64,000 nucleotides of DNA from Micromonospora rhizosphaerae (GTDB taxonomy: Bacteria; Actinomycetota; Actinomycetes; Mycobacteriales; Micromonosporaceae): NCBI RefSeq assembly GCF_900091465.1, contig NZ_FMHV01000002.1, positions 5,518,001-5,582,000 of the forward strand, read 5' to 3'. Shown here piece after piece: positions 1 through 64,000 of the stretch (the stretch's first letter is position 1; each line of letters begins with the position of its first letter). The notes beneath the pieces were generated by a model, which saw only the letters and a program-made list of their open reading frames with translations, was not told where the DNA came from and ran no database searches. The translations under genes and the position numbers were made by a program.

Positions 1-1078
1 GGGCAAGCGCGTGGGGATGCCTCGGCAGAAGTCCAAGCACAAGGCCCGGCTCGCCTGCCGGTTCACCACCGGCACCATCCGGGTAGAGCCGGACCGGCGG
101 CACGTCACGCTGCCACGGCTCGGGACGATCCGCACCCACGAGTCCACCCGCAAGCTGCAACGCCGCATCGCGAACGGTACCGCCCGCATCCTGTCCGCCA
201 CGGTCAGGTTCGAGCGGGGCCGGTGGTTCGTCTCCTTCCAGGTCGAGATCCAGCGTGCCGCCGACCGCGCTGCGGCGCGCCCAGACGTGGCGGCAGGTGT
301 GGACCTGGGCGTGAAGTGCCTCGCGGTGATCGCCGACAGCCAGGGCACGGTGCGGTTCGTGCCGAACCCGGCGCACTACGACGGCGCGCTCACGCAGCTC
401 AAGCGGCTCTCCCGGCGGCTGGCCCGCCGCCGGGGGCCGGACCGGCGCACCGGACAGGAGCCGTCCGGGCGGTGGCTCGCCGCGAACACCGAGCGCAACC
501 GCGTGCACCACCGGGTGGCGAATCTACGCGCTGATGCCCTGCACAAACTCACCACCGGCATCACCGCCGAATACGGCAGCGTCGTGGTCGAAGACCTCAA
601 CGTGGCCGGCATGCTCCGCAACCGGCGCCTGGCCCGCAAGATCGCCGACGCCGGGTTCGCAGAGATCCGCCGCCAGATCGCCTATAAGACCGACTGGACG
701 GGCGGCACCACCGTGGTCGCTGACCGCTGGTACCCGTCTTCCAAAACCTGCTCGAACTGCGGCGCCGTGAAAGCCAAGCTGCCGCTGCACGTCCGAGTCT
801 TCATCTGCGACGCCTGCGATCTGGTCATTGACCGGGACGAGAACGCAGCCCGCAACCTCGCCGCCCTCGCGGCGGCAGTAACAACGGGTACCGGAGTGGC
901 CGGAGACCCGGGCGTGCCAGCGCCGAAACCGCGTGAAGCCGACCAGAAGACCCGCGCCACCACCCGTAGCCGCAAGGCCACGGGTGGGCGGGCAGGTGGC
1001 GCAACCCTGCCACACCAACGGCAGCAGGAAACGCGAGACCGTCATCAGGACACCGAAACGCAACACGCACTCCGGTGA
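1..1078 (+). CDS. tnpB: TnpB-family RNA-guided nuclease of an IS200/IS605-type element, 5' partial
   Basis: The frame is open at the window edge, so the N-terminus lies outside. Counting from the GTG at 11, a RuvC-like triad is visible: Asp98 in VDLGVK, Glu194 in VVVEDLNVAG and Asp in DRDENAARN near 274-276. A zinc ribbon has CSNC at 247-250 and CDAC at 266-269. In this family the protein is a DNA nuclease guided by an RNA made from the 3' end of the element. The C-terminal 65 residues are basic and low in complexity and overlap strong RNA hairpins, which fits a guide RNA overlapping the coding 3' end. No tnpA is in the window. The nuclease core looks intact, so activity is possible. Confidence 0.9.
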   Translation, partial: GKRVGMPRQKSKHKARLACRFTTGTIRVEPDRRHVTLPRLGTIRTHESTRKLQRRIANGTARILSATVRFERGRWFVSFQVEIQRAADRAAARPDVAAGVDLGVKCLAVIADSQGTVRFVPNPAHYDGALTQLKRLSRRLARRRGPDRRTGQEPSGRWLAANTERNRVHHRVANLRADALHKLTTGITAEYGSVVVEDLNVAGMLRNRRLARKIADAGFAEIRRQIAYKTDWTGGTTVVADRWYPSSKTCSNCGAVKAKLPLHVRVFICDACDLVIDRDENAARNLAALAAAVTTGTGVAGDPGVPAPKPREADQKTRATTRSRKATGGRAGGATLPHQRQQETRDRHQDTETQHALR

Positions 1079-1113
1079 CACCGTTACGGACCTTTCCAGC
1101 CGAAAGGCTGGGA
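961..1113 (+). ncRNA. Putative omega (guide) RNA scaffold and right end of the tnpB element
   Basis: A hairpin at 961-986 has 11-base arms (one mismatch) closed by a GCAA tetraloop. A second, 1096-1111, has CCAGCC and GGCTGG arms around a GAAA tetraloop. Between them is a GC-rich stretch with a further weak hairpin. TnpB elements transcribe an omega RNA from this place, overlapping the tnpB stop (1076-1078), and the guide would be the flanking DNA after about 1113. The position, the tetraloops and the interrupted gene next to it support the call; the exact ends are inferred. Confidence 0.55.
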
Positions 1114-1863
1114 TTGCTGATACCCGACTACGGAATCAGCAACGGCGTCAGTGCTGCCCTCGTAGACCATGTAGTAGTACGAGCCCTTCTTGACTATGTC
1201 CCGTTTCCCGATCGTGCCGGCGTCCCACGAACCGCCCGGGCCAGTGCTCAGCACCGGGTTGCTGCCGCTCTTCGAGAGCGAGGTGAGGCTCGCTCCGCTG
1301 GCGAAGCCGACGCGCACGTCCGTGCCGTCGTACCCGTGGTAATAGAGGTGCCAGGTACCGTTCTCGTACCACAGGTTCGGCGTACTGATGTTCGCCGACT
1401 CCCACCCAGACGGGTTGTGCGTGAGGATCCGTCCGGCCTTCGTGAAGGTGACCCCGTCGGTCGACGTTGCCAGGCCGATGTCACCCGGGTTGGCGGGGTT
1501 GAAGCCAGCTCCCTCGTACACGAGGTAGAACGTGCCATTCACGTACGCCACGCCAGGGAAGCTCGCGATCCGGTCGTCCCAGGAGCCGGAGGGCCCGGTG
1601 TTGAGCACGATGCCGTGGTCGGTCCAGTTGACACCGTCGGTGGACGTAGCGAGGGCGGTTGCGAAGGTGCCGTCGGGCTTGTTCTTGATGTAGTACGCCC
1701 AGATCTCTCCGCCGATAGTGACCGTGGAGATGAAATGCATGTTGAACGGGACGGGCCACGCACACGTGGCGCCCCAGTCGTGCGCAGCGAATGGAGCGTT
1801 CGTCCTGGCGCGGCATCCTCGGGGTCGTGATATAGATCGCGATCTGTCAGTTAGAGTAGCCAT
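1084..1863 (-). pseudogene. Beta-propeller glycoside hydrolase-like protein, 3' truncated by the tnpB element
   Basis: The reading frame shows repeated propeller blades (ATSTDGVNWTDHG, ATSTDGVTFTKAG, LWYENGTWHLYYHGYDG, YYYMVYEG) as in GH43/GH32/GH130-like enzymes that cut or bind plant-type glycans. The last residues, from about QPFGWKGP, are encoded by the end of the insertion sequence, so the natural C-terminus is missing. The ATG at 1863 lies six bases from a LacI-type operator and no signal peptide is visible, so the N-terminus may also be altered. It is divergent from the LacI gene and was probably part of the same sugar regulon. The exact substrate cannot be told. Confidence 0.65.
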
Positions 1864-1868
1864 AATCT

Positions 1869-1880
1869 GACAACGTTGTC
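1869..1880. promoter_or_regulatory. LacI-type operator O1, perfect 12-bp palindrome
   Basis: GACAACGTTGTC is a perfect palindrome just upstream of the truncated glycosidase gene. A near-identical copy (11 of 12) stands before the sugar-binding-protein gene and a weaker copy before lacI. A central CG step is typical of LacI-family operators. Confidence 0.75.
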
Positions 1881-2019
1881 TAGAGTCGAACCCCGCACCG
1901 AGGTCGCAGTACGTGGCGCGGAAAACACAAGCTGCGCGGGCCGCGGCGGGGTCGACGACGGAACGTGCGACAGCAGCGACGGTTCGCAGCCGCGTGCGAT
2001 CATGGGCGGGCGCTAGCGT

Positions 2020-2031
2020 GACAACGTACGA
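2020..2031. promoter_or_regulatory. Degenerate LacI-type operator O2 before the regulator gene
   Basis: GACAACGTACGA keeps the first eight bases of the palindrome found at 1869 and 3232. It ends 18 bases before the lacI start at 2050, a position suited to autoregulation. Only the left half is well conserved. Confidence 0.45.
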
Positions 2032-2049
2032 ATGCGATGGAGGCGGCGC

Positions 2050-3144
2050 ATGAGGAATCGACGGCCGACGATGGTGGACGTCGCGCGGGAGGCGGGCGTC
2101 GGTCTCAAGACTGTCTCGCGGGTGGTCAACGGCGAATCGGGGGTAAGTCCCGAGATGGTCGACCGAGTCTTCCTGGCCGTCGCCAAGCTGGGCTTCCGCC
2201 GTAACGCGATGGCTCGTGACCTGCGCGCGGGTCGATCCACTGCGAGCGTGGGGCTTGTCATCGAGGATCTCGGCAACCCGTTCTACAGCTCGGTCGCCCG
2301 CGGCGTCGAGCAGCTGACACACGACCGGGACTTCGTGCTCATGACGGCCAGTAGTGAGGAGGATCCTGAGCGGGAGCGCGCGCTCGTGCTCGAGCTGTGT
2401 CAACGACGAGTCGAAGGCATGATCATCGTGCCGACGTCGCTTGATCACAGCTTCCTCCAGGCCGAGATCGAGATGGGCTTGCAAGTCGTTTTCCTCGACC
2501 GGCCGGCGACCGGCATCATCGCGGACACCGTGTTGGTGGACAACCGTGGCGGCGCCGTCGCCGCGACGGACTACCTGCTCGATCGCGGCCACCAGAGGAT
2601 CGCCGTGCTAGGCCACGAGGCGAAAGTCTGGACGATGCGCGAGCGCCTCGCCGGCTTCCGTTCGGCGCTGGCACGCGCGGGCGTCCCGTACCCCGAGGAC
2701 CTGGTCTGCCTCGGCCCGCTCACTCCGGCGGACGCCGCCGCCGCGACAGCTCAGTTGTTGGACGGTGACGACCCGCCGACCGCGTTCTTCGCCTGCAACA
2801 ACCGAATGACCGTGGGTGTGCTCGCCGAGCTGCAGCGGCGCGGCGGCGCGGCGGATGTCTCGGGGTTCGATGACATCGAGACGGCGGGCCTGTTCGCGCA
2901 ACCGCTCGCGCTGGTCTCGTACGACGCCGCCGAGGCGGGCCGGCGGGCGGCCCAACTGCTGCTCGAACGCCTCGATGGCCGGCGCACTCCGCAGCAGGTC
3001 GTCGTCCCCACGACGCTCGTGCACTACGGGTCGGAGACGGCCGGCCGGCGCGCACCCGCCGCGGGCGCCGGCTCGCGCACACCTGGCCCTCGCGCCGCAA
3101 GGGCCGGCACGAGAGCTGGCTCGAGCTCCGCTGCCGGTGTCTAG
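2050..3144 (+). CDS. LacI family transcriptional regulator
   Basis: Sugar-responsive repressor of 364 residues. The N-terminal helix-turn-helix is clear (MVDVAREAGVGLKTVSRVV), followed by the hinge and a periplasmic-binding-protein-like effector domain with GLVIEDLGNPFYSSVARGVE. The start at 2050 is preferred over the upstream ATG at 2032 because GGAGG at 2039-2043 sits at a proper distance and the protein then begins MRNRRPTMVDVA. The C-terminal 30 residues are low-complexity and rich in Ala, Gly and Arg, longer than usual. Three operator-like sites around it point to control of itself, the transporter downstream and the divergent glycosidase. Confidence 0.95.
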   Translation: MRNRRPTMVDVAREAGVGLKTVSRVVNGESGVSPEMVDRVFLAVAKLGFRRNAMARDLRAGRSTASVGLVIEDLGNPFYSSVARGVEQLTHDRDFVLMTASSEEDPERERALVLELCQRRVEGMIIVPTSLDHSFLQAEIEMGLQVVFLDRPATGIIADTVLVDNRGGAVAATDYLLDRGHQRIAVLGHEAKVWTMRERLAGFRSALARAGVPYPEDLVCLGPLTPADAAAATAQLLDGDDPPTAFFACNNRMTVGVLAELQRRGGAADVSGFDDIETAGLFAQPLALVSYDAAEAGRRAAQLLLERLDGRRTPQQVVVPTTLVHYGSETAGRRAPAAGAGSRTPGPRAARAGTRAGSSSAAGV

Positions 3145-3231
3145 CGGCGGGGCCGCTCGCAAGCACCACCGGCGTTAGGTTTCCGGCTCCGGGTCTCGAC
3201 GCCGTAAGGACGAGGTTTCGGCGCATCCGTT

Positions 3232-3243
3232 GACAACGTTATC
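3232..3243. promoter_or_regulatory. LacI-type operator O3 before the sugar ABC operon
   Basis: GACAACGTTATC differs by one base from the perfect palindrome at 1869-1880. It lies 125 bp upstream of the TTG start of the binding-protein gene, overlapping a possible -35 TTGACA at 3230-3235. Binding here would block transcription of the transporter operon. Confidence 0.7.
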
Positions 3244-3368
3244 TACACCGCCCTAGCCTTTGCCGCACCCACACCGGCGAGGCCTCACCAAGCAAGGCCC
3301 CAGCGCCCGCCGAGCGACAGGACCGCCGGGCAAGCCCGCTCGGCGGACCTTCATTCGAGGAGGAACGG

Positions 3369-4880
3369 TTGCGCGGACATACCCGACGACTGGCGGCCGC
3401 AGGCGTGGCTGCCAGCCTCTTCATGCTGACGGCTGCCTGTGGCAGCGACGACGGTGACACGGCGGGCAAGCTCTCCGGCGACCTGCGGGTGCTCGCCTTC
3501 GACGGCACGCCCAACTGGAAGGCGCAGCTCGAGGCCGCGGCCAAGGACTACGAGGCCAAGCACGCCGGCGTCGACATCAAAATCGAGATGGCGCCGTACG
3601 ACGGCTACAAGGACGCCCTCGAGACCCGGCTCGTCTCGCGCACCGCAGCCGACCTCGTGATGGTCGAGCCACCGATGGTGCAGGGGCTCGGTGGGCGCGG
3701 CTTAGCGACCGACCTGACCGGTGCGCTCGGCAAGGCGAATTCGTACGGCGGCACCGGCACCTGGCGTGAGGGCTTCCGCCCGGGCTCGGTGGAGTCGACG
3801 ATGGACAGTGGCAAGGCCGTCATGGTGCCGTGGTCCGCCGTTTGGGTCGGCCTCACCTACAACAAGAAGGCCTACGAGAGGGCCGGCATCACCACGCCGC
3901 CGGCCACCTGGCAGGACTGGATCGCGGCGAACGACAAGCTCAAAGCGAGCGGCCAGGCGCCCATCTACACCGCCATCAAGAACGACGACGCCCAGACGTG
4001 GTGGCTGCTGACCACCATGCTGCAGGCGCTCTACCGGCCCAAGAGCGAGCAGATCAACCTGCGGCACTCCGACGGGTGGAAGTACGACCCCGCGAAAGCC
4101 GCCTCGGGGGCGGGCGAGTCGTACACCCCGGACGAGCTGTACGTCGCCTTCCGCAAGGGTGTCATCGACCCGGCCAAGTCGGCGGAGTACCGCCGCGCGG
4201 TGGAGCTGATGCTGCAGCTCAAGCCGCACCTCAACCCCAATGCGCTCGCCGCAAAGGGGGCGGAGGTCGAGGACAAGTTCGTCTCCGGCGCCAGCGTGCA
4301 GAACCTGACCGGCACCTTCGCGATTCCAGGCATCCTGACGAAGATCGGTGGGCTGGCGACGGATAAGCAGTTCGAGATCGGGGCGACCAACTTCCCCTCG
4401 ATCACCCCGACCGACTTTCCCGGCCTCACCGCAGGTGGCACCAACCCGCTGGCTGGCACGCGGAACGGCTGGATGATCCCGGCTGCCACCAAGCAGAGCG
4501 CACTCGCCGTGGACTTCCTGCAGTTCATCACGAGCCCGGCCCAGGCGAGCAGGATGTGGGCGGCCAAGGGCGACAGCGGGACGACCGCAGGTGACCCGGC
4601 CGAGATCGTCGGTGTGCAGTACCCCGCCTCGTTCACGAAGGTCGACACGACGGCGAAGTTCGCGGAGATCCCGCTGTACGGTTTCGGGATGCCACCCACC
4701 TTCGACACAAAGGACTTCGACCAGTTCATCGCCCAGTGGCAGGGTCTGTGGAGCGGCAAGGCGAGCATCGACCAATTCTTGTCGCAGCGGTCCAAGTCCA
4801 ACCTGGATGCGCTCGAGCGGAACCTCAAGGTGTCCGCTGCTCAGGTAGACCAGGGCTTCATCAAGCGCGAACTCGGATAG
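3369..4880 (+). CDS. Sugar ABC transporter substrate-binding lipoprotein
   Basis: Extracellular solute-binding protein of the carbohydrate (family 1) type, 503 residues. It has a signal peptide with lipobox (LTAAC, Cys at about residue 25), then a mature Asp/Gly-rich linker and the two-lobed fold, for example LVMVEPPMVQGLGGRGLATD and AVWVGLTYNKKAYERAG. Translation very likely starts at TTG 3369, because GAGGAGG at 3356-3362 is six bases upstream. It is the first gene of a three-gene operon with two permeases and follows a LacI operator. No ATPase is encoded nearby, so a shared MsiK-like ATPase elsewhere is expected. The sugar is unknown. Confidence 0.93.
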   Translation: MRGHTRRLAAAGVAASLFMLTAACGSDDGDTAGKLSGDLRVLAFDGTPNWKAQLEAAAKDYEAKHAGVDIKIEMAPYDGYKDALETRLVSRTAADLVMVEPPMVQGLGGRGLATDLTGALGKANSYGGTGTWREGFRPGSVESTMDSGKAVMVPWSAVWVGLTYNKKAYERAGITTPPATWQDWIAANDKLKASGQAPIYTAIKNDDAQTWWLLTTMLQALYRPKSEQINLRHSDGWKYDPAKAASGAGESYTPDELYVAFRKGVIDPAKSAEYRRAVELMLQLKPHLNPNALAAKGAEVEDKFVSGASVQNLTGTFAIPGILTKIGGLATDKQFEIGATNFPSITPTDFPGLTAGGTNPLAGTRNGWMIPAATKQSALAVDFLQFITSPAQASRMWAAKGDSGTTAGDPAEIVGVQYPASFTKVDTTAKFAEIPLYGFGMPPTFDTKDFDQFIAQWQGLWSGKASIDQFLSQRSKSNLDALERNLKVSAAQVDQGFIKRELG

Positions 4881-4951
4881 GCAAGGATCGGGTCCCGGCG
4901 GGGCAGTCGTCCGCCGGGACCCGGCATCCGTCAGCGGGGAAGGGCGACGGG

Positions 4952-5905
4952 ATGACTCAGGTTCTTGACGGGCGGGCGCCCGCCGCGACGGCGTCGCCGC
5001 CGCGTGCCGCGCGCCGCGAGTCGGCAACGACACGCCTGACGCACGCGCTCCTGCCGTACGTTCTGGTCCTGCCTCTCGTCGCCGTGCTTGGCGTCTTCGT
5101 CCTCTACCCGTTCGGTCAGGCAATCTACCGCTCGTTCACGGAGTGGAACGGCGCGAATATCGACGAGTTCGTCGGCCTGGCCAACTACCGGGCGATGTTC
5201 ACCGAAGACCCGCTGTTCTGGCGATCAATCCGCAACGGGAGCCTGCTCACCGTAGCGTTCGTCGCGCAGTCGGTGCTGGTGCCGCTGGGCACGGCCTGGC
5301 TGATCCACCACCTGCGCAGCGACCGGGTCCAGTACTGGCTGCGCATCCTGCTGCTCGTCCCGGCGGTCGTGCCCACGGTCGTCGGTTTCCTGGTGTGGAG
5401 CCAGTTCCTGCAGCCGGACGGGTTGGTCAACCGGCTCGTCGGCGTGGTCGGGCTAGACTCGCTGGGCCACAATTGGCTCGGCGATACGGATGTTGTGCTG
5501 TTCGCGCTGATCCTGGTGGGCTTCCCCTGGCTCAACGGCGCGAACACCCTGATCTACCTGGCGGGGCTGCTGACCATCCCGCGCGACCTCTACGAGGCAG
5601 CTCGCATGGACGGCGCTGGCCGCTGGCGGACCTTCTGGTCGGTTGAGCTGCCGCTGCTACGCGGGCAGACTCGGCTGCTGGTCATCCTCTCGGTCATCCT
5701 CGGCCTGCAGAACTACGACAACGTTTTCCTGCTCACTCAGGGCGGCCCGGCCGACGCCAGCGTGGTACCGGGCCTGCTGCTCTACAACAACGCCTTCCGT
5801 TACGGGCAGTACGGCTACGCGGCCGCGATCGGCGTCGTGCTCTTCGTGGTCATCTTCGTCCTCACGGTGCTCGGGCCGGCTCGGCCCTGGCGAAAGGAGC
5901 ACTGA
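4952..5905 (+). CDS. Carbohydrate ABC transporter permease, MalF-like
   Basis: Inner membrane permease of 317 residues with about six membrane segments and the EAA loop YEAARMDGAGRWRTFWSVELPL, which contacts the ATPase. The start at 4952 (MTQVLDG) is chosen because homologous sequence begins only with the first helix soon after, and a purine-rich GGGGAAGGG lies upstream. It follows the binding protein by 71 bp and precedes the second permease by 3 bp. It forms the import channel for the sugar caught by the lipoprotein. Confidence 0.94.
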   Translation: MTQVLDGRAPAATASPPRAARRESATTRLTHALLPYVLVLPLVAVLGVFVLYPFGQAIYRSFTEWNGANIDEFVGLANYRAMFTEDPLFWRSIRNGSLLTVAFVAQSVLVPLGTAWLIHHLRSDRVQYWLRILLLVPAVVPTVVGFLVWSQFLQPDGLVNRLVGVVGLDSLGHNWLGDTDVVLFALILVGFPWLNGANTLIYLAGLLTIPRDLYEAARMDGAGRWRTFWSVELPLLRGQTRLLVILSVILGLQNYDNVFLLTQGGPADASVVPGLLLYNNAFRYGQYGYAAAIGVVLFVVIFVLTVLGPARPWRKEH

Positions 5906-5908
5906 GCC

Positions 5909-6745
5909 ATGGGTCCGAAGCGGTGGCGGTCGAGCGCCGGCGGCGCCGTGCGGGCACTCATCCTCGTCGTGCTGTTCGGGGCATCGCTCTACCCGATCGC
6001 CTTCGTCGTAATTTCTTCTCTGAAGACGAAGTCGGCGTTCGCCACCAACTACTTCTTGCCCGATCGTCACGTGCACCTCGACAACTACCGCGCTGCGGCG
6101 GGTGAGGTGCTGCCCTCGGTCTGGAACTCGGTGCAGGTCAGCACGGCCACCGTCGCGCTCGTTCTGGCCTGTGGCGTGCCGGCGGCGTACGCGTTCGCCT
6201 GGCGTCGCTTCCGCGGCCAAAAGCTCATCTACACCGTCGCCATCTGCACGATGATGGTGCCGGCCGTGCTCACCTTCGTGCCGATGTTCGTGCTCGTCCG
6301 CGATCTCGGGCTCATCGACACGCAATGGGCCATGGTCCTGCCGTACACCGCGGGAACCGTTGGTCTGTCGGTCTTTCTGCTGCGCGCCTTCTTTCGCGCT
6401 GTCCCCCAGGAGCTGGTCGAGGCGGCGAAGCTCGACGGCTCCGGCGACCTGCGCGTGCTCTGGCACGTGGTGCTGCCGCTGAGTCTTCCGACACTGGCCA
6501 CCCTCGTCACGCTCAACGTGCTGTGGACGTGGAACCAGTTCCTGTGGCCGCTGGTGACGATCAGCTCCGAGGAGCAGCGCCCAGTGCCGGTGGCGCTCGC
6601 GTTCCTCACCGGCGATCGGTACAACGTGGACTACCCCCAGCTGATGGCCGGATACGTGCTCTCCGCCCTGCCGCTGGTCGTCGTGCTGACAATCACGATG
6701 CGGGCGTTCATTCGGGGCATGCTCTCCGGTGCGCTCAAGGCGTAG
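5909..6745 (+). CDS. Carbohydrate ABC transporter permease, MalG-like
   Basis: Second permease, 278 residues, with about six membrane segments and the EAA loop VEAAKLDGSGDLRVLWHVVLPL. GAAAGGAG just before the start at 5909 gives the ribosome site and overlaps the end of the partner gene. It pairs with the preceding MalF-like protein. The operon ends here and is followed by insertion-sequence debris, so downstream genes such as a glycosidase or ATPase may have been lost. Confidence 0.94.
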   Translation: MGPKRWRSSAGGAVRALILVVLFGASLYPIAFVVISSLKTKSAFATNYFLPDRHVHLDNYRAAAGEVLPSVWNSVQVSTATVALVLACGVPAAYAFAWRRFRGQKLIYTVAICTMMVPAVLTFVPMFVLVRDLGLIDTQWAMVLPYTAGTVGLSVFLLRAFFRAVPQELVEAAKLDGSGDLRVLWHVVLPLSLPTLATLVTLNVLWTWNQFLWPLVTISSEEQRPVPVALAFLTGDRYNVDYPQLMAGYVLSALPLVVVLTITMRAFIRGMLSGALKA

Positions 6746-6783
6746 TAGCACCCCAGCCCGCTGATCGACTCGACGTGGGCCTA

Positions 6784-6955
6784 TCACCTCATGGTCCATG
6801 ACGAAGGTCGACCCGGGCGCTTCGGCGCCGGCAGCAACGGCTGCAGCACCGCCCACTGCACGTCGGTCAGGTCGAACCGTCCTGTCACCGTTAGGGTTCC
6901 ACGAGGTCTCCGGTTCGGGTTCTGCTTGGTCGCTGAACCATCTACCGGAGACCTC
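6784..6955 (-). mobile_element. IS5-type insertion sequence remnant: transposase N-terminus and upstream hairpin
   Basis: Reading leftward from the GTG at 6888, a 34-residue peptide (FDLTDVQWAVLQPLLP then KRPGRPSSW) matches the N-terminus of IS5-family transposases and stops at 6784. Upstream, 6903-6914 and 6944-6955 form a perfect 12-bp inverted repeat, GAGGTCTCCGGT and ACCGGAGACCTC. The same arms and a similar loop precede the intact IS5-type transposase at 28477-28533. This is the relic of a related copy. Confidence 0.75.
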
Positions 6956-7039
6956 GCCATATGCCGATCTTCGACGCGCCGAACGGTCACTCCAGCTCGG
7001 GCCCACCGCCGACTCAACACAGGCCCTAGCATCGTCGGC

Positions 7040-7777
7040 ATGGCAACGCGGCTCGTTCAAATCAACATGAAGGCTCGGGACGACTCCGCGCTGGGCGGTT
7101 TCTGGGCGGAGGCGCTCGGCTGGGGAGTCTCCAGCGAGGGACCCGGCGTGACCAACCTCGAACCCGAGGGCTTCGTCTACCCCGACCCCGTCGCTGTCTG
7201 CCTTGACCTCATCGCCTCCCCGGAACCCAAGACGGTGAAGAACCGCGTGCACGTCGACCTCGCCACCACCTCGGCGGCCCATCAGGCGGAGGTGGTCACG
7301 CGCCTGAAGGATCTCGGCGCAACACTCGCCGACGTAGGCCAGGGCGACGTGCCATGGACGGTCATGGCCGACCCAGAGGGCAACGAGTTCTGCGTGCTGG
7401 ACCCCCGACCGCTCTACCGAGACACCGGACCGATCGCCGCGGTAGTGGTCGACTGCGCGGATCCGCGAGCCATGGCCCGCTTCTGGGGCAAGGCCATGGA
7501 CTGGACCCTGCACGAGGTGACCGACCACAACGCGGTACTGCGCTCCGCCAAGGGCATCGGCCCATATCTGCAGTTCCGCCGCACACCCGACGTGAAGACC
7601 GTGTGGAACCGCGTCCATCTCGACGTCCGCCCCTACCCGGGTGACGACCCGGAGGCCGAGGCGGCCAGACTGCGGACTCTCGGCGCCACCGCCATCGACC
7701 TAGGCCACAGCGATGTCCCGTGGACCGTCCTCGCCGACCCGGAAGGCAACGAGTTCTGCCTCCTCGCCCCAGGCTGA
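7040..7777 (+). CDS. Two-domain VOC (glyoxalase/bleomycin resistance-like) protein
   Basis: A 245-residue protein made of two tandem vicinal-oxygen-chelate modules. Each ends in the same signature, DVPWTVMADPEGNEFCVL in the first half and DVPWTVLADPEGNEFCLL in the second, carrying the Glu that usually takes part in metal binding. The start at 7040 is preferred because the open frame upstream lies in IS debris. Such proteins in actinomycetes are cytosolic and mostly of unknown substrate; some bind drugs or act on small oxidised metabolites. No partner gene is adjacent. Confidence 0.85.
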   Translation: MATRLVQINMKARDDSALGGFWAEALGWGVSSEGPGVTNLEPEGFVYPDPVAVCLDLIASPEPKTVKNRVHVDLATTSAAHQAEVVTRLKDLGATLADVGQGDVPWTVMADPEGNEFCVLDPRPLYRDTGPIAAVVVDCADPRAMARFWGKAMDWTLHEVTDHNAVLRSAKGIGPYLQFRRTPDVKTVWNRVHLDVRPYPGDDPEAEAARLRTLGATAIDLGHSDVPWTVLADPEGNEFCLLAPG

Positions 7778-7833
7778 CCCGAACCCTCGTCATCCGCGCA
7801 CTACGGCCACCAGCCCGGACTTTGCGACGCGCC

Positions 7834-7989
7834 CTAGTTGTACAGCCAGATGGCGGCACAGCCGAAACACAGCGCGAGCAGCACGGCCGAGGCGAGCAGC
7901 AGCACGAGCAGCGTGAGCAGTTTGCTGCGTGCCGTCGGCGCAGACGGCCCCGGCGGCGGACTGCCGTCGGTGGACTCGGGGTCGGGCAT
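7834..7989 (-). CDS. Small single-pass membrane protein, 51 residues
   Basis: The frame from ATG 7989 to TAG at 7834 encodes a hydrophilic Pro/Ser/Asp-rich head (MPDPESTDGSPPPGPSAP), a basic turn (ARSK), then one helix of about 23 hydrophobic residues (LLTLLVLLLASAVLLALCFG) and a short tail ending IWLYN. Topology by the positive-inside rule would put the N-terminus in the cytoplasm. It is convergent with the VOC gene, with 56 bp between the stops. No family is recognised and the function is unknown. Regular codon use and the clean membrane segment make it likely to be real. Confidence 0.6.
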   Translation of the reverse strand: MPDPESTDGSPPPGPSAPTARSKLLTLLVLLLASAVLLALCFGCAAIWLYN

Positions 7990-8259
7990 GTCGTGATCAT
8001 GTCAGACCCGCGGTTCCGTGGATCTAGACGGGAGCTCGTCAGGCGTAGCCTCGTCGCCGGCAGTGGCAGTTGCCGGCTTGGCATTGGCGTCGTCGGCGTC
8101 CTCACATCGGCTTCTTATCTACTGGTGCCACGACGGCAGCCCGGCCAGGCTAGGTCGAGGTGACCAGTTGAGGACATCGGCGGCTGACCAGCGCGACCAC
8201 GGACGCTGACGCGTTTTGGAGCTGCCGAAGAGGTCACCGAGTGGTCAGATCGGGAGCCG

Positions 8260-8547
8260 TCAGCCCGAGGTCGCTGGTCGATGCCCGTACCGTTCGGCGG
8301 CGCGCGCCTTGGCCTTTGCGGCCTCCACCTCGCGGTCACGGGGAGGCGCGTTCGTCACGAGGCTGTCCAGTAGGGTTCGGGTGGCCGCCGTGACAGCGCG
8401 GATCGCCTCGTCGAACGCCTCCGCGTTGGCTGCGGACGGCCGTGTCGTGCCGCTGACCTTGCGCACGTATTGGATGGCGGCGGCCTCGATCTCATCGTCG
8501 GTCGCAGGCGGTTCGAAGTTGTGGAGCACGCGAATGTTCCTGCACAT
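8260..8547 (-). CDS. DUF2277 family protein
   Basis: A 95-residue protein beginning MCRNIRVLHNFEPPATDDEI with the later block AAAIQYVRKVSG and DSLVTNAPPRDREVEAAKAK, the hallmark of DUF2277, a common actinobacterial family without known function. The start at 8547 matches the invariant MCRNI N-terminus. It is soluble with an acidic middle and basic end. It stands alone. Confidence 0.9.
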   Translation of the reverse strand: MCRNIRVLHNFEPPATDDEIEAAAIQYVRKVSGTTRPSAANAEAFDEAIRAVTAATRTLLDSLVTNAPPRDREVEAAKAKARAAERYGHRPATSG

Positions 8548-8989
8548 GCCTCTACCATGCCAGGCCGAGCGGACACCGGCAGACCAGCGACGCCAGCATT
8601 GACGACGTAGGCCGCGTAACCTGATCATCGTGGCCACTCGCCGACGGCCATCGCAGCGGCTGACTGGCGTGCAGAAGCTCCTCGCCGCCGGACAGCCTGC
8701 TGCGCCGATATGCGCACCCATTGTCAGGTGCGGCGCGGGGTCCGTGCGGTGAGCTGCTCCCGACGTGCCGTATGCGCCGTGCAGCGGTGCGTAGCCGAGC
8801 TGACATGGCTTCGTCCTGCCACCCGATATCGGCGGCGATCCTAGGTTCCGTCGCGGGGAGCGGAGTCGGGACCGTAGCCTGGCAGACAGGGTGCCAACGG
8901 GTGCTGTTCCGGCACGGCTGACCGAAGTCGTGGTAAGCCATGCGGCGGACATACTCGTACCCCGGGCGATACCGCGGGAGGAAGAAGCA
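8548..8989. other. Gene-free stretch between divergent DUF2277 and DUF427 genes
   Basis: About 440 bp with no convincing coding frame on either strand. It must hold the promoters of the two divergent genes. A ribosome site GGGAGGAAG just before 8990 serves the DUF427 gene. No repeat or operator stands out. Confidence 0.5.
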
Positions 8990-9769
8990 ATGTCCTTGAC
9001 ATTCGGGCACGCCCCATTCGCCGGGCAGCGCGGCGGGTTCGACTTCCCCGTTCCCGAGCACGTGCGCTACTGGGAACCCTGGCCCCGTCGGATGCGGGCG
9101 GTGTTCGCCGGGCGGACCGTGCTGGACAGCCAACGCGGAGTCGTGCTGCACGAGACCGGCCGCCTGCCCCAACACTTCTACCCCTTCGACGACCTGGACC
9201 AGGACCTGCTGTCAGCCGCCGAGCCCGACGCGCAGGGCCGGGCACAGTTCAGTGTGCGGGCCGGCCAGCGCACCGCACCTGGCGCGGTCACCGCCTTCCG
9301 GGACAGCGACGACGCGATCCCGGCGCTGCACGGGTACGTCTCGGTGGCCTTCGCCGCCATGGATCGCTGGTTCGAGGAGGACGAACCAATCTACGGCCAC
9401 GTCCGCGATCCCTACCACCGCGTCGACGTACGCCCCGCATCACGCCACGTAGTGGTCCGCCACGCCGGACGGGTAATCGCCGAGTCCACCCGGCCGAAGC
9501 TACTGTTCGAGACAAGCAACCCGATCCGCTACTACCTGCCCTTCGCCGACGTAGATCTTGGCGTCCTCGAACGCAGCGACACCGTCTCGGAATGCCCCTA
9601 CAAGGGCGACGGGCAGCACTGGCACCTGCACGCCGAGGGACAACGGGTATCCGACGCTGCATGGAGCCTGCCGCACCCGCTCCCCGAGGGCTTGGCCGCC
9701 GCCGAACACCTCTGCTTCTACCCCCACAAAGTCCACCTCGAGGTCGACGGGCGTCAGGTCACCGCGTAA
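8990..9769 (+). CDS. Tandem DUF427 domain protein
   Basis: A 259-residue cytosolic protein with two DUF427 modules. The first, from about residue 40, contains AGRTVLDSQRGVVLHETGRLPQHFYPF. The second, from about 150, contains AGRVIAESTRPKLLFETSNPIRYYLPFADV followed by SECPYKGDGQHWHLH. These blocks (small beta fold, conserved Y-P-F and CPYKG) define the family, whose biochemical role is not known. GGGAGGAAG lies about 8 bases before the ATG at 8990, which also excludes the long upstream extension. No operon partner is seen. Confidence 0.88.
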   Translation: MSLTFGHAPFAGQRGGFDFPVPEHVRYWEPWPRRMRAVFAGRTVLDSQRGVVLHETGRLPQHFYPFDDLDQDLLSAAEPDAQGRAQFSVRAGQRTAPGAVTAFRDSDDAIPALHGYVSVAFAAMDRWFEEDEPIYGHVRDPYHRVDVRPASRHVVVRHAGRVIAESTRPKLLFETSNPIRYYLPFADVDLGVLERSDTVSECPYKGDGQHWHLHAEGQRVSDAAWSLPHPLPEGLAAAEHLCFYPHKVHLEVDGRQVTA

Positions 9770-9992
9770 AAGATCGTTTCAGTTTGAGGCCGGCGTGTCG
9801 GTTGTAGACGGTGGCGGAGGCCGGTACATCGGGTGACCATGCGTGAGAGGGAGATCGTTGACGGACTGTGGGAGCGGACCGCTCCGCTGATCCCGGGCCG
9901 AGCCCGGTCAGCTCCCACGTGCCGTGAGGGGTGTACCCGAGTACGAACATGCCGCTTGGCCAGCCCGGACGTAATTCTCGGCAGGTACAGCG
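9770..9992. other. Intergenic stretch with a possible transposase N-terminal scrap
   Basis: A short plus-strand frame from 9839 (MREREIVDGLWERTAPLIPG) resembles the first residues of IS5-type transposases (ELWERIAPLLP), then loses similarity. The rest carries no gene. The histidine kinase stop is at 9993. Weak evidence only. Confidence 0.3.
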
Positions 9993-11651
9993 CTAGTCGG
10001 CGCGGGGAAGCGTGATGGTGAATGTCGTCCCGACGCCGACCTCACTCGCGACCCTGATGGTGCCCTGGTGATCGGTGACGATCTGCCGGGCGATGGCGAG
10101 GCCGAGGCCACTGCCCCCGGTACGGCGGCCCCGCGCGGCGTCGGCCCGCCAGAACCGGTCGAACACATGCGGCAGCGCGTCCGTTGCGATTCCCGAGCCG
10201 GTGTCGACGACCTGGACGATCGCCTGCGTTTCGGTGCGGCTCGCGACCAGCCGGACGCTGCCGCCCGCAGCGGTCGCCCGTAGTGCGTTGGTGACGAGAT
10301 TGCCCACCACCTGGCGGAGCCGGTCGGGATCGGCGTGTACCGCAACCGGCTCGGCCGCCACGCGCAACGACACCCCGGCTGACTCCGCCCGGGCGTGGTG
10401 GGCGGTGCGGCAGGTCTCCAGGAGCTCGGCCAGATCCACGGTGACCCGGTGGTACGCCAGGTTGCCGGCCTCAGCCAGGGCCAGGTCCTGCAGGTCGTCG
10501 ACGATGCGCTGTTGCAGCACCGCCTCCTCGTGGAGTGACGCGAAGAGATCCTGGTCCGGCGTGATCACGCCGTCGGAGAGCGCCTCGAGATAGCCGCGCA
10601 GGTTGGCCAGCGGGGTGCGCAGTTCGTGTGCGACGTCGGCGACCAGCCGGCGTTGCCGCTCCTCCCCGCGCTGCAGCGAGTCGGCCATCCGGTTGAACGA
10701 CCGGGCCAACTCCGCCAGCTCGTCGTTGCCCCGCACCGGAACCCGTCCGGTGAGGTCACCCCGGCCGAGCCGCTGAGCGGCCGCGGTGAGCGTGTCGATG
10801 GGCCGCAGCACTCGCCGGCTCAGCAGCGCGGTGCCGATGACCGCGACCGCCGCAACGCCCACTGCCGCGGCGAGCAGTGGACCGGCGGTCAACACGGACG
10901 CCGGATCGCCGCGAGCGCCGAGGTAGACCCGGGCGGGTACCGGCGCGACGTCACTGATCTCGTTGGTGAAGGCCCGGGCCAGGCAGGAATCCACTGGTTC
11001 CTCCGTCGAGGTGCCACAGACCTGCACCCGGGCAGCGCCGGCCGCCCGGTCCCGGCCCGGCTCGGCCGCGGCGTCGCGACAGCCGTCGACGATCTCGTCG
11101 ACGCCCCGGCGACCACGCCCGTCGGCCGCGCCCAGGTCGGCGTCGAACTGCGGAACTCCCGTGCTGGTGGTTGAAGCGACAACAGGGACGGATTCCCGGG
11201 TCAGGCATGCGGCGAACAGCACGCCCGTGCGGTAGGCGTTGATCGCAACGACCACGCCTTTCTCCCGGCCCGCCGGCTCCGCTGGCAATGCGGCCAGATT
11301 CAATACCGGCCGCGGGTCGACGAACCCGACCATCGTGCCGAGCGGCCGGGCGGTGCGGTTCTCCTGGGTGTCCGTGTCCACGATCACGTCGCCCGTGTCG
11401 GCGACCAGGTGGATCCGCTGACCGGTCTGGGTGCGCAGGTCCTGCACCAGGTCGGGCACGCCCTCCCAGGTGCCGTGCTGACTGCTGTACGTCCTGAGTC
11501 GGCCGACGACCTGGTCGAGTTGCGCCCGGTCGGTGGTGGCCGAGTCGTTGATCTGTTGCGAGGCCTGCCGCAGGGTCAGCCACGCGGTCGCCGCGGTCGC
11601 GCTCACCGCGACGAGGATGACCAGCCAGAGCACCCGTAGCCGAAAACTCAC
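9993..11651 (-). CDS. VanS/PhoR-like membrane sensor histidine kinase
   Basis: A 552-residue two-component sensor. A first membrane helix lies at about residues 5-25. An extracytoplasmic sensor domain of about 200 residues follows, with several cysteines (CLTRES, DGCRDA, VCGTST, DSCLARA). A second helix near 245-265 leads to a HAMP linker, the phosphoacceptor His in DVAHELRTPLANLRG and the ATPase domain (NLVTNALRATAAGG, DTGSGI, GSGLGLAIARQIV). GTG 11651 overlaps the regulator stop as GTGA, so the two are translationally coupled. It is divergent from a racemase/ligase/dipeptidase operon, which suggests cell-wall sensing. The ligand is unknown, and the sensor is larger than classic VanS. Confidence 0.93.
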   Translation of the reverse strand: MSFRLRVLWLVILVAVSATAATAWLTLRQASQQINDSATTDRAQLDQVVGRLRTYSSQHGTWEGVPDLVQDLRTQTGQRIHLVADTGDVIVDTDTQENRTARPLGTMVGFVDPRPVLNLAALPAEPAGREKGVVVAINAYRTGVLFAACLTRESVPVVASTTSTGVPQFDADLGAADGRGRRGVDEIVDGCRDAAAEPGRDRAAGAARVQVCGTSTEEPVDSCLARAFTNEISDVAPVPARVYLGARGDPASVLTAGPLLAAAVGVAAVAVIGTALLSRRVLRPIDTLTAAAQRLGRGDLTGRVPVRGNDELAELARSFNRMADSLQRGEERQRRLVADVAHELRTPLANLRGYLEALSDGVITPDQDLFASLHEEAVLQQRIVDDLQDLALAEAGNLAYHRVTVDLAELLETCRTAHHARAESAGVSLRVAAEPVAVHADPDRLRQVVGNLVTNALRATAAGGSVRLVASRTETQAIVQVVDTGSGIATDALPHVFDRFWRADAARGRRTGGSGLGLAIARQIVTDHQGTIRVASEVGVGTTFTITLPRAD

Positions 11652-12388
11652 CGGCTGGCTCCGGGCGTGCCCTCGGGCGTCGGCGTCGCCACCGGTTCCG
11701 GCTCCGGTTCGGCGAGCCGGTAGCCGCGGCCGTAGACGGTCTGCACGTACCGCGGCTCGGCAACGTCGTCCTCGATCTTGCGGCGGAGGTTCATCACGTG
11801 CGCATCGACGGTGCGTTCGAGCACGAAATGATCGAATCCGAAGGCCCGGTCGATGATCTGCGCTCGGGTGAACGCCCGCCCGGGCTCGCCGGCGAGCACC
11901 TCGAGGATGCCGAACTCCTTGGCCGTCAGGGCGACCGGCCGGCCGCCGACGCGTACCTCGAACCGGCCGGCGTCCACCTCGAGGTTGCCGACGCGCAGCA
12001 CCGCCCGGTTGTCGGCGTTCACCACCCGGGCCCGGCGCAGCAGCGCCCGTACCCGGGCGGCCAGCTCCCGCGGGCTGTACGGCTTGGTGAGGTAGTCGTC
12101 GGCACCGAGATCGAGGCCCAGCAGGACGTCGTCCTCGGTGGTACGGGCGGTCAGCAGCAGGATCGGGATGTCCGATTCGGCGCGCAGGATCCGGCACACG
12201 TCGAGGCCGTCGACGACCGGCATCATCACGTCGAGGACCACCAGGTCCGGCCGGCGGGACCGGCACTGGTCCAGCGCGGCCCGCCCGTCGCCGACCAGCA
12301 GCACGCTGTGCCCCTCGCGTTCGAGATAGACCCGTACCAGGTTGGCCTGCTTGGGGTCGTCCTCGGCGACCAGGATCCGCGCGCTCAT
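11648..12388 (-). CDS. OmpR/VanR-like response regulator
   Basis: A 246-residue regulator. The receiver domain (about 1-120) has the phosphorylation Asp in DLVVLDVMMPVVDGLD and the Lys in YLTKPYSPREL. A winged-helix output domain of OmpR type (about 140-230) contains RTVDAHVMNLRRKIEDD and YVQTVYGRGYRL. The start at 12388 follows GGGGAA, giving MSARILVAEDD. It is coupled to the downstream kinase and divergent from the cell-wall operon at 12569-16796, which it probably controls. Confidence 0.95.
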   Translation of the reverse strand: MSARILVAEDDPKQANLVRVYLEREGHSVLLVGDGRAALDQCRSRRPDLVVLDVMMPVVDGLDVCRILRAESDIPILLLTARTTEDDVLLGLDLGADDYLTKPYSPRELAARVRALLRRARVVNADNRAVLRVGNLEVDAGRFEVRVGGRPVALTAKEFGILEVLAGEPGRAFTRAQIIDRAFGFDHFVLERTVDAHVMNLRRKIEDDVAEPRYVQTVYGRGYRLAEPEPEPVATPTPEGTPGASR

Positions 12389-12568
12389 GTTTCCCCATTC
12401 TGCCTGGTGGTGGCGGGGGTCAAGTAAACCCGAAACCCGTGAAGAACTGATGTGGGCGGGCTCCGGAGAGCGGCGAGCGGGATATCCGCACAGCTGGCCC
12501 ACGGCGTCTTCAAGGGTTCTTCACAACAGGCTGCCTACCGTGCCCGTCATGGCAGTCAGGAGCCGGAC
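12389..12568. promoter_or_regulatory. Divergent promoter region of the van-like cluster
   Basis: This 180-bp gap separates the response regulator from the small first ORF of the cell-wall operon. It contains a 9-bp inverted repeat, GTGAAGAAC at 12439-12447 and GTTCTTCAC at 12516-12524, with 68 bp between the arms. Separated arms of this kind suit binding of regulator dimers at two promoters. AGGAG at 12558-12562 is the ribosome site for the next ORF. Confidence 0.45.
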
Positions 12569-12760
12569 ATGATCTTCGAACCAGCACACCCAGGCCGCCG
12601 CGATGAGCAGCGGCGGCGGGCGGTCCGGCGGCGGATCCGGGAGACGCTCGCGGTGCGCCGGGCCGCCGCGGTCGGCGGACACGGGGCCGCCGCGGTCGGC
12701 GGGCACGGGGCCGCCGAACCGCCGGATGAACCGCCCGTCGAACCCGGCGCTGCCGGGTGA
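12569..12760 (+). CDS. Small basic-to-acidic ORF with internal repeat, first gene of the van-like operon
   Basis: A 63-residue frame with AGGAG six bases before the ATG. The N-terminal half is strongly basic (GRRDEQRRRAVRRRIRET), the middle contains a twice-repeated AAAVGGHG-type unit, and the end is acidic and proline-rich. No known family. It may be a real small protein or a leader whose translation couples to the racemase gene 35 bp further on. Confidence 0.4.
   Translation: MIFEPAHPGRRDEQRRRAVRRRIRETLAVRRAAAVGGHGAAAVGGHGAAEPPDEPPVEPGAAG
12661..12708 (+). repeat. Two-copy 24-bp tandem repeat
   Basis: A 24-bp unit (GGCCGCCGCGGTCGGCG then GACACGG or GGCACGG) occurs twice in a row with one mismatch inside the small ORF. 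It keeps frame, adding eight residues per copy. Confidence 0.8.
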
Positions 12761-12795
12761 CGCCGGGTACGCGCGGTCGGCGCGCGGGGACCGGT

Positions 12796-13962
12796 GTGAC
12801 CAATGAGAGTGCCCAGCTGGCCGAGGCCGTGATCGATCTTGCGGCGATCGCGGAGAACATCCGGATGGTCGGGGCGATCGCACGTACCGGGTTGATGGCC
12901 GTGGTGAAGGCCGACGCGTTCGGGCACGGCGCGGTGCCGGTGGCGCGGGCCGCGTTGGGGGCCGGCGCCGACTGGCTGGGCGTGACCTCGGCGACGGAGG
13001 CGGTGGCACTGCGATCGGCGGGCATCGACGCGCCCGTCCTGAGCTGGCTGCACCGGCCGGACGAGGACTTCACCCGCCTGATCGCCGCGGACGTCGACAT
13101 CGCGGTGTCGACCCTGGCCCATCTGCGCGCGATCGCCAACGCGGCCGCGGATCTCGGTGTGCCCGCCGCGGTCCAACTCAAGGCGGACGTCGGTCTGTCC
13201 CGCAACGGTGCCGGCGGCGACGAATGGCCCGAACTGGTCGCCTGGGCTCGCAAGCACGAGGCGGAGGGCAGCGTCCGGGTACGCGGGGTGTGGTCCCACC
13301 TGACGAATGCCGACGTGCCGGGCTGCCCGAGCATCGCCCGGCAGCTGTCAACGTTCCGGGAGGCGCTGCGGATCGCCCGGGATGCCGGGCTCGACCCCGA
13401 AGTGATACATCTGGCCAATTCGGCGGCGGCACTGGCCGCCCCGCAGACCCGGTTCGATCTCTGCCGGATCGGCCTGGCCATGTACGGCGTCGACCCGTTC
13501 GGCGCGACCGGTCCCCGCCGCTACGGCCTGCGACCCGCCATGACCCTGCGGTCAAGGGTGATCAACCTGAAACGCGTGCCCGCCGGCACCGGCGTGTCCT
13601 ACGGCCCCGATCATGTGACCGATCGGCCGACCACGCTCGCTCTGCTGCCGCTCGGGTACGCCGATGGTCTGTCGCGCACCGCCGAGGGCCGCGCGTGGGT
13701 CTGGCTCGCCGGTCGACGATGCCCGATCGTCGGTCGCATCGCCATGGATCAGTGCGTCGTCGACGTCGGCGATCTACCGGTGACGCTCGGCGATCCCGTG
13801 GTTGTCTTCGGTGCCGGCGCCGAGCCGGGCTCGCTCGACCCGGCCGAGCCGACGGCCGCCGAATGGGCGCAGTGGGCCGGCACCAACCCGCACGAAGTCT
13901 TGACCGGAATCGGCGCGCGAGTTGCGCGCGTACACCTACACGGGGAAGCGGCAAGATCATGA
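12796..13962 (+). CDS. alr: Alanine racemase-type PLP enzyme
   Basis: A 388-residue fold-type III PLP enzyme converting L-Ala to D-Ala; a D-Ser product as in VanT cannot be excluded. The PLP lysine lies in MAVVKADAFGHGA, the catalytic Tyr region is GTGVSYGPDHVT, and LLPLGYADGLSR and VGRIAMDQCVVDVG are family blocks. The GTG at 12796 is preferred because GGGGA precedes it by five bases and the family N-terminus starts there. It lacks the membrane domain of enterococcal VanT. The stop overlaps the next start as ATGA, coupling racemase to ligase and so feeding D-amino acid into dipeptide synthesis. Confidence 0.92.
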   Translation: MTNESAQLAEAVIDLAAIAENIRMVGAIARTGLMAVVKADAFGHGAVPVARAALGAGADWLGVTSATEAVALRSAGIDAPVLSWLHRPDEDFTRLIAADVDIAVSTLAHLRAIANAAADLGVPAAVQLKADVGLSRNGAGGDEWPELVAWARKHEAEGSVRVRGVWSHLTNADVPGCPSIARQLSTFREALRIARDAGLDPEVIHLANSAAALAAPQTRFDLCRIGLAMYGVDPFGATGPRRYGLRPAMTLRSRVINLKRVPAGTGVSYGPDHVTDRPTTLALLPLGYADGLSRTAEGRAWVWLAGRRCPIVGRIAMDQCVVDVGDLPVTLGDPVVVFGAGAEPGSLDPAEPTAAEWAQWAGTNPHEVLTGIGARVARVHLHGEAARS

Positions 13963-14987
13963 CTGTTCGTTTGGCGGTGCTGTTCGGTGGGCGCAGCGGG
14001 GAGCACGACGTCTCCCGGCGCTCGGCGGAAAGCATCCTGGCCCACCTCGACCGCGACACCTACGACGTGACCGAGGTGCTGATCGAGCGGGACGGCCAGT
14101 GGCGGGTGAACGGCGACCGGGCCACGTTCGCGCAGGCGCTGCGGACCCTCGGCGAGCAGGACGTGGTGTTCCCGGCGCTGCACGGCCCGTACGGTGAGGA
14201 CGGCACCGTCCAGTCGATGCTGGAGTGGCTCGGCGTCGCGTTTGTCGGAAACGGTGTCTTCGCCAGCGCCGCGGGGATGGACAAGCCGGTCACAAAGAAA
14301 CTCCTCACCGCCGACGGCCTGCGCGTGGCCGACGGGGTGACGCTGCGGCCCGACGAGGAGCTGTCGTCGCGGGATCAGGAGCGGCTAGGGCTCCCCGTCT
14401 TCGTCAAACCGGCCCGGGCCGGCTCCAGCCTGGGGGTCTCCAAGGTCGAGCGGTGGGCGCAGCTGCCCGCCGCCCTGCGGCTCGCGCGCGAGAGCGACGC
14501 GAAGGTCCTCGTCGAGCGCGGGGTGCGCGGGCGCGAGATCGACGTCGCCGTCCTCGAGCACCCCGACGGCCACGTCGAGGCCGGGCCGCCGCTGGAGATA
14601 CGGGTGGCGAACGCCGCCTTCTTCGACTACGACGCCAAGTACGACGGCGGCGCCGTCTTCGACATCCCGGCTCAGCTCGACCCCGGCACCACCCGGCTGC
14701 TGAAGGACCGGGCCGTGCAGGCGTTCCACGCGCTCGGCTGCCGTGGGCTGCTCCGCGTCGACTTCTTCCTGCCGGATCCGGACGCCGAGCACGGCGACGG
14801 GTGGACCGGAGACTGCCGGGAGCCGGTGATCAACGAGGTCAACACCTTCCCCGGGTTCACCGCCGCCTCCCAGTACCCGCAGATCTGGCAGCGGGCCGGG
14901 ATCGGCTTCTCGGCGCTGCTCGACATCCTGATCGAGGGCGCGCTGCAGCGGCGCGACGCCGTCTCCCCCTCTCCGGCGCCCTGCTGA
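13959..14987 (+). CDS. ddl: D-alanine-D-alanine ligase family enzyme, specificity uncertain
   Basis: A 342-residue ATP-grasp ligase making a D-Ala-D-X dipeptide for peptidoglycan stems. Visible blocks are VLFGGRSGEHDVS (N-terminus), FPALHGPYGEDG, PVFVKPARAGSSLGVSKV (nucleotide loop) and NEVNTFPGFTAASQYP. The omega loop reads FFDYDAKYDGG and keeps the Lys-Tyr of D-Ala-D-Ala ligases. In the final block Gln occupies the place of Leu or Met in ordinary Ddl and Arg in VanA and VanC, so the acceptor could be D-Ala or D-Ser. It is coupled on both sides (ATGA with alr, TGATG with murG). As a second ligase beside a VanRS-type pair it may serve in antibiotic tolerance. Confidence 0.88.
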   Translation: MTVRLAVLFGGRSGEHDVSRRSAESILAHLDRDTYDVTEVLIERDGQWRVNGDRATFAQALRTLGEQDVVFPALHGPYGEDGTVQSMLEWLGVAFVGNGVFASAAGMDKPVTKKLLTADGLRVADGVTLRPDEELSSRDQERLGLPVFVKPARAGSSLGVSKVERWAQLPAALRLARESDAKVLVERGVRGREIDVAVLEHPDGHVEAGPPLEIRVANAAFFDYDAKYDGGAVFDIPAQLDPGTTRLLKDRAVQAFHALGCRGLLRVDFFLPDPDAEHGDGWTGDCREPVINEVNTFPGFTAASQYPQIWQRAGIGFSALLDILIEGALQRRDAVSPSPAPC

Positions 14988-16155
14988 TGGCCGTCTACAC
15001 CGCCGAACATCTCCGCAGCATTCGCGTCATCGTCACCGGCGGGGCGGGCACACCTACCCGGCGCTGACCACGATCCGTACGCTCCGCGACCGACTGGCGA
15101 CGGCCCGCACCGCACCGGACGTCCGCTGGGTGGGCGTCGCCCACGGACTGGAGGCCAGCATCGCCCGGCAGGAAGGCATCCCCTTCACGGCGATCACCAC
15201 CGGCAAACTGCGCCGATCGCCGAACCTGCACGAGTGGGGCCGCAACGTCGCCGACGCCTTCCGCGTGCCACTCGGCATCTTCCAGGCCATCATGATCGTG
15301 GTGCGCAGCCGGCCCGAGGTGGTCTTCTCCACCGGCGGATACGTCTCCGTCCCGATCGGGATCGCCGCCTGGATGACCCGCCGCCCGCTGGTCATGCACG
15401 AGCAGATCCTCACGCTCGGGCTGGCGAACCGGATCCTCGCCCGCCTGGCCGATCGAGTCCTGCTCAGCCACGAATCCTCCATCGACCATCTGCCCGCCCG
15501 AGCGAAAGCCCGCGCGGTGGTCACCGGCAACCCGATCCGGCCCGAGATCCTCAGCGGCAACCGCGACCGGGCGCTCGCCGCATACCACCTGGATCCCCGC
15601 CTGCCGCTGGTATACGTCACCGGCGGCGCCCAGGGCGCCGTCCAGGTCAACAACCTGATCGCCGACATCCTCCCCGGACTCCTGCAGAAATGTCAGGTGC
15701 TGCACCAGTGCGGCGACTACTCCCTCGACCGGATGCGGCAGGTCGCCGACGCCCTCCCGGAACACCTACGCAGCAGGTACCGGGTCGTCGACTACGTGCA
15801 CGGCGAGCTGCCCGACGTCCCGAGCGCCGCGGACATCGTCGTCGCGCGCAGCGGCGCCGGCACCGTCGCCGAACTCACCGCCCTGGGCAAGGCATGCGTC
15901 TTCATCCCGCTCATCCCCACCGGCGGCGACGAACAACGACGGACCGCACGGCACCTCGCCGACGCCGGTGCCTCCCGCATGCTCGCCGGCCCCGACGCCT
16001 CCGCCAACCGCCTCTACGAGGAGATCATGGTGCTGCTCGACCACCCGGAGCGACGCCGGGAGCTGGCCAACGCCGCCCGTCAACACGGCCGGCCCCATGC
16101 GGCCACGGCCGTGGCCAGCGCGATCATCGACGCCGCCGGCCGGTACCGGTCATGA
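14987..16155 (+). pseudogene. murG: MurG-like UDP-GlcNAc glycosyltransferase with N-terminal frameshift
   Basis: MurG makes lipid II from lipid I at the inner membrane face. The start at 14987 overlaps the ligase stop and encodes VIVTGG; the frame then breaks in the G-rich tract 15038-15050 and resumes in another frame as GGHTYPALTTIRTLRDRL, continuing to 16155. The later blocks are good: TGGYVSVPIGIAAWM, HEQILTLGLANRILARLADR, VARSGAGTVAELTALGKACV. The lost phase lies inside the glycine-rich substrate loop, so the gene is dead unless frameshifted or wrongly read. An internal ATG at 15130 could make only a shortened protein. The stop overlaps the VanX start. Confidence 0.82.
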
Positions 16156-16796
16156 TCCTGCTGTCTGATCGGCGAATCTCGGCCCTCCCGCTCGGCGACA
16201 ACGGGGAAGCCCTGGTCGACATACGCCAGGTTGCGGAACTTCGGGTTGACGATCGCCTGGCCGACGAGGCCGGGGCCTACGCACACCTACGCGAGGCAAC
16301 GGTCCAGCGCTTGCTCGCCGCCCAGCGGACCCTGCCCCGGGGGCTGCGGCTGCTGATCATCGAGGGGTACCGGCCACTCAGCCTGCAAACGACCTACTTC
16401 GAGAGCTACCAGGCCGAACTGCGCCGCAGGTACCCGGACTGGGACTCGGCGCGCCGGCACGTGGAGGCCAGCAAGTACATCTCGCCGCCCGAGGTGGCTC
16501 CACACAGTACCGGCGGGACGGTCGACCTCACGCTCTGTACGGCCGACGGGCTCGAACTGGACCTGGGCACGATCGTCAACGCCAGCCCGGTGGACAGCGC
16601 CAACGCCTGCTTCACCGGATCACCCGACATCTCCCCGCAGGCGCGCACCAATCGCGGCATCCTGGGCCAGGCGCTGTCGTCTGCCGGCATGGTCAACTAC
16701 CCGACCGAATGGTGGCACTGGTCGTTCGGCGACCGCTACTGGGCGTTGAGCACCGGGGCCGCCCGGACCCGGTACGGGCCAGTGGATCTGCCGTGA
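16152..16796 (+). CDS. vanX: VanX-type D-Ala-D-Ala dipeptidase (M15D)
   Basis: A 214-residue zinc peptidase of the VanX family, which hydrolyses free D-Ala-D-Ala in the cytoplasm so that the altered dipeptide is used. Zinc ligands are visible: His and Asp in APHSTGGTVDLTL (SxHxxGxxxD type) and the Glu-His pair in YPTEWWHWSFGD; EGYRPLSLQ carries the transition-state Arg. There is no signal peptide. It is the last gene of an operon with racemase and ligase-type enzymes, coupled by ATGA to the MurG frame. This combination is what D-Ala-D-Ser or D-Ala-D-Lac resistance operons need, but no VanH-type lactate dehydrogenase is present. Confidence 0.9.
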   Translation: MILLSDRRISALPLGDNGEALVDIRQVAELRVDDRLADEAGAYAHLREATVQRLLAAQRTLPRGLRLLIIEGYRPLSLQTTYFESYQAELRRRYPDWDSARRHVEASKYISPPEVAPHSTGGTVDLTLCTADGLELDLGTIVNASPVDSANACFTGSPDISPQARTNRGILGQALSSAGMVNYPTEWWHWSFGDRYWALSTGAARTRYGPVDLP

Positions 16797-16815
16797 AGCG
16801 GCTGTACGCCGGCGT

Positions 16816-16834
16816 CACCGCCGTGTTGGCGGTG
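16816..16834. terminator. Hairpin between convergent vanX-like and pntB genes
   Basis: CACCGCC and GGCGGTG arms around a five-base loop lie 20 bp after the dipeptidase stop and 47 bp before the end of pntB. The position suits a bidirectional terminator; no T-run follows, as is common in actinobacteria. Confidence 0.5.
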
Positions 16835-16880
16835 AGGCCAACTGGTTTCCTCTCACCGGCGGGGTCGTTCGACGTCGCGG

Positions 16881-18287
16881 TCAAAGCGCCTTCAGGATGC
16901 CCTCGACCTGCTCGCGGGCGTCGCCGAACAGCATCCGGGTGTTCTGGCGGAAGAACAGCGGATTCTGGACGCCGGCGTAGCCGGTGCTCATCGACCGCTT
17001 GAACACGATCACGTTCTCGGCCTCCCACACCGCCAGCACCGGCATGCCGGCGATCGGGCTGCCGGGGTCCTCCAGCGCGGCCGGATTCACCGTGTCGTTG
17101 GCCCCGATGACCAGGACGACCGAGGTGTTTGCGAAGTCGTCGTTGATCTCGTCCATCTCCAGGACGATGTCGTAGGGGACCTTCGCCTCGGCGAGTAACA
17201 CGTTCATGTGCCCCGGCAGGCGGCCGGCGACCGGGTGGATGCCGAAACGGACCTCCACCCCCTCATCGATCAGCTTCCGGGTCAGCTCGGCGACGGCGCC
17301 CTGTGCGTGCGCCACAGCCATGCCGTAGCCGGGCGTGATGATCACCGACTTGGCGGTGTGCAGCAGCTCGGCGGCCTCCTCAGCGGTGATCTCGGTGTGC
17401 TCGCCCTCCATTGCCGCAGGGGCGACCGCGCCCTCGTTGCCGAAGCCCCCGGCGATCACGGAGATGAAGGATCGGTTCATCGCCCGGCACATGATGTACG
17501 AGAGGTATGCGCCGGAGGAGCCGACCAGTGCGCCGGTGAGGATCAGCAGGTTGTTGTCGAGCAGGAAGCCCGACGCCGCGGCGGCCCAGCCTGAGTAGCT
17601 GTTGAGCATCGACACAACGACCGGCATGTCGCCGCCGCCGATCGAGGCGACCAGGTGCCAGCCGAGGGCCAGTGCGAGCACCGTGACGGCGGCGAGCAGC
17701 CCCAGGCCCGGGCTCATGACGAAGGCGACGGTCAGACCGACAAACGCGGCCAGGGCAGCGACGTTGAGCCAGTTGCGGCCCGGCAGCATCAGCGGGTTGC
17801 TGTTGATCCGCGCTGACAGCTTGAGGAACGCAACGATCGAGCCGGTGAATGTCACCGCCCCGATGAAGACGCCGATGGCCACCTCGGCCGAATGGATACC
17901 CAGCAACTCGTGCGCGAGCTCGGGCTGCGCGGCGCCTTCAGCCTCGACCGACAGGTAGCCGTTCCAGCCGACCAGTACCGCGGCCAGACCGACGAAGCTG
18001 TGCAGCAACGCGATCAGCTCGGGCATGCCGGTCATCTCGATCCTACCGGCGCGCCAGATGCCGACTGCGGCGCCGAGGGCCATCGCGACGACGATCAGCG
18101 CGATCGCGGATGCCTCGACGCTGCGCGAGGCCAGGCCGACGGTCGCCACGAGCGCGAGCGCCATGCCGGCGATGCCGTAAACGATGCCGGACTTGGCGGT
18201 TTCATGCTTCGACAGGCCGGCCAGGCTCAGGACGAACAACAAGCCGGCGACGATGTAGGCCGCCGAAGCGGCGGAGACGGCAGTCAT
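16881..18287 (-). CDS. pntB: NAD(P) transhydrogenase subunit beta
   Basis: A 468-residue membrane subunit of proton-translocating transhydrogenase, which moves hydride between NADH and NADP+ driven by the proton gradient. The first 270 residues are about eight to nine membrane helices. The C-terminal NADP-binding domain has [43 protein letters not shown] as separate blocks and [14 protein letters not shown]. Length matches the family. It begins 3 bp after the end of pntA. Confidence 0.97.
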
Positions 18288-18289
18288 GA

Positions 18290-19828
18290 TCAGCCCCTCG
18301 TGAACATGCGAAGCATGCGGCGGGTCACGGCGAAGCCGCCGAAAACGTTGATGGAGGCCACCAGAATCGCGACGAACGCGAGGACGGTAACCAGGGTGCT
18401 GGCGTGGCCCATCTGCAACAGGGCGCCGACCACGATGATCCCGGAGATTGCGTTGGTCACCGACATCAGCGGAGTGTGCAGCGCGTGGTGCACGTGCCCG
18501 ATCACATAGAAGCCGACCACGATCGCCAATGCGAAGACGGTGAGATTCTCGATCAGGCGGCCTGGCGAGAAGGCGGTAACAAGAAAGAGCAGCACCGCTC
18601 CGAGGCCCACCACAGCGAACGTCCGGGCGGGCGACGCTGCCGGCTTCTCGGCGGGCGCGGGGGTGGCAGGCCGTGCCACGGGAGCGGCGGCCGGAGCCGC
18701 CGAGACCTGCACCTGCGGCGGGGGCCAGAGCTTCTCGCCGTTTCGGACGACGGTCATCGACCGCTGCACTACGTCGTCGAGGGCGAGCACGGCCTGCCCG
18801 TCCTTGCCGGGGGTCAGCAGCTTCATGAGGTTGACCACGTTGGTACCGAACAGCTGTGAGGCCTGGGCCGGCAGCCGGCCGGGTAGGTCGGTGTAGCCGA
18901 TGATCAACACGCCGTTGGCGGTGGTGACAACCTGATTGGGTACTGAGCCCGCCACGTTGCCGCCCTGGTCGGCGGCCATGTCGACGATCACACTGCCCGG
19001 CCGCATGCTGGCGACCATCTCCTCGGTGATCAGCCTCGGCGCGGTCCGGCCGGGGATCAACGCGGTGGTGATGATGATGTCGACGTCCCGGGCCTGCTCG
19101 GCGTAGAGCTCAGCGGCCCGGCGGTGGTAATCGTCGGACATCTCCCTGGCATAGCCGTCGGTGCTGACCTGCTGCTCGGCGTCTGGCACGGCCACATACT
19201 CACCGCCCAGCGAACGCACCTGCTCGGCGACCTCCGCGCGAACGTCGGCGGCGCGCACGATCGCGCCGAGTCTGCTCGCCGCGCCGATCGCGGCCAGCCC
19301 CGCCACGCCGGCGCCGACCACCAGCACCTTGGCCGGGGGCACCTTCCCGGCGGCGGTCACCTGGCCGGTGAAGAAGCGGCCGAAGGCGTGCGCGGCCTCA
19401 ACGACCGCGCGGTACCCGGCGATGTTGGCCATAGAACTGAGCACATCCAGCGACTGGGCCCGCGAGATCCTGGGGACGGCATCCATCGCCAGCGCCGTGA
19501 CCGACTGGGCGGCGAGCGTGTCGATCAACTCGGAATCGAGGGCCGGGGTCAGCAAGCTGACCAGCAGGGCACCACGGCGCAGCCGTGCGACCTCCTCGGC
19601 GGTCGGCTTGGCCACGTGCAGCACGACATCCGCCGACCACGCCTCAGATGTCGACCCGATCCGGGCGCCCGACCCGACATAGGACTCATCAAGGAAACTG
19701 CTGGCCAATCCGGCGCCGCTTTCAACAACCACCCCGTAACCAAGACCGGTGAGTTGACGTACAGTCGCCGGCGTAGCCGCCACCCGCGTCTCCCCTGGCC
19801 GACCCTCCCTGGGCACCCCGATCAGCAC
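18290..19828 (-). CDS. pntA: NAD(P) transhydrogenase subunit alpha, fused form
   Basis: A 512-residue subunit with the NAD-binding domain I ([39 protein letters not shown]), a proline/alanine linker near residues 385-410 and four C-terminal membrane helices ([20 protein letters not shown]). This is the single-chain layout of E. coli PntA, not the split PntAA/AB. With pntB directly downstream it forms the complete NADPH-supplying enzyme. ATG 19828 is followed by the conserved LIGVPRE. Confidence 0.97.
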
Positions 19829-20303
19829 GTCCCCTCCAACTCTGGTTTTGGCCCGCAGGCGCAGCGATCCATGCCGCTCGGCCTAACCAATGTCCACGCT
19901 CGACGGCGAGACGGGCCGCACTGGTTGCATTCACTCCTCCGCGCCTGGCGCAAGCGCCATCCGCCACGACGCTCGGTCAGCCCCGTCAGGGTTGACGCCC
20001 CGCTCCGGCGGGACACACAAGCGGTTCGCGTGACGGTGGCGCAGAGCCCTTGCTTTGCTTTTTCGCGACGCCGGACCGCCCCTCTCGTCTCGCCCGGGTT
20101 GGCCGCACCCTTCCGGTATCGACCGCTGCGGGTCCGCAGCCAGGTGATCAAGTGCTGACTGGGCACTGTATGGGAGACCACCCACCCGCACCTAGGCCGT
20201 TCGGCCTGTACGTTCGGCCAATTAAGGACGCGGAAGCTCAGCTTCGGCGCCTAGCTGTATTGACCACGAGCGTTGTTGACGGCGTGTCGGCTTGATCAAT
20301 AGG
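19829..20303. other. Gene-free stretch upstream of pntA
   Basis: About 475 bp with no believable gene on either strand. It must hold the pntA promoter on the left. On the right it runs into an IS481-type remnant. Confidence 0.5.
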
Positions 20304-20685
20304 GAGACCTCCGGCGAGGTGTGAGGTGCTGACGCCCACATCCGAACCGGAGGTCTCGATGGCCCACCGTAATGCCCGCCTGACCGTGTACGCCCGCCGG
20401 CTGCTCATCGCGCGTGTCGTCGGCGAGGGCCGGCCGGTCGCCCACGTGGTCAAGGAACTCGGCTGCGCGCGGGCGACCGGCTACCAGTGGCTGGCCCGCT
20501 GGCGAGCAGAAGGCGACGTCGGCCTTGTCGACCGGCCCAGCGTGGCCCACCGACTGCCCCACAGGACGCCCGCCGCGGTGGAGGCACGGGTATTCCAGCT
20601 GCTCATCGTCTGCAGGCTCGGCCCCGCCGGCTGGCACCGCTGCTGGACATGCCCGGTCGCACCGTCACCGTTGAAGCCGCCGTGA
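20304..20685 (+). mobile_element. IS481-type element remnant: transposase N-terminus with upstream inverted repeat
   Basis: From ATG 20359 a 108-residue frame starts MAHRNARLTVYARRLLIARV, then ELGCARATGYQWLARWRAEGDVGLVDR, the N-terminal helix-turn-helix region of IS481 transposases. The DDE domain is missing and the frame runs into foreign sequence before the stop at 20685. Just before the start, GAGACCTCCGG (20304-20314) and CCGGAGGTCTC (20347-20357) are perfect 11-bp inverted arms. Confidence 0.75.
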
Positions 20686-20802
20686 GTACGGCGAGGAGAT
20701 GCAGATCAAGGCCAGCCCCGGCGACGCGCCCGAGTGGTGGGCGCACCCCCGGTTCGTCGACCCGTGCGTGCCCTGCGGGTGGGCCTCCCCGCCACGACGG
20801 GA

Positions 20803-21075
20803 TCAGCGCACGACGGCGTACCGCACATGAACAGCGTACGGCGAGCGGTGGACCGAAAGGATCTTGAGGTCGATATCGCGGTCGAAGCCCTCGAAGAGCC
20901 CTTTCCCCCGGCCGAGGACGACCGGAGCGGTGGTGATGCCGAGCTCGTCGACCACCCCCGCCGTGAGCGCCTGCCGGATGATGTCAGCGCCCCCGCCAAT
21001 GGCGATGCCGCTGTCGCCGGCCGCCCGCCGGGCCGCCGCCAGCGCCTCCTCGAACCCGTTGACCATGAGGAAACC
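20803..21075 (-). pseudogene. Dihydrofolate reductase/RibD C-terminal domain protein, 5' truncated
   Basis: The last 83 or so residues (FEEALAAARRAAG, IGGGADIIRQALTAGVVDEL, APVVLGRGKGLFEGFD) match the C-terminal half of the dihydrofolate reductase-like family used for general flavin/NADPH reduction. The N-terminal half with the cofactor loop is absent; upstream lies other sequence next to a Tn3 remnant. The stop is at 20803. Non-functional. Confidence 0.7.
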
Positions 21076-21104
21076 GGTGCTCGGTACCGGTCGATCTGGG
21101 GGTG

Positions 21105-21311
21105 ATGGCTGCGGCGGACGGCACGGCCGAAACACTCAAGCTGCTGCTGGAGGTGTGCACGGTACGCAGCCCGGACGACCCGAGAGCGCTGCACATCACC
21201 ACCAACCTCGCCCGCGCCAGCGACCAGCTCACCGTGGCCGCCGACCGAATCGGCACCGTGTTCGCGGTCGGCCGGGACGTCGCCGCGGCGATTGTGGAGC
21301 AACACGAGTAG
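21105..21311 (+). CDS. Hypothetical small protein, 68 residues
   Basis: From ATG 21105 (GTG 21102 is possible) the frame encodes an Ala/Leu/Thr-rich helical protein ending GRDVAAAIVEQHE. The third codon position is almost always G or C, as in real genes here. It sits between a truncated reductase and a Tn3 transposase relic and ends close to the broken end of the latter, so it may be a passenger gene or a C-terminal scrap. No family recognised. Confidence 0.4.
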   Translation: MAAADGTAETLKLLLEVCTVRSPDDPRALHITTNLARASDQLTVAADRIGTVFAVGRDVAAAIVEQHE

Positions 21312-21344
21312 CCGCCAACGCCATGGTGGCCGTGATCGGATCCA

Positions 21345-22711
21345 GTCGCCCTCGTCCGGGTCGGCGTCGTCGGGATCGCGCAGCGACCGCCAGGCGCCGC
21401 CGCAGTCGGGTAGCCGGAACGAGTGGTCGCCGTGCACGTTGATATGCCGGCGCACGTACGCCGACAGGCGGGCCACGCCGTCCTCCAGCACCGGGTAGCC
21501 CTGCGCCCGCAGCTTGGCCAACGCCCGGTCCAGATAGACCGGGCTCCACAACGTCACGCAATTCAGGACGAGCCCGAGCGCGCCGAGCTGGTCTTCCTGC
21601 CCGTCGCGGTACGCCCGGTGCAGCTCCCCCTTGCGGCCGTAGAAGATATGCCGGGCCAGGTCGTGACGCCCCTCGTTGAGGTTGCGCATCGCCTTCATTT
21701 CACGCCGGTACGCCGGGTCGTCGACGAATGTGAGCACGTGCAGGGTCTTGAAGATCCGCCCGTACATGGCGAACGCATCACCGAGCTGGGTGGGCCGACC
21801 ATCGCGCTGCAAGATACGGATTACGTCGTGGGCCGACACGGTATGGGTGTAGATCGAGCAGACGATCCGCAGGATGTCGCTCCAGTGCCGGGCGATCTTC
21901 TCCAGGTCGATGGTGCCGCGGGCAGCCCGGTCCAGCGCGGCGTAGTCGGCGCCGCGGTTGATCCGCCACAGCTTCGCGTCGGGCAGATCGGCCAGCACCG
22001 GCCCTTAGTCGAACCCGAGCAGCGTCACGATGGCGAACACGATGTCGGAGTACGAGCCCTGGTCGGTGATCAAAACCTCGGGCCGGCGGTCGCTGTCGGG
22101 GTTGAAGATCAGGTCCACGAAGTGCAGGGTGTCTTTCGCCGCGCCCGACACGACCCGGCCGGCCAGCCCGATGCGCTGGTCAGAGATCATGTTGAGCCAG
22201 GTCACGCCCTTCTTGCGGGCGAAGTACTTCGGGCTGGGCCGGGCGTCGATGCTGCGCACCGGCACGACGAACCGCACCCCATCCACCGCGGCGACCATCC
22301 CGCCGCCCCACGCCTGCGCCAGGCCGATACCGGCCTGGGTATCGATGAGTACCGCATTGGCCGCGATGTAGGTGTCCGGGCGCAGGTAGTGCTGGTCGAC
22401 GTGGGCCAGCCGGGCAGGCCGTCGGCGCCCACGCTCAGGTGCGTGTTGGCGTCCAGGCCCGCGGCGGTCGCTCGCCACGCCTCGTCCAGGTCACCAGCGT
22501 GGGCCTCCAGCAGCTCGCTGGGGTCTTCGGGCAGCAGCAACGCGGACAGTACCGGCTGCTTGACCGCCTCCCACGCGTCGTCGGACAGCAGCCGGGCCCG
22601 CGGGTCGGCGAACCGGTCGGACACCTTGGCGAAAATGTCGCGGCGCTTGAGGCCGGCGTGGAACAGCTCCAGCACGCAGAACACGTGCTTGACTCGGCGC
22701 TCGGCGAGTGA
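21345..22711 (-). pseudogene. Tn3-family transposase (TnpA) C-terminal half, decayed
   Basis: The order is ERRVKHVFCVLELFHAGLKR, then DQHYLRPDTYIAANAVLIDT, then LITDQGSYSDIVFAIVTLLG, then LADLPDAKLWRINRGADYAA, the catalytic part of Tn3 transposases. Two lesions are visible: a one-base frameshift at about 22405-22415 and an in-frame TAA at 22005-22007, between LLGFD and GPVLADLPD. The N-terminal half and the terminal repeats are not seen. It is a dead fragment of a cut-and-copy transposon. Confidence 0.88.
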
Positions 22712-22782
22712 CCTGACTCACTGATGTCACAAACCGCCGGACGCGCGGTGTCTTGAGGCCGCACCTTGAAGAAGGAGAGGCC

Positions 22783-23985
22783 ATGGCTGAGAACACCGAT
22801 GTCATCGTGGTCGGCGGCGGATACGCCGGCGTGATGGCGGCCAACCGCCTGACGCGGCGCGACGGCGTGACAGTGACCCTGATCAACCCGCGTCCGGCCT
22901 TTGTCGAGCGGATCCGCCTGCACCAGCTCGTCGGCGGGTCGGACGACGCGGTGGTGGACTACCAAAGGATTCTGGCCGGCGGCGTCGGGCTGGTGGTCGA
23001 CACCGTGACCCGGATCGACACGTCCGAGCGTCGCGTGACCCTGGCGAGCGGCGGCACGCTCGGCTACGACTACCTGATCTACGCCGTGGGCAGCGGCAGC
23101 GCCGACCCGAGCGTGCCCGGCGCGGCAGAGCACGCCTACCCGATCTCCATCCTGGAGGAGGCGCGGCGGCTGCGGCCGGTCGTCGACGCCGCGCCCGCAT
23201 CGGCCGCGGTGACGGTGGTGGGAGCCGGGTCGACCGGCCTTGAAACCGCTTCCGAGCTGGCGGAGCTGGGCCGGAAGGTGACCCTGGTGTGCGGAAAGGT
23301 GCTCGGGCCCTACCTGCATCCCCGGGCCCGGCGCTCGGTGGCCGAGCGGCTCACCACGCTCGGCGTGACCGTGATCGAGGGCCCCGGCGCGACGGTGACG
23401 GGCGTGACACGCGATGCCGTCCAGCTCGCCGACGGCCGCGAGTTGCGCAGCGGCGTGACCATCTGGACCGCGGGATTCGGCGTGCCGGATCTGGCCGCCC
23501 GCAGCGGGCTGAGCACGGATGCCTTGGGGCGCCTGCTCACCGACGAGACGCTCACGAGCGTGGACGACGCACGCGTCGTCGCGGCCGGGGACTCGGCGGC
23601 ACCGTCGAACCTGCCGGTGCGGATGAGCTGCCAGTCCGCGGTGCAGCTGGGCCCGCAGGCCGCCGAGACGGTGCTGAGCCGGATCGCCGGCAAGCAGCCC
23701 GCCGACTTCAACGTCGGGTTTTTCGGCCAGTGCATCAGCCTGGGGCGCCGCGCCGGAATCGTCCAGTACGCCAAGAAAGACGACACCGTGACAGGGGTGT
23801 CTTACCTGGGCGGCGGGTCCATGGCGATGCTCAAGGAGGCCGTGTGCAAGAGCACCATCTGGCAGATGGCGCAAGAGGCGCGCAGACCCGGCTCGCTCAA
23901 TCTCTGGTTCAAGGATCGCCAGCGCCAGGAGCTGCGGCGCGCCAAGGCCGGCGAGGCGCCGACGGTCACCGGCCGGCGGGCCTAA
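22783..23985 (+). CDS. NADH dehydrogenase-like FAD/NAD(P) disulfide-oxidoreductase fold protein
   Basis: A 400-residue flavoprotein with an FAD-binding GxGxxA motif at the N-terminus (VIVVGGGYAGVMAANRL), an NAD-binding motif near 150 (VTVVGAGSTGLETASELAEL) and the second FAD block ARVVAAGDSAAP. The fold is that of type II NADH dehydrogenases. AGGAGAGG precedes ATG 22783. The ECF41 sigma gene follows after 14 bp. ECF41 sigma factors are typically paired with a small oxidoreductase or carboxymuconolactone-type gene, so this is the likely regulatory target or partner. The electron acceptor is unknown. Confidence 0.88.
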   Translation: MAENTDVIVVGGGYAGVMAANRLTRRDGVTVTLINPRPAFVERIRLHQLVGGSDDAVVDYQRILAGGVGLVVDTVTRIDTSERRVTLASGGTLGYDYLIYAVGSGSADPSVPGAAEHAYPISILEEARRLRPVVDAAPASAAVTVVGAGSTGLETASELAELGRKVTLVCGKVLGPYLHPRARRSVAERLTTLGVTVIEGPGATVTGVTRDAVQLADGRELRSGVTIWTAGFGVPDLAARSGLSTDALGRLLTDETLTSVDDARVVAAGDSAAPSNLPVRMSCQSAVQLGPQAAETVLSRIAGKQPADFNVGFFGQCISLGRRAGIVQYAKKDDTVTGVSYLGGGSMAMLKEAVCKSTIWQMAQEARRPGSLNLWFKDRQRQELRRAKAGEAPTVTGRRA

Positions 23986-23999
23986 GGAGAGGTGCCGGG

Positions 24000-24896
24000 A
24001 TGAGCGACCACGCCGGTGACCCGGCGACCGAGACCTTCGTTGCCCACCGAAACCTGCTGTTCACCGTCGCCTACGAGATCCTCGGATCGGCGGCCGACGC
24101 GGAGGACGTGCTGCAGGAGACCTGGCTGCGGTGGGTCAAGGTCGATCTGGATCAGGTACGCGATCAGCGCGCCTACCTGATCCGGATCACCACCCGCCAG
24201 TCGCTCAACCGCCTGCGCACCCTGCAGCGGCGCAAGGAGGCGTATGTCGGTCCCTGGCTGCCCGAGCCGCTGCTCACCGCGCCGGACACGGCCGAGGATG
24301 TCGAGCTGGCCGAGAGTGTGTCGATGGCGATGATGCTCGTCCTCGAGACGCTCTCGCCGACCGAGCGCGCCGTCTTCGTGCTGCGCGAGGCGTTCGAGGT
24401 CAGCTACGACGAGATCGCGGCGGCCATCGACAAGAGCCCGGCGGCCGTACGCCAGATCGCGCACCGCGCCCGGCGGCACGTCGATGCCCGCCGCCCCCGC
24501 AAGGTGGTCTCCCCGAGCGAAAGGCGGGCGGCGCTGGAGGCGTTCCAGCGCGCGGTCGAGACCAGCGACCTGCGGGGCCTGCTCGACGTGCTCGCGCCCG
24601 AGGTGGTCGTGGTCAGCGACGGCGGCGGCTTCAAACAGGCCGCGCTGCGGCCGATCGTCGGCGCGGAGAAGGCGGTCCGCATGTTCATCGGTAGCATGCA
24701 AAAGGTCGGAGGCACGCTCACCACCGAACCGACCGTGATCAACGGCAGCCCGGCACTGCTGTTTCGCGTCGACGGGGAGATCGACGGCGTCGCCGCGCTG
24801 CGGATCGAGGACGCCCGCGTCACCGGCATCTACTACGTCCGTAACCCGGAGAAGCTGTCCCGTATCGGGTCCGAAACCCCGCTCACCCTGCACTGA
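24000..24896 (+). CDS. sigJ: ECF41-type RNA polymerase sigma factor (SigJ-like)
   Basis: A 298-residue sigma factor. Region 2 is at about 12-80 (LFTVAYEILGSAADAEDVLQETWLRW), region 4 at about 115-165 (LSPTERAVFVLREAFEVSYDEIA). A C-terminal SnoaL-like domain of about 120 residues (RAALEAFQRAVETSDLRGLLD to GIYYVRNPEKL) is the ECF41 feature that regulates activity in place of an anti-sigma factor. AAGGAGAGG lies 8 bases upstream of ATG 24000. It is in operon with the flavoprotein. Confidence 0.93.
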   Translation: MSDHAGDPATETFVAHRNLLFTVAYEILGSAADAEDVLQETWLRWVKVDLDQVRDQRAYLIRITTRQSLNRLRTLQRRKEAYVGPWLPEPLLTAPDTAEDVELAESVSMAMMLVLETLSPTERAVFVLREAFEVSYDEIAAAIDKSPAAVRQIAHRARRHVDARRPRKVVSPSERRAALEAFQRAVETSDLRGLLDVLAPEVVVVSDGGGFKQAALRPIVGAEKAVRMFIGSMQKVGGTLTTEPTVINGSPALLFRVDGEIDGVAALRIEDARVTGIYYVRNPEKLSRIGSETPLTLH

Positions 24897-25194
24897 GACG
24901 ACCTTAAGCATCTACGTCTATCGGGTCGATTGCGGGAAATCCTTTGCCTGCGCCTGCTGCGCCGCACGGCCGCGGACGTCACCGCCGCCGAGCCGGTCGT
25001 CCTGGCCGGCGCGCTGACCCGGCGGGCGCAACCCAACACCGGCGCACGCGGGCCGCGAGCTCAGCAAAACGCTGGCACGCGCCGACCACGCGAGCCCAGC
25101 AAGACGCCCACCCCGCGAGCGCGGGAGAAACCCAGGCGCTCCCGTGGTGTTCCACCGTCGAAAAGGACGGCACACCGCGGGCGTACGTCTGAGG
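24897..25194. other. Gene-free stretch between sigJ and a broken membrane-protein gene
   Basis: About 300 bp, rich in Arg/Pro-type random frames. No gene, repeat or promoter can be named. Confidence 0.45.
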
Positions 25195-25649
25195 TCAGCC
25201 CTGCCCACCGACCTCGCCGAGGCGTACGGAAGGACCGGGTTTGGTCTCCTTGACGGGCAGCATCATGAGGATCGAGAGGATCAGGAGGCCACCCAATATC
25301 ACCGCCACGCCGATCTTGTCGATGCTCGGGAAGACGTCCAGGTGCAGCAGGTGCCACAGGAAGTGGATCGCGTTGTAGATCAACCATGCGCCCCCAGTCA
25401 CCGCCAGGGACTCCCGGGGGGGGTCGGGCGGCGCAGCGCCCACACGCTCAGCACCAGCAGCGCCAGGTTGAGCGCCCCCACGTCGCGGGCCAGATGCTCG
25501 TTGTACGGGCCGAGCGCCGCCACCCAGTGGAGCCCCGGCGCCGGGAAGTCGTTGTAGAACGACAGCGGGAACGCCGCCGCCCACACCCCCTGGTAGGCCG
25601 CCGCCACTGCCAGCAGCCCGGCCATCCAGCGCTTGGCCGCCACGGTCAT
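25195..25649 (-). pseudogene. Four-helix membrane protein broken by a frameshift in a G8 run
   Basis: From ATG 25649 the first frame gives two helices (WMAGLLAVAAAYQGVWAAAF, ALNLALLVLSVWALRRP). At the eight-G run 25416-25423 the frame must shift to continue as SLAVTGGAWLIYNAIHFLWH and IGVAVILGGLLILSILMMLP, ending at 25195. Joined, it is a protein of about 150 residues with four membrane segments, like the DUF4345-type small membrane proteins; family uncertain. The start overlaps the upstream SDR-fragment stop as ATGA. A homopolymer sequencing error is a real alternative to a true mutation. Confidence 0.65.
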
Positions 25650-25954
25650 CGCGACGCCGCCCACTGCTCGAAGGGGATCTTCCCGCTGTGGAAGTCGCCG
25701 GCCGGCAGCACGCCACCGTTCGCCATCGCCTTACCGACGGGCACCGTCAGCACCAGTTTGCCCTTGGCCAGGCGGCGCATCATCGATGCCATCTTCAGCA
25801 CCTCGGGGCCGGCCAGCTCGGTCGCCCGGCCCTGGGCGGGGCCTTCGGCCAGGCGTACGAGCTCGGCGGCGACCTCGGAGGCGGCGACCGGCCGGCTCAA
25901 CATCAACGGCGCCACCGTCACCGGGCCAGGCACCTTGTCGAGTGTTTTCGGCAA
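25646..25954 (-). pseudogene. SDR/NmrA-type oxidoreductase C-terminal fragment
   Basis: About 100 residues with SEVAAELVRLAEGPAQGRATELAGPEVLKMASMMRR (in parts) and AMANGGVLPAG, which match the C-terminal end of NAD(P)-binding NmrA-like proteins. The Rossmann N-terminus is missing; upstream is ISAs1-linked sequence. It is translationally coupled to the following membrane protein, so the two once formed an operon. Confidence 0.6.
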
Positions 25955-26196
25955 GCCTTATGAGCACCACGCCGGCAACGTCATTGAGCACCACATCCTG
26001 ATCGATCGATTCGAATGGGGCAACGGGCAGCGAGTTTGGAGTCCACCCTCGTGGCAGGGCCCCTGGCAAAGTCGTGAGGGTGCCCGTCTTGATGTGGTTG
26101 GTGTAGACGCGCCCTTGCTGGTGGTAGCAGGGCGGGCATGACCGGTTCCGGTGATCATCGAGGTTCCTACGCCTTGTTGATCGTCCGAAGTGAGTC

Positions 26197-26520
26197 ATGC
26201 CCGCGCTGCCATCATCGCTGATCTCGTCCTTGTCCGGCGCACCGGCGGTCACCGTGTTCGAAGCCGCTGCTGGGCTGCCCGCGGCGCTGGCCGGTCTGCC
26301 AGATCCCCCAGCTCACCGCGGGGTGCGGCACCGGCTGACGGTCGTGGTCGCCGCGGCCGTGTGTGCCGTGGTGGCCGGCTACCACTCATACACCGCGATC
26401 GCCGAGTGGATCGCTGATGTCCCGGCCGCGACCGCGCTCGCGCTGGGCATCACCCCGGACCGGCGCCCATCGGAAGCGATGATCCGCATCCTTGGCGCCG
26501 TCGCCAAGGTTGGCGCAGCG
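26197..26520 (+). mobile_element. ISAs1-family transposase N-terminal fragment
   Basis: About 108 residues, with the family block LPDPPAHRGVRHRLTVVVAA and YTAIAEWIADVPA, then PSEAMIRILGAVAKVG. This is the associated N-terminal domain of ISAs1/H-repeat transposases. The DDE domain is gone: similarity ends at 26520, two bases from the stop of the methyltransferase gene on the other strand. Confidence 0.8.
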
Positions 26521-26521
26521 G

Positions 26522-27346
26522 TCACGGGAGCCGGGCGACGGCTCCGTAGACCGACACGTCCGCGGAGGCCGGCCGTGGGGCTTCCTCGCTCTCGGCACGC
26601 CACTCGTTGACGGGGACGACGCCGGGCTCCACGACGTCGAGGTCCCTAAGTAGGGCGGCGAACTCGGCCCTGGTCCGCGGCCAGATGTCGGTCTGTCCAG
26701 TGGCGAGCATGCGGTCGTAGACGGCGGCCACGGGCTCGGAAAGGAAGTCCTTCGTGGCGTTGGTGGCGACCAGGTAGCTTCCGGTTGGGAGCGCGTCGAG
26801 CAGGCGCGCGACGATCGGCGCTGCGGCCCCGGGGCCGGGTATGAAGTGCAGCACTGCGACGAGCATCAGCCCGATTGGGCGGGACAGGTCCAGCGTGGCG
26901 AGCAGGTCCGGGTGGGTAAGGATTGTCTCTGGCTCGCGGAGGTCGGCTTCGAGGTAGGCGGTGCGGCCTTCGGGGGCGCTGGTGAGCAGTGCCCGCGCGT
27001 GAGCCATCACCATGGGGTCGTTGTCCACGTAGACGACTCGTGTCTCAGGAGCGATCGCCTGGGCGACCTCGTGTGTGTTGTTGGCGGTGGGCAGGCCGGT
27101 GCCAATGTCAAGGAACTGCCGAATGCCCGCCTCGCGGGCCAGGTAGGTGGTGGCCCTGCGCAGGAAACGCCGGTTCTCCCGGGCGGCGATCGGCGCGCTG
27201 GGCCAGGCCGCAGCGATCCGGTCCGCGGACTCGCGGTCGGCCGCGAAGTTGTCCTTGCCGCCGAGCCAGTAGTTGTAGCGGCGGGCCGGGTGCGCGGTCG
27301 TCGTGTCGATCCGGTCTCGCATCGGGTCGGCTTCTGGCAGATTCAC
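26522..27346 (-). CDS. DUF574 SAM-dependent methyltransferase
   Basis: A 274-residue cytosolic protein of the actinobacterial DUF574 family. The family N-terminus DRIDTTTAHPARRYNYWLGG and KDNFAADRESADRI is clear, then the SAM motif FLDIGTGLPTANNTHEVAQ, VVYVDNDPMV and the C-terminal WRAESE block. GTG 27346 is chosen because GGGAG precedes it by about seven bases; ATG 27322 is the alternative. The family is widespread in actinomycetes, often in many copies, with unknown substrate. Its 3' end was hit by the ISAs1 fragment but the protein seems complete. Confidence 0.88.
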   Translation of the reverse strand: MNLPEADPMRDRIDTTTAHPARRYNYWLGGKDNFAADRESADRIAAAWPSAPIAARENRRFLRRATTYLAREAGIRQFLDIGTGLPTANNTHEVAQAIAPETRVVYVDNDPMVMAHARALLTSAPEGRTAYLEADLREPETILTHPDLLATLDLSRPIGLMLVAVLHFIPGPGAAAPIVARLLDALPTGSYLVATNATKDFLSEPVAAVYDRMLATGQTDIWPRTRAEFAALLRDLDVVEPGVVPVNEWRAESEEAPRPASADVSVYGAVARLP

Positions 27347-27573
27347 GGGCCAACTCCCATAACTACGTCTAGCCGGCTGTGGTCTGCCGGGCGGCGACCG
27401 CCGCGTTGCGAGGCTCAGGGTAGTACCGGATGGACGCTCAGCGTGTCCCGTGCCTGCTTGCCTGCGTACACTGGCCGCCGGCACGGTGACCGAGCTGCTC
27501 GACTGAGGCGCGTGGAAGGGCCCCTTGCCAACAAGGGCCCTTCCCGTACGGCCTGCCCGGCCTAGCCCGTGTT

Positions 27574-28476
27574 TCATAAGGCTCGGAGCCACTGGTTGAT
27601 GATGGCGACGGTGACGGTGGCTTCGAAGCGGACGGCGAGTTTGTCGTAGCGGGTGGCCATGGCGCGGTGCTGTTTGAGCTGGTTGATGCCGCACTCCACG
27701 GCGTGCCGCAATCGGTAGTCGACCGGGTTGAAGGCGGGTGGTCGTCCGCCTTTGGATCCCTTGGCCTTACGGTGAGCGTCCTGGTCGGCCTTGCTCGGGA
27801 TGCAGACCCGGATCTTTCGGCGGCGGGCATACCCGCGGTTGCCGCGGCCGGTGTACGCCTTGTCGGCCAGGACCAGGTCGGGACGAGTCCGGGGCCGGCC
27901 GCCGCCGACCCGGTACACCTTGATCCGCTCCAGCACGGTGATGAACTGCGGGCTGTCTCCGCGCTGCCCACCGGTGATCACCACGGCGAGGGTCTTACGG
28001 CCCTGCTCGCAGGCCAGGTGCGTCTTGGTGGTGAACCCGCCCCGGGAACGACCCAGCCCGTGATCGGCAGGCTCGGTGGCAACACCACCCGGCGGCTCCT
28101 TCTGCAGGTGACCGTCCCGGCGGGCACCCGCAGCGTGCTGGTGGGCGCGGCTGATCGTGGAATCGACGCTCACCGTCCAGTCGATCTTCCCGGCGGCGTC
28201 CGCCCCGGCCTGCAACCCTGCCAGGACCTTCGCCCACGTGCCGTCACGCTGCCAGCGCCGGAACCAGCGATACAAGGTCTGCCAAGGCCCATACACCTCC
28301 GGCACATCCCGCCACGGCGTCCCGGTCCGGACCCGCCACCGGATCCCGTCGATGATCTGCCGTTTCGTCCAACGCGGCGGACGCCCCCGGCCCGGCTCCA
28401 CAGGCAGAACAGGCCGCAGCCCCGCCCACTGAGCGTCGGTGAGATCGTGCCGCCTCGCTGCCGCTACCCTGGGCAC
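27574..28476 (-). CDS. IS5-family DDE transposase
   Basis: A 300-residue single-frame transposase. The N-terminus is [18 protein letters not shown], then [20 protein letters not shown] (part of the DUF4096 domain) and the DDE domain: [15 protein letters not shown] holds the first Asp, [12 protein letters not shown] the second, and [20 protein letters not shown] the Glu. A GTG start at 28476 is used. No frameshift is required, unlike many IS427 members with two ORFs. It lies in a complete element with repeats and target duplication. Confidence 0.93.
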
Positions 28477-28533
28477 GAGGTCTCCGGTCGGTCTTCGGTT
28501 TGCTTGGTCGCTAACCGATCTACCGGAGACCTC
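28477..28533. repeat. Conserved 12-bp hairpin upstream of the IS5 transposase
   Basis: GAGGTCTCCGGT at 28477-28488 and ACCGGAGACCTC at 28522-28533 are perfect inverted arms directly before the transposase start. The same arms occur in the relic at 6903-6955. In an mRNA entering from outside, such a structure could hide the ribosome site or end transcription. Confidence 0.75.
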
Positions 28534-28677
28534 CTCTCTTATCGATCACCGCCACGCCGGCTTCTCACCGCCTAGCAGAGCCTTACGAAACACGGGCTAG
28601 TGTGAAGATCGTCGGGCACATATCCGGCACAACTGAGACCGGCAAGGCGTGCGAAGGCAGTGCTTCCCCAACCGTGA

Positions 28678-29442
28678 TCAGCCGCCGAGGTACGCCTGGA
28701 CGACCTCCGGGTTGTTCGCGACGTCGACGGCCGCGCCTGACACCTTCAGCCGGCCGGACTCCAGCACGTACGCCCGGTCGGCGATCTCCAGTGCCGCGAG
28801 CGCGTTCTGCTCGACGACCAGCACCGTGGTGCCCTGCTGCCGGATGCGGGCGATGGTCTCGAAGATGAGTTCGACGAGCACCGGGGCGAGACCCATTGAC
28901 GGCTCGTCGAGGAGCAGCAGCTTCGGCCTCGCCATGAGCGCCCGGCCGAGGGCGAGCATCTGCTGCTCGCCCCCGGACAACGTGCCCGCGCGCTGCGCGA
29001 TGCGTTCGCGCAAGCGGGGGAACAGCTCGTAGACCTGCTCCTTGTCGGCGGCGATCCCGTGCCTGTCGGTGCGCACGAACGCGCCGAGGTCGAGGTTTTC
29101 ATCGACGCTCATCCGCGGGAAGATCCGGCGACCCTCCGGCGCCTGAACGATCCCGAGGCGCACGATCTGGTGCGCGGGCAGCCCGTTGAGCCGGCGCCCC
29201 TCGAAGGTCATCGTGCCGCGGCGCGGATGCAGCAGCCCGGAGATGGTACGCAGCGTGGTGGACTTTCCGGCCCCGTTCGATCCGAGCAGCGTGACGATCT
29301 CGCCGGGCATGACGGTGAGGGTGAGGCCCCTCACGGCGGCGATGTTGCCGTAGTAGACCTCGATCCGATCGAGCGAGAGCATCGGCTCGCTGGACGGGGG
29401 ACGCTGCTCCGGGACAGGGACGGCGTGGAAGGCGTTCGGCAT
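28678..29442 (-). CDS. livF: Branched-chain-type amino acid ABC transporter ATPase LivF
   Basis: A 254-residue ABC ATPase with Walker A LLGSNGAGKST, signature LSGGEQQMLALGRALM and Walker B LLLLDEPSMGLAP. YYGNIAAVRGLTL and the short C-terminus ending AYLGG are typical of LivF. ATG 29442 is preferred over GTG 29448 because GGAGG stands eight bases upstream of it. Last gene of livKHMGF. Confidence 0.95.
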   Translation of the reverse strand: MPNAFHAVPVPEQRPPSSEPMLSLDRIEVYYGNIAAVRGLTLTVMPGEIVTLLGSNGAGKSTTLRTISGLLHPRRGTMTFEGRRLNGLPAHQIVRLGIVQAPEGRRIFPRMSVDENLDLGAFVRTDRHGIAADKEQVYELFPRLRERIAQRAGTLSGGEQQMLALGRALMARPKLLLLDEPSMGLAPVLVELIFETIARIRQQGTTVLVVEQNALAALEIADRAYVLESGRLKVSGAAVDVANNPEVVQAYLGG

Positions 29443-29444
29443 GG

Positions 29445-30254
29445 TCACAACCTCCGCTCCCGGGCGGCCTTGCCCAGGTAGGCCTCGATGACGCGGGCGT
29501 CGGACCGGATCTGCTCCGGTGTTCCCTCGGCGATGCGCTCGCCGTGGTCGAGCACGGTGATCCGTTCCGAAACCCGCATCACGACGCTCATGTCGTGCTC
29601 GATGAGCAGCACTGACAGGTTCTTCGCCTCGCGCACCCGGTGGACGAACTCGGTGAACCGGGCGGACTCCCGCGGGTTCATCCCGGCCGTCGGCTCGTCG
29701 AGCAGCAACACGCTCGGCCGCACCGCGAGCGCCCGGGCGACCTCGAGCCGACGCTGGTCGCCGTAGGAGAGGTTGCGGGCGTACTCGTCGGCGGCCCGGC
29801 CGATGCCCACGAAGTCGAGCAGTTCCCGCGCCGTTTCCCGCGCCTCGCGCTCCTCGCGGCGCTGCCTCGGGGTGTGCAGCACCGTCGCGGTCACCCCGGA
29901 GCGCAGGTGGGAATGCATGGCCACCTTGACGTTCTCCTCGGCGGTCATCAGTCCGAACAGCCGGATGTTCTGAAACGTCCGGCCAACGCCAAGGGCGGCG
30001 ATGCGGTGCGGTGCCAAGTTGGTGATGTCGCGGTCGCCGATGTAAACGCGGCCTGCGGTCAGCTCGTAAAGCCCGGTGAGCGCGTTGAAGAAGGTCGTCT
30101 TGCCGGCCCCGTTAGGGCCGATCATGCTCACGATCCCGCCCTCGGGCACCGTGAAGCTGACGTCGTTCACCGCCACGAGGCCGCCGAAGCGGACTGTGAG
30201 GTGTTCGGCTCGCAGGGCCGTCCGGGTCTCGGTCGTCTTGGTCGTCGTAGTCAC
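29445..30254 (-). CDS. livG: Branched-chain-type amino acid ABC transporter ATPase LivG
   Basis: A 269-residue ABC ATPase with Walker A MIGPNGAGKTTFFNALTG, signature LSYGDQRRLEVARALA and LLLDEPTAGMNPRE. A C-terminal extension (ITVLDHGERIAEGTPEQIR, VIEAYLGK) is LivG-like. The GTG start at 30254 overlaps the livM stop as GTGA. With LivF it powers the LivHM channel. Confidence 0.95.
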   Translation of the reverse strand: MTTTTKTTETRTALRAEHLTVRFGGLVAVNDVSFTVPEGGIVSMIGPNGAGKTTFFNALTGLYELTAGRVYIGDRDITNLAPHRIAALGVGRTFQNIRLFGLMTAEENVKVAMHSHLRSGVTATVLHTPRQRREEREARETARELLDFVGIGRAADEYARNLSYGDQRRLEVARALAVRPSVLLLDEPTAGMNPRESARFTEFVHRVREAKNLSVLLIEHDMSVVMRVSERITVLDHGERIAEGTPEQIRSDARVIEAYLGKAARERRL

Positions 30255-31513
30255 CGTCGGTCACTCCCCTCGCCGGCCGCCGCGCGCTCGACCTGCTCGT
30301 CGAGCTCGTCCACCTCGATCGCATCCTGACCCACGGCGGTCTTCTCGTGCTCGCGCAGCACCAGGCGCGTCCGGGACTCCGGCAGGAAGCCCTCCCGTTT
30401 AAAGAGCATCATCAACACCAGCGCCCCGCCGAAAAGTAGGAAGTTGTATGACGTGAAGTTGATCTCGGTGCCGAACTGTGCGTTGAAGGCGTTGCCGAAC
30501 TGCGGTAGGCCGGTCGAGTTCACCCAGGCGAGGATCAGCGCACCGAGCGTCACACCCCACACATTGCCCATGCCGCCGAGCACCACCATCGCGAGCAGCG
30601 TGATGGAGATGGAGAACCGGAACGTTCCCGCGAAGGCGCCATTCACGTGCGTGGCGTACGCGACCCCACCGATGCCCCCGGCCACCGCGCCGATGCCGTA
30701 CGCCGCAAGCTTCGTGCGCATGAGCGGCACGCCCATGGCGCTCGCCGCCACCTCGTCCTCGCGGATCGCCAGCCACGCCCGGCCGAGCTTGCCCTCCCGC
30801 AGCCGCAGTGAGATGAAGATGATGAGCGCGGCGAGCGCGACGAAGATCAGGTACTTCGACAGCAGGTCGAACGGACCGAGGTTACGGATGCTCAGACCAT
30901 TCGCCTCGATCGCGACGCTGTAGATCGGGTCGACCGGCGTAATGCTCTTGTCCCCGTTGGAAAGGTTGAACCCAAAGACGTTGTCTCCGTTCCGGAAGAC
31001 CTGTGGGATGATCTCGCCGAATCCGAGCGTGACGAGCGCGAGATAGTCGCTGCGCAGCCGGAGGGTGGGTGCACCGATGATGACCCCGAAGACGAAGCAC
31101 AGAGCCGCACCGGCGACGAGCACCATCCAGAAGCTGAAATGGATGCCCGGCTGGTTGGTCGGCACCGACCCCAACAGGTGCACCCGGATCTGATAGAAGA
31201 ACGCCGACATCAGCCACGCGGCCGTGTAACCGCCGATGGCCCAGAACGCGACAAACCCGAGATCCAGCAGGCCGGCGTACCCCACGACGATGTTGAGGCC
31301 GAGCGCGCAGATCACCCAGACGAGCGCCTCGTTCAGCGACGCGCGCGGGAGCCAGGTCTGGAGGAACCCGTCGGCCCCGAGTCTGCTGGCGTAGTAATGC
31401 AGGAAGAACACGGCCAGTGCGGCGAGGGCGAAGCCGATCGGCCACCGCAGATGCTCGGGCACCCAGCGTCGACGCTGCGGTGGCGGCACAGGCCTGGACA
31501 GGTCGTATCCCAC
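30251..31513 (-). CDS. livM: Branched-chain-type amino acid ABC transporter permease LivM
   Basis: A 420-residue permease with about ten membrane segments. The core GLNIVVGYAGLLDLGFVAFW and the EAA-like loop LAIREDEVAASAMGVP identify LivM. GTG 31513 is chosen because GGGGAG precedes it by six bases and the livH stop is 2 bp upstream. The C-terminal 50 residues form a charged tail with repeated Glu/Asp after the last helix, longer than usual and of unknown role. Confidence 0.94.
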   Translation of the reverse strand: MGYDLSRPVPPPQRRRWVPEHLRWPIGFALAALAVFFLHYYASRLGADGFLQTWLPRASLNEALVWVICALGLNIVVGYAGLLDLGFVAFWAIGGYTAAWLMSAFFYQIRVHLLGSVPTNQPGIHFSFWMVLVAGAALCFVFGVIIGAPTLRLRSDYLALVTLGFGEIIPQVFRNGDNVFGFNLSNGDKSITPVDPIYSVAIEANGLSIRNLGPFDLLSKYLIFVALAALIIFISLRLREGKLGRAWLAIREDEVAASAMGVPLMRTKLAAYGIGAVAGGIGGVAYATHVNGAFAGTFRFSISITLLAMVVLGGMGNVWGVTLGALILAWVNSTGLPQFGNAFNAQFGTEINFTSYNFLLFGGALVLMMLFKREGFLPESRTRLVLREHEKTAVGQDAIEVDELDEQVERAAAGEGSDRR

Positions 31514-31515
31514 GG

Positions 31516-32559
31516 CTACTCCCCTGTCGCGCGGCCGAGCAGGCCGTCCGGTCGAAACACCATCAGCAGGATCAGGATGCTGAAGACCACGGTCTGCGAC
31601 CACTTCTGCCCGAGTCCGTACGGTGCGCCGTCGTTGATGCCCTGGATCAGCCCGATCAGGACGCCCCCGAGCACAGCACCGGTCAGATTGCCGATGCCGC
31701 CGAGGACCGCCGCAGTGAATGCGATGAGCCCGAGCTGGAAGCCGAGGTCGAAGCGGGTCGAGGCGATCGTCTGCTGGTACATGACACCGGCCGCCCCGGC
31801 CAGCGCCCCGCCAAGGAGGAACGTGAAGGAGATCGTCGAGTTCACGCTGATGCCCATCAGCCGGCTGGCGTCCTGGTCCTGCGATGTCGCCCGCATCGCC
31901 TTCCCCTGCTTGGTCCTCGTGACCAGCCAGCTCATCAGCAGCAGCAGCGGCACCGTGAGGACGATGATGATGAGGAACTTGTAGTCGATCTGGACAGCGC
32001 CGAGGTGGATGGCGCCCGACGGTAGGACGCTTGGCCACTGCCTCTGGCCCGAGCCATTCCAGAGCAGACCGATCTGCTGGAGCACGAAGCTCATGCCCAC
32101 CGCCGTGATGAGGGGGGCGAGTCTGGGCGCACGACGCAGGCGGCGGTAGGCGAGAAACTCGATCATTACGTTGAGCGTGCCGCAGAAGGCCATCGTGGCG
32201 AGCAGGGTGACCAGAAAGAGCAGCCAGGCCACCACGTTGGACTCCCGCTGCCCCATGACGGTCGTGAGCAGGAAGCCGCTGAAGAGCGTGCCCAGCATGA
32301 ACAAGTCCCCGTGGGCAAAGTTGATCAGCTGGATGATGCCGTACACCATCGTGTAGCCCAGCGCAATGAGCGCGTAGAGCGCGCCGTTGTTGAGCCCGGC
32401 AACGGCGGCAGAGAAGAACTGGCCCGGCGACTCTACGACGTTGGCGAGAAGCCATATCGCAACGGTGACGAGGATCAAGGTGGCAGCCGAGCGCTCGATG
32501 ACCGCCCGCCGGGACAGTGGGGGACGGATGGCGGTCGGGGCGAGGGTGGTCGGGGTCAT
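31516..32559 (-). CDS. livH: Branched-chain-type amino acid ABC transporter permease LivH
   Basis: A 347-residue permease with eight or so membrane helices and the LivH block LNNGALYALIALGYTMVYGI with INFAHGDLFMLG; RATSQDQDASRLMGISVNST is the loop that meets the ATPase. ATG 32559 with GGGAG four bases upstream is preferred over the upstream frame extension. It lies 82 bp after the binding-protein gene. Confidence 0.94.
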   Translation of the reverse strand: MTPTTLAPTAIRPPLSRRAVIERSAATLILVTVAIWLLANVVESPGQFFSAAVAGLNNGALYALIALGYTMVYGIIQLINFAHGDLFMLGTLFSGFLLTTVMGQRESNVVAWLLFLVTLLATMAFCGTLNVMIEFLAYRRLRRAPRLAPLITAVGMSFVLQQIGLLWNGSGQRQWPSVLPSGAIHLGAVQIDYKFLIIIVLTVPLLLLMSWLVTRTKQGKAMRATSQDQDASRLMGISVNSTISFTFLLGGALAGAAGVMYQQTIASTRFDLGFQLGLIAFTAAVLGGIGNLTGAVLGGVLIGLIQGINDGAPYGLGQKWSQTVVFSILILLMVFRPDGLLGRATGE

Positions 32560-32641
32560 GGGGCTCCCTGTGCGGCGGTGGGTAGAGCGTCCGGTGGTGT
32601 GGCGCGCCAGCATCGGCGCGCCACACCCTGATAGCGGCGGG

Positions 32642-33913
32642 TCAGGAGGTGACGGGCCAGGCTTTGTGGAACGTCTCCTTGTTGCCCTTCATGATCAAAA
32701 CCGAGATGTCCCGGGCGCTGGCGTCGCCGCTCTTCGGGTCGATCGCCAGGTCCTTGCCGAGCACCGCCTTGCTTGCCGGGATGGAGATGCCGGAGCCCTC
32801 GAACACCGCGTCCCGCACGCCCTTGCGGGTGCCGTCGGACTTCTCGATGGCGGCGAGGATCACCTGCAGCGCCATCACGCCGTACATTGCGTAGCTGGTG
32901 ACCGGGTCGGAGCCGTACTTGGCCTTGTAAGCGTCGAGGAAGGTGGCTGCGGCGCCGCCGGCCGCCCGCAGCTGCGCCGTGTCCAGGCCGGCGAACGTCA
33001 GGTACATGCCCTGGCCCTCGGCGAGCTTCTGCAGGTCGGTGTAGCCCGTGAAGCCGTCGGGACCGAGCAGCTTCACCGGGCCGCTGTTCGGGCCGAGGAC
33101 CTTGACCTTGTCCTTGACCAGTTGGCCGCCGTTGTTGTCGTAGATGCCGCCGAAGTAGACGCAGTCTGGGTTCTTCGACTTGACCTGCTGGAACAGCGCC
33201 ACGTAGTTCGGCTGGGCCTTGTCCCAGGCCTGCTCGCCAACGACCTCGATACCCTGCTTCTTCGCCTCGTCCGCGAACGTCTTGGCCACGCCCTGGCCGT
33301 ACGTCTCGTTGTCATTGAGCACGTAGCACTTCTTGAGCTGGAGGTCCTTGGCGACGAACTGCGCGGCTGCGGCACCCTGATAGTCATCGGTGGTGATGAC
33401 CCGACCGTAGTTCCGCTTGCCGCTTGGGAAGAATTTCTCCGGCTCGCCCGGGTCCCACTTCTTCGTCAGGCCGGGGTTGGTGTTCGCGTGCGAGATCATC
33501 AGCAGCGGTCCCGTCGAGTCCGCGTTCAGCACCGGAGCCTCGATCTTGGCGCAGCCGGAGTTGTAGGTGCCCATGACCGCGACCTCGTTGGCGTTCGCGA
33601 CGTGGTCCTGCGCGTTCTTGGCGCAGGTGGCGTCGTCCCACGCGCCCTTGGCCGCCGTGGAGTCGTCGTACTTCTTTAGTGTCACCGTGTGCTTGCCGGC
33701 CTTGCCGCCCTGCTGCTCTAGGTAGAGCTGCATGGCGTTCCATGTGGCGTCGGAGGCGTCCTTGGACGCGCCCTGGAACGGCAGGTCCACGCCGACGACG
33801 ACGTTCTTCGCCTCGCCGGTGCTGGTACCCGTGCCGCCCGGGTCTCCCCCGCACGCCCCAGCGGCCATCGCGACGACCACCAGACCCGTGAGTACGTTGA
33901 CATGTCTGGCCAT
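32642..33913 (-). CDS. livK: Amino acid ABC transporter substrate-binding lipoprotein (LivK-like)
   Basis: A 423-residue lipoprotein with signal peptide and lipobox (VVVAMAAGACGG). The type I periplasmic-binding fold is seen in VVVGVDLPFQGASKDASDAT, MGTYNSGCAKIEAPVLN and CVYFGGIYDNNGGQLVKD. GAGGAG precedes ATG 33913. First gene of the operon and divergent from the PucR-type regulator. The catabolic genes on the other side (FAD amine oxidase, ALDH7) suggest an amino or imino acid such as pipecolate or lysine as ligand; this is inference. Confidence 0.93.
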   Translation of the reverse strand: MARHVNVLTGLVVVAMAAGACGGDPGGTGTSTGEAKNVVVGVDLPFQGASKDASDATWNAMQLYLEQQGGKAGKHTVTLKKYDDSTAAKGAWDDATCAKNAQDHVANANEVAVMGTYNSGCAKIEAPVLNADSTGPLLMISHANTNPGLTKKWDPGEPEKFFPSGKRNYGRVITTDDYQGAAAAQFVAKDLQLKKCYVLNDNETYGQGVAKTFADEAKKQGIEVVGEQAWDKAQPNYVALFQQVKSKNPDCVYFGGIYDNNGGQLVKDKVKVLGPNSGPVKLLGPDGFTGYTDLQKLAEGQGMYLTFAGLDTAQLRAAGGAAATFLDAYKAKYGSDPVTSYAMYGVMALQVILAAIEKSDGTRKGVRDAVFEGSGISIPASKAVLGKDLAIDPKSGDASARDISVLIMKGNKETFHKAWPVTS

Positions 33914-34269
33914 CCGAAGCTCCTCTCCCTCGTCGTAACTGCGACTGGGGTCGGCGAAGCCGCGGTAGGCCTCCGGGCCCCTCCCCGAGCCCGGCTGTAC
34001 CGACCTCGATCGTGGCGACGACCGTAGGCGCGACCGGCCCGCGCGGCGATGGACGATTGTCGTGGTCAGCACACCCGGCGTTGAACATCTGTCGAGACAC
34101 CGTGCCCGACCTGCACCTTCGCAACGTTTTCCCTGGATAACGTGTTGGTAGCGACCAGCCGATCGTGCCGTTTACCGTTCCGCAACCGTCGAAGACTCCC
34201 GATCTTTTCGACGACTGTTCAAAATCAATGGACGCCCAAACGGCGGCTGGTCGATGCTCGGGAGTCCTC
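33914..34269. promoter_or_regulatory. Divergent control region between livK and the PucR-type regulator
   Basis: This 356-bp region must contain both promoters. Its part near 34130-34230 is clearly richer in A and T than its surroundings. No perfect long palindrome was found. GGGAG at 34260-34264 is the ribosome site for GTG 34270. Confidence 0.5.
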
Positions 34270-35472
34270 GTGCACGCTGATCTCCAGCGGATCGTCGATG
34301 ACCTCACGGAATACGTGGGGCTGCCGATACAGCTGACTGACGTGCGGCTGGACTCGATCGTCTTCGGCCCGCACGGCGGAGAGATCGACTGGATCCGACG
34401 GGAGAGTCTGCTACTGCGCCGCACTCCCCACCAGGTCCGCGCGCTACTGGAGCGCAGCGGCGTCTTCTCCGCCATCGGTCCGTTGCGGATCCCCGCCGAC
34501 CCGGATCAGGGCATGTGGAGCCGGGTGGCCGTGCCCACTCGCTGGCACAACATCACCTACGGCTACCTATGGATCCTCGACAACGTGCAGGTGCTGACCG
34601 ATCATCAGCTGCAGCACGTCGCAGACCTCGGCGCGGAGATCGGCCGGCTGCTGCACGCCATGCAACGCGCCCGCCATGTCGACGCGAGCCGATTGTCCGA
34701 CCTGGTCGCCGCGCCGCTCGACGTACGGCAGCGGGCAGCAGCTGAGCTGTTGGAGTCCGGCACCATCCCGCCCCGCTCGCCGGTGGCCGCCGTCGTACTT
34801 GCGCATCCGGCCGCCGAGGCGACCCCCGACGACCTCGAGACGGTCCTGTGGGACGTCGGCACAGACGCCCTGCCACGGGCCGTCCTGCGGGTCGTCGAGC
34901 CGAACCACACCGTGCTCCTCGTACCGCTGCCCCGGTCCGGCGATCTTCAGCCCGCACGGTCGGCGGCGGCGCGGCTGCGCCGGGTCTACCTGAACGCCAC
35001 GCACCCCCCGCTGTTGACCGTCGTCGCTGGCATCAGCGACCCGCACACCGAGCTTGTCGAGGTCCACGCAGCCTACCGCCAGGCCAAGCTTGCGGCGCGC
35101 GTCGCGGAGTCGCTACCGGAGCTGGGGCCGGTCGCCGAATGGGGCCGCCTGGGCGCCTTCCGGGCGCTGGTCAGCATCCCCACCGACCAGGTCGGTGCGC
35201 TGGCCTCCTCCGTCGTACGGTCCATCATGGACGCCGGCGACCCCAGCCTGCTGCCGACGCTCGAGGCCTACCTCGATAGCGGTTGCGACATGAAGTGCAC
35301 GTCCGCCTTCCTCAACGTGCACCGCGGAACGGTCTACTACCGCCTCCGCAAGGTGGAGACCGTGTCCGGCCTCCACCTGCACGACGGGCTCGATCGGCTG
35401 GCCCTGCACCTGAGCATCAAGCTCGGCCGCCTCGCCGGCATCATCCCCCACCGCAACGGCGGACCGCACTAG
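34270..35472 (+). CDS. PucR/CdaR-type transcriptional regulator
   Basis: A 400-residue regulator. The N-terminal sensor-like region starts HADLQRIVDDLTEYVGLP, as in actinobacterial PucR-like proteins. The C-terminal helix-turn-helix (HTH_30 type) is TLEAYLDSGCDMKCTSAFLN followed by VHRGTVYYRLRKVE and LHLSIKLGRLAG. GTG 34270 is preferred to the upstream in-frame start at 34165 because GGGAG lies five bases ahead and family similarity begins there. It lies between the transporter and the catabolic genes and is likely their substrate-responsive activator. Confidence 0.9.
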   Translation: MHADLQRIVDDLTEYVGLPIQLTDVRLDSIVFGPHGGEIDWIRRESLLLRRTPHQVRALLERSGVFSAIGPLRIPADPDQGMWSRVAVPTRWHNITYGYLWILDNVQVLTDHQLQHVADLGAEIGRLLHAMQRARHVDASRLSDLVAAPLDVRQRAAAELLESGTIPPRSPVAAVVLAHPAAEATPDDLETVLWDVGTDALPRAVLRVVEPNHTVLLVPLPRSGDLQPARSAAARLRRVYLNATHPPLLTVVAGISDPHTELVEVHAAYRQAKLAARVAESLPELGPVAEWGRLGAFRALVSIPTDQVGALASSVVRSIMDAGDPSLLPTLEAYLDSGCDMKCTSAFLNVHRGTVYYRLRKVETVSGLHLHDGLDRLALHLSIKLGRLAGIIPHRNGGPH

Positions 35473-35540
35473 TCGGACAGGTCAGCGCCAGCGATGATGT
35501 AACTTCCTCCAACCCAGGGTCGGTTTGAGAGCGAGGAACG

Positions 35541-36707
35541 ATGACGCGAACCGGTCGCGAACTGCCGTCGAAGGCGTCGGTGGTGATCATCGGTGGCGGT
35601 GTCATGGGCGTCAGCACCGCGTACAACCTGGCCGCGGCGGGCGTATGCGACGTCGCACTCGTGGAGAAGGAGGCGCTCGGCGCCGGCTCTACCAGCAAGG
35701 CCGCCGGCGGGGTACGCGCCCAGTTCTCCGACCGGATCAACATCGCACTCGGGCTCCGCAGCCTAGAGGTGTTCAGGCACTTCCGGGAGCACTTCGAGCA
35801 GGAGATCGACCTGCACCAGGTGGGCTACCTGTTCCTGCTCGACTCCCCCGAGAGCGTGGCCACGTTCGAGCGCAACGTGGCGCTGCAGAACGAACTCGGC
35901 GTGCCCAGTCGAATGATCCCGGTCGACGAGGCGAAGCGGATGTCCCCGCTGATCTCCACCGAGGGCCTGCTCGGCGCCGTCTACGCCCCCACCGACGGGC
36001 ACTGCACCCCCGAGTCGGTCGTCCTCGGATACGCCTCCGCCGCCCGCCGTAACGGCGCGAAACTGATCACGAGCTGCGCCGCGATCGGCATAGAGACCGA
36101 CGGCGATCGGATCGTCGCGGTTAACACGGAGGGCGGCCGGATCGAGACCGACACGGTCATCTGCACGACCGGCGCGTGGTCACGCCAGATCGGCGAATGG
36201 GTCGGCGTCGACCTGCCGGTATCCCCCCTGCGCCGACAGATCCTCATCACCGAGCCAATCCCCGGCCTCGATGCCGACACCCCGTTCACCATCGACTTCG
36301 GTACCAGCTTCTACTTCCACTGTGAGAGCAGAGGGCTGCTGCTCGGGATGTCCGACCCCGACGAGACCCCCGGGTTCAAGCTGACCCGCTCCGATAGTTG
36401 GCTGCCGAGGCTGGGCAAGGCGATGGCGCGCCGCACCCCGGCACTGTCAGACGTGGGCATCGCCAGCGGCTGGGCCGGCCTGTACGAGATGACTCCCGAC
36501 CACAACGCCCTTATCGGAGAGGCGGCCGAGGTGAGACGGTTCCTGTACGCCACCGGTTTCTCCGGCCACGGCTTCCTGATGGGTCCGGCCGTCGGGGAGG
36601 TCATGAGGGACCTCTACCTGGGTCGGCAGCCCTTCGTCGACATCAGCGGGCTGCATGCCGGCAGGTTCGCCGACGCCGAGATCCGACCCGAACTGAACAT
36701 CGTCTGA
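35541..36707 (+). CDS. FAD-dependent amine/imino acid oxidase of the DAO family
   Basis: A 388-residue flavoenzyme related to sarcosine oxidase beta, D-amino acid and pipecolate oxidases. The FAD motif is VVIIGGGVMGVSTAYNLAAA; STSKAAGGVRAQFSD and the C-terminal GWAGLYEMTPDHNALIGE and ATGFSGHGFLMGPAVGEVM are family blocks. GAGG six bases before ATG 35541 sets the start. It oxidises a C-N bond and passes electrons to oxygen or a carrier. The next gene encodes an ALDH7-type dehydrogenase, which would oxidise the resulting semialdehyde. Confidence 0.92.
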   Translation: MTRTGRELPSKASVVIIGGGVMGVSTAYNLAAAGVCDVALVEKEALGAGSTSKAAGGVRAQFSDRINIALGLRSLEVFRHFREHFEQEIDLHQVGYLFLLDSPESVATFERNVALQNELGVPSRMIPVDEAKRMSPLISTEGLLGAVYAPTDGHCTPESVVLGYASAARRNGAKLITSCAAIGIETDGDRIVAVNTEGGRIETDTVICTTGAWSRQIGEWVGVDLPVSPLRRQILITEPIPGLDADTPFTIDFGTSFYFHCESRGLLLGMSDPDETPGFKLTRSDSWLPRLGKAMARRTPALSDVGIASGWAGLYEMTPDHNALIGEAAEVRRFLYATGFSGHGFLMGPAVGEVMRDLYLGRQPFVDISGLHAGRFADAEIRPELNIV

Positions 36708-36751
36708 CCGCCCCGCGCGGACGCGCTCGAGACCAGTACAGGGAGACAGTC

Positions 36752-38293
36752 ATGGCACCAAGGCCGACCGCGATTCCCCGTGCCGAGGAACTCGCCGAGC
36801 TTGCCCGTACCACCGCACAGCGGTGCGGAGTCGACCTGGCGGCGATCGCCGGCGACGTGAGGACGACATCGCCCATCAATGGTGAGAGCCTGCTCTCGGT
36901 CGGGTGGGTGGACGCGAAGGCCGTCGATCTCGCCGTCGAGCGCGCCCAGGAGGCGTTCCTCGCGTGGCGTACCGTACCGGCACCGGTCCGCGGCGCCCTG
37001 GTCAAACGGTTCGGCGAGCTGCTGACCGAGCACAAGAGCGACCTCGCTGCGCTCATCAGCCTGGAGGTTGGCAAGATCGCTTCGGAGGCGCTGGGCGAAG
37101 TCCAGGAGATGATCGACATCTGCGACTTCGCCGTGGGCCTCTCCCGGCAGCTGTACGGCCGGACGATGACCTCCGAACGGCCCGGTCACCGCCTCATGGA
37201 GACCTGGCACCCGCTCGGCGTCGTGGGCGTCATCAGCGCCTTCAACTTCCCCGCCGCCGTCTGGTCGTGGAATACGGCGGTCGCCCTCGTCTGCGGCGAT
37301 CCTGTCGTCTGGAAGCCGTCGGAGATCACCCCGCTCACCTCCGCCGCGTGCGGCGCCCTGCTCAACCGGGCCATCACGGAGCTGGGGGCGCCGACGCACC
37401 TCAGCCAGGTGCTGATCGGCGGCGCGGACGCCGGGCAGGCGCTCGTCGACCAATCGGGCGTGGCACTGCTGAGCGCCACCGGTTCAACCCGCATGGGCCG
37501 CTCGGTCGGACCGCGGGTCGCCGACCGCTTCGGACGTTTCCTGCTTGAGTTGGGTGGCAACAACGCCGCCATCGTCGCGCCCTCGGCCGACCTCGACCTG
37601 ACCACCCGCGGCATCGTCTTCGCGGCCGCAGGCACCGCCGGGCAGCGGTGTACGACGATGCGCCGGGTCATCGCACACACCTCCGTCATCGACCGGCTCG
37701 TCGAGAAGGTCTCCGAGGCGTACAACCGACTGCCCATCGGCAATCCGCTGGGGGCGGGAACGCTGGTCGGCCCGCTGATCAGTGACACCGCGTACAAGAA
37801 CATGAGCAACGCCCTGGCGGCCGCCACCCAGCAGGGTGGCACGGTACTGGTTGGCGGTGGGCGTCGCTTCGAAGACCAGGCCCCCAACGCGTACTACGCC
37901 GAGCCGGCGATCGTGCGCGTTGGCGAGCAGACCGACATCGTCCGGCAGGAAACGTTCGCGCCGATCCTGTACGTAATGCCGTACGAGAGCCTGGACGAGG
38001 CAATCGCGATGAACAACGCGGTGCCCCAAGGCCTGTCATCGAGCATCTTCACCAACGACCAACGGGAGGCCGAGCGATTCATCTCCGCGGACGGCTCCGA
38101 CTGTGGGATAGTCAACGTCAACATCGGTACCTCGGGCGCTGAGATCGGTGGCGCCTTCGGCGGCGAGAAGGAGACCGGCGGCGGCCGGGAGTCGGGCTCG
38201 GACGCTTGGAAGAGCTACATGCGCCGGGCGACCAACACGGTCAACTTCTCCGGTGAGCTTCCCCTGGCGCAGGGCGTCGACTTCACGGTCTGA
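36752..38293 (+). CDS. ALDH7-type aldehyde dehydrogenase (aminoadipate-semialdehyde/P6C dehydrogenase-like)
   Basis: A 513-residue NAD(P)+ aldehyde dehydrogenase. The catalytic Cys is in AAGTAGQRCTTMRR and the Glu in LLELGGNNAAIV. The family-7 features are VISAFNFPAAVWSWNTA, EIGGAFGGEKETGGGRESGS and DAWKSYMRRATNTVN. Family 7 (antiquitin, AmaB) oxidises alpha-aminoadipic semialdehyde. GGGAGA precedes ATG 36752, 44 bp after the oxidase. With that gene it would turn pipecolate into aminoadipate; this is inference from families and order. Confidence 0.93.
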   Translation: MAPRPTAIPRAEELAELARTTAQRCGVDLAAIAGDVRTTSPINGESLLSVGWVDAKAVDLAVERAQEAFLAWRTVPAPVRGALVKRFGELLTEHKSDLAALISLEVGKIASEALGEVQEMIDICDFAVGLSRQLYGRTMTSERPGHRLMETWHPLGVVGVISAFNFPAAVWSWNTAVALVCGDPVVWKPSEITPLTSAACGALLNRAITELGAPTHLSQVLIGGADAGQALVDQSGVALLSATGSTRMGRSVGPRVADRFGRFLLELGGNNAAIVAPSADLDLTTRGIVFAAAGTAGQRCTTMRRVIAHTSVIDRLVEKVSEAYNRLPIGNPLGAGTLVGPLISDTAYKNMSNALAAATQQGGTVLVGGGRRFEDQAPNAYYAEPAIVRVGEQTDIVRQETFAPILYVMPYESLDEAIAMNNAVPQGLSSSIFTNDQREAERFISADGSDCGIVNVNIGTSGAEIGGAFGGEKETGGGRESGSDAWKSYMRRATNTVNFSGELPLAQGVDFTV

Positions 38294-38377
38294 CCGCTGA
38301 ACCTGTCGGGCTCGCAAAGGCGCCATTGCATGGTGGGATCGATGGACGCGTTGAATGAACCCCTCTCGGTCCCGAGG

Positions 38378-38560
38378 TCAGATCGCCCAGGCGAGTTCGG
38401 CAAACGCAGCGGCGACCTGCAAAGCGGGCGGAGCGTCGAGCCCGAGTTCGTAGTGTCCGCATCGTAGGTTCTGCATGAAGGCGTAGCCAGCAACGATCAC
38501 CTGTGCTGTCTCGTCCGTCCGCAGCCACCGCGCTCCCGTACGGTATCTGCGCTGAACCAA
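38378..38560 (-). mobile_element. Transposase C-terminal fragment (IS6-like)
   Basis: The frame (TDETAQVIVAGYAFMQNLRC then GHYELGLDAPPALQVAAAFAELAWAI in parts) resembles the last 45 residues of actinobacterial DDE transposases of the IS6-like group, where VISGHAFVQNLRRGHYELG is common. Nothing else of the element is seen. It is a scrap at the boundary between the catabolic operon and a decayed region. Confidence 0.45.
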
Positions 38561-38583
38561 AGATCAAGGCCGCGGATCCAGGC

Positions 38584-39093
38584 TTAGTCGCAGTTCGTCA
38601 GTGCGATCCTGCCATGGATCGGCCCGAGCCGGAGCCCGGTCACGAGTTCCCCGGCCTCGGCGAGTGCCGTCACGTCGAACTCGCCGCTGCGCGCCGCCGT
38701 CCAGAAGCCGTCGGCCTCCCCACTGGTGCCGGGAGGGAATGTCAGCTCCATCTCGATCTGGACCGTATCCGCGAGGTCGAGAGCGTCCTCGCCGCCCGAC
38801 GGCTCGCCCGGCATACCATCGTGCCATTCGACCGCAGGGATGGCGAAGCGCCGGGCGAGCAGCAGCCGCGGCGGGCCGTCCGGCCATTCGGAGACACCGA
38901 ACTCGAGAACCAGGGTGTCCGCTTCCACGTCACCCTCCCAGCGGTCGAAGAGACCGTCCAACGGGACCACCAGGAACGCTCGGAAGGCACGCCACGCGAG
39001 GCCGACGTCCTGGAAGCAATCCGGGTCGCCGCCTTCCGCCGCGATCAGTCGGCGCAGTTCCTGCAGTCCGTCACGCCACGAGAGAGCTGTCAT
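38584..39093 (-). CDS. Conserved-looking hypothetical protein, 169 residues
   Basis: An acidic soluble protein starting MTALSWRDGLQELRRLIAAE with AWRAFRAFLVVPLDGLFDRW and TLVLEFGVSEWPDGPPRLLL. Codon use is that of a real gene, with no signal peptide or membrane helix. The family is not recognised. It stands alone between an IS scrap and a decayed hydrogenase locus. Confidence 0.6.
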   Translation of the reverse strand: MTALSWRDGLQELRRLIAAEGGDPDCFQDVGLAWRAFRAFLVVPLDGLFDRWEGDVEADTLVLEFGVSEWPDGPPRLLLARRFAIPAVEWHDGMPGEPSGGEDALDLADTVQIEMELTFPPGTSGEADGFWTAARSGEFDVTALAEAGELVTGLRLGPIHGRIALTNCD

Positions 39094-39117
39094 GGCTGCA
39101 TTTGATCACCCAGGCCG

Positions 39118-39396
39118 TCACGATCGCCAGGACACGGCCTGTTCGGCATGTAGATCACACGCAGGTCGCCGTTGCCGTAGCGGTCCTCCCGCGTCAGACG
39201 CGTCGTGTTCGAGGCTGGCCATGACGGTGGTGGCAAGGTCGGCGCGGCCGGTGTAGGTGCGCCAGTAGCTCAGCTCCTGCCAGGTGTGGCCCTCGGTGGG
39301 TAACACGGCGCAGGCGTCGAGGGCGAGCAACCGATCATCTAGTGGCACGCCCAGAGTGAGATTCACGAGCAGCGGGGGCCTGCTCCTGCATGGCAT
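39118..39396 (-). CDS. Unrecognised 92-residue ORF next to the hydrogenase relic
   Basis: ATG 39396 overlaps the hydrogenase-fragment stop as TGATG. The middle (LDDRLLALDACAVLPTEGHT, WQELSYWRTYTGRADLATTV) looks protein-like with good codon use, while the ends do not. It is possibly a fragment of a larger gene. No function can be offered. Confidence 0.3.
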   Translation of the reverse strand: MPCRSRPPLLVNLTLGVPLDDRLLALDACAVLPTEGHTWQELSYWRTYTGRADLATTVMASLEHDASDAGGPLRQRRPACDLHAEQAVSWRS

Positions 39397-40400
39397 CAGA
39401 GGTCGTTTCCGGCGTAGGAGTGGTTGAAGCTTTTGTTGGTGAGGGGGAAGTCGGGGACGATCGTGTCAGTGAGCGCGACGGGCAGGGCGGGCCAGTTGAA
39501 GAACGACGGGTCGGCGATCTTGGCCCGGGTGAGGGTGCCGTCCGGGTTCAATTCGACGCGGTGGGTGATGGCGCCGCGCCAGCCTTCGACGATGCCTACG
39601 CCGGCCGCTCGGCGCCCGGGTGCCGGCAACGCGCGCTCGCTGGTTGCCGTGCCGGCGGTGAGGGTGGGCAGGAGCGCGGTGAGGATCGCCGCAGAGGTGC
39701 GGATCTCGTCGGCGCGTACGAGGAACCGGGCCAGCACGTCGCCGTTGGTGTGGACGGGGATGGTGAAGTCGTCGAGGTGGGTGTGGGGGTGGGCGGCCGG
39801 CGCGGGCGATGCCCAGCTCGGAGGCGAAGAGACTGAACGGGGGCAGGCCGAGCAGGGCCAGCAAGGCGAGGCCGAAGCTGGCGGCCAGGGTGGGGTGGCG
39901 GGCGGCCAGCCCGCGTACGACAGCCAGGCGGGGGCTGCCGGGCGCGCCGAGGATCTGGCCGGCGCCGCAGAACGCGACGGCCTTGCTCAGGCCGTGGCCG
40001 AGGACGTGCAGCAGCACGGCGGTGATCGCCAGCCGGCTGCCGGTGGTGGTGACGCCAGCATCCGCTTGTAGTCCTCGGCTCGGGCATAGCCTCGTACGTC
40101 TTACGTAGCGCCCCTGCCATGTTCACCGTGACCGGGCCCGTCACCGTCAACACGTCAGCGTGCCGCGGCGAGGCCACCAGCCGCACCCCATGCCGCTCGG
40201 CGTCATACACCGGGCTGAACGCCTGCCCGATCTCGATCTCGCAACCGTTACACGACCCGGCATCCACATGCCGCACCTGCGCCGACCCACCCAACCCGGC
40301 CGCGCCCGACAGCGGTTGGGCCCGACGCGCCCGACGCGGGCTCGGCCACCCGACCCACGCTGCGGATCTTGCCGATCAGCCACACCATCCACTCCCCCTC
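39396..40400 (-). pseudogene. Decayed group-4 [NiFe] hydrogenase operon: three gene scraps fused
   Basis: From right to left three pieces follow. First, a small-subunit N-terminus (MVWLIGKIRSVGRVAEPA, then, after a frameshift near 40300, VRHVDAGSCNGCEIEIGQAF and ASPRHADVLTVTGPVTVN), the iron-sulfur HyfI/HycG type. Second, from about 40040, a membrane-subunit piece (VLLHVLGHGLSKAVAFCGAG, LLALLGLPPFSLFASELGIA) of the HyfF/NuoN type. Third, from about 39800, a large-subunit C-terminus (THLDDFTIPVHTNGDVLARF, FNWPALPVALTDTIVPDFPL, NKSFNHSYAGNDL) of the HyfG/HycE type. Deletions and frameshifts make it inactive. Confidence 0.85.
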
Positions 40401-40456
40401 ATCGACGTCCTCCCGGCCCTTCCTGCCCGCGCTGCTGGGTTGGACAGCGCGCGTGC

Positions 40457-40801
40457 TCACGAGGAATCAGCCCGCTCAGCGGCGCGTAGATCACCCAGCA
40501 GCTCGGCCTGACTCGTCAACACCTCGGTCAGGATCCGCCGCGCCACCGCCAGCAACTCCGCCACCTGCGGGCTGACCAACGAGTAGTACACGGTCGAACC
40601 GTCCCTGCGAGTCACCACCAGGTTCGCCCGGCGCAGCACCGCCAACTGTTGCGACAGGTGCGCCGCTTCGATACCCACCTGCGGCAGCAGCTCCGACACC
40701 GCATGTTCCCGCTCCGCGAGGAGCTCGAGGACTCGAATCCGTGCCGGATGCCCCAACGTCTTGAAAAACTCGGCCTTGGCCTGATACAACGGCGTACTCA
40801 C
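40457..40801 (-). CDS. ArsR-family winged-helix regulator (copy 1)
   Basis: A 114-residue regulator with AKAEFFKTLGHPARIRVLEL, the recognition region GIEAAHLSQQLAVLRRANLV and the wing RRDGSTVYYSL. It has no cysteine pair, so it is not a classical arsenic sensor. The start at 40801 overlaps the malic-enzyme stop as ATGA. The decayed hydrogenase lies directly downstream and may once have been its partner. It is clearly similar to the ArsR at 44457-44819. Confidence 0.92.
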   Translation of the reverse strand: MSTPLYQAKAEFFKTLGHPARIRVLELLAEREHAVSELLPQVGIEAAHLSQQLAVLRRANLVVTRRDGSTVYYSLVSPQVAELLAVARRILTEVLTSQAELLGDLRAAERADSS

Positions 40802-41946
40802 GGGCCCACCCCTTCCTGGGGAGACACGCTACGAGCTGCGTCCTGCCGCGGCACGCCGCCGGCCGCCGGAGGCGAACTGCGCCGAAGTTCGGCCGCGACC
40901 GCCGCCACCGCCCCCGCCACGGTGGGCACGACCCGATCGTCGCGCACCTGAGGCAGCAGCCGGGTGGCCGACAGGTCCTCCCGGCAAATCAGCCCGGCAA
41001 GCACATCAGCGGCGGCCAGCTTCATCGACGTCGTGACCCAAGTTGCCTCCGCATCCAGCGCACCCCGGAACACCCCCGGAAACACCAGCGCGTTGTCGAT
41101 CTGGTTCGGGTGGTCGGCGCGGCAGGTGGCCACCACCGGGGCGATGTCCCTCACCAGTTGCGGGCGGATCTCCGGCTCCGAGGCAGCCAACGCGAACACC
41201 ACCGGGGCCTCGCCCATCGACGCCACCAACTCCCGGGTCAGCACCCCCGCCCGGGAGAACCCGACCACCGCGTCCGCCCCAGCCAATGCCTCAGCCAGCC
41301 CGCCCCGCACCCGCCGCTGATTGGTCCACCCGGCCATCCACGCCTCATGCGGCGGCAACCAGGGCACGTCGTCGCGGTGCAGCACCCCGCCCCGCATGAC
41401 CACCACCACATCGGTGGCGCCGCCCGCCACCAGCAACCTCACCGTCGCCGTACCCGCCGGCCCGGCCCCGATCACCACCAGCCGCGCCGACTCCACCCGC
41501 TTGCCCACCACCCGCAACGCGTTGCGCAAGGCCGCCAGCACCACAATCGCCGTACCGTGCTGGTCGTCGTGAAAGACCGGGATGTCCAGCGCCTCCTGCA
41601 GCCGTCGCTCCACCTCGAAACAGGCCGGCGCCGCAATCGCCTCCAGATCGATCCCATCGAACGAGGGAGCCAACGCCCGCACCGCCGCCACGAACTCGTC
41701 GGGGCCCGTGGATGCCAGACAAATCGGCACCGCCTCAATCGCGGCCAGCTGGGCAAACAGAATCGCCTTGCCGTCCACCACCCGCAACGCCGCCGCCAGT
41801 CCCACAGCACCCCGGCCCGGTACCGCCGTGCCGTCGGTCACCACCGCGACCCGGTATCGCCCGGTCACCTCGTCCGCCGCAGGGGCAGCTCGTTCCCTAT
41901 CCGGCGGCCTGCCACCTGCCGCCAATCCCTCGCGCCGTCCTGGCAT
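40798..41946 (-). CDS. NAD(P)-dependent malic enzyme-like protein, N-terminus shortened
   Basis: Malic enzyme decarboxylates malate to pyruvate. The blocks VAVVTDGTAVPGRGAVGLAA, DIPVFHDDQHGTAIVVLAAL, VVIGAGPAGTATVRLLVAGG and NQIDNALVFPGVFRGALDAE are clear, covering metal- and NAD-binding parts. The usual N-terminal region with the YTPGVAE tyrosine block is replaced by about 30 unrelated residues, and the start is unclear. GRGAV stands where GLGNIG is usual. It is therefore probably truncated or divergent. It is coupled to the ArsR gene downstream. Confidence 0.8.
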   Translation of the reverse strand: MPGRREGLAAGGRPPDRERAAPAADEVTGRYRVAVVTDGTAVPGRGAVGLAAALRVVDGKAILFAQLAAIEAVPICLASTGPDEFVAAVRALAPSFDGIDLEAIAAPACFEVERRLQEALDIPVFHDDQHGTAIVVLAALRNALRVVGKRVESARLVVIGAGPAGTATVRLLVAGGATDVVVVMRGGVLHRDDVPWLPPHEAWMAGWTNQRRVRGGLAEALAGADAVVGFSRAGVLTRELVASMGEAPVVFALAASEPEIRPQLVRDIAPVVATCRADHPNQIDNALVFPGVFRGALDAEATWVTTSMKLAAADVLAGLICREDLSATRLLPQVRDDRVVPTVAGAVAAVAAELRRSSPPAAGGVPRQDAARSVSPQEGVGP

Positions 41947-42384
41947 CCGGGACCGCCGTTCCTGTCAGCTTCCATCAATGAGGCCGCCTACCTACCAGCG
42001 ACCGCGACTGCAAGGCGTCAGCCACCCGGACGGGCGCGGCGTAAGCCGCCTCCCTGTCCTGGCGATCTGCAACCAAGCGCATCTCGTGACTTGCTAAAAT
42101 TAGCAAGTCATGAGGGCGTCGGTAAGCCGATCACACATAGAGCCATCACAGAAGACCTGGGGCCAGTCCGGCATATCGACTGCGGGCGGCCCTGTCGGCA
42201 GAGATTCGACCCGCCGCACGTGCTCGCCGCGATGACGGCGCCCTGATCCGGCATGGCCCGCCGGCCCATCTCTCGTACGGCGGGCCATGCCGCCTCCCGC
42301 AGCCGGAAACGACGGCCGGCTGGCCTGGTAGCCGCCGCCACCCGGTCACCCACGCCGGGACGATCCTCCGACGCCGGCACCGGG
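41947..42384. other. Gene-poor stretch upstream of the malic enzyme, with an orphan palindrome
   Basis: About 440 bp without a convincing gene on either strand. The only strong signal is the AT-rich palindrome at 42087-42110, described separately. Confidence 0.45.
42087..42110. promoter_or_regulatory. 24-bp AT-rich perfect palindrome, operator-like
   Basis: Two 11-base arms, TGACTTGCTAA and its exact complement TTAGCAAGTCA, flank a central AA. It is far more AT-rich than its surroundings and looks like the binding site of a dimeric repressor. The frames around it are short and unrecognised, so the regulated gene may be lost. Confidence 0.65.
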
Positions 42385-42705
42385 TCAGCTACTGCCGGGT
42401 GCCGTGCCTGGCAGCCGGGCCGTACCGCGTGAGAGTCTGAACAGCCACAGGAGCATGACTCGCAGCAGAGCGGTCAGGCCGGCGCGATCGCCGGCGCGCT
42501 GCAGTTCACGGGCGCGGCCGACCGCGACGACGAGCCTGCCGCCGTGGGCGGGCCACAGCGGTGCATGTTGACGAATGCGGATCCCAAGTCCGGCCAGCTT
42601 CGCGGCGATCCTGCCGTCGCTCACTGGTAGGGCGCCAAGGTCGGGTAGGAGGCCGACCCGGACAGCCAGATAGGCGTCCCACGCCGCACGCCGGGCCGGG
42701 TTCAT
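42385..42705 (-). CDS. Small hypothetical protein downstream of the SulP transporter
   Basis: A 106-residue basic protein (MNPARRAAWDAYLAVRVGLL, VVAVGRARELQRAGDRAGLT, LLRVMLLWLFRLSRG). In-frame sequence upstream of the ATG reads RKAKAA, while a GTG at 42745 overlapping the transporter stop begins TVAELRQ in another frame, so the true N-terminus may have lost a base. The position makes it the third gene of the ArsR-SulP unit. Function unknown. Confidence 0.45.
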   Translation of the reverse strand: MNPARRAAWDAYLAVRVGLLPDLGALPVSDGRIAAKLAGLGIRIRQHAPLWPAHGGRLVVAVGRARELQRAGDRAGLTALLRVMLLWLFRLSRGTARLPGTAPGSS

Positions 42706-42741
42706 CGCCGCCTTTGCCTTCCTGACGCAGTTCCGCCACCG

Positions 42742-44460
42742 TCACAACTGCCCAGCGGGGTCGAGCACGCCCTGCTCTCCCCCGGCTAGCACGCCGATGC
42801 GGCGCAGATGGGCGCGGGCTGCGCCGATCGCCTCTGTCGTGCCGGGAAAGACGCGGCCAGCAGCGCGGAGCCGGTCGAGCACGCCGACCGCGTCGAGGAT
42901 CTTCTCCTGTCCCGCCCGGACACCGGAGACAAAGACAGTAATGCCGCGGTGTTCGAGACGCTCGATCGCGTCACGTAGCACCAGCGCGCCGGAACCATCG
43001 ATCGTCGATACCCTCGACATCCGCAGGATGATCACCCGCACATCCGCCACCTCGGACAGTTCGAGCAGGAACCGGTGGGCGGCCGCGAAGAACAACGGCC
43101 CGTCGAAGCGATAGGCCACAATGTGCTCCCTGAGCAGGGCAGCCTCCTCGACGTGGTGATCGGCGATGTCGAGCGGCACCTCCTCCAACCGGGCCGCACG
43201 CGCGATCTTGCGGATAGCCAACGCGGCAGCGACGAGCAGGCCGATCCCGACGGCGGCGATCAAGTCCAACGCGAGGGTGGCTACCGCGGTCAGCACCAGG
43301 ATGAGCGCGTCGGAGCGGGTCGCGCGGGCCAGGGCGGTCAGCGAACCCACCTCGACCATGCGCACCGCCGTGGCCAGCAGCACCCCGGCCAGCGCGGCAA
43401 GCGGGATGTACGCCACCAGCGGAGCGGCTGCCAACATGATCACCGCCAGAGCGACCGCGTGGGTAAGCGAAGCGAGTCGCGACTGGGCGCCAGAGCGGAC
43501 ATTGACCGCGGTACGGGCGATAGCCGCCGTCGCCGGAACGCCACCGAACAGCGGAGTCACCAAATTCGCGACCCCCTGACCGAACAGTTCCCGATCCGGG
43601 TCGTGGCGCTGATTCACCGTCATGCCGTCGGCGACCGTCGCCGACAGCAGACTCTCCAGAGCGGCCAAGGCAGCGACCGCCAACGCCGAGGTGAACAATG
43701 CCGGTACGGCAGCCAGGTCCAGGAAGCCCAGCGAGGGGGCGGGCAGCGTGGCGGGCAGGACACCGATGCGGGCGACATCGAGCGACAACAGCTGCCCAGC
43801 CACGGTAGCCGCAGCCACCATGATCAGCGAGAACGGCACCGTGGGACGCCAACGCGCACCGGCCAGCATCACCGCCGCCACCCCCAGCGCCACCACCAGC
43901 GCGGGCCAGTTCGGATGGCCAGCGAACTCGACCAACGCCCGCCAGGCAACCACGGTGACCTTCTCACCGTCCGGGTTCGGCACACCTAACGCGGCAGGCA
44001 CCTGCTGCAGGAAAATCACCGCGGCGATACCCACGGTGAAGCCCTCCACCACCGGCGCCGGCACGTAACGCACGTACCGTCCGGCGCGAACCAGGGCCAG
44101 TGCCAGCAGCATCAGGCCCGCCAGCACTCCGACGGTGAGCACACCGCCCGGCCCGTACCGCGCCACGATCGGGACCAGCACCACCGTCATCGCCCCGGTG
44201 GGCCCAGACACCTGCAGGTTCGACCCGCCGAACAACGCAGCGAGGGCACCGGCGACGATCGCGGTCACCAAACCGGCCGAGGCCCCCAAACCGGACGACA
44301 CCCCGAACCCCAGCGCCAACGGCAGCGCCACCACCGCAACGGTGAGCCCGGCGACCAGGTCACGGCGAGGCTGCCTCCGCATCGCCGCAACATCCGTGGC
44401 CCCCGGCAGAAGACCAACCACCCGGCGCCAGGCCACCCGGGCGAACACGGCGGCGCTCAC
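42742..44460 (-). CDS. SulP-family inorganic anion transporter with STAS domain
   Basis: A 572-residue membrane protein with 10-12 helices, the SulP signature region VVALPLALGFGVSSGLGASA and FGGSNLQVSGPTGAMTVVLV, and GVPATAAIARTAVNVRSGAQ. A cytosolic STAS domain follows from about 450 (FAAAHRFLLELSEVADVRVI, MSRVSTIDGSGALVLRDAIE). The family imports sulfate, bicarbonate or dicarboxylates; the anion cannot be told. The start overlaps the stop of an ArsR regulator gene, suggesting anion- or redox-linked control. Confidence 0.93.
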   Translation of the reverse strand: MSAAVFARVAWRRVVGLLPGATDVAAMRRQPRRDLVAGLTVAVVALPLALGFGVSSGLGASAGLVTAIVAGALAALFGGSNLQVSGPTGAMTVVLVPIVARYGPGGVLTVGVLAGLMLLALALVRAGRYVRYVPAPVVEGFTVGIAAVIFLQQVPAALGVPNPDGEKVTVVAWRALVEFAGHPNWPALVVALGVAAVMLAGARWRPTVPFSLIMVAAATVAGQLLSLDVARIGVLPATLPAPSLGFLDLAAVPALFTSALAVAALAALESLLSATVADGMTVNQRHDPDRELFGQGVANLVTPLFGGVPATAAIARTAVNVRSGAQSRLASLTHAVALAVIMLAAAPLVAYIPLAALAGVLLATAVRMVEVGSLTALARATRSDALILVLTAVATLALDLIAAVGIGLLVAAALAIRKIARAARLEEVPLDIADHHVEEAALLREHIVAYRFDGPLFFAAAHRFLLELSEVADVRVIILRMSRVSTIDGSGALVLRDAIERLEHRGITVFVSGVRAGQEKILDAVGVLDRLRAAGRVFPGTTEAIGAARAHLRRIGVLAGGEQGVLDPAGQL

Positions 44461-44819
44461 CGCCGGACCGACGGCTGGTCGTCAGCGTCGACCCCATCCC
44501 CACGGAGGCTCTCCAGCAGCTCCGCCTGACCCGCCAACATCTCCGTGAGAAAACGGCGGGCCGCCCGCATGAGATCCGCCACGTCCGGCCCCGCGAGGGC
44601 GTAGATGACCGCCGACCCGTCCCGCCTCGACGTGACGATCCCCGCCCGACGCAGCACCGACAACTGCTGAGACAGGCTCGACGCCTCGATGTCCACATCA
44701 GCCAGCAGATCCCGCACCGTCATCGGCCCATCACCGAGCAACTCCAGCACCCGGATACGCACCGGATGCCCCAGCGTACGGAAGAACTCCGCCTTCCTCT
44801 CATACAGCGGCAGCACCAC
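44457..44819 (-). CDS. ArsR-family winged-helix regulator (copy 2)
   Basis: About 120 residues: ERKAEFFRTLGHPVRIRVLE, recognition region DIEASSLSQQLSVLRRAGIV, wing RRDGSAVIYALAG and the same C-terminal helix (RRFLTEMLAGQAELLESLRG) as copy 1. No cysteine pair. GTG 44819 (or 44816) is chosen because GGGGAGGG lies just upstream; the longer frame adds an unlikely N-terminus. It leads the SulP operon. Confidence 0.9.
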   Translation of the reverse strand: MVLPLYERKAEFFRTLGHPVRIRVLELLGDGPMTVRDLLADVDIEASSLSQQLSVLRRAGIVTSRRDGSAVIYALAGPDVADLMRAARRFLTEMLAGQAELLESLRGDGVDADDQPSVRR

Positions 44820-45082
44820 ACGCCCTCCCCACCAGACTAACGGCCTTGGCAATTGAAGACCTCTTCATGTCGCCCGAACCCGGCAGCCCCGGCCGGAGTG
44901 ATCCTCAACACCTTCGCCACAACCCAGGCCGGTTGTCGGCCGAGCGCTGGCCCACACCTGCCCCTGCCGAAAACCTCATCCACCCTGGTCGGAGTCGAGT
45001 TACCGGGTTGGGAATCTCGGCGCCGGTTCGGGGCGGTGAGCCCTGACGCAGCCGGGTGATCGCTGCGGCATGATGGGCTGCC

Positions 45083-45827
45083 GTGCTGCTGCGCCTGGCG
45101 TACCTGGGCGTGACGAACGCGTTCGCGATGCTGCGCCTACTGCCGATGAGCAACCGGGACAAGGATGTGGAAATACTTGCCCTACGCCATCAGATCACCG
45201 TGCTGGAACGCCAGCTGGGCAAGGAGAAGGTACGGCTCGCCGCAAGTGACCGGGCGTTCTTGGCGGCCTGCTGCACCGGCTGACGCGCGACGTACCTGCG
45301 CCGAGTGCGGCTGCTGGTGCGCCCGGACACCGTGCTGCGGTGGCATCACGACCTGATCGCCCGCCGTCACGCGGCCGTCTCCCGACCCAAGCATCCGGGC
45401 TGGCCACGCACGGTGCGTTCCGTCCGTGCCCTGGTGCTGCGCCTCGCGCGGGAGAATCCCAGCTGGGGCTACCGACGCCTGCACGGCGAACTGCTGGTGC
45501 TGGGGGTGAAGGTGGCCGCATCGCAGCAAGTTCCGCGAGGTGTTCGACATCGTCCTACAGACCTGCCGCCATGAACTGTTGGATCGGACCTTGATCTGGA
45601 ACCAACGGCACCTACTCCACGCCCTACGCGAGTTCGAAGAGTTCTATAACGGACACCGGCCTCATCAGGGCATCGCGAACGCACGCCCGCTGCACCCGTT
45701 GCCCGCACCGATCGCCGATCCGGACAAGCTGGCACGCCTCGACATACGAAGACGCCCACGCCTCGGCGTCATCCTCCACGAGTACGAGCATGCTGCGTGA
45801 CCTGCGCGGACGAGGTTTTCGGCAAGC
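45083..45827 (+). mobile_element. IS3/integrase-type element remnant (copy A), internally deleted
   Basis: The N-terminus (VTNAFAMLRLLPMSNRDKDV, EILALRHQITVLERQLGKEK) shifts frame near 45278 into LHRLTRDVLRRVRLLVRPDT and ENPSWGYRRLHGELLVLGVK. It then joins at about 45525 to the integrase C-terminus (CRHELLDRTLIWNQRHLLHA, NGHRPHQGIANARPLHPLP, VILHEYEHAA). The catalytic DDE middle is missing. The right end, reading GGTTTTCGGCA, resembles that of the copy at 57482-57508. Confidence 0.85.
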
Positions 45828-45870
45828 GCAGCCCATCATGCCGACGCCGATGATCCCGACCCGCAGGGGA
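45828..45870 (-). pseudogene. Gfo/Idh/MocA oxidoreductase N-terminal stub cut by the IS remnant
   Basis: Directly after the ATPase stop, the minus strand encodes VPLRVGIIGVGMMG, the NAD-binding start of Gfo/Idh/MocA oxidoreductases, then runs into IS sequence at 45828. No ATG, GTG or TTG opens this frame. Such dehydrogenases belong naturally to inositol operons, so the insertion removed the rest of one. Confidence 0.6.
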
Positions 45871-45876
45871 ACGCGC

Positions 45877-46802
<926 letters not shown>

Positions 46803-46806
<4 letters not shown>

Positions 46807-47858
46807 CGCAGGTCCGCCCTCCTCTTGACGTACATGTTCACCAGCGTCGCCAGCAGCAGCATCACGCCGAGGAACGTCCTGAACCAGTCGGGGTTCCAGC
46901 CGGCGTAGTTGATGCCGAGCTGGGTCATGCCGAAGATCAGCGCGCCGAGCGACGCGCCGACCACCGAGCCGTAGCCGCCGGTGAGCAGGCAGCCGCCGAT
47001 GACGGCGGCGATGATGAAGATGAACTCCTTGCCGACGCCCTCGCCGGACTGCACCGTGTTGAACTGGAACAGCAGGTGCATGCCGGAGAGCCAGGCGCAG
47101 AACCCCACGGCCATGAACAGGCCGATCTTGGTCGCCCGGACGGGTACGCCGACGGCGCGCGCCGCGGCGGCGTCACCGCCCACCGCGAACACCCAGTTGC
47201 CCACCCGCGTACGCAGCAGGACGTAGGCGGCGATGACGGTCAGCAGGACCCAGTACAGGACGGTGATCTTCAGGGTGACCGGCCCGAGGGTCACCTCGGA
47301 GCCGAAGATGTTCTGCGCGCTGGCGAAGCCGTCCATGTCGCTGATGTCGGCGCTGGCGACGTTGCCGGTGAGCAGCCGCGTGACGCCGAGGTTGACGCCC
47401 TGCAGGATGAAGAACGTGCCGAGCGTGACCAGGAAACTCGGCAGGCCCGTCTTGAGCAGCAGCCACCCGTTGAACGCGCCGATCGCGACGGAGACGGCCA
47501 GCGCCAGCAGGATGCCGACCCACACGTTGAGCCCGAAGTTCCAGGCGAGCAGAGACGCGGAGAGCCCGGAGGTGGTCACCGCGACGCCGGCGGAGAGGTC
47601 GAACTCCCCGCCGATCATGAGCAGCGCCACGGGGACGGCCATGATGCCGATGGTCGAGGCCCCGTAGAGGATCGTTCCGACGTTGGCGACGTTGCGGAAG
47701 GGCTCCGCGGCCGCCATGAAGAGCAGGAAGATCACGATCGCGGCGATGAGCGACCCGACCTCAGGGCGGCTCAGCAGCCGTGCCGCCAGGGGGCGGGTGG
47801 CGACCCGGTCGTCCCGGGCCGCCAACCCCCTGCTCGGCTCCGTGGCCGTAGCAGTCAT
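46803..47858 (-). CDS. Sugar/inositol ABC transporter permease, RbsC-like
   Basis: A 351-residue permease with about ten helices. Typical blocks are MIGGEFDLSAGVAVTTSGLS, TGLPSFLVTLGTFFILQGVN and GGCLLTGGYGSVVGASLGAL. GGTGAG precedes ATG 47858, six bases after the binding-protein stop. It forms the channel of the inositol-type importer. Confidence 0.95.
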
Positions 47859-47864
47859 GTCAGC

Positions 47865-48875
47865 TCACCTCGTGCCGTTGCTTGCGAACTTCTCGACGGC
47901 GGCGACGTTGGTGTTGTCGATGAACGCGGGACCGGTCAGGGTCGCCTGGCCACCGCCGATGGTGTTGCCGTTGGTCTTGTAGAGCCACAGGCTGTCGACC
48001 GCGAGGTAACCCTGCAGGTAGGGCTGCTGGTCGACCGCCCACTGGACGTCGCCGTTCTTGATGGCGGTCACCAGGTCCTTGTTGGTGTCGAAGGTGACCA
48101 CCTTGGCCGAGCTGCTGGCGTCCTTGACCGACTTGACGGCGGTCAGCGCGAACGGGGCGCCGAGGGTCAGCACCCGGTCGATGCTCTTGTCCTGCTGCAG
48201 CTTCGAGGTGATCGCCGCCTGGACGCTCGGCATGTCGGTGCCGGTGACGTAGATCTTCTCGGTGTTCGGGAAGGCGGCCTTGGTGCCGTCGCACCGGGCC
48301 TCGAGGCCGACGTGGCCCTGCTCCTGGATGACGCAGAGCGCCTTCTTGGCGCCGTCCTTCGTGAGCCGCTGGCCGGCCGCCTCACCGGCGATCCGCTCGT
48401 CCTGGCCGAAGTAGCCGAGCACGCCCATGCTCTTCCACGCGTCGATGCCGCCGTTGAGGGCGACCACTGGAACCCCGCCCTGGACGGCCTTCTGCACGTT
48501 GGCCTTCATGGCGTCGGGCTTGGCCAGGGTCACCGCGATGCCGTCGACCTTCTTGTCGATCGCGGACTGCACGAGGTTGGCCTGGTTCGCGCCGTCCGGG
48601 TCCGACTGGTACTGCAGGTCGACATTGTCCTTCTTCGCCGCGTCCTCGGCCCCCTTGCGGACCAGGTCCCAGAAGGTGTCGCCCGGTGCCGCGTGGGTGA
48701 TGAAGGCGACGGTCATCCTCGGGGTGGTGGCGGTGCCGGCCTTACCGGCGTCACCCCCGGTGGACTGCTTGCCTCCGCTGGAGCTGCACGCCGCCAGGGC
48801 GAGAGCGGTCACGGCGCCGGCCGCGAGCAGGGACATGCGGGATCTGCGCATCATTTCGTTTCTGCCTTTCTTCAT
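47865..48875 (-). CDS. Sugar/inositol ABC transporter substrate-binding lipoprotein
   Basis: A 336-residue RbsB-like lipoprotein with signal peptide and lipobox LALAAC. Binding-fold blocks are MTVAFITHAAPGDTFWDLVR, VDGIAVTLAKPDAMKANVQK and KVVTFDTNKDLVTAIKNGDV. ATG 48875 is used; ATG 48854 or 48851 would also leave a signal peptide. It is the first transporter gene, 115 bp after the isomerase gene of the iol genes. Confidence 0.93.
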   Translation of the reverse strand: MKKGRNEMMRRSRMSLLAAGAVTALALAACSSSGGKQSTGGDAGKAGTATTPRMTVAFITHAAPGDTFWDLVRKGAEDAAKKDNVDLQYQSDPDGANQANLVQSAIDKKVDGIAVTLAKPDAMKANVQKAVQGGVPVVALNGGIDAWKSMGVLGYFGQDERIAGEAAGQRLTKDGAKKALCVIQEQGHVGLEARCDGTKAAFPNTEKIYVTGTDMPSVQAAITSKLQQDKSIDRVLTLGAPFALTAVKSVKDASSSAKVVTFDTNKDLVTAIKNGDVQWAVDQQPYLQGYLAVDSLWLYKTNGNTIGGGQATLTGPAFIDNTNVAAVEKFASNGTR

Positions 48876-48910
48876 CCGCCACGTCGTCGGGACGGATCTG
48901 GGGGACGGGT

Positions 48911-48929
48911 CAGGCGGTGGTACCGCCTG
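48911..48929. terminator. Hairpin in the gap between the iol genes and the transporter
   Basis: CAGGCGGT (48911-48918) and ACCGCCTG (48922-48929) form a perfect 8-bp stem with a three-base loop. It could end the iol transcript or be an operator for the transporter promoter. No T-run is present. Confidence 0.35.
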
Positions 48930-48990
48930 TTGGGGGATCGTCGGTGCCTGGTGCGATCGGTGGTGTGTCAGCTGCTCCCGCAGGAGCCGG

Positions 48991-49887
48991 TCAGCGCAGC
49001 GGGCCGCAGGACTGCAGGTACGTCAGGGTCCGCCTCGCGATGGGCAGGGGTCTGTCGGCGGGGCACGGGTACATGTCCTGCTCGACGATGGCGAAGATCT
49101 CCGCGTCGAGATTTGCCAGGGCGTCGAGGATGGGGGGCATGTCGGGGATGCCCGCCGGTGGCTCGCACATGGCGCCCATCCGAACGGCCTCGCCGAAGCC
49201 GATGCCCTGTTCGTGCACGGCGGCCACGACAGCGGGGTCGACCTGCTTGAGGTGCACATACCCGATCCGCTCGGGATGGTCGCCGATGAGCTTGAGGTTG
49301 TCCCCACCGCAGTAGGAGATGTGCCCCGTGTCCAGGCACAGGCTCACCAGGTCGGGGTCCGTCTCGTCGAGGAACCGCTCCACGTTCTCGTGCGTGTCCA
49401 CGTGGGTGTCGGCGTGGGGGTGGAACTGGATCTGCAGGCCGAACGACTCCCGGATGCGCCGCGCGAGCCGGTTCATCTGCCCGGCGTACGCCACCCACTG
49501 CTCGTCGGTCAGGTGTGCGTCCTCGAGGACCTTCCCCGTCTGCGGGTCGCGCCAGAAGTCCGGGATGACCACGAGGTGCCGGGCGCCCATGACAGCGGTC
49601 AGCGTGGCGGCCGCGGACACGTCCTGCCACGTGGTGTCCCACGAGTCGGCGCGATGCAGGTGCTCGAAGATGGTGCCCGCGGTCACGGTCAGTCCCCGCT
49701 TGTCGAGCTCGTCGCGCAGCCGGGCCGGGTCGGTGGGCAGGTAGCCGTAGGGCCCCAGCTCGATCCGGGTGTAGCCGGCGGCGGCGACCTCGTCCAGGAA
49801 GCGCTGCCAGGGAGTCTGCCGGGAATCGTCGGGGAACCACACGCCCCAGCTGTCCGGGGCGCTGCCGATCATGGCCGGCCTGCTCAT
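48991..49887 (-). CDS. TIM-barrel sugar phosphate/inosose isomerase-like protein
   Basis: A 298-residue AP endonuclease 2-like TIM barrel, the fold of IolE, IolI and IolH. Blocks are GSAPDSWGVWFPDDS, YTRIELGPYGYLP, IQFHPHADTHVDT, LCLDTGHISYCGGD and YVHLKQVDP, which carry the usual metal-binding His, Asp and Glu. AGGAGG before ATG 49887 sets the start, overlapping the iolD stop. It acts on an inositol-derived ketose; which step cannot be said. Confidence 0.88.
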   Translation of the reverse strand: MSRPAMIGSAPDSWGVWFPDDSRQTPWQRFLDEVAAAGYTRIELGPYGYLPTDPARLRDELDKRGLTVTAGTIFEHLHRADSWDTTWQDVSAAATLTAVMGARHLVVIPDFWRDPQTGKVLEDAHLTDEQWVAYAGQMNRLARRIRESFGLQIQFHPHADTHVDTHENVERFLDETDPDLVSLCLDTGHISYCGGDNLKLIGDHPERIGYVHLKQVDPAVVAAVHEQGIGFGEAVRMGAMCEPPAGIPDMPPILDALANLDAEIFAIVEQDMYPCPADRPLPIARRTLTYLQSCGPLR

Positions 49888-51830
49888 CGGTTCCTCCTTT
49901 CGGTCGGCGCCAGCAGTGCGCGCTGGGTGGCCTTGTGCTCCGCGTACGCGGCGTGGGCGCGCTGGGTGGTGTCGAGGTCGCTGACCTGACTGACCGGAAC
50001 ATCCCACCACGACTCGCTATCGGGGGCGTGGACGGTGGGGTCGGTCTCGACATGGATGACGACGGGGCCGCCGTCCGCCTGGGCGGCCTTGGCATCCTTG
50101 ATCGCCTGCTCGAGTTCCCCGCGACTGCGCACCTCAATCACCGTCGCGCCGAGGCTGCGGGCATTGGCGGCGAGATCGATCGGCAGCTTTCCGCCGTCCA
50201 GCCGGCCGGTGGCGTCGTTACGGAATCGGTACCTGGTGCCGAACCGCTGTGAGCCGAGGGAATCCGACAGTGAGCCGATGGAGTGGAAGCCGTGGTTCTG
50301 GACCAAAACGACGATCACCTTGACCCGTTCCTGCACGGCCGTGACGAGTTCCGTCGGCATCATCAGGTAGGAGCCGTCGCCCACCAGGACGAAGACGTCC
50401 CGGTCGGGGTCGGCCAGCCGCACCCCGATGCCGCCGGGGATCTCGTAGCCCATGCACGAGTAGCCGTACTCGACGTGGTAGGCCTTGCGGTCCCGGACAC
50501 GCCACAGCTTGTGCAGATCGCCGGGCATGGAGCCGGCGGCGCAGACGACGACATCCCTCGGGTCGGACAGCTCGTTGACGCAGCCGAGCACGGTGCCCTG
50601 GGTGAGGACGCCGTCGGCGAGTGCGTCGGTGACCTCGGCGGGAGGGTGGTAGGCGGCCTCCACCCGCACGTCCCAGTCGCGGAACAGCCTCGCCTGCCGA
50701 CCCTGGTACGCCGGGTCCACGGCATACCCCTGTAGGGCTGCGGTGAGGGCGGTGACGGCCTCGCGGGCGTCCCCCACGACCGGCAGCCCCGCGTGCTTGC
50801 CGGCGTCGAACCGGGTGATGTTGATGTTCACGAAGCGGACGCCCGGATCCTGGAAGGCGGTGCGCGAAGCGGTGGTGAAGTCGCTGTAGCGGGTGCCGAT
50901 GCCGATGACGACGTCGGCCTCCCGGGCCAACGCGTTGGCGGCGGTCGTGCCCGTCGAGCCGATCGCGCCCATGGCCTGCGGGTGACCGTGCGGCAGCGCG
51001 CCCTTGCCGGCCTGGGTCTCCGCGACCGGGATGCCGGTGGCCTCGCAGAACACGCGCAGCGCCTCCTCCGCGCCGGAGTAGTGCACCCCGCCACCGGCGA
51101 CGATGAGCGGCCGCTGCGCCGAGCGGATCAGCGCGGCCGCGTCCGCGACGTCGACAGCCTCCGGAACCGGCCGGGCGACCCGCCACACCCGCGGGGCGAA
51201 AAGCTCGACCGGCCACTCGAACGCCTCCGCCTGCACGTCCTGCGGCAGCGCGATGGTCGCCGCGCCCGTCTCCACCGGGTCGGTGAGGACCCGCAGGGCG
51301 CCGAGCAGGGCCGAGGGCAGCTGCTCCGGCCGATTGACCCGGTCGACGAAGCGCGACAGCGGGCGAAAGGCGTCGTTGACGGTGACGTCCGCGGCGTGCG
51401 GCACCTCGATCTCCTGCAGCACCGGTCCGGACACCCGGGTGGCGAATGTGCCCGAGGGCAGCAGCAGCACCGGCAGACGGTTCACGGTGGCCAGGGCCGC
51501 CCCGGTGAGCATGTTCGTCGAGCCGGGGCCGACGGACGCCGTGCAGGCCCAGGTCTGGAGGCGGTCCTTCTGTCGTGCGTAGGCCACCGCGGTGTGAACC
51601 ATGGCCTGCTCGTTGCGGGCCAGCACGTAGGGCAGGCGCTCCTCGTCCTCGGCCAGCTCGTTCTGCAGCAAAGCCTGGCCCACGCCCGCGACGTTGCCGT
51701 GGCCGAAGATGCCGAGGCACCCGGCGAACAGCTTCTGGCGCTGGCCGTCCCGCTCGCTCCACTGGCTGGCCAGGAAGCGCACGACGGCCTGCCCCACGGT
51801 CAGGCGTACCGTGTCGGCGCCGGCGGTCAT
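49884..51830 (-). CDS. iolD: 3D-(3,5/4)-trihydroxycyclohexane-1,2-dione hydrolase
   Basis: A 648-residue thiamine-diphosphate enzyme opening the ring in inositol breakdown. The N-terminal TPP part has KLFAGCLGIFGHGNVAGVGQ and YARQKDRLQTWACTASVGPG; the C-terminal TPP motif is VFVLVGDGSYLMMPTELVTA. Length fits IolD. It overlaps the iolB relic start-stop at ATGA. It makes 5-deoxy-D-glucuronate, which IolB should isomerise next. Confidence 0.95.
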   Translation of the reverse strand: MTAGADTVRLTVGQAVVRFLASQWSERDGQRQKLFAGCLGIFGHGNVAGVGQALLQNELAEDEERLPYVLARNEQAMVHTAVAYARQKDRLQTWACTASVGPGSTNMLTGAALATVNRLPVLLLPSGTFATRVSGPVLQEIEVPHAADVTVNDAFRPLSRFVDRVNRPEQLPSALLGALRVLTDPVETGAATIALPQDVQAEAFEWPVELFAPRVWRVARPVPEAVDVADAAALIRSAQRPLIVAGGGVHYSGAEEALRVFCEATGIPVAETQAGKGALPHGHPQAMGAIGSTGTTAANALAREADVVIGIGTRYSDFTTASRTAFQDPGVRFVNINITRFDAGKHAGLPVVGDAREAVTALTAALQGYAVDPAYQGRQARLFRDWDVRVEAAYHPPAEVTDALADGVLTQGTVLGCVNELSDPRDVVVCAAGSMPGDLHKLWRVRDRKAYHVEYGYSCMGYEIPGGIGVRLADPDRDVFVLVGDGSYLMMPTELVTAVQERVKVIVVLVQNHGFHSIGSLSDSLGSQRFGTRYRFRNDATGRLDGGKLPIDLAANARSLGATVIEVRSRGELEQAIKDAKAAQADGGPVVIHVETDPTVHAPDSESWWDVPVSQVSDLDTTQRAHAAYAEHKATQRALLAPTERRNR

Positions 51831-52150
51831 CGAGGTCCTCCGATCGGCAGTCTCGGGCCGACATCCTGCTGGGCCCACGAGGCCCGCACCCGGGCGTGGG
51901 CGGGGTCGTCGCAGATGAGCCAGGCCCGGGTCGGCCCGGGGCCGGCCATGACGTTCAGGTAGTAGAGGTCGTGGGGTACGACGATGACCTCGCTGTCGCC
52001 GGCGTCGAGGCTCACCTGAGCGGCCGGTGCCAGCGTGGCCACCCGCAGGCTGGTGTGGCGCCACCCGTCGAGGGCGTCGCTGATGCACACCTGGAAGTCG
52101 CCGTCGCCCGCGCTGCCGAAGGGATGCACCCAGCGTGCGTTGTCGCTCAT
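51827..52150 (-). pseudogene. iolB: 5-deoxy-glucuronate isomerase with its middle deleted in frame
   Basis: Only 107 residues remain of a family of about 270-300. The N-terminal strand block (GWRHTSLRVATLAPAAQVSL, DSEVIVVP) joins directly to the C-terminal block HDLYYLNVMAGPGPTRAWLI and CDDPAHARVR. The cupin core with the metal-binding His and Glu is missing, so it cannot work. The frame and both overlaps (with the aldolase upstream and iolD downstream) are kept. IolB normally feeds IolC. Confidence 0.85.
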
Positions 52151-53040
52151 CACCGCCCCCCGTGCACAAGCTCCGCGGCGATGTCGACGGCGGTGGCCAC
52201 GTCACCGTCCGGCGGGAAGAGCAGCGCCCGCCCGACCACCAGGCCGCGCACGGCCGGCAGGTCGAGCGCCTTGCCCCACGCGGCGTACGTGTCGTCCGGG
52301 TCGCGTCTCGGGTCACCGCCGAGCAGAAGCGTCGGCAGCGTGGTGGCGTCCATGACGCGCTCCAGATCGTCGACCACGGGCAGTTTCAGCCAGGTGTGCA
52401 GGCTGGTGGACCCCAGACCCGCAGCGATGTGGATCGACGTGATGGTCGAGTCGGGGTCGAGCAGGTTGCGCACCCGGCCGTCTTCCCGAACCGAGAGGAA
52501 CGGCTCCACCATCGCCATGACACCGTGGGCGGCGAGCTCGGTGATCGCGTGGGCGCTCGCCTGCAGCGTGGCTGCCGTACCCGGATCGCCGAGGCAGATG
52601 CGGGTAAGCATCTTGCCGCCCTCCAGCCCCCGGGCCGCGATCGCGTCGGCCGTGTACGCGGTGAACCGGTCGTCGAGCTCGAAGACCGCGCCCTGCAGGC
52701 CGCCTCGGTTCATCGACCCGATGGCGACCTTGTCCTCCAACGCCCCCATCAGGAGCAGGTCGTCGAGGATGTCGGGCGTGCCGAGAACGCCGTCGACGCC
52801 GGGGCGGGACAGCGCGGTGGCCAGCCGCTCCAGCAGCGCGCTGCGCGAGGCCATGGCCTGACGGTCGTCACGCACGCCCAGCGCGCCGCGCGCCGGGTGG
52901 TCCGCGGCCACGATCAGCAGCCTGCCGTCCACGCCGACGAGCTGCCGGCGCCGGCGGGCTGCCCAGCCGTCGATGATCCGTCGCGGCTCGCGTACCCGGA
53001 TCTCGGTCAGATCGGCGATGGTCGAACGGGTCGTCGTCAT
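52150..53040 (-). CDS. Class I-like aldolase of the inositol cluster (Cgl0158/DeoC-like)
   Basis: A 296-residue TIM-barrel protein with RLLIVAADHPARGALGVRDD, GGKMLTRICLGDPGTAATLQ, HTWLKLPVVDDLERVMDATT and TLLLGGDPRRDPDDTYAAWG. The central Lys of a Schiff-base aldolase may be in TWLKLPV. Members in actinobacterial iol clusters are thought to split 2-deoxy-5-keto-gluconate 6-phosphate in place of IolJ. ATG 53040 is chosen with GGAGG seven bases upstream; its gene starts 3 bp after the kinase stop. Confidence 0.83.
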   Translation of the reverse strand: MTTTRSTIADLTEIRVREPRRIIDGWAARRRRQLVGVDGRLLIVAADHPARGALGVRDDRQAMASRSALLERLATALSRPGVDGVLGTPDILDDLLLMGALEDKVAIGSMNRGGLQGAVFELDDRFTAYTADAIAARGLEGGKMLTRICLGDPGTAATLQASAHAITELAAHGVMAMVEPFLSVREDGRVRNLLDPDSTITSIHIAAGLGSTSLHTWLKLPVVDDLERVMDATTLPTLLLGGDPRRDPDDTYAAWGKALDLPAVRGLVVGRALLFPPDGDVATAVDIAAELVHGGR

Positions 53041-53042
53041 GA

Positions 53043-54010
53043 TCATCCCTCCTGTCCCGCGGTGGCGAGGACGGCCTCGACCTCGGCGGTGGTTGGCATG
53101 GCACTGGAGCACTCGAGTTTGGACGCGACGATCGCCCCGGCCACGTTGGCGAAGCGCAGGATGCGACCCAGCTCCCACCCGTTGAGCAGCCCGTGGACCA
53201 GCGCACCCCCGAAGGCGTCACCCGCGCCGAGGCCGTTGACCACCGTCACGGGGAACGGCCGCACTTCGACGCGCTCGTCGGCGGTCGCGGCCAGCACCCC
53301 CTTGGGTCCCTGCTTGACGATGGCGAGCTCCACCCCGCGCTCGAGCAGGGCGTCCGCCGCGCGCTGAGGTTCGGTCTCGCCGACCGCCACCTCGCACTCC
53401 TCGCGGTTGCCGACCGCGACGGTGACATGCTCCAGGGCCTTGGCGACCTGGTCGCCGGCCTCTACCGAGTGCGGCCAGAACATCGGCCGGTAGTCGAGGT
53501 CGAGGACGGTGTGCGACCGCCGGCCGCGGGCCTGCCACGCGGCGAAGTGCGCCGTGCGGGACGGCTCCTGCGACAGCCCGGTGACGGTGGCCCAGAAGAC
53601 CCGGGCCGCGCGAATCGCATCGAGCGGGAGTCCCTCCGCCTGAATCATCAGGTCGGGGGCGGTCGGATAGCGGTAGAAGTACAGCGGGAAGTCGTCCGGG
53701 GGGAAGATCTCGCAGAAGGTGACCGGCGTCGGGGGCCATCGACCTCGGCGACGAACACGTCGTCGACGCCGCGTTCACGCAGCGACCGGCGGATGTAGCG
53801 ACCGAACGGGTCGCGGCCGGTACGCGTGATGAGCGCCGTCCGGCGTCCGTACCGCGCCCCGGCCACGGCGACGTTGGTCGCGCTTCCGCCCAGAAACTTC
53901 TCGAAGCGCTTGACGTCCTCGAGGCCCACACCGTGGTCGAGCGGGTAGATGTCCACCCCGCACCGACCCATCGCCACCAGGTCGTACGTCGCGCCTGCTG
54001 CCGTCACCAT
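53043..54010 (-). pseudogene. iolC: 5-dehydro-2-deoxygluconokinase with one-base frameshift
   Basis: A PfkB-family sugar kinase. Frame one from ATG 54010 gives DLVAMGRCGVDIYPLDHGVG, FEKFLGGSATNVAVAGARYG and VDDVFVAEVDG. At the five-G run 53731-53735 the frame must change to go on as TPVTFCEIFPPDDFPLYFYR and then through VVNGLGAGDAFGGALVHGLL with the catalytic Asp to 53043. Without the shift the protein ends early and lacks the active site. A homopolymer error in the read is possible. It lies between iolE and the aldolase gene. Confidence 0.85.
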
Positions 54011-54012
54011 CG

Positions 54013-54978
54013 TCAGGCCCCTGCCGCGCTCGGTCCCGCCACGGCCGGTTTGCCGGCCACGGCGAGCAGGTGCCCGATGCTCGCCCGTACGTCGGCCACC
54101 GGGCCCGGTCCCGCGGACCCGGTGGCCGGAGCGCCGGCCAGGATGCAGTCCTGCTCGAGGACGTACCACCCCGCGTACCCGCCGTCCTCAAGGGCCGTCA
54201 CGATCGCCTTGACATCGACGTCACCCTGACCGAGCGGGACGTACATGCCACCGGCCACGGCTTCGGTGTAGGTCACCTCGCCGGACTGCACCCGCCGGGC
54301 CCAGTCGAGGCGGACGTCCTTGAGGTGGGTGTGGGCGATCCGCCCGGGGTGCTGCTGCGCCACCGCGACCGGATCGCCGCCGCCGATGAGCAGGTGTCCG
54401 GTATCGAGGCACAGGCCGATGCGGCTCCCGGCGAGCATCCGGGCGGTCTCCTCGCCGCTCTCGACCATCGTGCCGACGTGCGGGTGCAGCGTGGCCACGA
54501 GTCCGCGGGCGGATGCGGCCTCGGTGATGCGGTCAAGGTTGCCCAGCAGTGTCGACCAGCGGGACTCGTCGAGGACCGGACGCTCGTCGTAGCCCTCCTG
54601 ACCGGTCGCAGCCGCGATGACCACCGTGGAGGCGCCGGCCGCGACCAGACCGGCCATCGCGCGTTCGACCTCGGGTAGCGGGTCGTGGCCCGGGTCGTGC
54701 AGGACGAGGGGGACGAACTGCCCCACCGCCTTCAGGCCGTACCCGGCCAGCGTCGCGGCCTTGGCCGAGGGGTCGTCAGGAAGGAAGTCCTCCGGTCCGA
54801 ACTCGGTGGCGGCCAGACCGACTTCGCGCATCTGGCGCAGCACGACGGCGGGTTCCAGCTGATGGCCCCAGCCGGGGACCTCGCAGACTCCCCACGAGAT
54901 GGGCGCCCCGGCGATGCGGTCGGCCACCGGGCTGCGGTCGGCGGCCGGCCCGGTGGGTTCGGCGCTGACAGCGGTCAT
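54013..54978 (-). CDS. iolE: Inosose dehydratase-like TIM-barrel protein
   Basis: A 321-residue TIM barrel: GAPISWGVCEVPGWGHQLEP, LAATEFGPEDFLPDDPSAKA, LVATLHPHVGTMVESGEE, GLCLDTGHLLIGGGDPV and HTHLKDVRL. The metal-site Glu, Asp and His are in these blocks. GAGG before ATG 54978 sets the start. Its position right after iolG, the dehydrogenase that makes inosose, favours the dehydratase role; an IolI-type isomerase cannot be excluded. It stops 3 bp before iolC starts. Confidence 0.8.
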   Translation of the reverse strand: MTAVSAEPTGPAADRSPVADRIAGAPISWGVCEVPGWGHQLEPAVVLRQMREVGLAATEFGPEDFLPDDPSAKAATLAGYGLKAVGQFVPLVLHDPGHDPLPEVERAMAGLVAAGASTVVIAAATGQEGYDERPVLDESRWSTLLGNLDRITEAASARGLVATLHPHVGTMVESGEETARMLAGSRIGLCLDTGHLLIGGGDPVAVAQQHPGRIAHTHLKDVRLDWARRVQSGEVTYTEAVAGGMYVPLGQGDVDVKAIVTALEDGGYAGWYVLEQDCILAGAPATGSAGPGPVADVRASIGHLLAVAGKPAVAGPSAAGA

Positions 54979-54982
54979 GGCC

Positions 54983-55987
54983 TCAGACTCCCTTGATCTC
55001 GGAGAGTGCGACCGGGCGGCGCTCCACCCGGGACAGTTCGCAGGCCTCGGCGACACGGAAGGCCTCGAGGGCGTCGCGGACGGTGCAGGGCGAGGGTCGC
55101 TTGCCGCGGGCGACGTCCGCGAACGCGGTGAGCTCGGCCTGGTACGCCGGAAGGAAGCGCTCCATGAAGGACCACTTTCGGGGGCCCCGGGGAAAGTCGA
55201 CCCCCTCCTCGGCGGACCCCATCGCCAGCGAGTGGTCCAGCCCGACCGCGATCGTGCCCTTCTCGCCAAACACCTCCATGCGCACGTCGTGTCCGGCGCC
55301 GTTGTAGCGGGTCGAGGAGACGAGGACCATCGTGCCATCGTCCAAGGTCAGCAGCGCGGCGCCGGTGTCCACGTCACCGGCCCCGGAGAAGAAGTCCGCC
55401 CCCTTGTTCGCACCCGTCGCGTAGACAGAGGTCACCTCCTGCCCCGTGACGAACCGGAGGATGTCGAAGTCGTGCACGTTGCAGTCGCGGAAGATCCCGC
55501 CCGAGGTCGGGATGTAGGACGCGTGCGGCGGGGACTGGTCGTGGGTGTTGGCCCGGATGGTGTGGATGAAACCCAGCTCGCCGGACTCCACCGCGCGCCG
55601 CGCGCGCTGGTAGCCGGCGTCGAAGCGTCGCTGGAAGCCGACGTGCACCGGCACCCCGGTGGCCGCGACGAGGCCGGTCAGCGCGATGGTCTCTTCGAGG
55701 GTGGCCGCGACGGGCTTCTCGCAGAAGGTCGGCACCCCGGCCGCGATCCCCTGCCACAGCAGCGGGGCGTGCCCGGGGGTGGCCGTCGCGATCACGAAAC
55801 CGTCGACGCCCGAGGCGAGCAGCGCCTCGGAATCCGCGGCGACCTCGATACCGAACTCCTCGGCGAGGGCCCGGGCAGCCTCCACGTTGGTGTCGGTCAC
55901 GACGAGTTCGTCGACGAAGTCGAGGCCTACCAGGGTCCGGGCATGGAAAGCGCCGATCCTTCCCACACCCGCGAGCCCGATGCGCAT
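54983..55987 (-). CDS. iolG: Inositol 2-dehydrogenase, Gfo/Idh/MocA family
   Basis: A 334-residue NAD-dependent dehydrogenase. The Rossmann motif is MRIGLAGVGRIGAFHARTL and the catalytic Lys lies in PTFCEKPVAATLEE; VGFQRRFDAGYQRARRAVES, DCNVHDFDILRFVTGQEV (with His and Asp) and MVLVSSTRYNGAGHDVRMEV are typical for IolG. ATG 55987 begins the conserved N-terminus. It heads the iol operon, divergent from a GntR-type regulator, and performs the first step, myo-inositol to inosose. Confidence 0.93.
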   Translation of the reverse strand: MRIGLAGVGRIGAFHARTLVGLDFVDELVVTDTNVEAARALAEEFGIEVAADSEALLASGVDGFVIATATPGHAPLLWQGIAAGVPTFCEKPVAATLEETIALTGLVAATGVPVHVGFQRRFDAGYQRARRAVESGELGFIHTIRANTHDQSPPHASYIPTSGGIFRDCNVHDFDILRFVTGQEVTSVYATGANKGADFFSGAGDVDTGAALLTLDDGTMVLVSSTRYNGAGHDVRMEVFGEKGTIAVGLDHSLAMGSAEEGVDFPRGPRKWSFMERFLPAYQAELTAFADVARGKRPSPCTVRDALEAFRVAEACELSRVERRPVALSEIKGV

Positions 55988-56069
55988 ATGAATCATCCAA
56001 TCCACGGCGTCGATGGCTGCGGTTCCCGCGGCTGGTTTCCGCCGCTGGCCGTGGGGTGTAGCGTGCCCG

Positions 56070-56081
56070 TACATCGATGTA
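56070..56081. promoter_or_regulatory. 12-bp palindrome between iolG and the GntR gene, likely operator
   Basis: TACATCGATGTA is a perfect palindrome. On the iolG strand a TTGACG (-35-like) hexamer at 56088-56083 lies next to it, so bound regulator would block the iol promoter. It also lies 68 bp before the GntR start and could give autoregulation. Confidence 0.65.
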
Positions 56082-56148
56082 TCGTCAAGAGCTTGTTCTG
56101 ACATCTTCACGTAACGTCATTCTGGCTTTTGGGAGTAGGGTGCCGGCC

Positions 56149-56886
56149 ATGGTCATCCGAGTGGGCGTGACGATCGACCGGTCCTCCCCCGTGCCCCTGT
56201 ACCACCAGCTCGCGGAGCAGCTCGGCACCGCGATCCGGTGTGGCCAGCTGCAGCCCGGCGATCCATTCGAGAACGAGATCGCCCTCGCCGAGCGACTCAA
56301 CCTGTCACGGCCGACGGTGCGACGGGCCATCCAGGAACTGGTCAGCCAGGGCCTGCTGCTGCGCCGGCGCGGACTCGGCACCACGGTCGCCAACCGCAAG
56401 GTGCACCGGCGCGCCGAACTCACCAGCCTCTACGACGACCTCAAGCGCGACGCGGGCCGACCCACGACCATCGTTCTGCAGCATGAACTTGTGCGGGACC
56501 AGCGCGTGGCGGCGGCGCTCGATCTGCCCGCCGACGCCGAACTGCTCTCGATCGTCCGCGTGCGGTTCTCCGACAACCGCCCGCTGGCCATTTTGCGCAA
56601 CTGGCTGCCATCGTCGTGCGCCGACATCACCCGGGAGCAGCTCCAGGCGCAGGGCCTGTACGCCCTCCTACGCGATCGTGGCGTGCGGCCGGTCGTCGCG
56701 CACCAGACGATCGGCGCACGCACCCCGACCGCGGCCGAACGGCGGCACCTGGGGCTGAAGCCGTCCGAGCCCGTGCTCACCATGACGCGCAGCGCGTTCG
56801 ACTCGGCAGGCAACCCGGTGGAGTACGGCGACCACTGCTACCGAGCTCAGGACTACAGCATCGAGGTCATGATCGACGAGCGGTGA
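56149..56886 (+). CDS. GntR/HutC-family regulator of the inositol genes
   Basis: A 245-residue regulator. The winged helix at about 8-75 has SPVPLYHQLAEQLGTAIRCG and LAERLNLSRPTVRRAIQELV. The UTRA effector domain follows (RPLAILRNWLPSSCADITRE, PVEYGDHCYRAQDYSIEVMI). ATG 56149 is used; GTG 56140, with GGGAG just upstream, is as possible. Divergent from iolG across a region with one perfect palindrome, it probably represses the locus until inositol is present. Confidence 0.9.
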   Translation: MVIRVGVTIDRSSPVPLYHQLAEQLGTAIRCGQLQPGDPFENEIALAERLNLSRPTVRRAIQELVSQGLLLRRRGLGTTVANRKVHRRAELTSLYDDLKRDAGRPTTIVLQHELVRDQRVAAALDLPADAELLSIVRVRFSDNRPLAILRNWLPSSCADITREQLQAQGLYALLRDRGVRPVVAHQTIGARTPTAAERRHLGLKPSEPVLTMTRSAFDSAGNPVEYGDHCYRAQDYSIEVMIDER

Positions 56887-56989
56887 CGCGGGACGACGCC
56901 CATGGCCGGGCCGACCGGCCGCCTGTACCGTGCCGGAACTCGCTGCGCCGGCCTGACCCGCGGCCTCGTTGATCGGGTCAGGGCGCTCG

Positions 56990-57508
56990 GTGGTACTCGT
57001 TGAGCACGCCGCCGAGGATTCGTTATTTGCCGAACGCTGGGTGAGCACAGTACGCCGCGAGTGCGAAGAACCTGGCCATGGACCTCGAGGACGCGGGCTG
57101 CCGGGCGAGGTTCCTGATCCGGGACCGGGACGGAAAGTTCCCGGAGCTGTTTGACGCCGTCCTCGCCGAGGCGGGGATCGAGGTTGTGCTCAGCGGCATT
57201 CAGATGCCCCGGATGAACTCCCCATGGAGCGGTGGATCCAGAGCTGCCGCCACGAGTTATTGGTCCGCATGTTGATCTGGGACCAGGCACACCTCCTGCA
57301 CGCCCTGCACGAGTACGAGCGGCATCACAACGCCCACCGACGCCATCGGGGCATCTCGAACGCCCGACCACTCCACCCACTACCCGAACCGCTCACCGAT
57401 CCAGACCAGATCACACCCCTCGACGTCCGCCGACGTGACCGCTTGGGCGGCATCCTGCACGAGTATGAACACGCCGCATGATCTGCACGGACGGGGTTTT
57501 CGGCACCC
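56990..57508 (+). mobile_element. IS3/integrase-type remnant (copy B), mosaic of transposase pieces
   Basis: Three pieces stand in a row: DSLFAERWVSTVRRECE (integrase end of one copy), MDLEDAGCRARFLIRDRDGK with FPELFDAVLAEAGIEVV (catalytic middle) and, after a deletion near 57215, ERWIQSCRHELLVRMLIWDQ to GILHEYEHAA ending at 57481. The last piece matches copy A at 45540-45800, and GGGGTTTTCGGCA follows. No frame is intact. Confidence 0.82.
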
Positions 57509-57602
57509 GCGCTGTCGAGGTCGGCTCTGTCGACGCCGTCATCCGCGCAGCCGAACCAGGCGCGGTCGGGAATACCGTGATGACCAAGCACGGTACACGC
57601 GC

Positions 57603-58487
57603 TCACCCGGTCATGCGGGCCGCCGCGGTCAGCAGTTCCTGGAGGAGCAACCCGCGGCGGATGTCGAGGGGGTGCGGCGTTTTCGTGCGGACGGCGGCGG
57701 CGAACTCGGCCCGTACGATCGGCCAGCACTCGGCGTGGTCCACCGTGGCGAAGTCGAGGCCCATCGCGCCGGTGCGCCCGAAGAGCTCGATGCCGGCGCG
57801 TGAGGACGGCAGGCCGACCGCGCCGGAGAGCGAAAGTTGGCTGACCGCCCCACCCTCGTGTTCGCAGGTCAACTCGACCCACCGTCGCGGGTCACCGCAA
57901 GCGCGCAGGTCGGTGATCCGGCCGAGTGCGGCGTCGGCGAGGTCGAGCAGGTGCGGGCCGAGGTCGTGCAGGGCGCCGTACGTCATCCGCCACCCGGTGG
58001 CGAACGGGCCACCGAGGAACGCGCCGTGCAGGTAGCTGGCGCGAGCGCCGATGGCCGGGAAGTCTCGCGCCGCGGCGAGGAACGCGCGGGTGCGGGGGTG
58101 GTAGCGCTTGGTCAGCACCAGCTGGCTGACCACGCCGGCGTTGCCGACGGCGTCGGCGAGTCGGCGGGCGTCGTCGAGGTCGAGTGCGAGTGGTTTCTCC
58201 AGCAACAGCGCTTTGCCGGCCTTTGCCGCGCGGATGCCGAGGGCGGCCTGGACGTCGGGCGGCACGGCGAACGCGACCGCCTCGCAGCGGTCGAGCAGTT
58301 CCTCGTAGGAGCTGGCGGCGGTCGTGCCGAGTGTGGCGGCGAGCTCGGCCGCCGCTTCCGGCCGGCGCGCCCACACGGCGGTCAGCCGAGTCTCGGGCCC
58401 GGCGGCGAGTACGGGCCCATGCATGGTCGCTGCCCAGGGCCCCGCCCCCACCAGCCCAACCGTGACCGGGTCTACGTTCGGGGTCAT
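57603..58487 (-). CDS. Gfo/Idh/MocA family oxidoreductase
   Basis: A 294-residue NAD(P)-dependent sugar dehydrogenase-like protein. The Rossmann motif is VTVGLVGAGPWAATMHGPVL and the catalytic Lys lies in KALLLEKPLALDLDDARR. The substrate domain has TYGALHDLGPHLLDLADAAL. ATG 58487 is used; GTG 58499 is possible. It is the last gene of a leftward group with the ROK repressor upstream. The substrate is unknown. Confidence 0.87.
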   Translation of the reverse strand: MTPNVDPVTVGLVGAGPWAATMHGPVLAAGPETRLTAVWARRPEAAAELAATLGTTAASSYEELLDRCEAVAFAVPPDVQAALGIRAAKAGKALLLEKPLALDLDDARRLADAVGNAGVVSQLVLTKRYHPRTRAFLAAARDFPAIGARASYLHGAFLGGPFATGWRMTYGALHDLGPHLLDLADAALGRITDLRACGDPRRWVELTCEHEGGAVSQLSLSGAVGLPSSRAGIELFGRTGAMGLDFATVDHAECWPIVRAEFAAAVRTKTPHPLDIRRGLLLQELLTAAARMTG

Positions 58488-58572
58488 ATCGCGTCCCACG
58501 GCTCACTCTCCAGGTCGGTGCGGTACGCCCGCCGGGCCGGGGTGCGGCGACGCGGCGTAGCGGGTGGGGTGA

Positions 58573-59727
58573 TCAGGCTAGGGCGGCGTCGACGGTCTCG
58601 GGGGCGTACACCTGCTCGATGACCATCGCGTGCGCACCGGCCAACACCGCGCGGTCGCCGAGCTGACTGGTCGTGACCTCGAGGCGGCGGGTCGAGCGGG
58701 GCAAGGCGCTCTGGTACAGCATCTCGCGCACCCCGGTCACGAAATGCAGTTCGGCCAGGTCGCCCGCGATGACCAGCACACCCGGGTTGAGCAGGCAGAC
58801 CACGGTCGCGAGCACCTCGCCGACCAGCTTGCCCGCCGTGCGGGCCAGGTGAACCGCCTCCGTGTGACCAGAGCGGATCCGCTCGACCAGTTCAGCTCCG
58901 GAGGAGGTGGGCGTACCGGAAGCGGTGAGGTGCTGGGCCAGCGCGAGACCGCTGGCCACCGCCGCCAGGCATCCGTAGAGACCGCATTGGCAGCGGGCCT
59001 GCGGATAGTCGTGTAGCCGGATGTGGCCGATGTCGCCGGCACCGCCGTCGATGCCGCGGTAGACCTGGCCGTCGACGATGACGCCCGCGCCGATTCCGGT
59101 GGCAACCTTGACCAGCACCAGCGTCGGGCAGTCGGGGTAATGCAGCGTCTGCTCGCCCAGCGCCATGAGGTTGGCGTCGTTGTCGACGTACACCGGCCGG
59201 TTCCAGGTGGTGCGCAGTCGCTCGGCGATCGGGTAGCCGTCCCAGCCCGGCATGATCGGTGGTTGGGTCACCATGCCGGCCTCGAATTCGACCGGGCCGG
59301 GCACGCCGACACCAATCCCTCGCACCTGGGTGGGCTCGCAGCCGGCCTTCGGAAGCAGCCGGGCGAAGGCGGCGTCGACCCAGCCCAGCACCGCCTCCGG
59401 GCCTACGCCGATCTTGATCAGCTCATGTTCCTCGGCGAGCAGCTGCCCGTTGAGGTTGAGCACGGCGGCCCAGGCGTGGTTGGCGCCGAGGTCGGCCACC
59501 ATCACCACGCCGTGGCCGGTGTCGAGTTCCAGCAGTTCCGCTGGCCGGCCGCCGGTGGATCCTTCCACGCCGGAGGCGCGCAGGTAACCGGCGGCCCGCA
59601 GCGCGTCGATCCGCTGCGTGACTGTCGAGCGGGACAGCCCGGTGTAGGTCTGGAGTTCCGCACGGGTGCGGGCACGGCCCGTCCGGACCAGCCACAGCAG
59701 GTGGCCGGCGGAACTCTGGTTGCCCAC
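58573..59727 (-). CDS. ROK-family transcriptional repressor
   Basis: A 384-residue protein. An N-terminal helix-turn-helix (ARTRAELQTYTGLSRSTVTQ) is followed by a sugar-kinase-like domain: VMVADLGANHAWAAVLNL, GIGVGVPGPVEFEAG, PVYVDNDANLMALGE. The zinc motif is CQCGLYGC, but the Glu that commonly follows is Ala. GTG 59727 is chosen because it falls just after the stop of the upstream permease relic; GTG 59748 is an alternative. It probably senses a sugar used by this island. Confidence 0.9.
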   Translation of the reverse strand: MGNQSSAGHLLWLVRTGRARTRAELQTYTGLSRSTVTQRIDALRAAGYLRASGVEGSTGGRPAELLELDTGHGVVMVADLGANHAWAAVLNLNGQLLAEEHELIKIGVGPEAVLGWVDAAFARLLPKAGCEPTQVRGIGVGVPGPVEFEAGMVTQPPIMPGWDGYPIAERLRTTWNRPVYVDNDANLMALGEQTLHYPDCPTLVLVKVATGIGAGVIVDGQVYRGIDGGAGDIGHIRLHDYPQARCQCGLYGCLAAVASGLALAQHLTASGTPTSSGAELVERIRSGHTEAVHLARTAGKLVGEVLATVVCLLNPGVLVIAGDLAELHFVTGVREMLYQSALPRSTRRLEVTTSQLGDRAVLAGAHAMVIEQVYAPETVDAALA

Positions 59728-59731
59728 CGGC

Positions 59732-60314
59732 CTAGCCCTTATCGGCACCAGCAGTCAGTCCCTCCGTCAGCAGACGCTCGGCGGCGAAGAAGATGATCAC
59801 GATCGGCAGTGTGAGGACGACCGACCCGGCCATCAACACCGTCTTGCTCACCTCGATGCCACCCGAAAGCTGAGTGAGTCCTAGTGAGACCGTCCAGTCC
59901 GCCCGGTCCTCGACCAGGAAGAGCAGAAGCAAACAGGAACTCGTTCCAAGCTATCATGAACACATACCGGGCATTGGCCATCACCGCTGGCGCGACCAAG
60001 GGCAACACCACCTTGCGAATGGTCTGCAATCGGGTGTAGCCGTCGACGGCAGCGGCCTCCTCGAGACTCTCTCCGGGATCGTCGACAGGTAGTGCCGCAA
60101 CCGTGGTGTCGAGGAGTTGGTTCGAGGCCATCTGCGCCACGGACGCCAGCGGCAGCGCACCGACCACGTCGGGCAGAGTGCCGGCATCTTCGGCGCCACA
60201 CCCGGCCAGCGCCGGCACGGCGAGTAGGCCCGCCGCTACGCCGCCCACGAGCCACCGACGGCTCGAGCGTCCTTGCTCTTCACGAAACACCCTCCGTGTT
60301 GGGTTGATGACCAT
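59732..60314 (-). pseudogene. Relic of a sugar ABC operon: binding-protein leader fused to permease C-terminus
   Basis: The right part encodes a lipoprotein signal peptide ([20 protein letters not shown] then CGAEDAG). It passes near 60130-60180 into a MalG-like permease end: [20 protein letters not shown] and [18 protein letters not shown] one-base shift leads on to [20 protein letters not shown] and the end at 59732. The rest of the binding protein, the first permease and the start of the second are gone, so uptake by this system is lost. Confidence 0.82.
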
Positions 60315-60451
60315 GCACTACGAACGCGCGCTGCGGCCAGGATTTCAGCAAACCTTATACTTGATTGCAACACATAAGTCGGTAGCATCTTGCTCCTAAC
60401 GGCCGCGTTAACGGCGCGCATCCCTACCCAACCTTGGGGTGAAAAGCAAGA

Positions 60452-61504
60452 GTGTCCCAAATAGTCCAGTTCACCTCGCCGCGTCACGTCGATGTGATCG
60501 AGCAGCCCAGCGTCGAACTCAAACCTGGCCACATCAGGGTTCGCACCAGCTTCTCCGGCATTTCCGCCGGCACCGAACTGACGGCCTACCGGGGCACCAA
60601 CCCGTACCTGAACAGGACCTGGGACCCCGCCCTACGGCTGTTCGTCGAGGGGACGGGCCTCAGCTACCCGATCGCCGGGCTCGGCTACTCGGAGGTCGGT
60701 GAAGTCGTCGAGGTCGCACCCGACGTCGCCGCCGACGACGATCCGGCGATCCCGGCGGTCGGCCAGCAGGTCTGGGGCATCTGGGGACATCGCGGCGAGG
60801 CCGTGCTGCCGGTCGACCGGCTGCGCGGCTGCGCCCTGCCCGATGGTCTCGACCCGGTCGCCGCGACATTCGCCCGCGTCGGCGCGGTGGCGCTCAACGC
60901 CGTGCTCGCCGCCGACATCCATCTCGGTGAGATGGTCGCCGTCTTCGGTCAAGGCGTGCTCGGCCTGCTCACCACCCGGCTGGTCCAGCTGAGCGGCGCC
61001 ACCGCGCTCGCCGTCGACACCGTACCGTCGCGGCTCGACAAGGCACGCGAGTACGGTGCCGCAGCCACCATCAATGCCGTCACCGAAGACGTCGCGCGGC
61101 AGCTGCGCCAGCTCACCGAGGGCCGCGGCGCCGACGTCGCGATCGAGATCAGCGGCTCCTACCGCGCACTGCACGACGCGATCCGCTCCGTCACCGTCGA
61201 CGGCCGGGTCGTCTCCTCCGGCTTCTATCAGGGCGACGGAGTCGGCCTGCGGCTCGGCGACGAGTTCCACCACAACCGGGTGCGACTCGTGTCCTCCCAG
61301 ATCGGCGGCGTGCCGCCGGCACTCGCCGGCCGGTGGGACCAAGCCCGCCTCAACCACACGTTCCTCCAGCTCGCCCTCGACCGCAAGGTCGACCCGGTCG
61401 GGCTGGTCACCCATGTCATTCCGGTGGAAGAGGCGGCGGAAGCCTTCGACATGCTCGACCGCCGGCCCGAAGAGGCACTTCAGGTGGTGTTGAAGTTCTC
61501 ATGA
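60452..61504 (+). CDS. Zinc-type alcohol/sugar dehydrogenase (MDR family)
   Basis: A 350-residue medium-chain dehydrogenase/reductase. The catalytic part has RTSFSGISAGTELTAYRGTN; the NAD(P)-binding part has VAVFGQGVLGLLTTRLVQLS and DVAIEISGSYRALHDAIRSV. The usual catalytic Cys and the structural four-Cys lobe are not visible, as in the bacteriochlorophyllide/sugar group that starts with SGISAGTE. The start is GTG 60452. The stop overlaps the next start as ATGA. It likely oxidises a sugar or polyol for the isomerase downstream. Confidence 0.86.
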   Translation: MSQIVQFTSPRHVDVIEQPSVELKPGHIRVRTSFSGISAGTELTAYRGTNPYLNRTWDPALRLFVEGTGLSYPIAGLGYSEVGEVVEVAPDVAADDDPAIPAVGQQVWGIWGHRGEAVLPVDRLRGCALPDGLDPVAATFARVGAVALNAVLAADIHLGEMVAVFGQGVLGLLTTRLVQLSGATALAVDTVPSRLDKAREYGAAATINAVTEDVARQLRQLTEGRGADVAIEISGSYRALHDAIRSVTVDGRVVSSGFYQGDGVGLRLGDEFHHNRVRLVSSQIGGVPPALAGRWDQARLNHTFLQLALDRKVDPVGLVTHVIPVEEAAEAFDMLDRRPEEALQVVLKFS

Positions 61505-62319
61505 TCAAGGTTTCCTGCCAGGAACAGCTGTTGCCCGGCGCGACGCTCCAGGACAAGTGGGAGTTCGCCCAGCGGGCGGGCTACGACGCGATCGAAGTGC
61601 GGGGCCGCGGCGACTTCGCCTTCCGCGACCGGCTGCCCGAGCTCCGCCGCGCCGCCCGCGACGGGGTGCCGATGCCATCGGTGTGCGTGGAGATGCTGCA
61701 CTTCTTCGGCGCGTTCGACCCGGACCTGCGCCGCGACGCGATCGCGCAGATGAAGTCCCAGCTGTCGGTCATCGCGGAGATCGGTGGGCCCGGTGCGGTC
61801 GCGTGCACGCCGGCCTCGTACGGCATGTTCTCCCGCCGGCTGCCCCCGTTCGAACCGCCCCGCAGCGAGCCGGACGACCGCGCGGTGCTCATCGAGGGTC
61901 TCACCGAACTGGGCGAGCATGCCGCGCGGGAGGGAGTGGTGCTCGCCCTCGAACCGCTCAACCGCTACGAGGACCACATGGTCAACCGGCTTGAGCAGGC
62001 GGTCGAGCTGATCACCGCGGTCGGACTCTCCTCGGTCAAGGTGCTCGCCGACACATACCACATGAACATCGAGGAGGACGAGCCCACCACCGCCCTGGTA
62101 CTGGCCGCCAGGCACCTCGGGCACGTCCAGGTCAGCGACTCCAACCGCTTCCACCCCGGCGCCGGTCACCTGGACTGGGCGGCACTGCTCGGCACCCTGG
62201 ACGCGATCGGCTACGACGGTCACCTCGCCGTCGAGTGCCGGCTGCGCGGAGAGCCCATCGCGGCCGTCGCCGGCATCCCCGGCTTCCTGCGCCGCCACAT
62301 GGTGGGCGTCGCCGCATGA
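61501..62319 (+). CDS. Sugar phosphate isomerase/epimerase-like TIM-barrel protein
   Basis: A 272-residue AP endonuclease 2-like TIM barrel. Start MIKVSCQEQLLPGATLQDKW; VVLALEPLNRYEDHMVNRLE, KVLADTYHMNIEEDEPTTAL and HVQVSDSNRFHPGAGHLDW carry the metal-binding Glu, Asp and His in the D-tagatose/D-psicose 3-epimerase arrangement. It is coupled on both sides by ATGA overlaps. It is probably a keto-sugar epimerase. Confidence 0.88.
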   Translation: MIKVSCQEQLLPGATLQDKWEFAQRAGYDAIEVRGRGDFAFRDRLPELRRAARDGVPMPSVCVEMLHFFGAFDPDLRRDAIAQMKSQLSVIAEIGGPGAVACTPASYGMFSRRLPPFEPPRSEPDDRAVLIEGLTELGEHAAREGVVLALEPLNRYEDHMVNRLEQAVELITAVGLSSVKVLADTYHMNIEEDEPTTALVLAARHLGHVQVSDSNRFHPGAGHLDWAALLGTLDAIGYDGHLAVECRLRGEPIAAVAGIPGFLRRHMVGVAA

Positions 62320-63641
62320 CCATCGCACCCACCATCGCGGTGGACACCCGCCCCGCGGCGTCCGACCACCGTAACCTCGACCGGGCCGCCCGGCGGGTAC
62401 TGGTGACGAACTGGCGGGCGCGCGCCACCGTGCCGGCCACCAAGCTGTACCCGCACCAGTGGAGCTGGGACTCGGCGTTCATCGCGATCGGGCTGCGCCA
62501 CCTATCCCCCACCCGCGCACAGCGGGAACTCGAGTCGTTGTTCGGCGCCCAGTGGCACGACGGCCGGGTACCGCACATCGTCTTCGATCCGGACGTTCCG
62601 GGGGACGCGTACTTCCCCGGACCCGGGTTCTGGCGCTCGGGATCCGCGAACGCGGCGGCCGTGCCCACCTCCGGGATCGTGCAACCGCCCGCGCATGCCC
62701 TCGCGACCTGGGCCACGTACCGCGCCGACCCGGCCGTCGCGCACGTCCGCGGTTTCCTGCCGCGGATGTACCCGCGACTCGCCCACTGGCACCACTACCT
62801 GCTCACCCGACGCGACCTGGGTGGCGCGGGTCTCGCCTCGATCGTGCACCCGTGGGAGTCCGGGATGGACAACAGTCCGGCGTGGGACGCGCCGCTGTCG
62901 CGGATCGAGCCGGCGCCGCCCGGCTCGTTCACCCGGCGCGACCTGGCCCATGCGCCGGCGGCCGAACGGCCGACCGACCTCGACTACGGCCGCTACATCA
63001 GGCTGGCGAGCGACTACCGCGATGCCGGGTACGCCGACTCGCCGTCAATGCACGCTTTCGCGATCGAAGACCCGCTGTACAACGCGTTGCTGATCGCAGG
63101 CGAACACGCGCTCGCCGACATCGCCGCGGCGATCGGTCGCGACCCGGCACCACACCTCGCGACGGCCGCCCGGCTCACCGCCGCCCTGGTGTCCCGGCTG
63201 TACGACCCGGCCGCGAACATGTTCTTCCCCCGCAACGTAAACACCGGCGAGCTCGTCCGCTCCTGGTCGATCACCGGCCTGATGCCGATGATCGTGCCGG
63301 GGCTGCCGGTGGCCCGGGAACTCGTCGACACCGCGCTGGGCAACCGCTTCCGGCTCCGCGAGGCGTGCCCGCTGCCCTCCTACGACCTGACCGCGCCCGA
63401 CCACGTCCCGGGCCAGTACTGGAGGGGACCGGGCTGGGTCAACACCAGCTGGCTGTTCTGGCACGGGCTGCGCCTGCACGGCGAGACGGCACTGGCCGAC
63501 GACCTGCGCGACCGGCTCCTGCACCGGGTGCTCGAGACCGGGTTCCGCGAGTACGTCGACCCACTGACCGGCACCGGACACGGCAGCGACGGATTCAGTT
63601 GGACGGCCGCGCTGACCCTCGACCTCATCCGCGCCGCATGA
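62316..63641 (+). CDS. MGH1/GH63-type glycoside hydrolase
   Basis: A 441-residue (alpha/alpha)6-barrel enzyme like mannosyl- and glucosylglycerate hydrolases. Key blocks are YPHQWSWDSAFIAIGLRHLS (catalytic Asp region), TSGIVQPPAHALATW, SIVHPWESGMDNSPAWDAPL and the C-terminal GFREYVDPLTGTGHGSDGFS with WTAALTLDL. No signal peptide, so it works in the cytoplasm on an imported or made alpha-glucoside. ATGA overlaps link it to both neighbours. Confidence 0.87.
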   Translation: MTIAPTIAVDTRPAASDHRNLDRAARRVLVTNWRARATVPATKLYPHQWSWDSAFIAIGLRHLSPTRAQRELESLFGAQWHDGRVPHIVFDPDVPGDAYFPGPGFWRSGSANAAAVPTSGIVQPPAHALATWATYRADPAVAHVRGFLPRMYPRLAHWHHYLLTRRDLGGAGLASIVHPWESGMDNSPAWDAPLSRIEPAPPGSFTRRDLAHAPAAERPTDLDYGRYIRLASDYRDAGYADSPSMHAFAIEDPLYNALLIAGEHALADIAAAIGRDPAPHLATAARLTAALVSRLYDPAANMFFPRNVNTGELVRSWSITGLMPMIVPGLPVARELVDTALGNRFRLREACPLPSYDLTAPDHVPGQYWRGPGWVNTSWLFWHGLRLHGETALADDLRDRLLHRVLETGFREYVDPLTGTGHGSDGFSWTAALTLDLIRAA

Positions 63642-64000
63642 CCCCCTCCGTCATGGTGGCGGGGTCGACCTGTCTGCTGACCTCCGCACCCGGCGCCGAC
63701 CTGGGAGAAGACGAGCTCGACGGGCTGTTCGTCGACGACTGTCGGCACCTGTCGACGCTGGCACTGCGAGTGCACGGGCGGCCACTGCGGACGCTGCGGT
63801 CCTCCGGCACCACGTCGGTGGCCATCCCGGACACCCCGCGCGGATCCAATCCGCCGTTCGCCGTGCACCGACAGCGCGAGGTGACGGCCGGCCGGCTGGT
63901 CGAGACACTGACACTGCAGTCGTACGTCAACGAGCCGCAGACCGTACGCCTGGGATACCACCTCGCCACCGACTTCGCCGACCAGTTCGAGCTGCGCTCC
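63638..64000 (+). CDS. Glycogen-debranching-type protein, N-terminal part (runs off the window)
   Basis: The first 121 residues contain VAGSTCLLTSAPGADLGEDE, LDGLFVDDCRHLSTLALRVH and LVETLTLQSYVNEPQTVRLG, the N-terminal beta domain of the amylo-alpha-1,6-glucosidase-like family. ATG 63638 overlaps the stop of the GH63-type gene. The 3' end is outside. Confidence 0.82.
   Translation, partial: MTPSVMVAGSTCLLTSAPGADLGEDELDGLFVDDCRHLSTLALRVHGRPLRTLRSSGTTSVAIPDTPRGSNPPFAVHRQREVTAGRLVETLTLQSYVNEPQTVRLGYHLATDFADQFELRS

Follow-up and report, generated by a model that had tools for sequence, protein, structure and literature searches.

An accessory racemase–ligase module of Micromonospora that may build D-Ala-D-X peptidoglycan termini

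A six-gene cluster of Micromonospora rhizosphaerae raises the question of whether this bacterium carries a system that remodels the termini of its peptidoglycan or a second copy of ordinary D-Ala-D-Ala enzymes. The cluster lies in a 64,000-nucleotide stretch of contig NZ_FMHV01000002.1, the whole of which is hereafter called the window. The initial annotation described it as the functional set of a D-Ala-D-Ser operon, with an added MurG paralogue and no VanH. All six genes were found in the order claimed (Table 1), and the cassette indeed contains no VanH: a sensor kinase and a response regulator diverge from alr, ddl, a murG-like gene and an M15 peptidase gene. The last four genes show start-to-stop overlaps throughout and thus form an apparent single operon. 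We found no Rfam element at gathering score and no sigma-70 promoter or terminator near alr. The neighbouring genes that we looked at suggest no antibiotic gene cluster as the source of the module: a DUF427 protein is encoded upstream (Pfam) and the downstream neighbours are presumably transhydrogenase-like genes. From sequence comparisons, we favor with a probability of roughly 55% that the cluster serves Micromonospora as an accessory module for peptidoglycan termini, whose altered racemase and Gln-type ligase would make D-Ala-D-X, most likely D-Ala-D-Ser.

Table 1. Features of the module, with positions in the window.
Feature	Position	Strand	Basis
Sensor histidine kinase, 552 aa	9993..11651	-	Pfam; hydropathy; NCBIfam
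OmpR/PhoB-type response regulator, 255 aa	11648..12415	-	Pfam Response_reg and Trans_reg_C; VanR models below cut-off
Candidate regulator site, TCTTCA-N5-TCTTCA direct repeat	12507..12523	+	Divergent intergenic region
Alanine-racemase-type enzyme, start uncertain, His at BsAlr Tyr354 position	12805..13962	+	TIGR00492; residue alignments
His codon at Tyr354 position (TNPHEV)	13891..13893	+	Residue alignments
D-Ala-D-X ligase (Ddl family), Gln at SxYP position	13959..14987	+	TIGR01205, NF002528; residue alignments
Gln codon of the SQYP motif (housekeeping Ddl: Met; VanA/VanG: Arg)	14871..14873	+	Residue alignments
MurG paralogue (MurG2), frame broken at ~15035-15043 in glycine loop, continues in another frame	14987..16155	+	Alignment of relatives
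VanX-like M15 D,D-dipeptidase (214 aa) with conserved metal-site motifs	16152..16796	+	Pfam M15; 1r44 alignment; predicted fold

The enzymes of the module are additional copies, as had been proposed. A search of the genome identified a separate housekeeping set (alr adjoining YjeF, murG adjoining FtsW and a Mur ligase, and ddl), which rules out that the module contains the only alr, ddl and murG genes. Across a sample of 150 Micromonosporaceae genomes, the module ligase was present in 56 and the racemase in 45 (about one third). The racemase adjoins the ligase in 27 of the 29 ligase loci examined with tblastn, indicating that the Alr-Ddl pairing is not due to chance. Within one genus (g44; seven genomes), the Gln ligase is the sole ligase of four genomes and stands beside a degenerate housekeeping-type Ddl in two others. 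The sole-ligase genomes imply that the Gln ligase makes some working wall dipeptide.

The ligase passes the cut-offs of TIGR01205 and NF002528 and its omega loop keeps the AKY motif. Its SxYP position is occupied by Gln in all 52 module ligases, versus Met in all 30 housekeeping ligases; Gln was also found in 120 of 120 among the database homologues listed (119 by motif and one as SQLP). The same position is Arg in the structures of VanA and VanG (for the latter we used 4fu0, which we take to be VanG and whose PDB name reads D-alanine--D-alanine ligase 7), and residues Phe250 and Arg322 of VanC2 are tied to specificity. The Gln may alter the second-site specificity of the ligase. Against the curated D-Ser models, the ligase scored below cut-off (194 of 520 bits for D_ala_D_ser and 246 of 495 for VanG), and since the Gln of the module differs from the Arg of VanG, a D-Ser product is not directly implied by homology.

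The partner racemase scored 267.7 bits against TIGR00492 (cut-off 168). The specificity of alanine racemases is limited by a Tyr at the position of Tyr354 in BsAlr, and alignment with BsAlr places His there in the racemase of the window. Among 52 distinct module racemases, this site is His in 44, Asn in seven, Ser in one and Tyr in none, versus Tyr in 29 and Trp in one of 30 housekeeping racemases. Such racemases may be relaxed or serine-directed. According to excerpts of the published work, VanT presents Asn at this site (PMC3485190), and a thermophile Alr with Gln at this site racemizes L-Ser, an activity that is lowered by the change to Tyr (PMC4517790). The activity of that enzyme rose upon the same change (same excerpt), so a racemase may lack Tyr and yet act chiefly on alanine. 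In addition, the module Alr of the Catenuloplanes type has no catalytic-Tyr loop, so some members of the family are not ordinary racemases. The racemase is soluble, as annotated, and takes the place of the membrane protein VanT: it scored 209 bits against the vanT-G-Cterm model (cut-off 460) and no AT3 domain is fused to it as in VanT. AT3, the family of the membrane half of VanT (PMC9558356, excerpt), occurs unfused, as a gene of its own, and only in a subset of relatives: five genomes carry it next to the racemase–ligase pair, and in g18 four of six genomes carry it next to the VanX-like gene.

These residues bear directly on the strongest alternative, namely that the Gln ligase and its racemase are ordinary D-Ala-D-Ala enzymes, a stress-induced second copy that maintains the D-Ala-D-Ala supply, with residue changes that are neutral lineage markers. 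That the ligase passes D-Ala-D-Ala ligase models with its AKY motif conserved, and that some working wall dipeptide is made in the sole-ligase genomes, would both fit. We consider this explanation unlikely because all module ligases and all housekeeping ligases that were read differ at SxYP, because the specificity Tyr is absent from every partner racemase read, and because a D-Ala-D-Ala dipeptidase encoded next door would be counter-productive.

The identity of this dipeptidase was only partly as annotated. It belongs to the M15 peptidases (Pfam; 55.5 bits, cut-off 27) and its alignment with VanX (1r44) shows that the motifs GYRP, HSxGxxxD (here HSTGGTVD) and EWWH are conserved. The predicted model has middling confidence (mean pLDDT of 70); its only match at E ≤ 0.001 was 1r44 (E = 3.9e-8; TM 0.54/0.57; rmsd 7.4), versus E-values of 0.004–0.09 for VanY and VanXY, and the predicted fold is thus closer to VanX than to VanY or VanXY. 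The M15 assignment, the metal-site motifs and the nearest fold support a VanX-like enzyme, but the score of 40.5 bits against the curated VanX model (cut-off 320) does not support membership of the VanX family and indicates a distant relative. Among genomes with a housekeeping Ddl, a VanX-like gene was present in 14 of 17 with the Gln ligase and in eight of 33 without it (uncorrected for kinship). Only nine of 58 ligase loci have such a gene within 6 kb (likewise uncorrected for kinship), so the genome-level association includes copies of the pdx type or at other loci. Seven g32 genomes possess the Gln ligase and no strong VanX-like match.

The MurG paralogue is present as annotated but appears neither as a working nor as a defining part of the module. 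Its start is the ATG at 14987, which overlaps the ddl stop; the open reading frame from 15130 falls some 50 residues short at the N-terminus compared with relatives, and GGGTGGHTYPAL is part of what is missing. The frame break, missed in the initial annotation, splits a glycine loop that is intact in eight of eight relatives compared, and MurG2, judged by its sequence, is probably non-functional in this strain. With its loop split and its location outside dcw, this copy does not qualify as a housekeeping MurG. Only 11 of the 58 module ligase loci have MurG2 at a distance of 6 kb or less, and no ligase was seen in the DNA examined at 68 of 80 named MurG2 loci; MurG2 is usually sited elsewhere, which rules it out as a fixed member. 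It also adjoins VanH-VanA at two loci (L047 and L055). Across the four enzymes, dN/dS is about 0.2–0.3, and lesions were found in four of six close relatives, counting the window: the murG2 frame break, an IS605-type insertion between alr and ddl, and two deletions of the vanX-like gene. Other relatives, such as M. yasonensis and M. pisi, have a whole operon. These lesions suggest that selection on the accessory genes is weak; in this clade, decay affects both MurG2 and the VanX-like gene, which we class as accessories.

The regulators are more generic than their proposed names. In the sensor kinase, hydropathy indicates two TM-like segments (~1-28 and ~251-282) flanking a domain of ~220 aa, and HAMP, HisKA and HATPase domains (Pfam) follow the second segment. 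Its best NCBIfam models are BaeS/MtrB-like, with all 25 among the matches listed below cut-off. Scores against the VanR model (168.5 bits, cut-off 350) and the VanS model (128.8 bits, cut-off 400) are far too low to support membership of either family. The D-Ala-D-Ser-like logic of the racemase–ligase pair gains support from the altered sites of both enzymes and from the AT3 neighbours in some relatives, but the names VanR, VanS and VanX are not supported as family assignments. The TCTTCA repeat has an 11-bp period and is the sole match within the 64-kb window (0.05 expected); both hexamers are conserved in the window and in all five aligned relatives. Control of the alr-ddl operon by the divergently encoded two-component pair probably acts through this repeat.

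Under the D-Ala-D-X reading, the racemase and the ligase would supply D-Ala-D-X, most likely D-Ala-D-Ser, and MurF would add this dipeptide to the stem peptide. The dipeptidase, if its activity is VanX-like, would remove the D-Ala-D-Ala made by the housekeeping Ddl, and MurG2, where intact, may support the flux of altered precursors at the lipid I step. We see about an even chance that two broader proposals hold together: first, that roughly one in three Micromonosporaceae natively possess a large class of D-Ala-D-X (probably D-Ala-D-Ser) ligase–racemase pairs, which may be inducible in some of them and provide the sole cell-wall ligase in others, such that whole lineages may naturally lack D-Ala-D-Ala walls; second, that MurG2 is a recurring companion common to D-Ser-like, PALP-type and D-Lac remodelling modules.

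It is improbable that X is neither Ser nor Ala (e.g., Asn, Thr, Gly or the D-amino acid product of another pathway). The SxYP Gln is unlike both Met and Arg, and PALP replaces Alr in some Gln-ligase modules with hydroxyaspartate/threonine ammonia-lyases as best models (all below cut-off), but VanT, a serine racemase, resembles the module in the Asn of some racemases and in the AT3 partner. Equally doubtful is D-cycloserine resistance by target duplication, with a spare, less sensitive Alr and Ddl: it leaves the VanX-like gene, AT3, MurG2 and the PALP partners unexplained, the Gln ligase is the only ligase in four genomes, and the Alr of 1vfh, presumably from a D-cycloserine producer, keeps the Tyr (alignment). 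In its favor, both targets are encoded in a single operon that appears to be regulated, and D-cycloserine resistance can arise from additional ddl genes (PMC7691350, excerpt). Our findings single out neither D-cycloserine nor the lipid I-binding antibiotics that had been brought forward.

If D-Ala-D-Ser is made, D-Ser-type remodelling, known from enterococci, would be old and common in soil actinobacteria and perhaps the normal wall chemistry of some lineages. This would bear on the origin of D-Ser-type glycopeptide resistance, and the bacteria would be expected to tolerate glycopeptides intrinsically. The sole-ligase genomes reduce the product question to a single stem-peptide measurement, and the recurrence of MurG2 beside several kinds of terminus modules makes the puzzle of MurG with van genes directly testable.

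Our literature search did not find a published description of the Gln-ligase/racemase version, and the following comparisons draw on excerpts of the cited papers. A murG gene accompanies vanO and other vanHAX loci (PMC8698665, PMC9689679), which resemble the module in that a MurG paralogue adjoins a remodelling set but are of the D-Ala-D-Lac type with VanH. Loci of Allonocardiopsis, Murinocardiopsis and Geodermatophilales combine racemase, Ddl, VanY and VanRS (PMC8698665); they share the racemase-Ddl pair, regulators and an M15 peptidase with the module but belong to other orders and have a VanY carboxypeptidase in place of the VanX-like enzyme. The pdx operon of Micromonosporales encodes a PALP serine/threonine dehydratase-like enzyme, a Ddl-like ligase, a VanX-like dipeptidase and a VanRS-like pair, and its authors also suggested D-Ala-D-Ser-like remodelling (PMC8698665). 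Module and pdx both combine a PLP enzyme with a ligase of the Ddl family, a VanX-like peptidase from the same family and two-component regulators, whereas the module has an Alr-fold racemase in the place of PALP, a Gln-type ligase and an added MurG2. Six ligases read beside a 64–75% VanX-like gene without Alr were Met-type, and mixed relatives combine PALP, Gln ligase, VanX-like gene and MurG2 (L070/L172, L165). Finally, the vanC, vanE and vanG D-Ala-D-Ser operons comprise VanT, a VanC/G ligase, VanXY and VanRS (PMC7325946). The module differs from them by its separate and soluble racemase, by Gln rather than Arg in the ligase, by a VanX-like enzyme rather than VanXY, by regulators under the VanRS cut-offs and by its MurG paralogue. 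It shares with them a racemase, a ligase, a D,D-peptidase and a two-component pair, and some module racemases present the Asn of VanT while, in some relatives, AT3 lies beside the racemase like a VanT cut in two.

The module is a compact operon encoding a racemase (Alr), a ligase (Ddl), a MurG paralogue (MurG2) and a VanX-like peptidase, with stop/start overlaps at its three junctions, and is divergent from a histidine kinase/response regulator pair. Alr exceeds the TIGR00492 cut-off, Ddl those of TIGR01205 and NF002528 and the peptidase that of Peptidase_M15; the murG2 product carries GT28 N and C domains, and family models identify a generic OmpR-type response regulator and a HisKA kinase. 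The window occupies C2:5518001-5582000, and the nearest named relatives of its module are from Micromonospora species. The initial annotation's reading of a possible resistance or precursor-remodelling system presupposed that these are not the only alr, ddl and murG, and this is borne out: a search of the 7.18-Mb genome (three contigs) found separate full copies of each. The genome also contains a third Ddl-like ATP-grasp (L type), whose type is present in 8 of 12 genomes of one PF07478-scanned set, and two alr-like pieces, one of which may be what is left of a second module.

Features of the module, of its genome (contig C2) and of one related locus
Feature	Location	Strand	Remark
alr	window 12805-13962	+	overlaps ddl
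ddl	window 13959-14987	+	overlaps murG2
murG2	window 14987-16155	+	overlaps vanX-like gene
vanX-like gene	window 16152-16796	+	
Direct repeat TCTTCA-N5-TCTTCA	window 12507-12523		389-bp divergent spacer
Duplicated 24-bp unit	window 12663-12710		alr upstream spacer
Second alr	C2:33306-34421		YjeF adjacent
Second ddl	C2:2289754-2290854		
Second murG	C2:6188636		same stretch as FtsW and a Mur ligase
Third Ddl-like ATP-grasp (L151)	C2:868205-869137		motif TETSLLP; directly after class I/II aminotransferase
alr-like piece, perhaps a remnant (L149)	C2:7121094-7121727		beside another response regulator/kinase pair and M23 peptidase
alr-like piece (L153)	C2:5262480-5262746		
Ddl-like/VanH ORF	L047 6286-8409	-	adjoins VanA and MurG2

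The core of the module is the Alr-Ddl pair. In a search of 150 Micromonosporaceae genomes, the module ligase gave 58 loci in 56 genomes at E ≤ 1e-85, and the module racemase gave 47 loci in 45 genomes at E ≤ 1e-108. A listed racemase lies within 6 kb of the ligase at 44 of the 58 ligase loci, and the ligase is present at 44 of the 47 racemase loci. By tblastn, the racemase is adjacent at 27 of 29 ligase loci with DNA (L176-L204), the exceptions being L197 and L203, the latter at a contig edge. Within 6 kb of the 58 ligase loci, a VanX-like gene was observed at 9, MurG2 at 11 and both at 6.

The racemase specificity site, that of Tyr354 in Bacillus Alr, was read in 53 distinct stretches, each with at least 200 aligned residues, and is His in 44, Asn in 7, Ser in 1 and Tyr in 1; the lone Tyr is the genome's own housekeeping Alr, and the stretches with Asn belong to Micromonospora sp. 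MW-13 and to genus g18 (six genomes). The control, 30 housekeeping Alr loci with DNA among 57 matches listed, gave 29 Tyr and 1 Trp. Tyr354 is described as confining Alr to alanine, and VanT as having Asn at that site (PMC3485190). In T. tengcongensis enzymes the residue is Gln or His, and the one with Gln shows 28% relative activity in racemizing L-Ser (PMC4517790). Because the Gln to Tyr change of this enzyme lowered L-Ser use and raised overall activity (PMC4517790), loss of Tyr loosens specificity but does not switch it. In L166 and L167 (g6; Catenuloplanes japonicus), the module Alr retains the PLP Lys motif and the His, and the GVSYG loop with catalytic Tyr265 is absent; this Alr may be something other than an ordinary racemase.

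The SxYP position in 64 distinct ligase stretches presents 52 Gln, 7 Met (own housekeeping and six pdx-type ligases), 2 Arg (VanA-type), 2 Pro and 1 Leu. Met was found in all 30 control housekeeping Ddl loci with DNA, among 50 listed. By motif, 119 of the best 120 database homologues of the module ligase have Gln, the remaining one reading SQLP. Arg occupies this position in VanA structures 3se7 and 1e4e and in 4fu0, which we take to be VanG, and in work on VanC2 the residue reportedly shapes the second substrate site. In a 77-row ligase tree, for which the program warned of long branches, a branch with 99/99 support sets off nine rows, namely the genome's own housekeeping ligase, the VanA-like ligases and the pdx ligases of Met type; all other rows are Gln ligases, apart from one of L type and two degenerate ones.

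Twenty-four genomes, chosen partly for missing housekeeping Ddl and including seven of genus g44, were scanned with Pfam PF07478 (E ≤ 1e-20). The Gln ligase is the sole match in four g44 genomes (G064, G081, G106 and G122). It is accompanied by a degenerate housekeeping-type Ddl in G095 (L349; motif PAFEPGAPFP) and by another (L328) plus a VanA-like ligase in G044; G115 carries a VanA-like ligase plus a weak relative. Neither a Met-type ligase nor a strong VanX-like match was detected in any of the seven. In g6, presumably Catenuloplanes, four of five genomes combine the Gln type with an ATP-grasp of L type; in the remaining one, the L type accompanies a VanA-like ligase. The Gln ligase thus apparently suffices for the wall on its own. 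The housekeeping Ddl apparently decays beside it, and likewise beside VanA-like ligases.

The peptidase structure predicted from 12 sequences (mean pLDDT 70.4; pTM 0.73) best matches VanX 1r44 (E = 3.9e-8; TM 0.54/0.57; rmsd 7.4; 23% identity), the sole match at E ≤ 0.001, followed by LdcB, VanY and VanXY (E 0.002-0.09). This fold match and conserved motifs support a predicted VanX-like D,D-dipeptidase. With kinship ignored, the Gln ligase was found in 40 of 58 genomes with VanX-like copies counted genome-wide (Fisher P = 2e-10) and in 17 of 21 MurG2 genomes (P = 1.5e-5). Among the first 61 genomes, those with housekeeping Ddl carry a VanX-like gene in 14 of 17 cases with the Gln ligase versus 8 of 33 without (P = 1.8e-4; kinship ignored). 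This fits the idea that the dipeptidase is needed only where D-Ala-D-Ala is also made. However, seven Gln-ligase genomes of g32 yielded no strong VanX-like match, which counts against it; two of these (G032 and G058) carry housekeeping Ddl.

Neighbourhoods of the best 80 of 175 MurG2 relatives (9 kb per side at most, less where a contig ended) contained a ligase at 12 named loci and none at 68, about two thirds of the latter from Nonomuraea and other Streptosporangiaceae. L024-L028 and many Nonomuraea loci (Salinispora and Nonomuraea) present a MurG2 relative of 57-69% identity with no nearby ligase. MurG2 accompanies Alr-Ddl-VanX-like in the window clade, L021, G068 and G010; PALP-DdlQ-VanX-like (DdlQ, the Gln ligase) in L165 and L070/L172 (a single genome, which also has an oligopeptide ABC transporter there); MurF-DdlQ-Alr in L058/L173 (one genome; TIGR01143, 355.6 of 288.6 bits); and VanH-VanA in L047 and L055. 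A single ORF of L047 joins a degenerate Ddl-like half to a following VanH dehydrogenase half (Pfam, NCBIfam), either a fusion or a run-through. AT3 (PF01757), the family of the VanT N-terminal half (PMC9558356), adjoins the Alr-Ddl pair in five genomes: G065, G032, G111, MW-13 (L036, partial match) and Catenuloplanes japonicus (L029/L167, one genome). In genus g18, four of six genomes have it immediately ahead of the VanX-like gene (L113, L117, L118 and L120; absent there in L115 and L119), and Pfam confirmed it at L162, L167 and L243. Because AT3 was seen at 2 of 30 racemase-centred loci (three queries), it represents a recurrent minority partner.

In the window, the murG2 frame from ATG 14987 reaches a stop after 26 residues and another frame resumes at GGHTYPAL (~15043), which splits the GGGTGGHTYPAL loop; this loop is unbroken in all eight compared relatives (L017-L021 and L156-L158). 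The break may be a true frameshift or an error of assembly; if real, it is recent, since the remaining gene looks constrained (median dN/dS 0.275; crude NG86 estimate over 15 pairs, window pairs included). The corresponding medians are 0.267 for Alr, 0.28 for Ddl, 0.203 for the VanX-like gene (10 pairs), 0.337 for the response regulator and 0.547 for the kinase. Across the window and five close relatives, the reading frames of alr and ddl are uninterrupted throughout. Besides the window's murG2 break, lesions comprise an IS605/OrfB-type insertion at the alr/ddl junction (L017), a deletion inside the vanX-like gene with loss of the metal site (L018) and its near absence (L019); L020 and L156 are free of lesions.

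The TCTTCA direct repeat of the divergent spacer occurs once in the window, where 0.05 matches would be expected, and tolerating one mismatch adds no further site. Both hexamers are conserved across the six aligned sequences (window plus five relatives) while the letters between them vary, and an 11-bp period suits OmpR/PhoB-type regulators. The 24-bp unit is duplicated relative to all five relatives. Regulator pairs also lie near Alr-Ddl at 5 of 10 further loci (L234, L235, L237, L239 and L240); because the kinase match is limited to its core, these pairs may have been recruited separately.

Actinobacterial van-like genes were surveyed in 2021 in a study that describes the pdx operon of Micromonosporales (PALP enzyme, Ddl-like ligase, VanX-like dipeptidase and VanRS-like pair), racemase-Ddl-VanY-VanRS loci in other orders, and murG following some vanHAX operons (PMC8698665); here MurG2 lies beside VanH-VanA at two loci. 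The main text of the survey's Micromonosporales section does not mention an Alr-Ddl pair, and we found no description of an Alr(His/Asn)-Ddl(Gln) pair in a literature search that covered a minority of subscription journals.
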